Below are positions 1-34,420 of a DNA stretch of 34,420 nt, one piece after another. Each line of letters opens with the position of its first letter. Positions within the stretch are counted from its first letter, which is position 1. The stretch covers positions 1 through 34,420 of IMG/VR virus record IMGVR_UViG_3300000101_000064, one strand, 5' to 3'. Made by a program: the position numbers and the translations under genes. Below the pieces are notes generated by a model. That model was not told where the DNA came from. It searched no databases and saw only the letters and a list, made by a program, of their open reading frames with translations. Source of the DNA: a virus.

Positions 1-2
1 AG

Positions 3-1913
3 GATTTTGAACATTTTTTAGTCCAAGCTATTTTAGAAAAAGAATACGGAAGTACGGATAATAAATATCTTGAACGTGCAGGTTTAACAGCGGAAAGCAT
101 TAAAAAAGTTAGACGAACTGCTGATAGTCTATACGACATATCAAATAAAAAACTAAAAGATATGGGTTTTTATGTAGAGAAACCCCACGGAAAACCTTTT
201 AAAAGAGCTGAAAAAGAAAGTTTTCTTAGTGGTATATTGAAAAAATTTGGTTTTTCAGAAGGTGGTGATGTAAATCAACAGACAGAAAATGATATTAAAA
301 ACTATATAACTAAACAAAGATTTGCCCAAGGAGGCTTAACAATGAACGAACAAACAGAAATGGCTTTTATGCAACAAGGTGGTTTAAAAGATGATGGTAT
401 GAAGCAAGACCCTGTAAGTGGCAACCCAATACCTAATGGTTCTATGGCTGAAGAAGTACGAGATGATATACCTGCTCAGTTATCTGAAGGTGAATATGTT
501 GTACCTGCTGATGTTGTTAGGTACTACGGAGTAAAACATTTTGAAGATATACGAAATAAAGCAAAAAGTGGCTTGCAAAGCATGGAAGCTAATGGTAGAA
601 TAGGTGGTGAACCTGTTCCTGTTGGTGGACCTAAAGCTGGTATGCAGCAACCTCAACAAATGGCAGGTGATCTTAACCAAGATGAGATGAATGAAATACA
701 GTCTATGATGATGGCTGTAGGTGGTTTTGTAGAAGAACCTAATAATATGCAGCAAGGTAGTGCTGACCCTTATCAACAACAACAGACTATGTATAAACAA
801 CCTATGGCTATGGGTGCTTTTAATGGTACTGATGTATCAGGTTTTGGTTTTACACCTGCTGAAGCTGCTGTTAGTACTCCTAGTCCACAAGCTGGAGATG
901 GCTCTTTTAGTGTAGACCCTAGATTATCTAACCCTGGACAAGGTTTATTTTCTAGTGATCCTAATAAAAATACAATAGTTATTCTTTATAGTCCTGATGG
1001 TCTTATAACTAGATCTCTTAATTTACCTGCGGATAAAATAGAGTATGATAACTTAATAGCTCAAGGTTACGTAACTACAAAACCAACTGTTGCAAAGGAA
1101 TCAAGTGGTGGGCGTAGGGGTGGCAGTGGTGGTACTCCAGGTGGTAATAGCCCTATTGTAGATAAAGACTGGGGTAAAGGAGTAGACTGGACTAAACCTG
1201 GTGAATATGCTGATAAAATCTATAACAGTGTTAAGGATTTAAATAATATGGCAGGGGCTGGTTTTGCAGGAGCTTCTTTACTTGGTGCATCTGGGATAGG
1301 TATTGCCATTGGAGTGGGAGCTAAATTTAAAATAGGGGCTGCAGTATCTGATTTACACGCAGCAGCAATTATAGCAGAAGCTAGAGGATTGCCTGATGAA
1401 GTTAAAAGAATTAATGATATGGCAGATAGCTTAATTAAAAGTGGGGGAGGACTTTTACAGTTTGCTAATTACTTTGGTATGATGAGTGGGGTCGGAAACG
1501 CTAAAAATAGATTAGATGAAGATGGTTATCAGTATGGAAAAGATGATGATGGATCACCAATATTTAACTCAGCTCAAATAAAGTATAATTCAAACTTAGG
1601 TAGTAAACCTAAACCTGCAGCTACAGTTACAGATGCACCTAAACCTACAGTTGATGGACCTACTGCTGCACAAAAAAGGTTTGCAGCAAAACAAAAAGCT
1701 GAAAGAAAAGCTAGGATAGATTCTGCAAGTGATAACCTAGATAAAGCTACAGGGCCAGGAGGAGAATCTACAGTTCGAAAAGATGCTGCTGCAGTTGCAG
1801 GAGCACCAATTACTTTTAGGAAATCAGAGAGTGAACAAGGGTTTACAGGTGGATTTAACAAAGGTGGTTTAATGACATCTAAAAAGAAAAAGAAGAAGAC
1901 TAAAGGCAAATAA
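3..1913 (+). CDS. GGL-motif virion-associated protein, 5'-truncated by window edge
   Basis: The frame is open from the left edge of the window (first full codon at 3), with 53 sense codons before the first ATG at 162, so the true start lies upstream. The visible protein has about 636 residues. It contains QGGL or KGGL motifs near 328-340, 373-390 and 1858-1872, and a segment with DDIPAQLSEGEYVVPADVV at about 460-520 that I recognise as recurrent in marine phage structural proteins. The middle is low-complexity, rich in Met, Gln, Gly and Pro. A hydrophobic Gly/Ala stretch near 1240-1320 could touch a membrane. The C-terminus is very basic (a run of six Lys). Its place just before the scaffold and capsid genes suggests a head or internal virion protein. 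The exact function is unknown. Confidence 0.75.
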   Translation, partial: DFEHFLVQAILEKEYGSTDNKYLERAGLTAESIKKVRRTADSLYDISNKKLKDMGFYVEKPHGKPFKRAEKESFLSGILKKFGFSEGGDVNQQTENDIKNYITKQRFAQGGLTMNEQTEMAFMQQGGLKDDGMKQDPVSGNPIPNGSMAEEVRDDIPAQLSEGEYVVPADVVRYYGVKHFEDIRNKAKSGLQSMEANGRIGGEPVPVGGPKAGMQQPQQMAGDLNQDEMNEIQSMMMAVGGFVEEPNNMQQGSADPYQQQQTMYKQPMAMGAFNGTDVSGFGFTPAEAAVSTPSPQAGDGSFSVDPRLSNPGQGLFSSDPNKNTIVILYSPDGLITRSLNLPADKIEYDNLIAQGYVTTKPTVAKESSGGRRGGSGGTPGGNSPIVDKDWGKGVDWTKPGEYADKIYNSVKDLNNMAGAGFAGASLLGASGIGIAIGVGAKFKIGAAVSDLHAAAIIAEARGLPDEVKRINDMADSLIKSGGGLLQFANYFGMMSGVGNAKNRLDEDGYQYGKDDDGSPIFNSAQIKYNSNLGSKPKPAATVTDAPKPTVDGPTAAQKRFAAKQKAERKARIDSASDNLDKATGPGGESTVRKDAAAVAGAPITFRKSESEQGFTGGFNKGGLMTSKKKKKKTKGK

Positions 1914-1954
1914 GGCTACTCAGCTACGGCTGACCCCAACATAAAGGAAATAAA

Positions 1955-2845
1955 ATGCCAGAACTAGCAGAAGTACAAACACCAAAAGTTGCAGGATTTG
2001 TAGACAGAGGTTATAACTACGAGCGTAAGCGTAAAAAACTTGATGATGAAGAAGAGGAGATTAAACGCCTTGAAGCTGAACAAGCTGGAGAACCAACAGA
2101 GCAACAAGAAGAAGCCACTGAAGAAACAGAGGCCAATTCAGAAGATGAAGAGAAGACGTTATCTGGAGAAGAAAAATCGTTTAAAAAACGATACGGTGAT
2201 CTAAGGCGTCACATCCAAAAGAAAGAAAAAGAGTGGGAAGATAAACTAGAAACTCTTCAAAAAAGGTCTGCTAGAGAAGGTATTGTACCACCTAAGTCAG
2301 ATGAAGACATAGATGAATGGGCAAAAGAACATCCAGACGTAGCAGGTATTGTAGAAACTATTGCTACTAAAAAAGCACAAGAAATGTTTGCTAAAGCAGA
2401 GATACGTCTACAAGAGTTAGATGATGCTCAAGCAGAAGTTACACGATCTAAAGCAGAAACTAAGATTAAAGAAACTCATGCAGACTTTGATGAGCTAAGA
2501 GAATCAGATGAATTTCATGACTGGGCAGATGAACAGCCTAAGTGGGTTAGAGATGCACTGTATGAAAACTCAGATGATCCAGCCTCTGTAGTACGTGTTA
2601 TTGATCTTTATAAAGGAGATAAAGGTTTAACTACTACAGCTAAAAAAGTTAAAACTAAAGCAGCAGCCTCTACTGTTACTAAACGTAGTAAAACACAAGT
2701 AGATGCAGAAGGTACAAGTGATTCAATATCAGAGTCTCAGGTGTCTAAAATGTCTGCTAGAGAGTTTGAAGAGAAATCAGATGAAATTACTAAAGCAATG
2801 CGTTCTGGTAAATTTATCTACGATATGTCTGGTAATGCCAGATAG
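1955..2845 (+). CDS. Putative capsid assembly scaffold protein
   Basis: This 296-residue protein is strongly charged and mostly helical in appearance. Residues about 26-75 are rich in Glu, Asp and Lys, with runs such as DDEEEEIKRLEAE, and a further coiled-coil-like segment follows at about 80-105. There are few hydrophobic clusters. It sits directly before the major capsid gene, the usual place of the scaffold in T7-like phages (T7 gp9 is about 300 aa). The start is supported by an AAGGA ribosome site 7-8 bases upstream. The short upstream gap holds only a weak TCAGC/GCTGA hairpin with a TACG loop (1920-1933). The scaffold role rests on composition, size and position, not on a diagnostic motif. 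An internal head protein is the alternative. Confidence 0.7.
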   Translation: MPELAEVQTPKVAGFVDRGYNYERKRKKLDDEEEEIKRLEAEQAGEPTEQQEEATEETEANSEDEEKTLSGEEKSFKKRYGDLRRHIQKKEKEWEDKLETLQKRSAREGIVPPKSDEDIDEWAKEHPDVAGIVETIATKKAQEMFAKAEIRLQELDDAQAEVTRSKAETKIKETHADFDELRESDEFHDWADEQPKWVRDALYENSDDPASVVRVIDLYKGDKGLTTTAKKVKTKAAASTVTKRSKTQVDAEGTSDSISESQVSKMSAREFEEKSDEITKAMRSGKFIYDMSGNAR

Positions 2846-3091
2846 CTGTTGACAAACGAAAAAACAACAGTATAACTAGGGTGTAATACAAAAGCCTCGT
2901 AAGACTACCTTTTGTACGCTCTCACATTTCCAAAAGTCTAAACTATTAAGAACTACCTGTTCAAGTACAGGCCCATCTGTTTATTATATTTGATTGATCA
3001 TTGAATAGATAAACACTTGCACCCTAGAAAATGTACAGCCTTTTTTGAGTGTTAGCTTTGTCACAAAGCCAATTATCAGGAGGATTTTATA
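2846..3091 (+). promoter_or_regulatory. Non-coding leader upstream of the capsid gene
   Basis: This 246-base interval has no plausible gene and is the longest non-coding stretch in the window. After the promoter it carries TACAAAAG (2887-2894) facing CTTTTGTA (2909-2916). A second CAAAAG at 2931-2936 could pair with the same CTTTTG instead. A small CCTGT/ACAGG hairpin lies at 2956-2971. A perfect GCTTTG-TCA-CAAAGC hairpin lies at 3055-3069, nine bases before the AGGAGG ribosome site (3078-3083). The leader probably affects stability or translation of the capsid mRNA. That role is inferred. Confidence 0.5.
2849..2876 (+). promoter_or_regulatory. Sigma70-like promoter for the capsid gene
   Basis: TTGACA (2849-2854) is followed, after 16 bp, by TATAAC (2871-2876). 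That is a perfect -35 and a 5/6 -10 hexamer. It lies just after the scaffold stop codon and about 215 bases before the capsid ATG, where a strong late promoter is expected. The same arrangement, including the following TAGG, occurs on the other strand at 28937-28968. No phage RNA polymerase is visible here, which fits use of host polymerase. Confidence 0.65.
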
Positions 3092-4165
3092 ATGGCTTTT
3101 ACAACCGCAACGGGTTATGGGAATTTACCAAACGGTAATTTTAGTCCTGTAATCTACTCCAAAAAGGTACAACTTGCTTTCCGTAAGTCTACCGTAGTAG
3201 GGGATATTACCAACTCAGATTATTTTGGAGACATCGCTAGTCAAGGCGATACCGTCAAGATTATCAAAGAACCTGAAATTTCTGTGTCGCAGTACGCAAG
3301 GGGTACGCAGGTTACAGCACAAGACCTTGAAGATGAGGATTTTTCACTCACCGTAGACAAAGCGAACTACTTTGCTTTTAAAATGGATGATATTGAAGAA
3401 GCACATTCTCATATTAATTTCATGGACTTAGCTACCAATCGTGCAGCTTATCGCCTAGCTGACCAGTATGACCAAGAAGTTCTTGGCTACTTATCTGGTT
3501 ACGCACAAAGTTCTTTGCATAGTCAGGCAAGTGCTCTTAACACAACTGTTAATGGTACTAAATCTGTAACTACTGCAGGTTCTAATGAACTGCTTTCTTC
3601 TATGCAGCTTCATAAAGGTGACTTTGGCAACATTACAACAGCATCTGCTGGTACTCATTCGATTCCAGTAACTGCTCGTATGCCAGGAGCTACATCACTA
3701 CCAACAGCAACTGTTTCCCCTGCGATGATTATTTCACGCATGAAGCGTTTGTTGGACCAACAGCAAGTAGACTCACAAGGTCGCTGGCTGGTAGTTGATC
3801 CAGTATTTATGGAAATCCTAGCTGATGAAGATTCACGCTTCATGAACGCAGATTTCGGTGAGTCTGGTGGACTACGTAACGGTCTAAACATCAATAACTT
3901 CCACGGCTTCCGTGTGTACTCTTCGTCCAATCTACCTGCTTTAGGTACTGGTCCAGGTACATCTGGTACAGCCAACCAATTAACTAATCTTGGTGTTATT
4001 GTTGCTGGACATGATTCTGCTATTGCTACTGCAGAGCAGATCAATAAAACCGAAACATATCGTGACCCTGACAGCTTTGCTGACATTGTTCGTGGTATGC
4101 ATCTTTACGGCAGGAAGATTCTTCGTCCAGAAGCTATCGTAACTGCTCGTTATAACGCAGCGTAA
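3092..4165 (+). CDS. Major capsid protein
   Basis: The 357-residue protein is predicted to form the icosahedral head shell and probably has the HK97 fold. N-terminal text typical of podovirus capsid proteins includes SPVIYSKKVQLAFRKSTVV (about 18-36), an ITNSDYFGDIASQGDTVKI segment, and FKMDDIEEAHS (about 97-107). A later stretch, RWLVVDPVFMEIL, and a C-terminal 'YGRKILRPEAIVTAR' tail also fit this family. Length matches T7-like capsid proteins (about 340-400 aa). The AGGAGG site at 3078-3083 is ideally spaced. Codon use is richer in C-ending codons than in neighbouring genes, as expected for a highly expressed gene. Its place between the scaffold and decoration-like genes, under a strong promoter, supports the call. 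Confidence 0.88.
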   Translation: MAFTTATGYGNLPNGNFSPVIYSKKVQLAFRKSTVVGDITNSDYFGDIASQGDTVKIIKEPEISVSQYARGTQVTAQDLEDEDFSLTVDKANYFAFKMDDIEEAHSHINFMDLATNRAAYRLADQYDQEVLGYLSGYAQSSLHSQASALNTTVNGTKSVTTAGSNELLSSMQLHKGDFGNITTASAGTHSIPVTARMPGATSLPTATVSPAMIISRMKRLLDQQQVDSQGRWLVVDPVFMEILADEDSRFMNADFGESGGLRNGLNINNFHGFRVYSSSNLPALGTGPGTSGTANQLTNLGVIVAGHDSAIATAEQINKTETYRDPDSFADIVRGMHLYGRKILRPEAIVTARYNAA

Positions 4166-4180
4166 GGGAGGATATAACTT

Positions 4181-4714
4181 ATGGCTACTTTTGATATGAC
4201 TCTCGCTTCTACTGCTGGTGTTGGTGCAGACGTTCTTGCTGTTCCAACTGTAGTAGGACACACAGTACGCACTCTTGAAGCAATCTTAGATATTGATGCT
4301 ATGATTACTGCTGGTGCTACTATCGCTAACGGTGACATCTTTCAACTACTAGAAGTTCCTGCTGAATCAATCGTGATTGCTGCAGGTGCTGAAATCATGA
4401 AGTCTTTTACTGCAAGTTGTACTTGTAATATTGACTTTGGTGGTGGGGATGACATCATTGATGGTGCAGCACTAGATGCTGCAGCAGGTACATACCTTGT
4501 AAAAGGTTCTAACGGTGAAGCTAACATCGTTAACACAGGTGCAGCTTCTACATATGCTGCAGAGTCTTTGGCTCTTGTGGGTGCTGCTGATACTGTTGAT
4601 GTTACAATCGCTGGTGCGGCTGCTGCAACTGGACGCTTACGTGTCTATGCAGTAGTTGTTGATGTTTCTGCTGCTCACACTGAAGCTGCAGTTGCTCAAC
4701 GTGACTTAATCTAA
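4181..4714 (+). CDS. Probable head decoration or minor capsid protein
   Basis: This 177-residue protein is dominated by Ala, Gly, Val, Thr and Asp, with alternating hydrophobic residues that suggest beta-sheet. There is no signal peptide, membrane segment or catalytic motif. A short C-C pair occurs in SCTCNIDFGGGDD (about 83-95). It follows the capsid gene by 15 bases with its own GGAGG site and is bounded downstream by a terminator. It should therefore be co-expressed with capsid from the same promoter at high level. That context favours an abundant head-surface or stabilising protein. I do not recognise a specific family, and a small tail protein cannot be excluded. Confidence 0.6.
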   Translation: MATFDMTLASTAGVGADVLAVPTVVGHTVRTLEAILDIDAMITAGATIANGDIFQLLEVPAESIVIAAGAEIMKSFTASCTCNIDFGGGDDIIDGAALDAAAGTYLVKGSNGEANIVNTGAASTYAAESLALVGAADTVDVTIAGAAAATGRLRVYAVVVDVSAAHTEAAVAQRDLI

Positions 4715-4723
4715 AATAACTTT

Positions 4724-4747
4724 AGGGGCTGCTTCGGTGGCCCCTTT
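4724..4747 (+). terminator. UUCG-hairpin terminator after the capsid block
   Basis: AGGGGCTGC (4724-4732) pairs with GTGGCCCCT (4737-4745) around a TTCG tetraloop closed by C-G. The result is a nine-pair stem, two of the pairs being G-T wobbles. Only a short TTT follows, so termination may be partial. It sits in the gap between the decoration-like gene and the first tail gene. T7 has its T-phi terminator in the same relative place, just after capsid gene 10. Confidence 0.72.
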
Positions 4748-4768
4748 AGCTTATCCAAAGGAAACATA

Positions 4769-5707
4769 ATGGCACTTACTTTTTTATCATTAACTAATGA
4801 TGTTATAGCAAGAATGAATGAGGTAGTGCTTACTTCTAGTGATTTTACTTCATCTAGGGGTATACAAACACAATGTAAAAATGCAGTAAATGATGCTATA
4901 AGATACATTAATCAAAGAGAGTTTGGTTATTCTTTTAATCATGCCTCTAACAGTTCTACATTAACTCCAGGTGTAGCTAGATATTCTGTACCAACAGATA
5001 CAAAGTCTTTAGATTATAGTACAGCTAGAATTAAGAAAAGTGCAAGTTTAAACGCAACAGGTAATAATCTTACTAGTTTAAATTACTATGAGTATATTGA
5101 TAACGACTATGCTAATGAAGAAGACGATATAACAACTACAACTCTTGATGGTTCTCATACTGATTCCGTAACAACTCTTACCCTAACCTCTGCTACAGGC
5201 TTTGATGCCTCTGGTAAAGTTTATGTTGGTGGTGAAGAAATAACATACACAGCCGTTTCTGGAAGCACCTTGACAGGTTGTACCAGAGCAGCTAACAGCA
5301 CAACTGCTGCTGCATATGCAACTGGAGTTACAGTAACACAGTTTGAGGGTGGTGGAATACCAAGACAGATTATACGTACACCAGATAACAACTATGTTCT
5401 TTACCCCTATCCAGATAAACAATATACATTAGTATTTGATTACTTTACATTCCCATCAGATTTATCTGCACATGGGGATACTACAACTGTGCCTGACAGG
5501 TTTGGTCCAGTAGTTGTAGATGGTGCTACAGCTTATGTTTATATGTACCGTGGTGAACAAAGTCAATACCAATTAAACTTTGAAAGATTTCAACAAGGCA
5601 TAAAAAATATGCAAAGTTTACTTATTAATAAATTTGATTATGTAAGATCACCTATGATAGTCAGACCAGGATCAGCCATGAACTTTAACTCTGGGGTTGT
5701 TAGTTAA
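4769..5707 (+). CDS. Tail tubular protein A-like head-to-tail adaptor
   Basis: The 312-residue protein is predicted to join the portal to the tail tube. The N-terminus (TFLSLTNDVIARMNEV, then NAVNDAIRYINQRE at about 45-58) and the C-terminal half (DRFGPVVVDGATAYVYMYRG and QLNFERFQQGIKNMQSL) resemble the helical gp4/gp11-type adaptors of podoviruses. Residues about 120-192 form an inserted beta-rich module (LTLTSATGF, YVGGEEITYTAV, GCTRAANSTTAAAYATG). A related module occurs in the next protein. T7 gp11 is about 196 aa, so the insert explains much of the extra length. An AAAGGAA site precedes the ATG. The stop overlaps the next start as TAATG. Confidence 0.7.
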   Translation: MALTFLSLTNDVIARMNEVVLTSSDFTSSRGIQTQCKNAVNDAIRYINQREFGYSFNHASNSSTLTPGVARYSVPTDTKSLDYSTARIKKSASLNATGNNLTSLNYYEYIDNDYANEEDDITTTTLDGSHTDSVTTLTLTSATGFDASGKVYVGGEEITYTAVSGSTLTGCTRAANSTTAAAYATGVTVTQFEGGGIPRQIIRTPDNNYVLYPYPDKQYTLVFDYFTFPSDLSAHGDTTTVPDRFGPVVVDGATAYVYMYRGEQSQYQLNFERFQQGIKNMQSLLINKFDYVRSPMIVRPGSAMNFNSGVVS

Positions 5708-7449
5708 TGCCAGATAGTTCTCAAGTACAACCAGCAGCATTTAACTGTGAAGGTGGGCTAGTTTTAAACAGGTCCACTTTTCTTATGCAACCTGGTGAAG
5801 CTTTAGTTTTAGAAAACTTTGAGCCTGACCTTGAGGGTGGTTACAGAAGGGTTAATGGCTTTCGTAAATTTGTTTATCCTATAGTTCCACAAACCTCTAG
5901 CTCTAGTGAAAAGGTTTTAATGGTTGCTAACTTTGCAGATAAAGTATTAGCAGCTAGGGGTCAAAAGATATTTTCTTCTGCATCTACTGAGTTAAGTTTA
6001 ACAATAACTTCTACTACTGGTATGACAGGCTCTGGTACAATTACAGTAGACTCTACTGCAGGGTTTGCTTCTAGTGGTACAATACAAATTGGGTCAGAAC
6101 TGTTTACCTATACTGGTGTTACAAGTACTACATTTACAGGTGTAACAAGGGCAACATCCAGCACTACTGCAGCTACTCATCTTTTTAATACTGTGGTGTC
6201 TCCCTCTAGTTGGACAGAAATAGATTCAAGTAGAACTAGTGCATCTAAGTATTCTTTTGAAAGATATAACTTTGATGGTAACGATAAGATAATATTTGTA
6301 GATGGTGCTAATGCGCCTGTTATATTTAATACATCTTTAACTGCTGCAGATGTAAGTGAAAGTTCTGTATCTGGCTCTAAGTTTGTAGTTGCGTATAGAA
6401 ACCATATGTTTTATGCAGGTAAGTCTACTACACCACAAGAAGTAGTATTTAGTGAACCTTTTGATGAAGATGGTTTTGAATCAGGTGATGGTGCAGGTAG
6501 TATTAAAGTAGATGATACTATTGTTGGACTAAAAGTTTTCCGTAGTAATCTATTTATATTTTGTGCAAATAGGATATTTAAACTTACAGGATCATCTCTA
6601 TCAAACTTTGCAGTTGAACCTGTAACAAGAAACATTGGTTGCATTAATGGTGACACCATACAGGAATTTGCAGGTGACTTGATCTTTCTTGGTCCTGATG
6701 GATTAAGAACTGTAGCTGGTACTTCAAGGATTGGTGACGTTGAGCTTGGTACAATATCTAAAAATGTACAGTCTTTATTTGATAAAAACATAAGAGACTC
6801 TTCTCTTTTTGAAAGTGTTGTGATACCTGATAAAACACAGTATAGAATATTTTTCACAAAAGATACAGTTGCAGACAATCTAACAAGAGGTATTGTCTGT
6901 GTTATGAGGGGAGATAAGTATGAGTTTTCTGAAATACTTGGCATAAGACCTTCCTGTACTGATACTTTTATTGATTCAGGAGATGTAGTTGTACTGCATG
7001 GTTCATTTGATGGTTTTATACACAGACAAGAAAAAGGCAATACTTTTGATGATACAGTTATCTTTGGAAGATATAGAAGTCCTGATTTAAGTTTTGGTGA
7101 TTCTGGTATAAGAAAACATATGCAAAAAGTTATTCTTAACTTTAAACCAGAAGCTGCTATTGATGCAGATTTATTTTTAAGGTATGATAATGAAAGTGTT
7201 GATTCATCAAGACCTGCCGCATATGCTTTAGATACATCTAAGATTGCTGCACAATATGGTACTGCTACTTATAGTACCTCTTCCTCTACTACTCAGTTTG
7301 TTTATGGTGGTGGTACACAACCTTTACTAAGACAATCTGTAGAAGGATCAGGATTTACTGTTGCATTAAAAGTAGATGATGGTGGAGAAACTGCACCATA
7401 CTCACTTAAAGGTTTTCAGTTAGAATATCAATTAGGAGCTAGACGCTAA
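5707..7449 (+). CDS. Tail tubular protein B-like tail hub protein
   Basis: This 580-residue protein is predicted to form the nozzle or stabilising part of the short tail. The N-terminus contains FNCEGGLVLNRSTFLMQPGE and ENFEPDLEGGYRRVNGF, a signature I know from podovirus tail-stabilisation/TtuB proteins. It is followed by many short beta-strand repeats (KVLMVANFADKVLAARG, FERYNFDGNDKIIFVDGAN, VVAYRNHMFYAG, RSNLFIFCANRIFKL) typical of a propeller-like nozzle. Residues about 95-165 hold a beta module related to the insert in the upstream adaptor. The start overlaps the previous stop (TAATG), so translation is probably coupled. The length is somewhat below T7 gp12 (about 790 aa). Confidence 0.72.
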   Translation: MPDSSQVQPAAFNCEGGLVLNRSTFLMQPGEALVLENFEPDLEGGYRRVNGFRKFVYPIVPQTSSSSEKVLMVANFADKVLAARGQKIFSSASTELSLTITSTTGMTGSGTITVDSTAGFASSGTIQIGSELFTYTGVTSTTFTGVTRATSSTTAATHLFNTVVSPSSWTEIDSSRTSASKYSFERYNFDGNDKIIFVDGANAPVIFNTSLTAADVSESSVSGSKFVVAYRNHMFYAGKSTTPQEVVFSEPFDEDGFESGDGAGSIKVDDTIVGLKVFRSNLFIFCANRIFKLTGSSLSNFAVEPVTRNIGCINGDTIQEFAGDLIFLGPDGLRTVAGTSRIGDVELGTISKNVQSLFDKNIRDSSLFESVVIPDKTQYRIFFTKDTVADNLTRGIVCVMRGDKYEFSEILGIRPSCTDTFIDSGDVVVLHGSFDGFIHRQEKGNTFDDTVIFGRYRSPDLSFGDSGIRKHMQKVILNFKPEAAIDADLFLRYDNESVDSSRPAAYALDTSKIAAQYGTATYSTSSSTTQFVYGGGTQPLLRQSVEGSGFTVALKVDDGGETAPYSLKGFQLEYQLGARR

Positions 7450-9866
7450 TGGGAGCGACATACACAAGACAATCTACGTATACAGATGGTGATATAATTC
7501 AAGCATCTAATACTAACAATGAATTTGATCAACTTTTAGCTGCCTTTGCTGCTAATACAGGTCACACACATGACGGTACTACAGGTGAAGGTGGACCTAT
7601 TAGTACGTTAGCTGGACATGGATTAACATTTGGTGCTGGTACATCAGGTACAGATATTACAATTACCTTTGATGGTGAAAGTAATGATGGTGTATTAAAG
7701 TGGATGGAAGATGAGGACTACTTTGAGTTCTCTGATGACATACTTATTGCTACTACAGAAAAGTTACAATTTCGTGATACTGCTATTTATATTAACTCTA
7801 GTGCTGACGGTCAGCTTGATATTGTTGCAGACACAGAAATACAAATTGCTGCTACTACTGTAGATATTAATGGCCTTGTTGATATATCAGGCAACCTATC
7901 TGTGGGTGGTAACTTAGATGTTACAGGTACATTTGATCTTAGTGATGCTAACTTTACTAATGCTGGTAATATTCAACTGGATAGTATTTCTGGTGATTCA
8001 GATACTAATACAAGTATTACATTTAGTGGCTCAGATGTTATTACAGTTGCAACTGGTGGGTCTACTGCCTTTACAGTAAATGCAGATCAGTCTGTAACTT
8101 TTTCTGGTAACGTAATAATTGGCAGTGCAAATATAGCAGAAGCAGAATTAGAAATACTTGATGGTGCTACTGTTACTACTGCAGAACTTAATATTCTTGA
8201 TGGTGTAACAGCTACTGCTGCAGAGATAAATACTTTAGATGGTGTTACTGCAGTTGTAGGTGAACTTAATGCTCTTGACTTAGGTAGCACTGCTATTGGT
8301 ACTGCTATTGCTTCTAAAGCAGTTGTATTAGATGCAAACAAAGATTATACAGGTATACGAAATCTCACACTAGCAGGTGATCTTACTATTGGTGGTGATG
8401 ACCTTACAATGGCTACTAATACTGCTGGTGCTTTACTTATTGCCGATGGTACAAACTTTAATCCCACTGTAGTAGGTGATCTATCAGAAATATCAACCGC
8501 TGCTAATGATGATGTATTTATAGCTATAGACACTTCTGGTGGTGGCCTTAAAAAAATTAGTAGAAGTGCTATTATTGCTGGTACTGGTTCAAGTGGAGAC
8601 TTAGCTAACATAGTAGAAGACACATCACCACAACTAGGTGGAAACCTAGATACTAACTCTAATAATATACTAATTGATGATGCACATTTTATTGGTGATG
8701 AAAATGGTAATGAACAAATTATCTTTCAAACTACAAGCTCTGCAGTAAATCAAATTGATGTAACAAATGCAGCTACTGGTAATGGTCCTATTATATCTTC
8801 TACTGGTGGTGATACAAACATTAATCTTAATTTAACTCCTAAAGGTTCTGGGGTTGTTATGATTGATGGTACTGTTGGTATTGATACAGGTAAAATTGAT
8901 CTTAAAAATAGTGGTACAGCTTCTCAGATTTTATTCTACTGTGAAAGCTCTAATGCCCACGCACAAACACTACAAGGTGCTCCACACTCTCAAGGAGCTA
9001 CAAATACACTTCTATTACCAGATGGAGGCAATGGAACATTACTGTCAACAGTCTCGACTGCTACAATAACTAACAAAACTTTAACATCTCCTAAGATTAA
9101 TGAAGATGTAGCAGTTACCTCAACAGCCACAGAGTTAAACCTTCTTGACGGTGTTACAGCTACTACGGCTGAATTAAACATTTTAGATGGTGTTACTAGC
9201 ACTGCTGCGGAAATAAATATAATAGATGGGGGTACTTCTGCTACATCAACTACAGTAGCAGATGCAGACCGTGTTGTTATGAATGACAACGGCACTATGG
9301 TTCAAGTAGCTGTAACAGACCTTGCTGCATACTTTGATGATGAAATAACTGCAATGCCTAACCTTATAACTACTGCAGCTACTACGGTAGGGGCATTAGA
9401 TTCTGGTAGTATTACATCTGGGTTTGGCACTATTGATACAGGTGCTTCTGCTATTACTACTACAGGTCTTATATCTGGTGGTTCGTTAGACATTGATAAT
9501 GTTCTTATTAACGGTACAACTATTGGTCACACAGATGACACAGACCTTATTACATTAGCTGATGGTTTAGTTACTGTTGCGGGTGAAGTATCCTTGACAA
9601 CACTAGACATTGGTGGTACTAATGTAACATCTACTGCAGCAGAACTAAACATACTTGATGGAGTAACTGCCACTACTGCAGAGTTAAATTTACTAGATGG
9701 TGGTACTTCTGTTGGTAGTTCAATAACAGTAGCAGATGCTGATGGTTTTGTAGTTAATGATGGTGGAACAATGAAGACTATTCCAGCAACAGATATAAAA
9801 ACTTATGCTAGTGGTAGTTCAGCTACTAAAGGTTTTGCTATAGCAATGGCAATCGTATTCGGATAA
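7449..9866 (+). CDS. Tail fibre protein with LDG repeats
   Basis: The 805-residue protein probably binds the host surface. The N-terminal segment contains GHTHDGTTGEGG (about 38-49), a motif frequent in phage tail fibres, and may attach it to the tail. The body is beta-rich, with Thr/Asp/Gly repeats suggesting a trimeric fibre. Nine copies of an AELN-x-LDG-x-T element occur in three clusters, at residues about 231-278, 557-596 and 729-752. The C-terminus (KGFAIAMAIVFG) is hydrophobic. The gene starts in a TAATG overlap with the tail hub gene, with an AGGAG about ten bases upstream. No chaperone, hydrolase or peptidase motif is seen. Confidence 0.75.
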   Translation: MGATYTRQSTYTDGDIIQASNTNNEFDQLLAAFAANTGHTHDGTTGEGGPISTLAGHGLTFGAGTSGTDITITFDGESNDGVLKWMEDEDYFEFSDDILIATTEKLQFRDTAIYINSSADGQLDIVADTEIQIAATTVDINGLVDISGNLSVGGNLDVTGTFDLSDANFTNAGNIQLDSISGDSDTNTSITFSGSDVITVATGGSTAFTVNADQSVTFSGNVIIGSANIAEAELEILDGATVTTAELNILDGVTATAAEINTLDGVTAVVGELNALDLGSTAIGTAIASKAVVLDANKDYTGIRNLTLAGDLTIGGDDLTMATNTAGALLIADGTNFNPTVVGDLSEISTAANDDVFIAIDTSGGGLKKISRSAIIAGTGSSGDLANIVEDTSPQLGGNLDTNSNNILIDDAHFIGDENGNEQIIFQTTSSAVNQIDVTNAATGNGPIISSTGGDTNINLNLTPKGSGVVMIDGTVGIDTGKIDLKNSGTASQILFYCESSNAHAQTLQGAPHSQGATNTLLLPDGGNGTLLSTVSTATITNKTLTSPKINEDVAVTSTATELNLLDGVTATTAELNILDGVTSTAAEINIIDGGTSATSTTVADADRVVMNDNGTMVQVAVTDLAAYFDDEITAMPNLITTAATTVGALDSGSITSGFGTIDTGASAITTTGLISGGSLDIDNVLINGTTIGHTDDTDLITLADGLVTVAGEVSLTTLDIGGTNVTSTAAELNILDGVTATTAELNLLDGGTSVGSSITVADADGFVVNDGGTMKTIPATDIKTYASGSSATKGFAIAMAIVFG
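8139..9705 (+). repeat. AELNILDGVTAT repeats inside the tail fibre
   Basis: Nine degenerate copies of about 11-14 codons are grouped at about 8139-8282 (four), 9121-9235 (three) and 9637-9705 (two). They are in frame and separated by unrelated beta-rich sequence. Such repeats are common in phage fibres and could allow length change by recombination. Confidence 0.8.
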
Positions 9867-9878
9867 AGGAAGAAATAA

Positions 9879-10244
9879 ATGACCGTAATTAATCTAATTA
9901 ATGTATCAAGCATTACACCTACGACAGTTGCTGGTGCGATAACAACAAGCAGGGCAGCTATTATTGATGTTGCTGCTGACAAAGTTGCTAAAGTAAACAC
10001 ACTACTTATTGCAAACATTGACGGTACTAATGCTGCTGATGTTACAGTTGAAGTAAGTGTAGACAATGGTTCAAACTATGTAGCTATAGCCAAGACAGTA
10101 TCTGTACCTGCTGACTCAACACTAGTTGTTGTAGGTAAAGACAATGGCTTCTACTTAGATGAAACAGACTTACTTGCAGTTACAGCTTCTGCAGCTAGTG
10201 ACCTAACATACTTATGTAGTTTTGAACTAATGGATGATGCTTAA
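9879..10244 (+). CDS. Small beta-rich tail-associated protein
   Basis: The 121-residue protein has alternating hydrophobic residues consistent with a compact beta-sandwich. Examples are KVNTLLIANID (about 47-57), DVTVEVSVDNGSNYVAIAK and TLVVVGKDNGFYL. No signal peptide, membrane segment or catalytic motif is visible. It begins 12 bases after the fibre stop with a good AAGGAAG site and is followed after 15 bases by the first propeller protein. The position suggests a fibre-tip, adaptor or capping protein for neighbouring adhesins. The pattern resembles small proteins I recall near marine phage fibre genes, but no named family can be assigned. Confidence 0.6.
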   Translation: MTVINLINVSSITPTTVAGAITTSRAAIIDVAADKVAKVNTLLIANIDGTNAADVTVEVSVDNGSNYVAIAKTVSVPADSTLVVVGKDNGFYLDETDLLAVTASAASDLTYLCSFELMDDA

Positions 10245-10259
10245 TAGGGGCAACGACTA

Positions 10260-11489
10260 ATGGCTAGAAGAAATGGTGGCTTTATAGGTCAAGATGGATT
10301 AGATGCACCTGATCCACCCACAGGTGTTACACCTACGGCTGGTAACGCACAGGTTAGTGTGGCATTTACTGCTCCTAGTGATGTAGGTACGTCTGCTATT
10401 ACAGGTTTTGTAGTACAGGTTAGTACAGATGATACAGCCTACAGTGCAGGTTCTAATACAGGTACGTCTTCACCTATTGTTGTAAGTAGTCTTACTAATG
10501 ATACTGCAGCTACTGCAAAAGTATGGGCTATTAATGCTTATGGTACATCTGCACCTAGTGGTGCTAGTGCTAGTTTTACACCTGTATTACCTACTCCAAG
10601 GGCTATAATACATGTAACTACTACTGGTTCTTCACCTGCTAATCAAACACTAGAATATGTTGATATGGGAACTTCAGGTGATTCCTCAGATTTTGGAGAC
10701 TTAACTCAATCTAGAGAGGGAACAGGTGGTGGTGCATCAACTACTAGAGGTATTTTTAGTAGTGGTAGTTTTGCGTACAGTGGATCAATGTACAATGTTA
10801 TAGATTACGTCACTATACTTTCTACTGGTAATGCTACTGACTTTGGAGATATGTCTGTATCAAGGACTTATGGAGATGGTTTATCAAATAATACCAGAGC
10901 TATATTTGGTGGTGGGGCTACTAACGCAAACAAGTCTACAAAGTCAAATGTAATAGATTATGTAACAATAGCTAATACAGGTAATGCTACAGACTTTGGT
11001 GACTTGAGTGCAGCAAAAGCTGATGTAGCTGCTGCTGCTTCTACAACAAGAGGGGTTTTTATTGGTGGTGATACTGGAAGTGCTATTAACGTAATAGAAT
11101 ATATTACTATAGCGTCTGTAGGTAATACTACAGACTTTGGGGATCACGCTGCTACTTTAAGATTTGGTTCAGCTTGTGCAAGTAATGTAAGATTAGTATG
11201 TCATGGTTACAGGGCTAATGCATCAAGTAATGCTTTAGATTATATTACTATAGCTAATACAGGTAATACTACAGACTTTGGTGACCTAACAAAAACATGC
11301 TATGGAACTGGAGCTACATCTAATCATATTTTAGGTATATTTAATGGTGGGGCTAGTACAGATAGTAAAAGCATGGATAAAATAACTATAGCCAGTACAG
11401 GTAATGCTGCTGACTTTGGTGATCTAAGTATTGTTGCTAAGGCAAAACCAACATCTATCTCTTCAAAACACGGAGGCATAGCAGCATAA
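10260..11489 (+). CDS. Adhesin-like protein: fibronectin III domain plus six-repeat propeller
   Basis: The 409-residue protein starts with a short tail, then a fibronectin type III-like domain at about 17-108 (PPTGVTPTAGNAQVSVAFTA, ITGFVVQVSTDD, AKVWAINAYGTS). Six repeats of about 45-50 residues follow. Each contains a TRGIF-GGG-like strand, a NVIDYVTIA strand and TGNATDFGDLS. The chain ends with KHGGIAA, which resembles the first strand of a blade and could close a beta-propeller ring. This is the only one of the three tandem paralogs with the fibronectin domain, which may attach the group to the virion. A host-receptor or glycan-binding role is inferred. Its last codons include GGAGG, serving the next gene. 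Confidence 0.68.
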   Translation: MARRNGGFIGQDGLDAPDPPTGVTPTAGNAQVSVAFTAPSDVGTSAITGFVVQVSTDDTAYSAGSNTGTSSPIVVSSLTNDTAATAKVWAINAYGTSAPSGASASFTPVLPTPRAIIHVTTTGSSPANQTLEYVDMGTSGDSSDFGDLTQSREGTGGGASTTRGIFSSGSFAYSGSMYNVIDYVTILSTGNATDFGDMSVSRTYGDGLSNNTRAIFGGGATNANKSTKSNVIDYVTIANTGNATDFGDLSAAKADVAAAASTTRGVFIGGDTGSAINVIEYITIASVGNTTDFGDHAATLRFGSACASNVRLVCHGYRANASSNALDYITIANTGNTTDFGDLTKTCYGTGATSNHILGIFNGGASTDSKSMDKITIASTGNAADFGDLSIVAKAKPTSISSKHGGIAA

Positions 11490-12454
11490 TGCCCAACTTT
11501 AATGGCGTGTGGAGCCTCTCAACACAATATCAGTATGCAGCAGATTGGCCTATTATACCTGACGCTACTATAGGTTTGCATTTTGGTGGATTAACAACCG
11601 CTGGTGCTTATTTAAATGTAATACAACAGATAAGTTTTGTTTCTGGAACTAACGCTACTGACTTTGGAGACTTAACTCAAGGAGTATATTATAGTGCGGC
11701 TGTTAGTTCTTCTACTAGAGGCATCAATGCTGGTGGTACTACAGGTAGTCAAATAAATGTAATAGATTATGTTACAATAGCCTCTGCTGGTAATGCTACA
11801 GACTTTGGTAATTTAAGTGCAGCAAAATCATCATTGGCTGGTGCTGGCAATAATACAAGAGGTCTTATAGCTGGTGGTCTAGTCGGCAGTACACAACAAG
11901 ATGTTATAGAATATGTTACAATAGCTAACACTGGTAATGGCACTGATTTTGGAGACTTAAGTTCAGCAAGACATGCATTAGCAGCACTTAGTGGTACTAC
12001 TAGAACTATTTTTCTTGGCGGTCAGTCAGGTAGTACTTATATGGATACAATAGAATATGTAACTACAGGTTCTACAGGTAATGTAACAGACTTTGGAAAT
12101 CTTTTAGCTGGTCAAGACCACACACGAGCATCTTCAAACTCTATAAGAGGTTTATATTTTGGAGGATTTGATGGCAGTAATAGTCAAAATGTAATTCAAT
12201 ATATTACAATAGCCTCTACTGGTAATGCTTCTGACTTTGGTGATCTACTTGCAGTTAATGCTTTTAATTCAAGTTGTGCAAGTCCAGTTACAGCATTATT
12301 ATTAGGTGGAAGTGTAGATGATGGAAGTAATGCAATAAATGTTATTCAAGGAGTAACTATAGCTACTACTGGTAATTCTACAGACTTTGGTGATTTAACT
12401 ATAGCAGTGTTTGGATCAAGTGCTTGCTCTAATGCACACGGAGGTATTGCATAA
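11489..12454 (+). CDS. Propeller-repeat adhesin, second tandem paralog
   Basis: This 321-residue protein lacks the fibronectin domain of its upstream paralog. A short N-terminal segment (GVWSLSTQYQYAADWP) is followed by six copies of the VIxYVTIA-x-TGN-x-TDFG(D/N)L repeat and ends with HGGIA. Comparable N-terminal wording (GVWNLQDAYDYTRGGNWP) is found in the third paralog, so these two are closest in architecture. The ATG overlaps the previous stop as TAATG, 12 bases after a GGAGG within the preceding gene. It probably forms one ring of beta-blades on a tail appendage. A structural, non-enzymatic role is likely because no catalytic residues stand out. Confidence 0.66.
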   Translation: MPNFNGVWSLSTQYQYAADWPIIPDATIGLHFGGLTTAGAYLNVIQQISFVSGTNATDFGDLTQGVYYSAAVSSSTRGINAGGTTGSQINVIDYVTIASAGNATDFGNLSAAKSSLAGAGNNTRGLIAGGLVGSTQQDVIEYVTIANTGNGTDFGDLSSARHALAALSGTTRTIFLGGQSGSTYMDTIEYVTTGSTGNVTDFGNLLAGQDHTRASSNSIRGLYFGGFDGSNSQNVIQYITIASTGNASDFGDLLAVNAFNSSCASPVTALLLGGSVDDGSNAINVIQGVTIATTGNSTDFGDLTIAVFGSSACSNAHGGIA

Positions 12455-13497
12455 TGTCGTACAAACAAATGACAGGCAACATAATCTCCGCAACAAAAGT
12501 AGAACCTGCTGGTAAAGTTGTAAATAGTGCAGCTTCTGGTGTGTGGAACTTACAAGATGCCTATGACTACACTAGGGGTGGTAACTGGCCTAATGCAGCT
12601 AATGCTGCGCCATCAGGATTAATAGCTGGCGTTGGTGCAACTGGTGGCTCCTACACAAATGTAATAGATTTTATTGTCATTGCCACTACAGGTAATTCTA
12701 CAGACTTTGGTGATAGAACTGTATCCACTTGGAGATTAAGTGCTTTTGGATCTTCTACAAGAGGTATGTTTAATGGTGGTCAAACAGATGATAGATTAGA
12801 CACAATAGATTTTGTCACTATAGCTTCAACAGGTAATGCTACTGACTTTGGTGATCAGTCCACAGTTTCTCGATTTGGAACAAGTTTAAGTAATAACGTA
12901 AGAGGTGTCATGGCTTTAGGGGATACAGATGCTTCTGTTAATTCAGACGTTATGGACTACGTCACTATAGCATCTACTGGAAATGCTACTGACTTTGGTA
13001 ATCTAAGTCTTGGTAGGTTTTCCCTAGCAGGTTGTGCAAGTACAACAAGAGGTCTTTTTGCAGGTGGCTATAATAGTGGAAACAAAAATATTATAGATTA
13101 CATAACTATAGGATCAACAGGTAATGCTACAGACTTTGGTGATTTATCAGCAACTAGTAATAATAGCTCTGGGTGTGCTTCTAATACAAGAGGTCTTTTT
13201 GCATTGGGTTATACATCTACTTACTCTGATACTATAGAGTATGTTACTATAGCTAATACAGGTAATGTTACAGACTTTGGTAATTTGACTGAAGCTAAAC
13301 ATAATATGTTATCAGTTTGCAGTAATTTACGTGGTATCTTTGCAGGAGGTAGTTCTTCGTCTGGCAATGCGACCATTGCAACTATGGATTATGTTACTAT
13401 AGCTAGTGCAGGTAATGCATCAGATTTTGGTGACTTATCTGCAGTAACACTAAATGGAGCAGGTTGTTCAGGTTCACACGGTGGTATAGCTGCATAA
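12454..13497 (+). CDS. Propeller-repeat adhesin, third tandem paralog
   Basis: The 347-residue protein has a longer N-terminus (about 50 residues, including KMTG-like polar text and GVWNLQDAYDY) before six TDFG(D/N) repeats and a terminal HGGIAA. It starts in a TAATG overlap with the second paralog, nine bases after GGAGG. Here the His-Gly-Gly codons read CAC GGT GGT, so no ribosome site is formed, matching the absence of a coupled gene downstream. The blades are as regular as in the other paralogs and there is no frameshift. It is likely a tail adhesin expressed together with the two previous genes. Confidence 0.66.
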   Translation: MSYKQMTGNIISATKVEPAGKVVNSAASGVWNLQDAYDYTRGGNWPNAANAAPSGLIAGVGATGGSYTNVIDFIVIATTGNSTDFGDRTVSTWRLSAFGSSTRGMFNGGQTDDRLDTIDFVTIASTGNATDFGDQSTVSRFGTSLSNNVRGVMALGDTDASVNSDVMDYVTIASTGNATDFGNLSLGRFSLAGCASTTRGLFAGGYNSGNKNIIDYITIGSTGNATDFGDLSATSNNSSGCASNTRGLFALGYTSTYSDTIEYVTIANTGNVTDFGNLTEAKHNMLSVCSNLRGIFAGGSSSSGNATIATMDYVTIASAGNASDFGDLSAVTLNGAGCSGSHGGIAA

Positions 13498-13501
13498 GCA
13501 C

Positions 13502-13530
13502 TTGCAATCTTTAACAAGATATGATATAAC
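13502..13530 (+). promoter_or_regulatory. Candidate sigma70-like promoter
   Basis: TTGCAA (13502-13507) and TATAAC (13525-13530) are separated by 17 bp in the only gap between the adhesin block and the next genes. The -35 matches 4/6 and the -10 matches 5/6. It would drive the four small genes from 13560 onward. Confidence 0.45.
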
Positions 13531-13559
13531 TCATAAGAACAATAAGAAGGAGTTACTCA

Positions 13560-14399
13560 TTGTCTAACACAGAATTAGCTATCACAACTACACTAAACGA
13601 AGCACTACCTACTGCTGCCCCTGAGTATAAGTCTATGCTTAATAACATTGCTGAGAAGATGCCAGCAGTTACACAGGCCACCAGCAACTTCCACAAGTCA
13701 CACAGTCAGTTTATGGGAGTTACACTAGACGTAACAGCTATTACACCCATACGTAGCATTAAACATACACTAGCTGAAATAGACAAGACACGATCAGCAC
13801 TACAGGAAGCTTACATAGGGCTACGCAAGAAAGAGAATAAGCTTAAGAAAAGAGAAGCTGAACTTAAAGTTTGTACAGATGACTTAGACCGTGAGCTACT
13901 AGAGATAAAGATACTGGAGCTACAGGGTCACTTAGAAGGTACACGCAACGCAGTCCAAGGTGCTGTACGCAAGATGAACTTCTTTACTAATCAGTACGAT
14001 AACCTGATGAAGAAGATAGGTAAGACAGAACTTACTGAGGAAGACTACGAACTAGAAGAAGCACGTTACCACATTATGACTTGTATGAAGCAAGCATTAA
14101 ACAGTGCAAGACCACGACAGGGTATCATTGACGAAGGTAACATGATCTACTTATTTGACTTAGGTATCAATGCAGCCCAAGCTCAACTAGAAGTAATGTC
14201 ATACCTTAACTGGGAAAACGAATTAGTACAACAAGGCAAAGCCCCAGAGCATGAGCATACAGTACAGTGGCTTGAGGGATGTGCAGATAAGTGGGCAGGA
14301 TGTCCAGCAGCATTTGCTAACAGTAGAGGGTTTGACGTATTTGACCCTACATCATTAGCTAACACACCACAGATAGAGGATAAAACAGATGGCGTATAA
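13560..14399 (+). CDS. Conserved-looking phage protein of unknown function, coiled coil
   Basis: The 279-residue protein starts at TTG, supported by AAGGAG (13547-13552) seven bases upstream; no ATG lies nearer that site. Residues about 70-125 are a long charged helix likely to form a coiled coil (KKENKLKKREAEL, DDLDRELLEIKILEL). A compact segment follows with ARPRQGIIDEGNMIYLFDLG and HTVQWLEGCADKWAGCP, including Cys residues that could be structural. There is no membrane segment. Base composition and codon choice look closer to the replication arm than to the adjacent fibre genes. It lies behind its own candidate promoter and overlaps the next gene by 11 bases. I do not recognise its function. 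Confidence 0.6.
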   Translation: MSNTELAITTTLNEALPTAAPEYKSMLNNIAEKMPAVTQATSNFHKSHSQFMGVTLDVTAITPIRSIKHTLAEIDKTRSALQEAYIGLRKKENKLKKREAELKVCTDDLDRELLEIKILELQGHLEGTRNAVQGAVRKMNFFTNQYDNLMKKIGKTELTEEDYELEEARYHIMTCMKQALNSARPRQGIIDEGNMIYLFDLGINAAQAQLEVMSYLNWENELVQQGKAPEHEHTVQWLEGCADKWAGCPAAFANSRGFDVFDPTSLANTPQIEDKTDGV

Positions 14400-14742
14400 A
14401 GTAGTAAAATATAGGTTGACCTCTGAAGGTACAATACCTACATGGTTAAAGTTTGGTGTACCTCAAGGTACTGGTGGTATGTATGCTGTAGCTGATCCTG
14501 ATACAGCAAGTCCTCAAGATTGGATTATGATAGGTATAGCTGACGATGGTGCAGACATATCAGAAGCTATTGCTGAGATAGGAAGTAAGAATGATTTAAC
14601 TACATACCTTACAAGTGTGAGTGTTGTTGATGGTACACAGACTTGGAAGACACTTAATAGTGACGGAGATGAGATAGACTTTGTACCAGCAAATGCAGCT
14701 ACTGCTATCTGGGATGACTTAGACACACTGAATGGTGGTTAA
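14389..14742 (+). CDS. Small protein of unknown function
   Basis: The 117-residue acidic protein has beta-rich text at the N-terminus (YKVVKYRLTSEGTIPTWLKF). Gly-rich and Asp-rich segments follow (GVPQGTGGMY, DPDTASPQDWIMIGIADDGAD), and it ends with IWDDLDTLNGG. It overlaps the end of the upstream gene by 11 bases and is followed two bases later by a membrane-protein gene, so the four genes from 13560 to 15533 look like one unit. There is no signal peptide, transmembrane segment or recognisable active site. It may be a tail or lysis-accessory protein, but nothing in the sequence decides this. Confidence 0.5.
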   Translation: MAYKVVKYRLTSEGTIPTWLKFGVPQGTGGMYAVADPDTASPQDWIMIGIADDGADISEAIAEIGSKNDLTTYLTSVSVVDGTQTWKTLNSDGDEIDFVPANAATAIWDDLDTLNGG

Positions 14743-14744
14743 GA

Positions 14745-15017
14745 ATGGCAAATGATAACTGGCATTTAAGTAAGTCTGTACCCCTAACATTAATCTTTGG
14801 ATTGTTTGTGCAGGGTGCAGCTATTGTTTGGACTGTAAGTACAATGACCTCTGACATAGAAGTTAATGCTTCTAAGATTGTAGAGGTACAACAGAGACTA
14901 GGCCGTATGGAAGACGCAGTACATGGGCAAGCTATCTCTATGGCTAGAATAGATGAGAACATAAAAGCCATTCGTATGTCTGTAGAAAAGATGGCAAACA
15001 GACAACCATTACCTTGA
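14745..15017 (+). CDS. Small membrane protein, holin-like candidate
   Basis: This 90-residue protein has one hydrophobic segment at about 13-33 (PLTLIFGLFVQGAAIVWTVS) after a short polar N-terminus. A charged helical tail follows (IEVNASKIVEVQQRLGRMEDA and onward), predicted as a coiled coil. Small phage proteins starting with a similar 'LSKSVPLTLI' sequence are frequent beside lysis genes. A single-pass topology with a cytoplasmic or periplasmic coil fits a holin or spanin-type function, but neither is proven. The stop codon lies inside a stem-loop at 15008-15042. The next gene also encodes a membrane protein. Confidence 0.52.
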   Translation: MANDNWHLSKSVPLTLIFGLFVQGAAIVWTVSTMTSDIEVNASKIVEVQQRLGRMEDAVHGQAISMARIDENIKAIRMSVEKMANRQPLP

Positions 15018-15042
15018 CATCCCTTATGTGGGTGGCGGTAAT
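15008..15042 (+). promoter_or_regulatory. Stem-loop spanning the 90-aa gene's stop codon
   Basis: ATTACC (15008-15013) pairs with GGTAAT (15037-15042). Inside, CA plus CCC (15018-15023) can pair with GGGTG (15030-15034) with one bulge. The structure ends 10 bases before the AAGGA site of the next gene, so it may influence translation. It has no T-run and is a poor terminator. Confidence 0.35.
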
Positions 15043-15065
15043 TATATAACAAAAGGATTACTGTC

Positions 15066-15533
15066 GTGATAGAGGTATTAGCATTAGCTGGTGCAGTTAC
15101 TAAGATAGCAGGGTCTGTAAGTGCTGCCATAAAAGCAGGAAAAGATGCCTCAAGTTTACTACCTCAGTTTGGTAAACTAGCTAAGTTAGAAGCTGACATA
15201 AATCTTGCAGAACAAGGTAGACACAAAGGTCCACTAGGTAGGCTTACATCTACAGAAGAAGAAGGCTTTGCAATAGCACAGGCAAAGATGGCCCACAAAG
15301 AAGCTCAGAGAGAACTTAGGTCTTGTTGTCAACTATATGGACCGCCAGGTATGTGGGACTTGGTTGTAAAAGAACAAGCTGCTGCTAGGTCTAGGCAGAA
15401 GAAAGCACTAGAAGAAGAAGCTGAAGCAAGAGATAAATTATTCTGGGTAATTTCAGTGGTATCAGCAGTATTATTTTTTGCTGTAGGTTCTAGTTTAATG
15501 ATCTGGGGTTTAGATAAAGCAGTTAATGGATAA
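15066..15533 (+). CDS. Membrane-anchored small protein, possible lysis function
   Basis: The 155-residue protein starts at GTG with AAGGA eight bases upstream. An N-terminal amphipathic Ala/Gly stretch (LALAGAVTKIAGSVSAAIKAG) precedes a charged middle with RLTSTEEEGFAIAQAKMAHK. A Cys pair sits near residue 87 and a basic/acidic helix (EQAAARSRQKKALEEEAEA) follows. One transmembrane segment lies near the end (LFWVISVVSAVLFFAVGSSL). Together with the preceding single-pass protein it forms a pair of membrane genes just before the ejection-protein block. A holin, spanin or virion membrane role is possible. The family is one I recall in marine phages without a known function. Confidence 0.55.
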   Translation: MIEVLALAGAVTKIAGSVSAAIKAGKDASSLLPQFGKLAKLEADINLAEQGRHKGPLGRLTSTEEEGFAIAQAKMAHKEAQRELRSCCQLYGPPGMWDLVVKEQAAARSRQKKALEEEAEARDKLFWVISVVSAVLFFAVGSSLMIWGLDKAVNG

Positions 15534-15546
15534 GGGTAAATAAAAA

Positions 15547-18500
15547 ATGGCTGACATAGGTACAAAATATTTAATAACAGAAGGGGCATTAACATACGGT
15601 GCTCTTAATGTATCTCAACTTTCTGCTGCTGAATTAGATGGTATTTCAGGAAGTGACAGACATACGATACAAGAAAATGGAACTATTACTTTTCAAGACT
15701 CAGATGGCAGTACTCAAGTAATGCCTCAGAGTACTAGTCAAGCAACTGTAGACCTATCTAAAATTAGTGCAGATGTACTTCAAGAAGCTGCTGATGTTAC
15801 TTACTTAGCACAAAACACTAGTGTTTTAACATCAAATATGGATGCTGTGTATGTAAGTTTGGGATTAGACCCCAATGATCCGATGACATTTACAAAAAAA
15901 GATGCTATCTTAAAAGCTGCAGGTTACAATCCTGGAGAACAAGCTGATTTCTACGGTAATAACTCTGCAAACGATGCTGCTGCAAAGATACTAAATGATA
16001 AATGGCAACAGTCTGCTAAACTACAAGCACAGTTAAATGAAGAAGGTAACGGAGAAATATTAGTAAATAATAATGTTGCTAACTCTTTATATGTAGCTGC
16101 TGAATTATCTAAACAGGGAGTAGATCCTGCTTCAACTAAGGCTGTAATTAGAACAGACTATGGAGTTAGTAATGTTCCTTCTGGGGGAAGTAATATAATT
16201 AACCCTGAAACAGGCAAAACAGAATTTAAAGCTACTACAGCAACTGCTGACGATGGCAGACATAATATGCTTGAGTGGGATAATTTATTTGCTGATAAAC
16301 CAAAAACACAAACTTTTCCAGGTGGTGAAACTACTAGTGCAACAACACAAGCAGCAGCTACATTTGGCCCAGCGCAACCAGTAGCACCAGGTAATTATAC
16401 TACTGGTAAAGGATACGCTGGCACTGATCCTATTGTTAGATCTATGTCTGCTAACAATGCTGTAGCTGGTCAAGGGGGTGCTCAAGGAGTTTCCTCTATG
16501 GATTTTGTACCTGGAACTACAAATGTTCAAGTGCCTAAACCTAGTTACGGTGGTCAAGTACTTCAGTCAGGAATATCTTCTGTACCTGATACAATACAGG
16601 CTAGACCTAACTACACTGGTACTACAATGGCAAACCTTGTGTCGGAATCTCAAGGTGGCTTTGGTGGACAGAAAATATACAAAAATCGATTTGGTCAAAT
16701 TATTTATGTATCTTTAGATGGAGAAGGTAAACCTTTAACTTTTGTACCTGCTGGTTTTTACCCAGAAGAGGATTACATTAAAGGTACAAATGAATTAATA
16801 CCAAAGGGTCAAGCTGGTGTTACTGGGGTTACTAAAGCCCCTGAAGTGGCTCCAGCGGAAGGTCTATCTCAGGGTGGTCTTACAGGCTATGCTTTGGGTG
16901 GTGATGTACAAGGTCAACTAAGGTTAGCTAATAAGTTTCTTGGGTATACAGGTGAGGCTACTAAAGATAGCCTAGATGCTTTTCTTAATTCAAACCCTGG
17001 GGCTGCTGCTAAGATGGGTAAGTATGAGCAAGCTATGAAGAACATGGCTCAACCAATACAGCAGATGTATCAAGGTGGAACAGTACAAGGTTTTGATAAT
17101 GGTGGTTTAAGTGTAGCTGAACAAGAAAATATTAACAACAGGGCTATTAATGCAGCAAACAGTGCTGGTTCAAGTTACACGACAGGTGGTGGAAGTAATG
17201 CAACAACAAAGGATCGAAAAAGACAAGAAGCATATATAGCAGCAGGTGGACAGGGAAGGTGGGATGCTCCAACTACTGTTGCTCCTACTCCTGCTGCAGC
17301 ACCTGGTGCTACTGCTGCTGATGGTACTACTCCTATAGCAACTGATGCTGGTACTTTTATACCTACTGATCCTAATCCATATTATGACAGCATTAGACCA
17401 ATGGGTGTTAATGCTATTCAACAAACTCTACAGCCTATGCAGACCCCTGTAAATTACATACAACCTGCTGCTGCTGACTTTGTTGGCTCAACTGCAGGTA
17501 TGACTACTGCTGTAGCTCCTATGGCTGAGGCTGCTAGAGCAGGTACTGTAGAACGAGCAATTTCTCCTACACAAGCTACTCCTGGTTCTTATGGTGCTAG
17601 TACTGCTGCTACAGGTGTTAGTGCAGAAGTAGATAAACTATCTGCTCAGACTGGAGATAAACCTGCTGCCATAACAGATGAACAACAAACTACTAGTGCT
17701 GTTACTGCTTTAGATGCTGCAACACAAGATATATTTAAACCTGCTACTAACGAATACAAAAGAGTACTAACTAAAGACCCTATTACAGGAGACTTTACAG
17801 AGCTAGTTAGTGGTTCAGCTAATGCAGTAAAGGCTGCAGCATTTACAGAAGCTATACAAGAATCCACTGCTACACCTACAGCTAAAGCTACAGTTGCTGG
17901 ACAGTTAGCAATACTTATGGCTGACTTTGAAGGTGGAGAAACCCCTACCTGGGCTGCAGGTTCAATGAGGGCTGCTACTGCTGCTATGGCTGCAAGAGGC
18001 TTAGGTGCTTCTAGTATGGCTGGTCAGGCTATTATACAGGCCACTATGGAAGCAGCACTACCTATTGCTATGGCTGATGCACAGACACAGGCAAGCTTTG
18101 AGGCACAGAACTTATCTAACAGACAAGCCAAAAGAATGCTTGAAGCTCAACAACGTGCTGCCTTTATGGGGCAAGAGTTTGATCAAGCATTCCAAGCTCG
18201 TGTACAAAATGCAGCTAAGATATCTGATATTGCTAATATGAACTTTACAGCAGATCAGACAATACAATTAGAGAACTCTCGTAATGCTCAGACATTAAGC
18301 TTGACTAATCTATCAAACAATCAAGCTATGGTAATGGCTGAAGCTGCTGCACTTGCAGGATTGGACACGCAGAACCTAAACAACCGCCAACAGGCTGCTG
18401 TGCAAAATGCATCAAACTTCCTACAAGTAGATATGACTAACTTGACAAACAAACAACAAACTGCTATGTTTAAAACACAACAAAATGTACAGTCTTTGTT

Positions 18501-19053
18501 TACTGATCAAGCTGCTGAGAATGCATCCAAGCAGTTTAATGCTTCTAGTTCTAATCAAACTAGTCAGTTCTTTGCAAACTTATCAACACAGACTTCACAG
18601 TTTAATGCTGCGCAGACTAACGCAATGGATCAGTTTAACCTCAATGCTATTAATGGACTACGTGAGTTTAATGCTAACATACAACAGCAACGTGATATGT
18701 TTAATGCACAGAATGGTTTGGTTATAGCACAGGCTAATGCTCAGTGGAGACAGAACCTTGCTACAATAAACAATGCTACACAGAACGAAAGTAATATGGA
18801 CTTTGCTAAAACTATTAATGGTTTAACCAGTAAGAACATAGATGCTATATGGCAGAGAGAAAGAGATTTGATGAGTAATGTTAATCAATCTACTGAGTCT
18901 GCTAAAGACCGTGCATTAAGCATAATAATTGCAGATAAAGAATTACTATCGGCAAAAGAGGCATTAGAATATGCGGAGGATGTATCTAAGACGCAACTTC
19001 TTACTAGGTTCTTATTTCCTAGTCTTAGTGGTCCTGGTGGTCTTTTTAGTTAA
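15547..19053 (+). CDS. Large virion protein with 22-residue repeats, probable internal/ejection protein
   Basis: The protein has 1168 residues. The first third has no known domain. GGL-type motifs lie at about residues 440 (LSQGGLTGYALGG) and 518 (DNGGLSVAEQ). An Ala/Thr/Pro-rich linker occupies about 550-780. Residues about 855-1096 form eleven consecutive 22-residue units rich in Gln and Asn, many beginning NL(S/N/T)N(R/N/K)Q, suggesting a very long helical rod. Before them is an Ala-rich helix (RAATAAMAARGLGASSMAGQ). It is followed closely by a transglycosylase gene and more large proteins, the usual order of T7-like internal core proteins. A needle- or core-like ejection role is inferred. 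A tail-fibre role is less likely. Confidence 0.6.
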   Translation: MADIGTKYLITEGALTYGALNVSQLSAAELDGISGSDRHTIQENGTITFQDSDGSTQVMPQSTSQATVDLSKISADVLQEAADVTYLAQNTSVLTSNMDAVYVSLGLDPNDPMTFTKKDAILKAAGYNPGEQADFYGNNSANDAAAKILNDKWQQSAKLQAQLNEEGNGEILVNNNVANSLYVAAELSKQGVDPASTKAVIRTDYGVSNVPSGGSNIINPETGKTEFKATTATADDGRHNMLEWDNLFADKPKTQTFPGGETTSATTQAAATFGPAQPVAPGNYTTGKGYAGTDPIVRSMSANNAVAGQGGAQGVSSMDFVPGTTNVQVPKPSYGGQVLQSGISSVPDTIQARPNYTGTTMANLVSESQGGFGGQKIYKNRFGQIIYVSLDGEGKPLTFVPAGFYPEEDYIKGTNELIPKGQAGVTGVTKAPEVAPAEGLSQGGLTGYALGGDVQGQLRLANKFLGYTGEATKDSLDAFLNSNPGAAAKMGKYEQAMKNMAQPIQQMYQGGTVQGFDNGGLSVAEQENINNRAINAANSAGSSYTTGGGSNATTKDRKRQEAYIAAGGQGRWDAPTTVAPTPAAAPGATAADGTTPIATDAGTFIPTDPNPYYDSIRPMGVNAIQQTLQPMQTPVNYIQPAAADFVGSTAGMTTAVAPMAEAARAGTVERAISPTQATPGSYGASTAATGVSAEVDKLSAQTGDKPAAITDEQQTTSAVTALDAATQDIFKPATNEYKRVLTKDPITGDFTELVSGSANAVKAAAFTEAIQESTATPTAKATVAGQLAILMADFEGGETPTWAAGSMRAATAAMAARGLGASSMAGQAIIQATMEAALPIAMADAQTQASFEAQNLSNRQAKRMLEAQQRAAFMGQEFDQAFQARVQNAAKISDIANMNFTADQTIQLENSRNAQTLSLTNLSNNQAMVMAEAAALAGLDTQNLNNRQQAAVQNASNFLQVDMTNLTNKQQTAMFKTQQNVQSLFTDQAAENASKQFNASSSNQTSQFFANLSTQTSQFNAAQTNAMDQFNLNAINGLREFNANIQQQRDMFNAQNGLVIAQANAQWRQNLATINNATQNESNMDFAKTINGLTSKNIDAIWQRERDLMSNVNQSTESAKDRALSIIIADKELLSAKEALEYAEDVSKTQLLTRFLFPSLSGPGGLFS
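18109..18834 (+). repeat. Eleven 22-codon repeats
   Basis: Units of exactly 22 codons follow one another without insertions. Openings such as NLSNRQ, NFTADQ, NLSNNQ, NLNNRQ and NLTNKQ recur, and a hydrophobic residue sits at position 10 or 11. The period equals two hendecads (11 residues). Confidence 0.75.
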
Positions 19054-19069
19054 AGGTGAGGTAGAAAAA

Positions 19070-19906
19070 ATGTACGAACAAAGATACAAACAATTAGCAT
19101 TAGCTGCAGAAGAAGGTTCAGCATATGAACAATCTCGTGCTAATAGAAATAGAGATAAAGCAAAGTTAAACTCTTTGGTAAGTCGAAATAGAGGTACTAC
19201 ACAAAAAGTTATTGATGAAGTTTCTAATCCTGAACAAAATGTAAAAGCATATTATGATCAGGGGGGTTTAGAAGAAGACTTAATGAAAAGGTACAATGAA
19301 GCTTTTAATGATACACAAGAAGCTTTTACCAATACACAGGTTGCAAGTACTGATGCAAATGAAACTTTTAAACTTGGTGTTGTAGATAATCAGGTATTAT
19401 CAAAAGAGGTTAGTTTAGGAGAAAATAGTCCTTTAAAACCTTTTAGATTAAAAATACAAAAACTTAAAGAAAACTCAGAGTTTATGTCAGAGCTTACTAA
19501 CTTAAAAGAAGAGTTTCCTGGTTTAACTGATAATGATATATTTTTAGCTGCAGCTAAAGAGAGTAGCTTAAATCCTAGGGCTGTAAACAGTCTTGGCTAC
19601 AAAGGACTTTTTCAAGTAGGTAAAGCTGCAGCAAAAGATTCTGGTATTAACTATGAAAACTTTGAAAAATTAAGTGCTGGAAAACAACTAAAAGAGTTTG
19701 CAAAGTATTTAAGATTTAACAAGTTCGATCCAAATAAACACACTTTAGGTCTTATTTTAGCAGCACCTTCTTATAAAAACTCTTCTCCTAATACAGTTGT
19801 ATATAAAGAAGGAAGCAGGGCTGCAAATAAAAATCCTGGTTGGGTTGACTCTAAAACTGGTAATATTACAGTAGCAAGTATAAATAATTATTACAGAGGT
19901 AATTGA
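19070..19906 (+). CDS. Virion-associated lytic transglycosylase (SLT-like)
   Basis: The protein has 278 residues from the ATG at 19070, which has an AAGGTGAGG site eight bases upstream; an in-frame ATG at 18971 lies inside the previous gene and lacks support. Residues about 155-235 match the soluble lytic transglycosylase fold. AAKESSLNPRAVN carries the catalytic Glu at 164, followed by GYKGLFQVG and a later LILAAPSY in place of the usual Tyr/Asn-Ala-Gly motif. It should cleave peptidoglycan so that the ejection channel can cross the wall, like the N-terminal domain of T7 gp16. The N-terminal 140 residues are charged and include one QGGL motif (64-67) shared with other virion proteins. Confidence 0.78.
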   Translation: MYEQRYKQLALAAEEGSAYEQSRANRNRDKAKLNSLVSRNRGTTQKVIDEVSNPEQNVKAYYDQGGLEEDLMKRYNEAFNDTQEAFTNTQVASTDANETFKLGVVDNQVLSKEVSLGENSPLKPFRLKIQKLKENSEFMSELTNLKEEFPGLTDNDIFLAAAKESSLNPRAVNSLGYKGLFQVGKAAAKDSGINYENFEKLSAGKQLKEFAKYLRFNKFDPNKHTLGLILAAPSYKNSSPNTVVYKEGSRAANKNPGWVDSKTGNITVASINNYYRGN

Positions 19907-19908
19907 TA

Positions 19909-20442
19909 ATGAGTTTAGTATTTAATGGTCCAATACCAGGACAGTCCTTAACCACAGAACCTAAGAATGCTGCTTATGAAAGAGCACCAGAGGTCACTGA
20001 CCCTATTAAAGCTCTTGACGTACACTTAAATAATTTAACTAAACCAGAGGCAATGGAAGATGCTTTATATTTCTTAGAGTTGGGTATTGACCTAGTTACT
20101 TTGGTTGAGGGTATACTACGTAGTGCTGTTATAGAAGGTATTCACAGTATTGATGTAAGTCTTATTATTGCTCCAGTAATACATGAACATATTAAAGCTG
20201 CTGCTACAAAGGTTGGTATGGAGTTTGATGAAGGTTTTGATAACCCTGATAGGGATGTAGCAATTCAATACGAGAGAGACACAATGAGAGCTAAGAAAAT
20301 GCTCAGAAAGTTAAAAGATGAAGAAAGTGACCCTGAGTTAGAAGAGATTAATGTGATGGAAGAAGAACCTATGGAAGAAGAGGCAGAGATAGAACTTACG
20401 GATATGCCTCCTGCTCCTATGGGCTTAATGGCAAGGGTGTAA
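19909..20442 (+). CDS. Conserved marine-phage protein (SLTTEPKNA family), unknown role
   Basis: The 177-residue protein starts at ATG 19909, with GAGG about ten bases upstream; a TTG two codons earlier is less likely. The N-terminus (GPIPGQSLTTEPKNAAYERAP) and the middle (EGILRSAVIEGIHSIDVSLI, then IAPVIHEHIK) are a pattern I recognise from many marine and cyanophage genomes, always without known function. The C-terminal 45 residues are very acidic (EEINVMEEEPMEEEAEIELT). Its place between the transglycosylase and two internal proteins suggests a virion role, perhaps a chaperone for an ejection protein. The overall helical pattern and lack of membrane segment are consistent. Confidence 0.62.
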   Translation: MSLVFNGPIPGQSLTTEPKNAAYERAPEVTDPIKALDVHLNNLTKPEAMEDALYFLELGIDLVTLVEGILRSAVIEGIHSIDVSLIIAPVIHEHIKAAATKVGMEFDEGFDNPDRDVAIQYERDTMRAKKMLRKLKDEESDPELEEINVMEEEPMEEEAEIELTDMPPAPMGLMARV

Positions 20443-20443
20443 C

Positions 20444-21439
20444 ATGGCATTTAAAATACGTTCAGCAGGTATTCTCAAAGAACTTGACCGTCAAGATGAA
20501 GTTAATCGTTTAACCCAAAAGAGGCAGGACGAAAGAGAAAAGCTGTATCTTAGTTTAGCTGGTCCTAAATCTTACAGTGCAGGAAGTCTTGCTAGGTCTT
20601 CTTCTGGTAAAGATTCGATTGCACCTTCTTTACAAACAGCTATATCAACACTACAAAACCCTGAAGGTTTTAATATAGGAGAAGATATATTAGCTCCTAT
20701 TATTGCTTCTGGTGATCCTGAAGGTGCAACTAAACTACTTACTGTTTTAGAAAACGCTAAAAAACAATTTAAGGCAGAGGGGTTAACTTTACCTACAGAA
20801 GTTGTAAATGAAATTTTGGCTGGAGTAGTTACGGAACAATCTCGAACTAAACCTTTAGACATGGACAAAATTACTAAGTTTATTGGGCGTGAATTAAATG
20901 AAATGTATATACCTATCTTAGAAGGAATAAATACCACACCAGGAAATGTTTATGTATCTCCATTTACTAAAGTTAAAACACCTTCACTAGATGATTACAC
21001 AGCTTTTGAAAAAAGAGGGGCTGAGGTTCTACAGACTAGAATGACAGATGAAAAAAGTAGACTTTTAAAAAGGTCTGCTCAATTAGTTGACCTAGAAAAA
21101 CCACCAGGAAGCACTGAAGAGTTAGAAAATTCTTGGATTGGTCAAAGGCTTCAACAGATAGAAACTGCTAATAAATCTCTTGATGATAATAATTTTCTAC
21201 CTATTGTAAACTTGTACGGCAGTGCTTACCTTGATAAACTCAGAGAATTAGAGCCTTCCTTTAAACCAGAAAAACTTAATCCCTATTTACAAAATATAGT
21301 AGCTCAAGAAAGAATTGTTCCAAACAGAGCAGTTTTTGATAGTTTAGTTAGAGCAGGTATTTTTATGGTGGGTGACAAAGTTTATTTAAAGGATAGTGAT
21401 ACACTACTGACAATTACAGAAGAACCAGGTGGAAATTAA
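20444..21439 (+). CDS. Putative internal virion protein, unknown family
   Basis: The 331-residue protein is largely helical and charged, beginning with FKIRSAGILKELDRQDEVN and a basic/acidic coil. It has no membrane segment, signal peptide or recognisable active site. The gene begins one base after the previous stop, with AAGGGTG shortly upstream. Its own stop shares an A with the next ATG (TTAATGG), so it is likely translated together with the 1256-residue protein. Position between small conserved and large internal proteins suggests a structural or ejection-complex subunit. Nothing more specific can be said. Confidence 0.55.
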   Translation: MAFKIRSAGILKELDRQDEVNRLTQKRQDEREKLYLSLAGPKSYSAGSLARSSSGKDSIAPSLQTAISTLQNPEGFNIGEDILAPIIASGDPEGATKLLTVLENAKKQFKAEGLTLPTEVVNEILAGVVTEQSRTKPLDMDKITKFIGRELNEMYIPILEGINTTPGNVYVSPFTKVKTPSLDDYTAFEKRGAEVLQTRMTDEKSRLLKRSAQLVDLEKPPGSTEELENSWIGQRLQQIETANKSLDDNNFLPIVNLYGSAYLDKLRELEPSFKPEKLNPYLQNIVAQERIVPNRAVFDSLVRAGIFMVGDKVYLKDSDTLLTITEEPGGN

Positions 21440-24400
21440 TGGCTACGCTAGAAACAGTAAATATTAATGATATATTAGGGGTAAATCTCATTAATCCGAT
21501 GTTAATAAAAAAGGGTGTCGGAGATAATGATATTGAGCCTGAACCTACAGAGCCTAAAGAAACAACTGCTGAAGAGTTTATCTTACCGCCTGTTACTGAC
21601 ACAAGACCTGTAAACCCTAAGATTAATGAAACTGTTAATATAAATGATATTTTAAAAACAAAACCTTTAGTTGCTCCACAAGGACCAGACAACTCTTCTT
21701 TTATAAATATACGTAAAGTAATTCAAGAAGACTTTAACAACAGAAAACTTATTAAAGAAGATATACTCAATAGCCCTAAACTTATGGAAGTAGTAAGGAC
21801 TAGTCTTGAGGCTAGGTTTGCCCCAAGTGTCGAGCTAAAAAAAGCAAAGAGGATTGTAACAAGAGCACTTGGTGGAGCAGCGGGTGGTTTTTCTAAAGAC
21901 TATCGTAATATGTCTGACGAAGATGTATTTGAAACTTGGCAAAACTATCAACGTGCTTTTTCTGCAGTACAATCAACAACAACTGTTAATGAAATGGTTT
22001 ACGGTTACAGAGCTTCTGATGATATAAAAGCAAAACTTGCTTCTGGTTATTTACTCTTTAATCAAATGGATAATGCATTTACTGGTGAAGGTTCTTGGTC
22101 TGAAATGGGAGATGCACTTGTGGACTACACGAGGTTTACAGTAGCTGACCCTACTACTCTTCTTAGTTTTGGTCTTGGCAAGGTTTTCCAACAAATTGTA
22201 ATGAAAACTGGAGCAAAAGTACTTGGTTATAGGGCATTAATGAACACTGCACTTGATACTGCAATTAAACAAGGTGCTACAAAAATTTCTGCTAAAAGAG
22301 CTATAGGTACGGCAGCACTTAAAGCTACACCTTATGCTACTGCAGATGCTTTGTTTGCTATCGGTTCTGATGCAATGCAACAAATGCAACTTATTAACGT
22401 AGGTATTCAAGGAGATGAATCTAAAACATTTTCCGAAAACTACAATAAAACACAAGGAGCATTTGTAGGTGTAGGAACTTTATTTGTTATACCTATAATG
22501 GTAGCTGCAAGTGCTTCTTTGAAAGAGTTACGTAAAGGCCCACTATCAAAAACCTTTCTCGCTTATAAAGACTTTGATGAAAGTCTTTTAAAGTTAACTC
22601 CAGAGAAAGCTGCTGAAAATTTAAACGTCAAAGTTAAAGGTAATATTAAATTAGATTATGTTGATGAAAGTTTTGGTCTTATCAAGGGGGAAACTAAAGA
22701 CTTTTTAGTCTGGGAAAAATTAAAGGATGAGTCAAAAAAAATAATATCTAAAAGTGGTGAAAAATACACTGATACAGAAGTAACAAATTCTTTTTTTATG
22801 TACTTATTTAATGGTAATGGTAAGGGTGGAAAGGGTTATGGTCAAGCACTTGTTGATGCAGGATACACTTCGCATGATGCACTTGTAAAATTGTATGGAA
22901 ATCAAACAGCAGTATTAGCACAGACACTTACATTTTTACAGCCAAAAAAAGTAACTCAAATAATTAAAAAGTTTGAAAGTGATACAGGTTACAAATTAAA
23001 TTTCTTAACTAAAGATGGTAAAGTTCCTGGCAGTAAAGCAACTCCAGAAACTTTAAAAGCTCATCTTACTAGACAGACTTCTTCCGCTGGATCAAGCCTA
23101 CAACTTATTCAATCCTTAAGCCGTTCTGTAGAGGGAGAAGCAGTTAATATTATTGGGCTTCAACTAGGGAGAAAGGTTGTAGGTTTAAATAAAAAAGCTT
23201 TTGACCCTGAAGCACCTATGAGAAATAGGTATGGGTTATCTATTTATAAGAGAATGATTACTTCTCACTTAGCTACTACTGGCGCAAACATAAAAGGTTT
23301 TACTGCTTTAATTGGCTTGAATACAGCAGCAGACTTTGCAACCGCAGCTATTGATATAAGTCAAAGTGCTATTGCCAAGTTAGCTGGTAAACCAGATGCA
23401 GCAATAAAATACTACACCAGAGCTAAGGGTGGTGTACTAGGTGGTATCCGTAGGGGTTTTGATGTTGTATCCCCAGACATACCAATAGAGTATGCAAACA
23501 AGATACTTGCATTAAAGCCAGAAATGGCAGTAAAATTATTCAGAGATGTAACTGGTGATGGTGGCTATAGAGATGCTCTAGGAGATTTTAACCTTGATAA
23601 AATTGTGTATGGACCTGATGGTTTTAAAAAAATAGCAGGGGATGTAGAAAGGGCAACTTGGAAAACTGTAGATGGAGTAACTAAAGGTGCTCAGACAATT
23701 ACTATGGTTAGATTACAAGATGAAATTACTAAACGCTGGGCTTTTGGTACAAATGTAAACATGGGTATAATGCGTGAGTATGGTATGACCCCTGAAGTTT
23801 TTTTCTCTAAGAATAAAGAGAACTGGGCTGCTGTTGAAATGTCTTCCGATAAATTCATGGAACTTTTGGAAAGAGCTACGTTTAGAACTATGCGAGAAAC
23901 TGCATCAGTTAATTGGTCTACGTTACCAGCAAACAATGCATTTAGATCAGCAGCTAAATCTATTGAGGGGTTTACTAACAGAAGCCTATTAGGTTATGTA
24001 ATTCCCTTTGGTAGTTTTCTTAATACCACAATAGCAACTATGGGAGATTTGAGTGGTGTTAACGCACTAAGGTCTTTATATGGAAAAGCTACTGGTAAAC
24101 CCGTGGACTTTGCTAATCCAACAACGGCAGAAGCTTTTGGTAAAATGGCTGTAGGTTACACTGCTTTAGCTGTGGGTATTCACTACGCAAGAGAAGATAT
24201 TAAAAATAATATACCAGTTAATCAAAGAGAAAGGGGAGATGGTTCTATAGAAGACACGCAGTTTGATTGGCCTGAATCTACAATAAATGTACTGTCTCGT
24301 ATAATGGCCGCAGGTTTAGGTGATAGTAATAACCCTCTTGACTTTGACCGTAGTAAAGTTTCTTCTGATTTATACACAGAGTTAGCTAAACAACTGGGTG

Positions 24401-25209
24401 GTCAGTCTTTAAGAGATTTAAAAGACTTTGAAAAAAGTTTGTGGCAAGTGGGTCAAGAGGTTTTAGACTCTGATACAATACCTGAAGCTGCAGGAAAAAT
24501 AATTATCCCTGTACTGTCTAAGCCTATACAAGGTGTGACAAGACCCCTTGATCCTATAAATCAGGTGTGGGGTTTGGTATCTGATGGTAATATGAATCCT
24601 GATTACAGACAGGGTGCGAAGGTACAAAACCAAATGCTACGTTATATAAATAATATAGCAGCAGAGTTTGGTGTGGGGGATGACTTACCAAAAAGAGCTT
24701 CCCCAACTAAAGGTCTGTATATTATACCAGATATATCTAAACAAATAATGACAAGGACTGTTCAAAATGCTACTCTTATGGAAGAGCTTATGAACGCTGC
24801 TGATATGGACACTTGGAAAGCTATACGTTTTAATGGCCCCCCAGAAATAAAAAATAGAATGGATGCTATAGCAGCCCCACTATTTGAATCTATAAGTTTT
24901 AAATACTTAAATAGAAATAAAAATTATTTCTCATTACCTATGAAAGATAAAAAAGTTATGCTTAGGGATATAACAGAGGAAGTTAAAAAGAAAGTTATAG
25001 AAACTATTGAAGCTGGATTACCTAAAAGTTTAAATTTAGTTAGGGTTTTATCTGGAAAAAACAAAGATAAAATAAAAAATATTATGGAGAATTTAAACAT
25101 AGAGGGTAGTCTTGAAGACCTACTAGAAGAAGAAGATGGGTTGAACACACTAATGAAAATTCAAACCCACCTAGATAACTACGATGATATATACAAAAAG
25201 ACTAGGTAG
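21439..25209 (+). CDS. Large internal virion / DNA-ejection protein
   Basis: The protein has 1256 residues and ends the rightward arm. The N-terminus carries two identical ETVNINDIL motifs (5-13 and 64-72) separated by an acidic, Pro-rich linker. The rest is mostly helical, with hydrophobic stretches including FVGVGTLFVIPIMVAASAS (about 345-363) and MAVGYTALAVGIHYA (about 904-918). The size, helical character, last position and neighbouring transglycosylase match the T7 gp15/gp16-type core proteins that form a channel across the cell envelope. I see no catalytic motif. The stop codon is one base from the stop of the opposing gene. Confidence 0.65.
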   Translation: MATLETVNINDILGVNLINPMLIKKGVGDNDIEPEPTEPKETTAEEFILPPVTDTRPVNPKINETVNINDILKTKPLVAPQGPDNSSFINIRKVIQEDFNNRKLIKEDILNSPKLMEVVRTSLEARFAPSVELKKAKRIVTRALGGAAGGFSKDYRNMSDEDVFETWQNYQRAFSAVQSTTTVNEMVYGYRASDDIKAKLASGYLLFNQMDNAFTGEGSWSEMGDALVDYTRFTVADPTTLLSFGLGKVFQQIVMKTGAKVLGYRALMNTALDTAIKQGATKISAKRAIGTAALKATPYATADALFAIGSDAMQQMQLINVGIQGDESKTFSENYNKTQGAFVGVGTLFVIPIMVAASASLKELRKGPLSKTFLAYKDFDESLLKLTPEKAAENLNVKVKGNIKLDYVDESFGLIKGETKDFLVWEKLKDESKKIISKSGEKYTDTEVTNSFFMYLFNGNGKGGKGYGQALVDAGYTSHDALVKLYGNQTAVLAQTLTFLQPKKVTQIIKKFESDTGYKLNFLTKDGKVPGSKATPETLKAHLTRQTSSAGSSLQLIQSLSRSVEGEAVNIIGLQLGRKVVGLNKKAFDPEAPMRNRYGLSIYKRMITSHLATTGANIKGFTALIGLNTAADFATAAIDISQSAIAKLAGKPDAAIKYYTRAKGGVLGGIRRGFDVVSPDIPIEYANKILALKPEMAVKLFRDVTGDGGYRDALGDFNLDKIVYGPDGFKKIAGDVERATWKTVDGVTKGAQTITMVRLQDEITKRWAFGTNVNMGIMREYGMTPEVFFSKNKENWAAVEMSSDKFMELLERATFRTMRETASVNWSTLPANNAFRSAAKSIEGFTNRSLLGYVIPFGSFLNTTIATMGDLSGVNALRSLYGKATGKPVDFANPTTAEAFGKMAVGYTALAVGIHYAREDIKNNIPVNQRERGDGSIEDTQFDWPESTINVLSRIMAAGLGDSNNPLDFDRSKVSSDLYTELAKQLGGQSLRDLKDFEKSLWQVGQEVLDSDTIPEAAGKIIIPVLSKPIQGVTRPLDPINQVWGLVSDGNMNPDYRQGAKVQNQMLRYINNIAAEFGVGDDLPKRASPTKGLYIIPDISKQIMTRTVQNATLMEELMNAADMDTWKAIRFNGPPEIKNRMDAIAAPLFESISFKYLNRNKNYFSLPMKDKKVMLRDITEEVKKKVIETIEAGLPKSLNLVRVLSGKNKDKIKNIMENLNIEGSLEDLLEEEDGLNTLMKIQTHLDNYDDIYKKTR

Positions 25210-25210
25210 A

Positions 25211-25432
25211 CTAATCATCGTTTAACATAAAGTCAGCCCAGTCATAAGCCTCACGTTTTAAATCAGCCTTGTGCATAGAACTGGGGGATCTTGAAATCAA
25301 AGCAGCCATCGCTTGACCAGCTAGATATCTACGAGATGTCAATGGCTTGTCTTTTAGCGGTGGCTTTATCTTTTTCTGAGTATACTTTTTAGCCTCTTCT
25401 TCAAGACTGTTTATTTTTTTTATTCTGTTCAT
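25211..25432 (-). CDS. Small basic protein of unknown function
   Basis: The protein has 73 residues from the ATG at 25432, which has AAGG three bases upstream; a TTG at 25450 in the same frame has no ribosome site. The N-terminal half is highly basic (KKYTQKKIKPPLKDKP). The C-terminal half is helical, with RRYLAGQAMAALISRSP and REAYDWADFML, a layout common in small phage early proteins. It overlaps the 3' end of the RMF-like gene by 32 bases in another frame and is the last gene of the leftward operon. Its stop is one base from that of the convergent 1256-residue gene. Confidence 0.55.
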   Translation of the reverse strand: MNRIKKINSLEEEAKKYTQKKIKPPLKDKPLTSRRYLAGQAMAALISRSPSSMHKADLKREAYDWADFMLNDD

Positions 25433-25574
25433 ATACCTTAACTCTCTCAAGGTTTAAGAAGTAGGCTTTGTTAAAGCCCATCTCCCATTCCCTGTTATCT
25501 TTAGTTTGGGCTTGGTATGGATTACCAAGTTTACCAGCCTTGAAAGCTACTCTACCTTGTTCGTAAGGTTTCAC
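25401..25574 (-). CDS. RMF/CrpP-like microprotein
   Basis: This 57-residue gene starts at GTG 25574, overlapping the DUF3310 stop as GTGA, with AAGGAG eight bases upstream. The protein shows the spacing of the ribosome modulation factor family: GRVAFKAGK (7-15), NPY (18-20), REWEMGF (28-34) and an AY at 37-38. E. coli RMF has the comparable series G..AG, CPY, R..W..GW, A. RMF dimerises stationary-phase ribosomes, and related small phage or plasmid proteins have varied roles. A lysine/asparagine-rich tail follows. Family membership is a motif judgement, and the phage role is unknown. Possible roles include host translation control or nucleic-acid binding. Confidence 0.62.
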   Translation of the reverse strand: MKPYEQGRVAFKAGKLGNPYQAQTKDNREWEMGFNKAYFLNLERVKVYEQNKKNKQS

Positions 25575-25864
25575 CTATGCTTCTCCTTCATTGCTTCTAG
25601 CATCTTGTTTAGATACCACTGTGCTTTTTCCATGTCTTGAACAGGATTACCTTTGTAACCATGTCGATGTTGATACTTAATCATATTCCCCTGGCAGTAT
25701 GATATAAAACCATCTAGTGTTAGCACCTGCTTAATATAGTCAATACACTCAACACCACCCCCTAGATTGTAGTGTGCAGGTTTATTAACTGCATCATAGC
25801 TTAATATATCCCCAAGGTCAAGTGTTGTTTCTCCATTAATTGTTATTGTATCTATATTGTCCAT
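25571..25864 (-). CDS. DUF3310 family protein
   Basis: The 97-residue protein contains the DUF3310 signature: VNKPAHYNLGGGVECIDYI (about 26-44), SYCQGNMIKYQHRHG (about 56-70), and DMEKAQWYLNKML near the end. This family is frequent in T7-like and other phages, often near nucleotide-metabolism genes, and has no established biochemical role. AAGGAG lies six bases before the ATG. The stop overlaps the start of the next gene. It lies downstream of the reductase and a nuclease-like gene in the leftward operon. Confidence 0.85.
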   Translation of the reverse strand: MDNIDTITINGETTLDLGDILSYDAVNKPAHYNLGGGVECIDYIKQVLTLDGFISYCQGNMIKYQHRHGYKGNPVQDMEKAQWYLNKMLEAMKEKHR

Positions 25865-25874
25865 AGTAGTCTCC

Positions 25875-26324
25875 TTATGCTATTTTAATTAGTTCTGCTT
25901 CAGTGTATGGTATATGGTAAAAGGTTTCTCCATCTGGTATTCTTGGACCAAAGGCTTTCTTTAGTGCTCCCTCTGTCATCTGAGTACCGTTTACTTTCCA
26001 TGCCTTGTCATAGTGTCTGTTGAGAACGTAGAAGTTTAGGTTGTCTACTTGATCTTTATACTTCTCTACTAGTCTCTTCTTCCTTCCTGGAATACGTAAC
26101 TCTCTCCAGTGAGGGGGCCAGTCATTATCCCACTGGCCCTTACGTTCTACCTCACTAAAATAGATTACATTATCTTTCTCAGAGGTTACATCTGCGTAGT
26201 AGTCTTCCTCTGAGTTTATTATTGTATGCCCCTCTGCCTCTAAGTGTTTGATAAGAGCTTGCTTAGAAGGTTCATCTACTCTGTCATATACTTCTTTTCT
26301 AAAAGGTCTTGTGTAAGTATTCAT
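25875..26324 (-). CDS. Putative PDDEXK-type nuclease-like protein
   Basis: In this 149-residue protein the segment DYYADVTSEKDNVIYFSEVERK places Asp45, Glu58/Glu60 and Lys62 in a D...ExK arrangement typical of the PD-(D/E)XK fold. A following IPGRKKRL segment (78-85) resembles the strand/helix after the active site. The ribosome site AGGAG lies in the last codons of the reductase gene, six bases before the ATG, so expression follows that gene closely. A DNA repair, resolvase or host-DNA degradation role is possible. The alternative is an inactive DNA-binding relative. No other domain is visible. Confidence 0.5.
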   Translation of the reverse strand: MNTYTRPFRKEVYDRVDEPSKQALIKHLEAEGHTIINSEEDYYADVTSEKDNVIYFSEVERKGQWDNDWPPHWRELRIPGRKKRLVEKYKDQVDNLNFYVLNRHYDKAWKVNGTQMTEGALKKAFGPRIPDGETFYHIPYTEAELIKIA

Positions 26325-26325
26325 G

Positions 26326-28227
26326 TTAAGCTCCTATATCTACGATTTCACATACGTCACCAGAACAGGCTAGGGTTTGACTACCTGCAGTGTTGTCCTC
26401 TTCTTCATACACTGAAAGCTTACTCCAGTCAATAGCCTTTGGCATTAAACTTAAAAGATTGTTGTAGACACTCTTACCTACCTCTTGGTATGGTGCTTGC
26501 TGATAGGTGTGTTCGTTATAAGGTAAGAATGATACACCACTCATTTCATCAAAGTGCTCATAGACAAAAGCACCTACTGTAAACCATTCATCTTTCTTCA
26601 CGTTGACTGTAATGCTTGGCTTATGCTCACACCATGCTCTTTGATAAGCTAACCAAATCTGTAGCTGCTCAACAGCAGACAGGTCAGAAGTAACAATAGC
26701 ATTGTCAGGTGACTTAACAGGGAAGCTAAACACTGTAGTAGCATCAGGCTTCATTACATCAGGCTCACTAGGCACTCCTTGGTCTTTCATAAACTGTGTT
26801 AAGGGGTCTTTGTTGTCTCCCCTGACAGTTCTAATATAGTAATCGGAGTGTCTTGCATGTATCCCAGAGGCACTGTCGACAAGTTGCGAGACTGTCCCTG
26901 ATGGCTTAACACAGGTGATAGCTGTTGAAGCAGGTATACCCAAATTATCAGCCCACTTAGCGTTAGTAGTAACAGAAAGCTTACGTAATTTTTCAAGAGT
27001 TTTCTCCAGTTCTGGACTAGCAGTGGTCATCAAAGGGTTATCCATTATCCCTGTGAGAGACACACCGAGCAGTCGTTCTTCTTCTGTATTTCGCTGCCAC
27101 ATCTTTCGCAGATATGGGAACTTTGTGTACGTGCTTTGGATCGTCCCAAGTATTGTGGCGAGCTTGACTTTTCGCTCCAAGTCTTTAACCGTGTCAGTGG
27201 ATCGTACCACAACTTCCGTAAGATTACAGAACTGGTATGGCCTAAGTATGATTTCGCTGCAAGGATTTGTACCAAACTCAAAATTAGAATCCCGTCTACC
27301 ATATTTCTCAGCTTGTTTTTTACTTGCTTGCCTATTGAATATACCACGTTCACCACTTCCTGATTCTACTAGTGACATCCACTCTCTCATAAAAGAGATG
27401 GAGTCTGGTTTCTCTGTATAACTCACAGAGTTATTAGCTAAGGCACGTTGAGGATCATTATCCCACCATGCACCTGACTTAGCGTGACGCATACGGTCAT
27501 CACTTAGATTAGATAAGGATATCATAGCTGAACGTCTTACACCACCTACTACAACTATTTCACCTATCTTACACATAAGATCGTGACATTCAATAGAAGA
27601 TAGCTTACGCCCTTGTGCATTTTTAAAAATAGTTATAGAGAAGTTGAATAGATCAACTAGAGGTGCAGGACCACTAGCTCTACCACCAAAAGTTTTAAGT
27701 CTTGCACCAGCAGGACGTACACGAGAGATATCCCATTGAGGTATCTCACCAGCCCAGAGGAGAGCCAACACTTGTCTAAAAGCCTTAGCCCAACCTTCCT
27801 TACTATCCTTGACGACAACAGTCGTTTCGCTCTGGAACAACTCAGGCACATCTGGGAGATCACTGATGAACTGCCTCTCTACACTAAAGCCCACGCCAGT
27901 GCCACACAAGAGGATGAACATAGCCTCGTCAAAGGACTTAGGGTCATCAACAGGTAGATAACTACAGTTGTAGCCAGCAGTATTGTCACGCTCTAAGGCA
28001 GGGCCACTAGTCATCATAGCCCTCATAGATGGCATAACTTCTAGGCCCAGTATAGCTTGCTCAATACTTGAGGATGTTGCTGCATCCACATGGGGTGCTA
28101 CTACATTAGTTATGTAGCGTGATACTGTCTCAGTCCAGCTTTCTCTACGTCCTTCCTCTTCTAACCACCTAGCATAACGTGAGGTGTGAATAAAAGATTG
28201 GTAGTCTGTTGGTAATAAATTATTCAT
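26326..28227 (-). CDS. nrdJ: Class II (adenosylcobalamin-dependent) ribonucleotide reductase, monomeric type
   Basis: The 633-residue enzyme should reduce ribonucleotides (triphosphates in the monomeric family) to deoxyribonucleotides for phage DNA synthesis, using a radical generated from adenosylcobalamin. Visible motifs are YNCSY with Cys88, and NPCSEI (321-326) with the presumed radical Cys323 between Asn321 and Glu325. Cys334 in QFCNLTE should be the second active-site cysteine. A C-terminal pair, Cys621 and Cys626, should relay electrons from thioredoxin. The L. leichmannii enzyme is about 739 aa, so this is a compact version. It starts in an ATGA overlap with MazG. There is no NrdA/NrdB or NrdD feature, and all key cysteines are present. 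Confidence 0.9.
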   Translation of the reverse strand: MNNLLPTDYQSFIHTSRYARWLEEEGRRESWTETVSRYITNVVAPHVDAATSSSIEQAILGLEVMPSMRAMMTSGPALERDNTAGYNCSYLPVDDPKSFDEAMFILLCGTGVGFSVERQFISDLPDVPELFQSETTVVVKDSKEGWAKAFRQVLALLWAGEIPQWDISRVRPAGARLKTFGGRASGPAPLVDLFNFSITIFKNAQGRKLSSIECHDLMCKIGEIVVVGGVRRSAMISLSNLSDDRMRHAKSGAWWDNDPQRALANNSVSYTEKPDSISFMREWMSLVESGSGERGIFNRQASKKQAEKYGRRDSNFEFGTNPCSEIILRPYQFCNLTEVVVRSTDTVKDLERKVKLATILGTIQSTYTKFPYLRKMWQRNTEEERLLGVSLTGIMDNPLMTTASPELEKTLEKLRKLSVTTNAKWADNLGIPASTAITCVKPSGTVSQLVDSASGIHARHSDYYIRTVRGDNKDPLTQFMKDQGVPSEPDVMKPDATTVFSFPVKSPDNAIVTSDLSAVEQLQIWLAYQRAWCEHKPSITVNVKKDEWFTVGAFVYEHFDEMSGVSFLPYNEHTYQQAPYQEVGKSVYNNLLSLMPKAIDWSKLSVYEEEDNTAGSQTLACSGDVCEIVDIGA

Positions 28228-28586
28228 CTGTTGTCACCACTCCCATGTAATGTATTATTTTCTTTACGTTTCTTTAACTTAGCTAAATTATCTGCTGCTA
28301 CGTCACCCATGTTTAAACCTAAGTCCCTACAGATTGCAGCAATGTACCACAGACAATCTCCTAACTCACTGCCTATATCTTCCTTGTTTAGCTTACCATC
28401 CCTTACAATCTTCTTTACCTTGTTTGCTACCTCACCTGCTTCACCAGCAAGTCCTAGCGTAGGGTAGAGTATCTGTACAGAGGCAGGATAAATAGCTGTA
28501 CTAGCTGATGCATTTTGATACTCAGTAAGAGTTAAGTTTGCTTTGTTATAGAAAGCAAAGGCTTCTATATCAGTTTGGTTTATCAT
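28224..28586 (-). CDS. mazG: MazG-like nucleotide pyrophosphohydrolase
   Basis: The protein has 120 residues from the ATG at 28586, with GAGGG about six bases upstream; a GTG two codons earlier is possible. The MazG signature is clear: GLAGEAGEVANKVKKI with the metal-binding Glu residues, then SELGDCLWYIAAICRDLG. The family hydrolyses nucleoside triphosphates to monophosphates plus pyrophosphate. In phages it is proposed to act on noncanonical dNTPs or alarmone-related pools. Adjacency and ATGA coupling to the ribonucleotide reductase argue for a nucleotide-pool role here. The gene overlaps the end of the upstream 67-residue gene. Confidence 0.86.
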   Translation of the reverse strand: MINQTDIEAFAFYNKANLTLTEYQNASASTAIYPASVQILYPTLGLAGEAGEVANKVKKIVRDGKLNKEDIGSELGDCLWYIAAICRDLGLNMGDVAADNLAKLKKRKENNTLHGSGDNR

Positions 28587-28773
28587 TGCCACCCTCTAGT
28601 AATTGTTTTAGTTCTGCAGACTTTGCTTTTTGAACAGCATTAACACACTGTGTCATATGGTCCAGTAAAGCTATTGTGCTTGTACCATTATTAAGCACGT
28701 CTACTATACCATTCTGTTCATCTGTTAAGTCTTCACGTTTATACTGTTTATCGTCTAGTGTTATATTAGTCAT
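28570..28773 (-). CDS. Small phage protein, DUF6447-like pattern
   Basis: The 67-residue protein begins with ITLDDKQYKREDLTDEQNGI, a short beta-hairpin followed by a helix. The remaining helix carries HMTQCVNAVQKAKSAELKQLL. This 'ITLDGKEY...DLSDE' arrangement resembles a DUF6447-type phage protein, but the assignment is tentative. It starts inside the last codons of the 53-residue gene (ATGACTAA) and overlaps the MazG gene at its other end. It therefore belongs to the same translationally linked group. Confidence 0.6.
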   Translation of the reverse strand: MTNITLDDKQYKREDLTDEQNGIVDVLNNGTSTIALLDHMTQCVNAVQKAKSAELKQLLEGGNDKPN

Positions 28774-28927
28774 GTTTTATTACCTCACATTCAGTTAGGG
28801 CTATATCATCTATATCATACAGAGCAAGCTCTATCAACTCTTTAACTACATTGCAGTTGTTACCTGATACCTCTAAAAAGTTAGCCGACTTGTCCACTTG
28901 GATTATTATTCTTATTTCATAAGACAT
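28766..28927 (-). CDS. Small 53-residue protein of unknown function
   Basis: This short gene runs from ATG 28927 to TAA at 28766. The protein has an N-terminal beta-strand (YEIRIIIQVDKSANFLEV), a short turn, then a helix and acidic end (CNVVKELIELALYDIDDIAL). That alpha/beta pattern is typical of real small phage proteins. Support comes from an AGGTG ribosome site seven bases upstream, a promoter-like sequence at 28941-28968 just upstream, an eight-base overlap with the next gene, and the filling of an otherwise empty gap. Its function is unknown. Confidence 0.55.
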   Translation of the reverse strand: MSYEIRIIIQVDKSANFLEVSGNNCNVVKELIELALYDIDDIALTECEVIKHD

Positions 28928-28940
28928 TCAGAAACACCTA

Positions 28941-28968
28941 GTTATACCTTTCTTTACTCATTAGTCAA
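28941..28968 (-). promoter_or_regulatory. Internal sigma70-like promoter of the leftward arm
   Basis: Reading leftward, TTGACT (28968-28963) and TATAAC (28946-28941) are 16 bp apart, followed by TAGG. This is the same geometry and 10-base core as the capsid promoter. It overlaps the end of the 76-residue gene and would give extra transcription of the 53-aa, 67-aa, MazG and reductase genes. Confidence 0.55.
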
Positions 28969-29191
28969 CCTCTCCGTCTATAACTAGAGGTTCTATATTT
29001 TTAGAGAAGTATTTTTGCCACTGACAAATATCATCTAAATCTTCAAACCAAAAATTAAAGTGCTCTATTTCACCATCAACCTCTACCTTACAAACAATAA
29101 AGAACTCAGCACCGTCAGGGAAGTCTTCATCGTCAGGCATTTCATCGACAGAGATTGGTCCTTCTGTTATATCCCAGACTTTAATTACCAC
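28961..29191 (-). CDS. Small acidic protein of unknown function
   Basis: This 76-residue protein starts at GTG, with AGGAG eight bases upstream, inside the end of the preceding nuclease gene (11-base overlap). It is strongly acidic (DEMPDDEDFPDGAE) and has a beta-strand pattern (FFIVCKVEVDGEIEHFNFWF) ending in a helix (DDICQWQKYF). There is no membrane segment or known active site. An acidic, compact protein early in a phage operon could mimic DNA or inhibit a host protein, but that is speculation. The promoter for the next genes overlaps its 3' end. Confidence 0.55.
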   Translation of the reverse strand: MVIKVWDITEGPISVDEMPDDEDFPDGAEFFIVCKVEVDGEIEHFNFWFEDLDDICQWQKYFSKNIEPLVIDGEVD

Positions 29192-29531
29192 TCTTCCAAC
29201 TCCTTAGTAGCTCCATGTAGTGATCTAAACCTACCATAACTACCCAAGGTTTTCTATCTGACCTAAAGAATACGACAGGCTCATTGTTGTTGTGGTTAGA
29301 TGCTTGCTCCATAAAACCATAGACTGTTTTTAGCTCTGACTTCCTTCTCTTAACCTCAATCGAAAGGGGTATCTTTTTCCTGGCTGCAGGTGATAGCTGT
29401 ATGTCTGCCCCACTATCTCCCATGATAGTAGACTTGATATCATCAGGTTCAAACTCAGGGAATGTCTCTAGTAACTTATCCCTTATCTCCTGTTGTCCAA
29501 GTCTACCTTTTTGTTTAGCACTCTTAGTCAT
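29181..29531 (-). CDS. Small PDDEXK nuclease, Holliday-junction-resolvase-like
   Basis: The protein has 116 residues from the ATG at 29531, which forms an ATGA overlap with the exonuclease stop; another ATG two codons earlier is less convincing. Numbered from 29531, GRLGQQEIRDKL carries Glu15. GDSGADIQLSP holds Asp43, and PLSIEVKRRK holds Glu59 and Lys61. This E...SGxD...ExK order is typical of small archaeal-type resolvases and related phage endonucleases. It may resolve branched replication intermediates, the job of T7 endonuclease I. The neighbouring exonuclease, SSB and polymerase genes support a recombination/replication role. Confidence 0.65.
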   Translation of the reverse strand: MTKSAKQKGRLGQQEIRDKLLETFPEFEPDDIKSTIMGDSGADIQLSPAARKKIPLSIEVKRRKSELKTVYGFMEQASNHNNNEPVVFFRSDRKPWVVMVGLDHYMELLRSWKSGN

Positions 29532-30304
29532 AACCAAGCAGGTTTTTCAATGAGGGTAAAGTCACCCCAACCAGTGCCATAGTCTACTGTACTCTCTGCT
29601 TGTGCAATGACAGCTAATGTTTTATGTAGCTTTTCAGTAGCCCACTCCATTATCTCTGGACCCATGACATGCATGTGAGAAATAAAGGGGGCTGACTTCT
29701 CACAACTAATGAATGAGAACTCAGTTACATCATAGCCAGCTAACTGACAGGTGTAAACATAATGAGCACCTTGTAAGAAGTAACCATACTTCACACACTC
29801 ATTTAGAAAACCTCTGGGGCTTGCGTCCTGTGTAGTCTTTACATCGTACACTGTGTTCTCAGACTCAATCATTAGGTCTGGTCTAGTCTTTAGTGTTAGT
29901 CCTGAGATAGGGTCTTCTGCGAAGATACTAATCTCATTAACCCTGTTCTTATGATTTAGTGCAGCAGCGCACACAGGGTTAGCTAGTGCACCCTTGGTGA
30001 TACAGTTGGCTACATTAAACTCCACCTCAGTCAGTAAGACCTGATCTTCTTTAAGGTTCTCCTTCATATCTTTAAAGGCCACACTTGTCTTAGTCTTTGG
30101 ACCCTTAACAACTAGGTTACGCTGTTTCTCTAACAGATTGGCATGTACTGCTGTACCCATAGCAAAGGCTGGATTGTTAGGGTTAATCTTCTGACCCTTC
30201 CAGTGTGCTAAAGATTTTTTAAATACAGACTTAACTGCGCTTGAAGATATACCACCCTTTGAGTGATACTCATTGTTAGACATATCTGTGCTTATGTTTA
30301 TCAT
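29528..30304 (-). CDS. RecE/lambda-exo-like PDDEXK exonuclease
   Basis: The protein has 258 residues from the second ATG (30304), which lies six bases after AAGG; the first ATG (30310) has no spacing to that site. Numbered from 30304, the core motifs are MGTAVH (49-54), RPDLMI with Asp143, and VYDVKTT with Asp154 and Lys156. A later YFLQGAHYVYT gives the Gln-x3-Tyr helix common to phage exonucleases. The enzyme should degrade host or phage DNA 5'-3', supplying nucleotides or single-stranded ends, as T7 gp6 does. The gene lies between SSB and a small resolvase-like nuclease, so a recombination module is likely. Confidence 0.78.
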   Translation of the reverse strand: MINISTDMSNNEYHSKGGISSSAVKSVFKKSLAHWKGQKINPNNPAFAMGTAVHANLLEKQRNLVVKGPKTKTSVAFKDMKENLKEDQVLLTEVEFNVANCITKGALANPVCAAALNHKNRVNEISIFAEDPISGLTLKTRPDLMIESENTVYDVKTTQDASPRGFLNECVKYGYFLQGAHYVYTCQLAGYDVTEFSFISCEKSAPFISHMHVMGPEIMEWATEKLHKTLAVIAQAESTVDYGTGWGDFTLIEKPAWL

Positions 30305-30350
30305 GTTCATCCTTAATGAGGGGTGAGTACCAGACCCACCCCAGTTGCAC

Positions 30351-30878
30351 TTAAAATAAGACTTCAGCTTCTTCCAGTGTTGGTTCAGATTTTGTTGTAG
30401 CTGGGGGTGGACTGTCTACCTGTTGGCCTACGTATGGCAAGTGATCTATGACCTTTACAGACTCTAACCGTGTACCTGTGTTACCATACTTAGGTAAGTC
30501 ATAGACAGCTACCGTAGTCTCTACCATAGAGCCATTACCTATTGGCCCATCAACATTATAATCCCATAAGCTACCATCAGCTTTAGTAACAGAAGGTGAT
30601 CCACTACTCCAATCATAACCACTGTTAAACTTCCTATCAAACTTAACCTTAAGACCTCGACCTTCTAGGTCAGGCTTGGGTTCTTTACCACACTTAGCTT
30701 GTATGAGCTTGTTAATGTTTTCATCATCAAGTATCATATCAATAGTGCTTGCACCATTGTACTTCTCGTAGCTGCCCTCTGCTTGTTCAGTAGGTTTCCA
30801 ACCTGTGAGGTCACGGTTCTGTTCAAAGACTTTTGCCCATTCAGCAATGCCGTGTACTGTAATCATTCTAGTAGCCAT
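30351..30878 (-). CDS. ssDNA-binding protein, T7 gp2.5-like role
   Basis: The 175-residue protein has a beta-rich core (GLKVKFDRKFNSGYDWSSG, VETTVAVYDLPKYGNTGTRLE) consistent with an OB-fold. A Pro/Thr-rich linker and an acidic tail ending EEAEVLF follow. The acidic C-terminus with a final Phe is the hallmark of T7 gp2.5-type and other replicative SSBs, which use it to contact polymerase and helicase. The gene directly follows the DNA polymerase, and AAGGAG overlaps that gene's stop region six bases before the ATG. T7 gp2.5 is about 232 aa. The call depends on the tail, the fold pattern and the neighbourhood. Confidence 0.68.
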   Translation of the reverse strand: MATRMITVHGIAEWAKVFEQNRDLTGWKPTEQAEGSYEKYNGASTIDMILDDENINKLIQAKCGKEPKPDLEGRGLKVKFDRKFNSGYDWSSGSPSVTKADGSLWDYNVDGPIGNGSMVETTVAVYDLPKYGNTGTRLESVKVIDHLPYVGQQVDSPPPATTKSEPTLEEAEVLF

Positions 30879-30889
30879 GTATCTCTCCT

Positions 30890-32722
30890 TTAGTGTACAT
30901 CTGCATAGGTTTGACCATACTGTATGTCAATACCTAAGTCAACATTTAATCTTAGTTGTTCGTTAAGTTTTTCTATTGCCCACTGTAGGGCTGATGTGTG
31001 TTCATTCTCCTCACCTTTCTTAATAACATTAATGCTTTCATCGTGGAACTGACCTATAATGTTTGACCTCTTTGATCGGTACAGTGCAACCCACCTATCA
31101 AAACAGTAAGCACCTGTGCTCTGGTTGATAGTAGAGAAAGCATCCTTCTTAAACCGTAGACTGTGCCAGAACTTACTGACTGGGTTCTGTATCCACATAT
31201 CTTGGTTTATCTTCCTTGGTTCTTGATCTTCACAGAACTTCTTGACAGACCAGTTACGGTTCCAATAAGCATCTAGTAAATCCTTAGCTTGCTTCTCAGA
31301 CATATCTGTTTCACGAGATAACTTAGGCGCACCAATGCCATAGGTAGCAGAGTAGTTTACCACCTTGAAGTTCTTACGTAGTTCTTTTAGCTTTGGCATT
31401 TCACCCCTATTGTACTTATCTATCTCCTCTTGAGTAGCATATCCAGCATGTCTTGCCAAGTCTAAATGGGGATCAAAACCAGGCTGTGACATTTCTGCCA
31501 CATAGTCAGGATCGTATGAGTGCATATAGTGGCGTTTGGTTGTGTCCTCTAGTGAGGTCATGTCTGCACCACAGAGAAGGTAACCATCAGGTGCAGTCAA
31601 GCAGCCACGTATCTCCATACCCCAAGGCTTATCTACACCTGGAAGATTAACCAGAGGCTTCTGATGTTTGAAGCGTAGTGTGTTAGTCAGGCCAGCAATC
31701 TCTGCCTTGACATACCCATCACGTTGACACTCCAAGAAACCCTTGAGTATACCTAGCCTGTGTTGTAGGACAGTTAGTCCATCAAGAACTTGTACCTGTT
31801 TGTTATCATCCATCAATATCTTAACAGACTTAGTAAGCTCACCATACACTCTGACTTGTGGTATCTTACGTTCCCCAACATACTTGAATGTGCAGGGCTT
31901 CCAGCCAAGACCAAACAACCAGTCCTTAACCTGATCAGATGACATAGGGTTAGCTGCCTCAACACCTTTGACAACTGTTACCTCACCCTCATAGTCATGG
32001 GGTAGCCCTTCACCAGCTAGTAGGTCAGCCCACTTCTTTCCTTGGGAAGAGAGTGATCCATCTTTCTTATAGCAGGACTTTGGTTTGCTTTTGACTGCCA
32101 TAATCTTTCGCATTGGCATAACGTCTACCAACTCTTGTGTCTTATGATCTTGTAAGTCAGTAAGCTGTTGCACTAGGTCTTTTGCTTTTTGTACATCTAA
32201 CTTCCAACCTTGGTGCTCTGCTTCTTTAGCACAGTCCATTTTAAATTGAAGGTAACGAAAGAAACGATTGAGTTCTGTCTTGTCTTTATAGATAAACATA
32301 AACCGTTTGATCAAGTCTTGCCACAGTTTACAGTTAATCTTCACATCTTCTTGGCAACGATGTATGTACTCCTCTGTAGTTAAGTTGTGCCAATCAGTAA
32401 TGACTGGTTTAGGTATACCAAAGTCTTCACCAAAGGTGTCAAGACCATGCCGTGATCTGTTGTAGTTGATCACCCAAGACATAGGCAGGGTATCAAACAA
32501 CTGAGCCTTAATCTTTATATCAAGAATTTTTTCCAACAAAGGTATATCGTATCGAATTATGTTATGCCCTATCAAACCCTTTGCATTGAGTAGGATATTA
32601 CGCATAGCATTGTAGTCACTAGTGCTTATAAGTGAACCACCATTAGGATTACGACAGCTAAGACAATGTATCTTAGTTGCATCCTCTAGTAGACCATCTG
32701 CTTCTATGTCAAATACTATCAT
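30890..32722 (-). CDS. T7-like family A DNA polymerase
   Basis: The 610-residue protein carries an N-terminal 3'-5' exonuclease domain and a C-terminal polymerase domain. Exonuclease residues are Asp5 and Glu7 in FDIEADG, GHNIIRYDIPLL (52-63), and Asp126 in the YxxxxxxD motif. Polymerase motif A is GADMTSLED with Asp387. Motif B (the O helix) is R449-x3-K453-x3-Y457-x3-YG. Motif C is HDE at 560-562. The site equivalent to E. coli Phe762 is Tyr, as in T7 polymerase. The length is shorter than T7 gp5 (704). The start overlaps the primase-helicase stop as ATGA. All catalytic residues appear intact, including proofreading. Confidence 0.92.
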   Translation of the reverse strand: MIVFDIEADGLLEDATKIHCLSCRNPNGGSLISTSDYNAMRNILLNAKGLIGHNIIRYDIPLLEKILDIKIKAQLFDTLPMSWVINYNRSRHGLDTFGEDFGIPKPVITDWHNLTTEEYIHRCQEDVKINCKLWQDLIKRFMFIYKDKTELNRFFRYLQFKMDCAKEAEHQGWKLDVQKAKDLVQQLTDLQDHKTQELVDVMPMRKIMAVKSKPKSCYKKDGSLSSQGKKWADLLAGEGLPHDYEGEVTVVKGVEAANPMSSDQVKDWLFGLGWKPCTFKYVGERKIPQVRVYGELTKSVKILMDDNKQVQVLDGLTVLQHRLGILKGFLECQRDGYVKAEIAGLTNTLRFKHQKPLVNLPGVDKPWGMEIRGCLTAPDGYLLCGADMTSLEDTTKRHYMHSYDPDYVAEMSQPGFDPHLDLARHAGYATQEEIDKYNRGEMPKLKELRKNFKVVNYSATYGIGAPKLSRETDMSEKQAKDLLDAYWNRNWSVKKFCEDQEPRKINQDMWIQNPVSKFWHSLRFKKDAFSTINQSTGAYCFDRWVALYRSKRSNIIGQFHDESINVIKKGEENEHTSALQWAIEKLNEQLRLNVDLGIDIQYGQTYADVH

Positions 32723-34332
32723 AGATTAACGACATTATCTTTTTGTGTGAAGGGTACATCCTCTGTAAGTATGGTTGTCTCAGGGTCATAGTATACTGCC
32801 CCTGCATTACCCAACCTAGCAAAAGGTCTGTTCTTATCCACGATAAAGTTAGTAGTGTTCTGCAATATTTCATCCTCTGATTCTACATCTCTGTCTATCT
32901 TTATACAGATAATTGCTTCTTCTTCAAGGGATGCAGCATACTTTGTCCTACCATCATCATTAACCTGTGATATAAATACCACACCAATGTTCAACTCCTT
33001 GGCTAGTTGTGCCATACGTGCACCCAGTGTTGTGAGTGTACTGGTAGCACCATCAACACCACTGCTAGACAGGTATGCAAGACGCTGTACGTGATCCACA
33101 AAAACATAATGTGCACCAAATACAGTGGCTGCAGTACGTGTGTGGTCTAGTAGCTTGAGTGGATCATCGTGGCTCCGCATTTCAAACACAATGGTTCTGT
33201 TGTTCTCTGTGTCAGCAGCTATCTGCCCTGCACGTATCACCTCATCTAAGCTGATGTTGTTTGCTGCAGCATCATCGTTTGTTCTGACGTTACAGCCCAG
33301 GTGATATGTCGCCATTGCTCTATAGGTAGTCGATTTCATTTCTTCCATGTGAAGGAGTGCTACCCTAACACCATCAGTGCTTAGTAGGCCAGCCTCAAAG
33401 TAACGTATCACCTCAGTCTTACCCGTACCTCTGGGAGCTTTGATGAAGGTCAGTCCACCCTTAACCATACCCCTGATCTTACTGTCCAGACCTGAGTGAC
33501 CTGTTGGTGTGTATGAGTATGGGTTCTCATTACGTATAGCTTCATCTACATCCTGACAGGTGATAAAGAAGTTATCAGGTGAATACTTCTGTGGCTTCAT
33601 AGCTGCCCACATAAGTTCTTTACCGTCACCCTTAGTCAGGAAGTCATTGGCATCCTTGTGCTTGGACATAGGCACATAAAAGAATTTATCTGGCAGAACT
33701 GAGTATAACTTGTCAGCAGCACGTCTACCTGCATCATCTAGCTCACCTGCATAGATGATTGTCTCAAAAGACTTAAGGTAGTCTATGTTCTTCTGTAAGA
33801 ACTTCTCACCAATAGATGCGCTGGGCAGTGACTTGACGGGAAACTTCTCACCAAGTATTTCATATAGACTTGCTGCATCAAACTCACCCTCAGTAAGGTA
33901 CAGACGCTTGCTTGTACCCGCATTAAACTCAGGGCCAAACAGGTGAACCATACCTAAGCCTGTGTCCTTCACCCAGGTCTTAGACTTATCATTGAAAGCC
34001 CTATACTTGGTTGTGTGTGGATACTTGTAGGCATACCTAACAGGTTGCCCATCCTCACCCAACTGTATCTGAATACCATAGAGTTGACACACATCAGGCT
34101 TGATGCCCCGTATGCCCTCGTAGGTTCCAGACTTTACATTTACGTCCATTATGTTTATCCTTTGCTTCGCTGGATATTGATCCTTAGCCCAATCAAATGT
34201 GGACTTAGAACTGGGGTAGGAAGTACCACAACTGTGGCAGTAGCCGTACCCTTCATCGTTCCAATTAAATGCATCACTTGACCCACAGTCCTCAAAGGGA
34301 CAAGCTAAATGTGGTGTGTCACCTTCTGCCAT
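32719..34332 (-). CDS. Bifunctional primase-helicase (T7 gp4-like)
   Basis: The protein has 537 residues from ATG 34332, chosen because AGGAGAGGAG lies about eight bases upstream; an in-frame ATG 13 codons earlier would read through that site. A zinc ribbon (Cys11, Cys16, Cys32, Cys35) is followed by a TOPRIM-type primase region with TEGEFDA (147-153) and GELDDAG (196-202). The RecA-like helicase has Walker A APRGTGKTE (299-307), Walker B YVFVDH with Asp413, and a VVFISQ motif. It should unwind DNA and lay primers at the fork for the adjacent polymerase. The length is close to T7 gp4 (566). Confidence 0.9.
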   Translation of the reverse strand: MAEGDTPHLACPFEDCGSSDAFNWNDEGYGYCHSCGTSYPSSKSTFDWAKDQYPAKQRINIMDVNVKSGTYEGIRGIKPDVCQLYGIQIQLGEDGQPVRYAYKYPHTTKYRAFNDKSKTWVKDTGLGMVHLFGPEFNAGTSKRLYLTEGEFDAASLYEILGEKFPVKSLPSASIGEKFLQKNIDYLKSFETIIYAGELDDAGRRAADKLYSVLPDKFFYVPMSKHKDANDFLTKGDGKELMWAAMKPQKYSPDNFFITCQDVDEAIRNENPYSYTPTGHSGLDSKIRGMVKGGLTFIKAPRGTGKTEVIRYFEAGLLSTDGVRVALLHMEEMKSTTYRAMATYHLGCNVRTNDDAAANNISLDEVIRAGQIAADTENNRTIVFEMRSHDDPLKLLDHTRTAATVFGAHYVFVDHVQRLAYLSSSGVDGATSTLTTLGARMAQLAKELNIGVVFISQVNDDGRTKYAASLEEEAIICIKIDRDVESEDEILQNTTNFIVDKNRPFARLGNAGAVYYDPETTILTEDVPFTQKDNVVNL

Positions 34333-34420
34333 TCGTTTTACTCCTCTCCTTTCCTCTTTGTCTTTCATCATCTGTCATTTCACGTATGCCCACCTGTGTC
34401 AACCCCAAAAGAGACTGCCA
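34319..34420 (-). CDS. C-terminal end of an unknown upstream gene (5' part outside window)
   Basis: Reading leftward from the right edge, a frame is open for 33 codons to TGA at 34319-34321. It overlaps the primase-helicase start by 14 bases. The visible end (GLTQVGIREMTDDERQRGKE, then a basic tail) looks protein-like, and the overlap fits the tight spacing of this operon. Too little is visible to assign a function. It might also be untranslated leader. Confidence 0.45.
   Translation of the reverse strand, partial: WQSLLGLTQVGIREMTDDERQRGKERSKTNGRR

Follow-up and report, generated by a model that had tools for sequence, protein, structure and literature searches.

In the K1-5, G7C and KP32 viruses, one tail bears several receptor-binding proteins, which are held by conserved N-terminal peptides and the C-terminal recognition domains of which are exchanged horizontally (PMC6872550). 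In marine phages, host-recognition genes (tail fibre, C1q, lectin) occupy metaviromic islands, where they vary in otherwise similar phages (PMC3909814). Here, we describe a locus in the window (i.e., the whole stretch of DNA analysed, 34,420 nt), which we take, with a probability of roughly three in four, to belong to a marine podophage of the HMO-2011 type and to form an adhesin array with three slots, in which slot leaders carry interchangeable recognition cartridges.

Layout and Genomic Setting of the Locus

The array consists of three genes on the plus strand, which we have termed slots A, B and C. Slot A (10260..11489; 409 aa) encodes a leader, an FN3-like domain and a predicted six-blade kelch ring; slot B (11489..12454; 321 aa), a leader of the form MPNFNGVWSLSTQ...WP and a predicted six-blade ring; slot C (12454..13497; 347 aa), a leader of the form MSYKQMTGNIISATKVEP...SAASGVWNLQ...WP and, again, a predicted six-blade ring. 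A and B as well as B and C are joined by TAATG stop/start overlaps. In the relatives, all of which are metagenomic contigs (L-numbered loci), the order is fixed: 121-aa protein, A, B, C, 279-aa protein. The gene for the 121-aa protein (9879..10244, plus strand) lies directly 5′ of slot A in 67/67 relatives with long enough sequence, and that for the 279-aa protein (13560..14399, plus strand; PHROG_1409) directly 3′ of the array in 51/51. The 121-aa protein matches gp65 of HTVC033P (59%), the gene of which adjoins the HTVC033P tail fibre, while the 279-aa protein found no match among 50,697 phage records (tblastn). The tail-fibre-like gene 5′ of the array (7449..9866, plus strand; TAAELNILDGVTAT repeats) has the position of the annotated “putative tail fiber protein” of CRP-9, CRP-13 and HTVC033P. 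It features repeated TAAELN(I/L)LDGVTAT units, and the tail fibre of HTVC033P has similar repeats.

The window is a 34.4-kb fragment of an HMO-2011-type phage: it carries the capsid gene and homologous neighbouring tail genes of an HMO-2011-like morphogenesis module. Its major capsid protein (3092-4165) is closest to that of Roseobacter phage CRP-9 (80%; 71% to HMO-2011), and its DNA polymerase (30890-32722) to that of Roseobacter phage CRP-6 (56%), which belongs to a different phage group, so that the replication and morphogenesis modules differ in affinity. The array occupies the site where CRP-9/HMO-2011-type isolates carry other tail or fibre proteins. Four relatives (L204, L217, L223 and L129) have the array, with the 121-aa gene, A, B and the 279-aa gene, in phages whose other genes, as far as fetched, are unlike those of the window, the upstream fibre gene included; the module thus crosses phage lineages.

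The array is absent from the isolates among the 50,697 phage records. A tblastn search of these phages with ring C yielded S-SKS1 as the sole match (26%); searches of isolates returned one weak lectin gene (DSL-LC04) for the slot-C leader and none for the slot-A leader with its FN3 part; and a PDB sequence search found no relative of the window proteins. Bacterial origin was considered and rejected: when GTDB was scanned with the alignment of slot A, three weak matches appeared, all within the FN3 part.

Six-Blade Rings of the Kelch Type

A preliminary description of this DNA noted three neighbouring genes with six TGN-x-TDFG(D/N)L repeats each, all ending in HGGIA(A), and read them as propeller adhesins. 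That observation was confirmed, while the interpretation built upon it was supported in part. All three open reading frames are present and terminate in HGGIA(A), and each encodes exactly six DFG(D/N) cores, at a spacing of 46-51 residues. The full form of the motif is looser than described, since several copies deviate (SGDSSDFGD, TGNAADFGD, ASDFGD) and the strict TGN-x-TDFG is not universal. At the DNA level, where similarity had likewise been noted, the motif copies are 60-79% identical, and a DNA pattern for the motif gave 10 matches on the plus strand versus 0 for the reversed control. A score of six blades was obtained for 207 complete unsplit relatives; five more initially scored five, and inspection revealed all six in each. 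In total, 212 unsplit ring proteins were counted, every one with six blades, a constancy not attributable to chance.

AlphaFold2 (AF2) models were made for A with 78 homologues (pLDDT 91 overall, about 95 in the ring) and for C with 74 homologues (pLDDT 89 overall, 95-98 through most of the ring). Both models are closed rings of six four-strand blades, of the kelch type, as the propeller reading would have it. The ring of A spans aa 111-409 (10590..11486, plus strand) and that of C aa 51-347 (12604..13494, plus strand). With Foldseek, C aligns to KLHL12 (6v7o; TMt 0.89, E 1e-19), while VIA yielded Z scores of 38.7 (C) and 36.9 (A, 277 residues) to the designed propeller SAKe6BE (7onc) and about 35-37 to KEAP1, with an rmsd of 1.9-2.1 over 277-278 residues in the alignments of A and C. 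B is 43% identical to C along its own length. The six-blade ring fold is thus shown by computation, from the models for A and C and from homology to C for B. In the predicted topology, the N-terminal part of the ring provides strands b, c and d of blade 1 and the C-terminus provides strand a; the stretch before HGG therefore completes the ring in the manner of kelch domains, which bears out the earlier idea of the tail as ring closure. None of P0001-P0003 matched Pfam kelch even at E 10, and Kelch_4 was weakly matched by one of the 78 slot-A homologues; hence, we consider the fold kelch-like, outside the Pfam kelch sequence family.

Slot Leaders and Alternative Cartridges

The slot A leader has the consensus NGGFIGxDGLxAPDxPT and is followed by the FN3-like domain (together aa 1-108; 10260..10583, plus strand, delimited in homologue alignments). 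Pfam fn3 is matched by 70/78 slot-A homologues (best E 4.9e-11), and the window protein itself (P0001) shows a weak SusE match only. The consensus is MPNxxGVWSLxTQ...WP for slot B and M..K..xGNII...SAASGVWxL...WP for slot C; in the window, the latter leader (aa 1-50; 12454..12603, plus strand) is modelled mostly at low pLDDT, with a short helix at 33-41. A leader and its nearest neighbour share the slot in 207/207 cases. Leader conservation is biased upward, since peptide patterns of the leader/FN3 part served to recruit some of the loci; the flanking genes played no role in this selection. The preliminary description was right about an FN3-like domain in the first gene and about the related GVW-type N-terminus of B and C, which has the form GVW-(S/N)L...WP. 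It also considered one protein anchored and two unanchored, which finds no support: a conserved leader specific to the slot is present in all three, and B and C are therefore not unanchored.

Slot C often, and slot B in a few loci, combines the same kind of leader with a cartridge other than a ring, i.e., with LamG or glycine-rich domains. Scans of two slot-C alternatives identified both as LamG/DUF7483 proteins; a PHROG scan, made for one of them, yielded matches to tail-fibre and virion structural families. In isolates, LamG and glycine-rich proteins with an NGGxIG- or GVW-type lead come after the homologue of the 121-aa protein. It is mainly these LamG and glycine-rich proteins on like leaders, isolates included, that lead us to infer that the leaders are docking modules of tail adhesins. 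Four relatives with a window-type MSYKQMTGNIISATKVEP leader (L012, L014, L016 and L017) have a non-propeller protein of 661-675 aa in slot C. In five others (L109 585-2582, as well as L111, L121, L155 and L167), the slot A protein is some 660 aa long and, in addition to the leader, FN3 and ring typical of this slot, has a stretch of about 250 residues.

Exchange of Whole Rings

The median identity of rings is 45.9% within slots and 45.1% between slots. Ring identity is about 48% both for genomes with 60% and for those with 95-100% identity in the downstream protein; the latter genomes have their leaders in common, yet only some 48% of the residues in the rings. When close genomes are compared at the DNA level, identity changes abruptly at the junction of leader and ring and again where the gene ends. 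Between L009 and L010, leader and ring are 94% and 54-62% identical in slot A and 91% and 53-57% in slot B; in slot C, the leader is 98% and blades 2-6 are 89-92% identical, and the downstream sequence 97%. The A and B rings were thus replaced and C retained, as is also the case for L005 and L004. Between L176 and L225, the upstream sequence is 100% identical, the leaders 92 and 97%, and the rings 43-58%: both the A and B rings have changed, with the leaders constant.

Rings also recur across slots, forming some seven clusters of 67-95% identity, e.g., L112-A and L204-B (95%), L164/L176-A and L229-B (91%), L009-A and L226-C (83%), and L172-A and L236-C (81%). The cross-slot matches examined extend over all six blades, in register. 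They come from metagenomic contigs, such that misassembly could mimic some, while several occur in at least two independent contigs. Ring pairs with at least 60% identity number 60/8026 within the same slot versus 16/13172 across slots, so that rings are more often exchanged or inherited within a slot than across slots. Duplication within a genome was considered and rejected: none of the 123 ring pairs within one genome reaches 60% identity; this is no different from the rate across genomes, and selection for difference is not claimed.

By sequence comparison, the unit of exchange is the whole ring and not the blade. Exchange of single blades, proposed in the preliminary description, was sought in an all-against-all blade BLAST and rejected: only one of the 43 blade pairs at 80% identity or more was out of register, and the cross-slot matches span whole rings in register. 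Its expectation of fast change in the recognition surface is supported, as is its reading of the locus as adhesin-like.

A Variable Face

Given the up-down topology of the four-strand blade, one face of the ring is formed by the b-c and d-a loops and the opposite one by the a-b and c-d loops. The ratio of nonsynonymous to synonymous codons, a raw codon count over 44 non-independent pairs, is 1.31 for the b-c and 1.73 for the d-a loops, versus 0.45-0.67 for the strands and opposite loops. Column entropy and recent nonsynonymous change are concentrated in the same b-c and d-a loops, while the c-d/a-b face is conserved. Judging from these patterns of substitution, the b-c/d-a face is probably the receptor-binding face.

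Gly-Gly Codons and Predicted Translational Coupling

The Gly-Gly of the terminal HGG is encoded by GGAGG in 82/89 A genes and 67/82 B genes (149/171 combined) versus 1/28 C genes and 137/763 internal blade Gly-Gly pairs (Fisher p about 5e-67 against internal pairs and 7e-19 against C, for sequences that are related and not independent). Downstream of the A and B tails, the next ATG follows within a few bases; the C tails are mostly without one. In the window, the GGAGG in the terminal His-Gly-Gly codons of A is at 11472..11476 and that of B at 12440..12444 (both plus strand). The computation, hence, identifies the Gly-Gly codons of the A and B tails as the predicted Shine-Dalgarno sequences of B and C, respectively. 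Most C genes keep the terminal Gly-Gly, coded otherwise, implying that the amino acids matter structurally too. Gene expression, in addition to fold, would thus account for the conserved C-terminal tail.

Split Rings

In some relatives, a stop and a new ATG in a b-c loop split the ring over two adjacent genes with 2+4 or 3+3 blades, e.g., 3+3 in L115 (434-1213 and 1213-1605) and 2+4 in slot C of L174. Such splits occur in slot A (L004/L011/L122, L115, L127), slot B (L008, L017, L024/L180) and slot C (L174, L024/L180). Pairs with both halves intact in the contig total six blades, and because the cut falls within a blade, six complete blades can only come from the pair. For L115/L127 and L174/L180, both halves have diverged (dS about 0.7-2.0) with dN/dS of 0.14-0.30, indicating purifying selection on both. 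A GGAGG or GGGGG, read by eye, lies just 5′ of the new start in 7/8 split junctions; blade Gly-Gly codons may, therefore, serve as a latent ribosome site.

The two halves presumably pair into one ring. On balance, we favour a cartridge system in which one ring type is mountable on any of the three leaders and some rings are built from two complementing polypeptides. Complementation would be mid-blade, the first polypeptide contributing strands a and b and the second strands c and d, and splitting would be made possible by the Gly-Gly codons closing each b strand, acting as latent Shine-Dalgarno sequences. Designers reported that they were unable to obtain hetero-split rings from WD40 fragments (PMC6805158); the natural split rings offer a direct test of hetero-split propeller assembly.

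Proposed Function and Alternative Explanations

We propose that the short conserved leader of each slot would plug its protein into the virion tail, with the FN3-like domain of slot A as a spacer between leader and ring. In the window phage, each of the three slots would carry a six-blade kelch ring as its cartridge, the hypervariable face (b-c, d-a) of which would probably contact the receptor, the other face (c-d/a-b) being conserved. Rings would be replaced whole, slot by slot, and could move between slots, with leaders and flanking partner genes constant, and translation of A, B and C would be coupled through the Gly-Gly codons doubling as Shine-Dalgarno sequences. The preliminary description suggested a hetero-oligomeric or stacked adhesin instead. 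The obligate form of such a complex, with the three rings stacked or packed 1:1:1 into a composite receptor-binding head, agrees with their co-occurrence, fixed order and translational coupling, and the conserved c-d/a-b face could be its interface. Nevertheless, slots are replaced independently, A and B changing while C stays or both changing under constant leaders (see the pairs above), rings move between slots, and the frequent LamG or tail-fibre domain in slot C, at times also a LamG or glycine-rich domain in B, makes an obligate three-ring complex unlikely. A common base may hold all three rings.

Some enzymes, galactose oxidase among them, have a kelch fold, and A, B and C could conceivably be soluble or cell-surface phage proteins that act within or on the infected host, as a kelch-type enzyme, scavenger or superinfection factor. 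We find this quite improbable: the genes lie among tail genes and adjoin a tail fibre, like leaders bear LamG/DUF7483 domains matching tail-fibre and virion PHROGs, and a single hypervariable face together with ring replacement fits recognition. Elevated nonsynonymous change in the variable-face loops could also arise from rapid point-mutational divergence under selection, or from a diversity-generating retroelement, with no exchange involved. The odds of this appear very slim, as rings differ at 40-55% of nucleotides next to leaders and flanks that are 91-100% identical, the boundaries coincide with the leader/ring junction and the gene end, and near-identical rings occur in different slots; no reverse transcriptase is apparent among the open reading frames of the window, itself a genome fragment. 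In the three-slot adhesin array that we prefer, A, B and C would all be present in the virion and bind receptors. Ring exchange would let the virus alter its recognition surface with the rest of the genome untouched. If so, the host-recognition module of a large set of uncultured phages becomes readable as three slots and a cartridge library, and host-range change would be traceable ring by ring in metagenomes.

Comparison with Known Systems

KLHL12, KEAP1 and the designed SAKe6 have the fold, blade number and C-terminal strand closure predicted for the window rings, which are 8-16% identical to them in sequence (structural alignments), are without Pfam kelch match and, unlike them, sit in a phage tail locus. 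Predicted viral structures of the kelch proteins of phages BcepSaruman, PhiPA3, Noxifer and S-SKS1 match as well, and some of these proteins are annotated as virion structural; they are not known to form three-slot arrays with common leaders. In S-SKS1 (L106 68-3060), kelch-type genes flank a PHROG_1409 gene, of the same family as the one at 13560-14399 in the window, and a further kelch-like coding match without annotated gene lies at 201819-202424 of its record. E217 and DT57C were dismissed as kelch phages, the literature matches being to the name of an author and not to the fold.

As in the metaviromic islands (PMC3909814), the host-recognition genes are the variable spot; the variability described there was found by read recruitment, and “propeller” is nowhere in the text of that paper. 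The anchor-branch systems of K1-5, G7C and KP32 resemble the array in organisation: a conserved N-terminal leader, which in our array would do the docking, is combined with an exchangeable C-terminal domain. No T4gp10-like docking domain was identified in the array, and the always-linked neighbours at 9879-10244, as a putative docking base, and at 13560-14399 are candidates for the docking anchor of the leaders. The array further differs from these systems by its three slots, by cartridges that are kelch rings and not depolymerase domains, and by the occurrence of the same ring in different slots.
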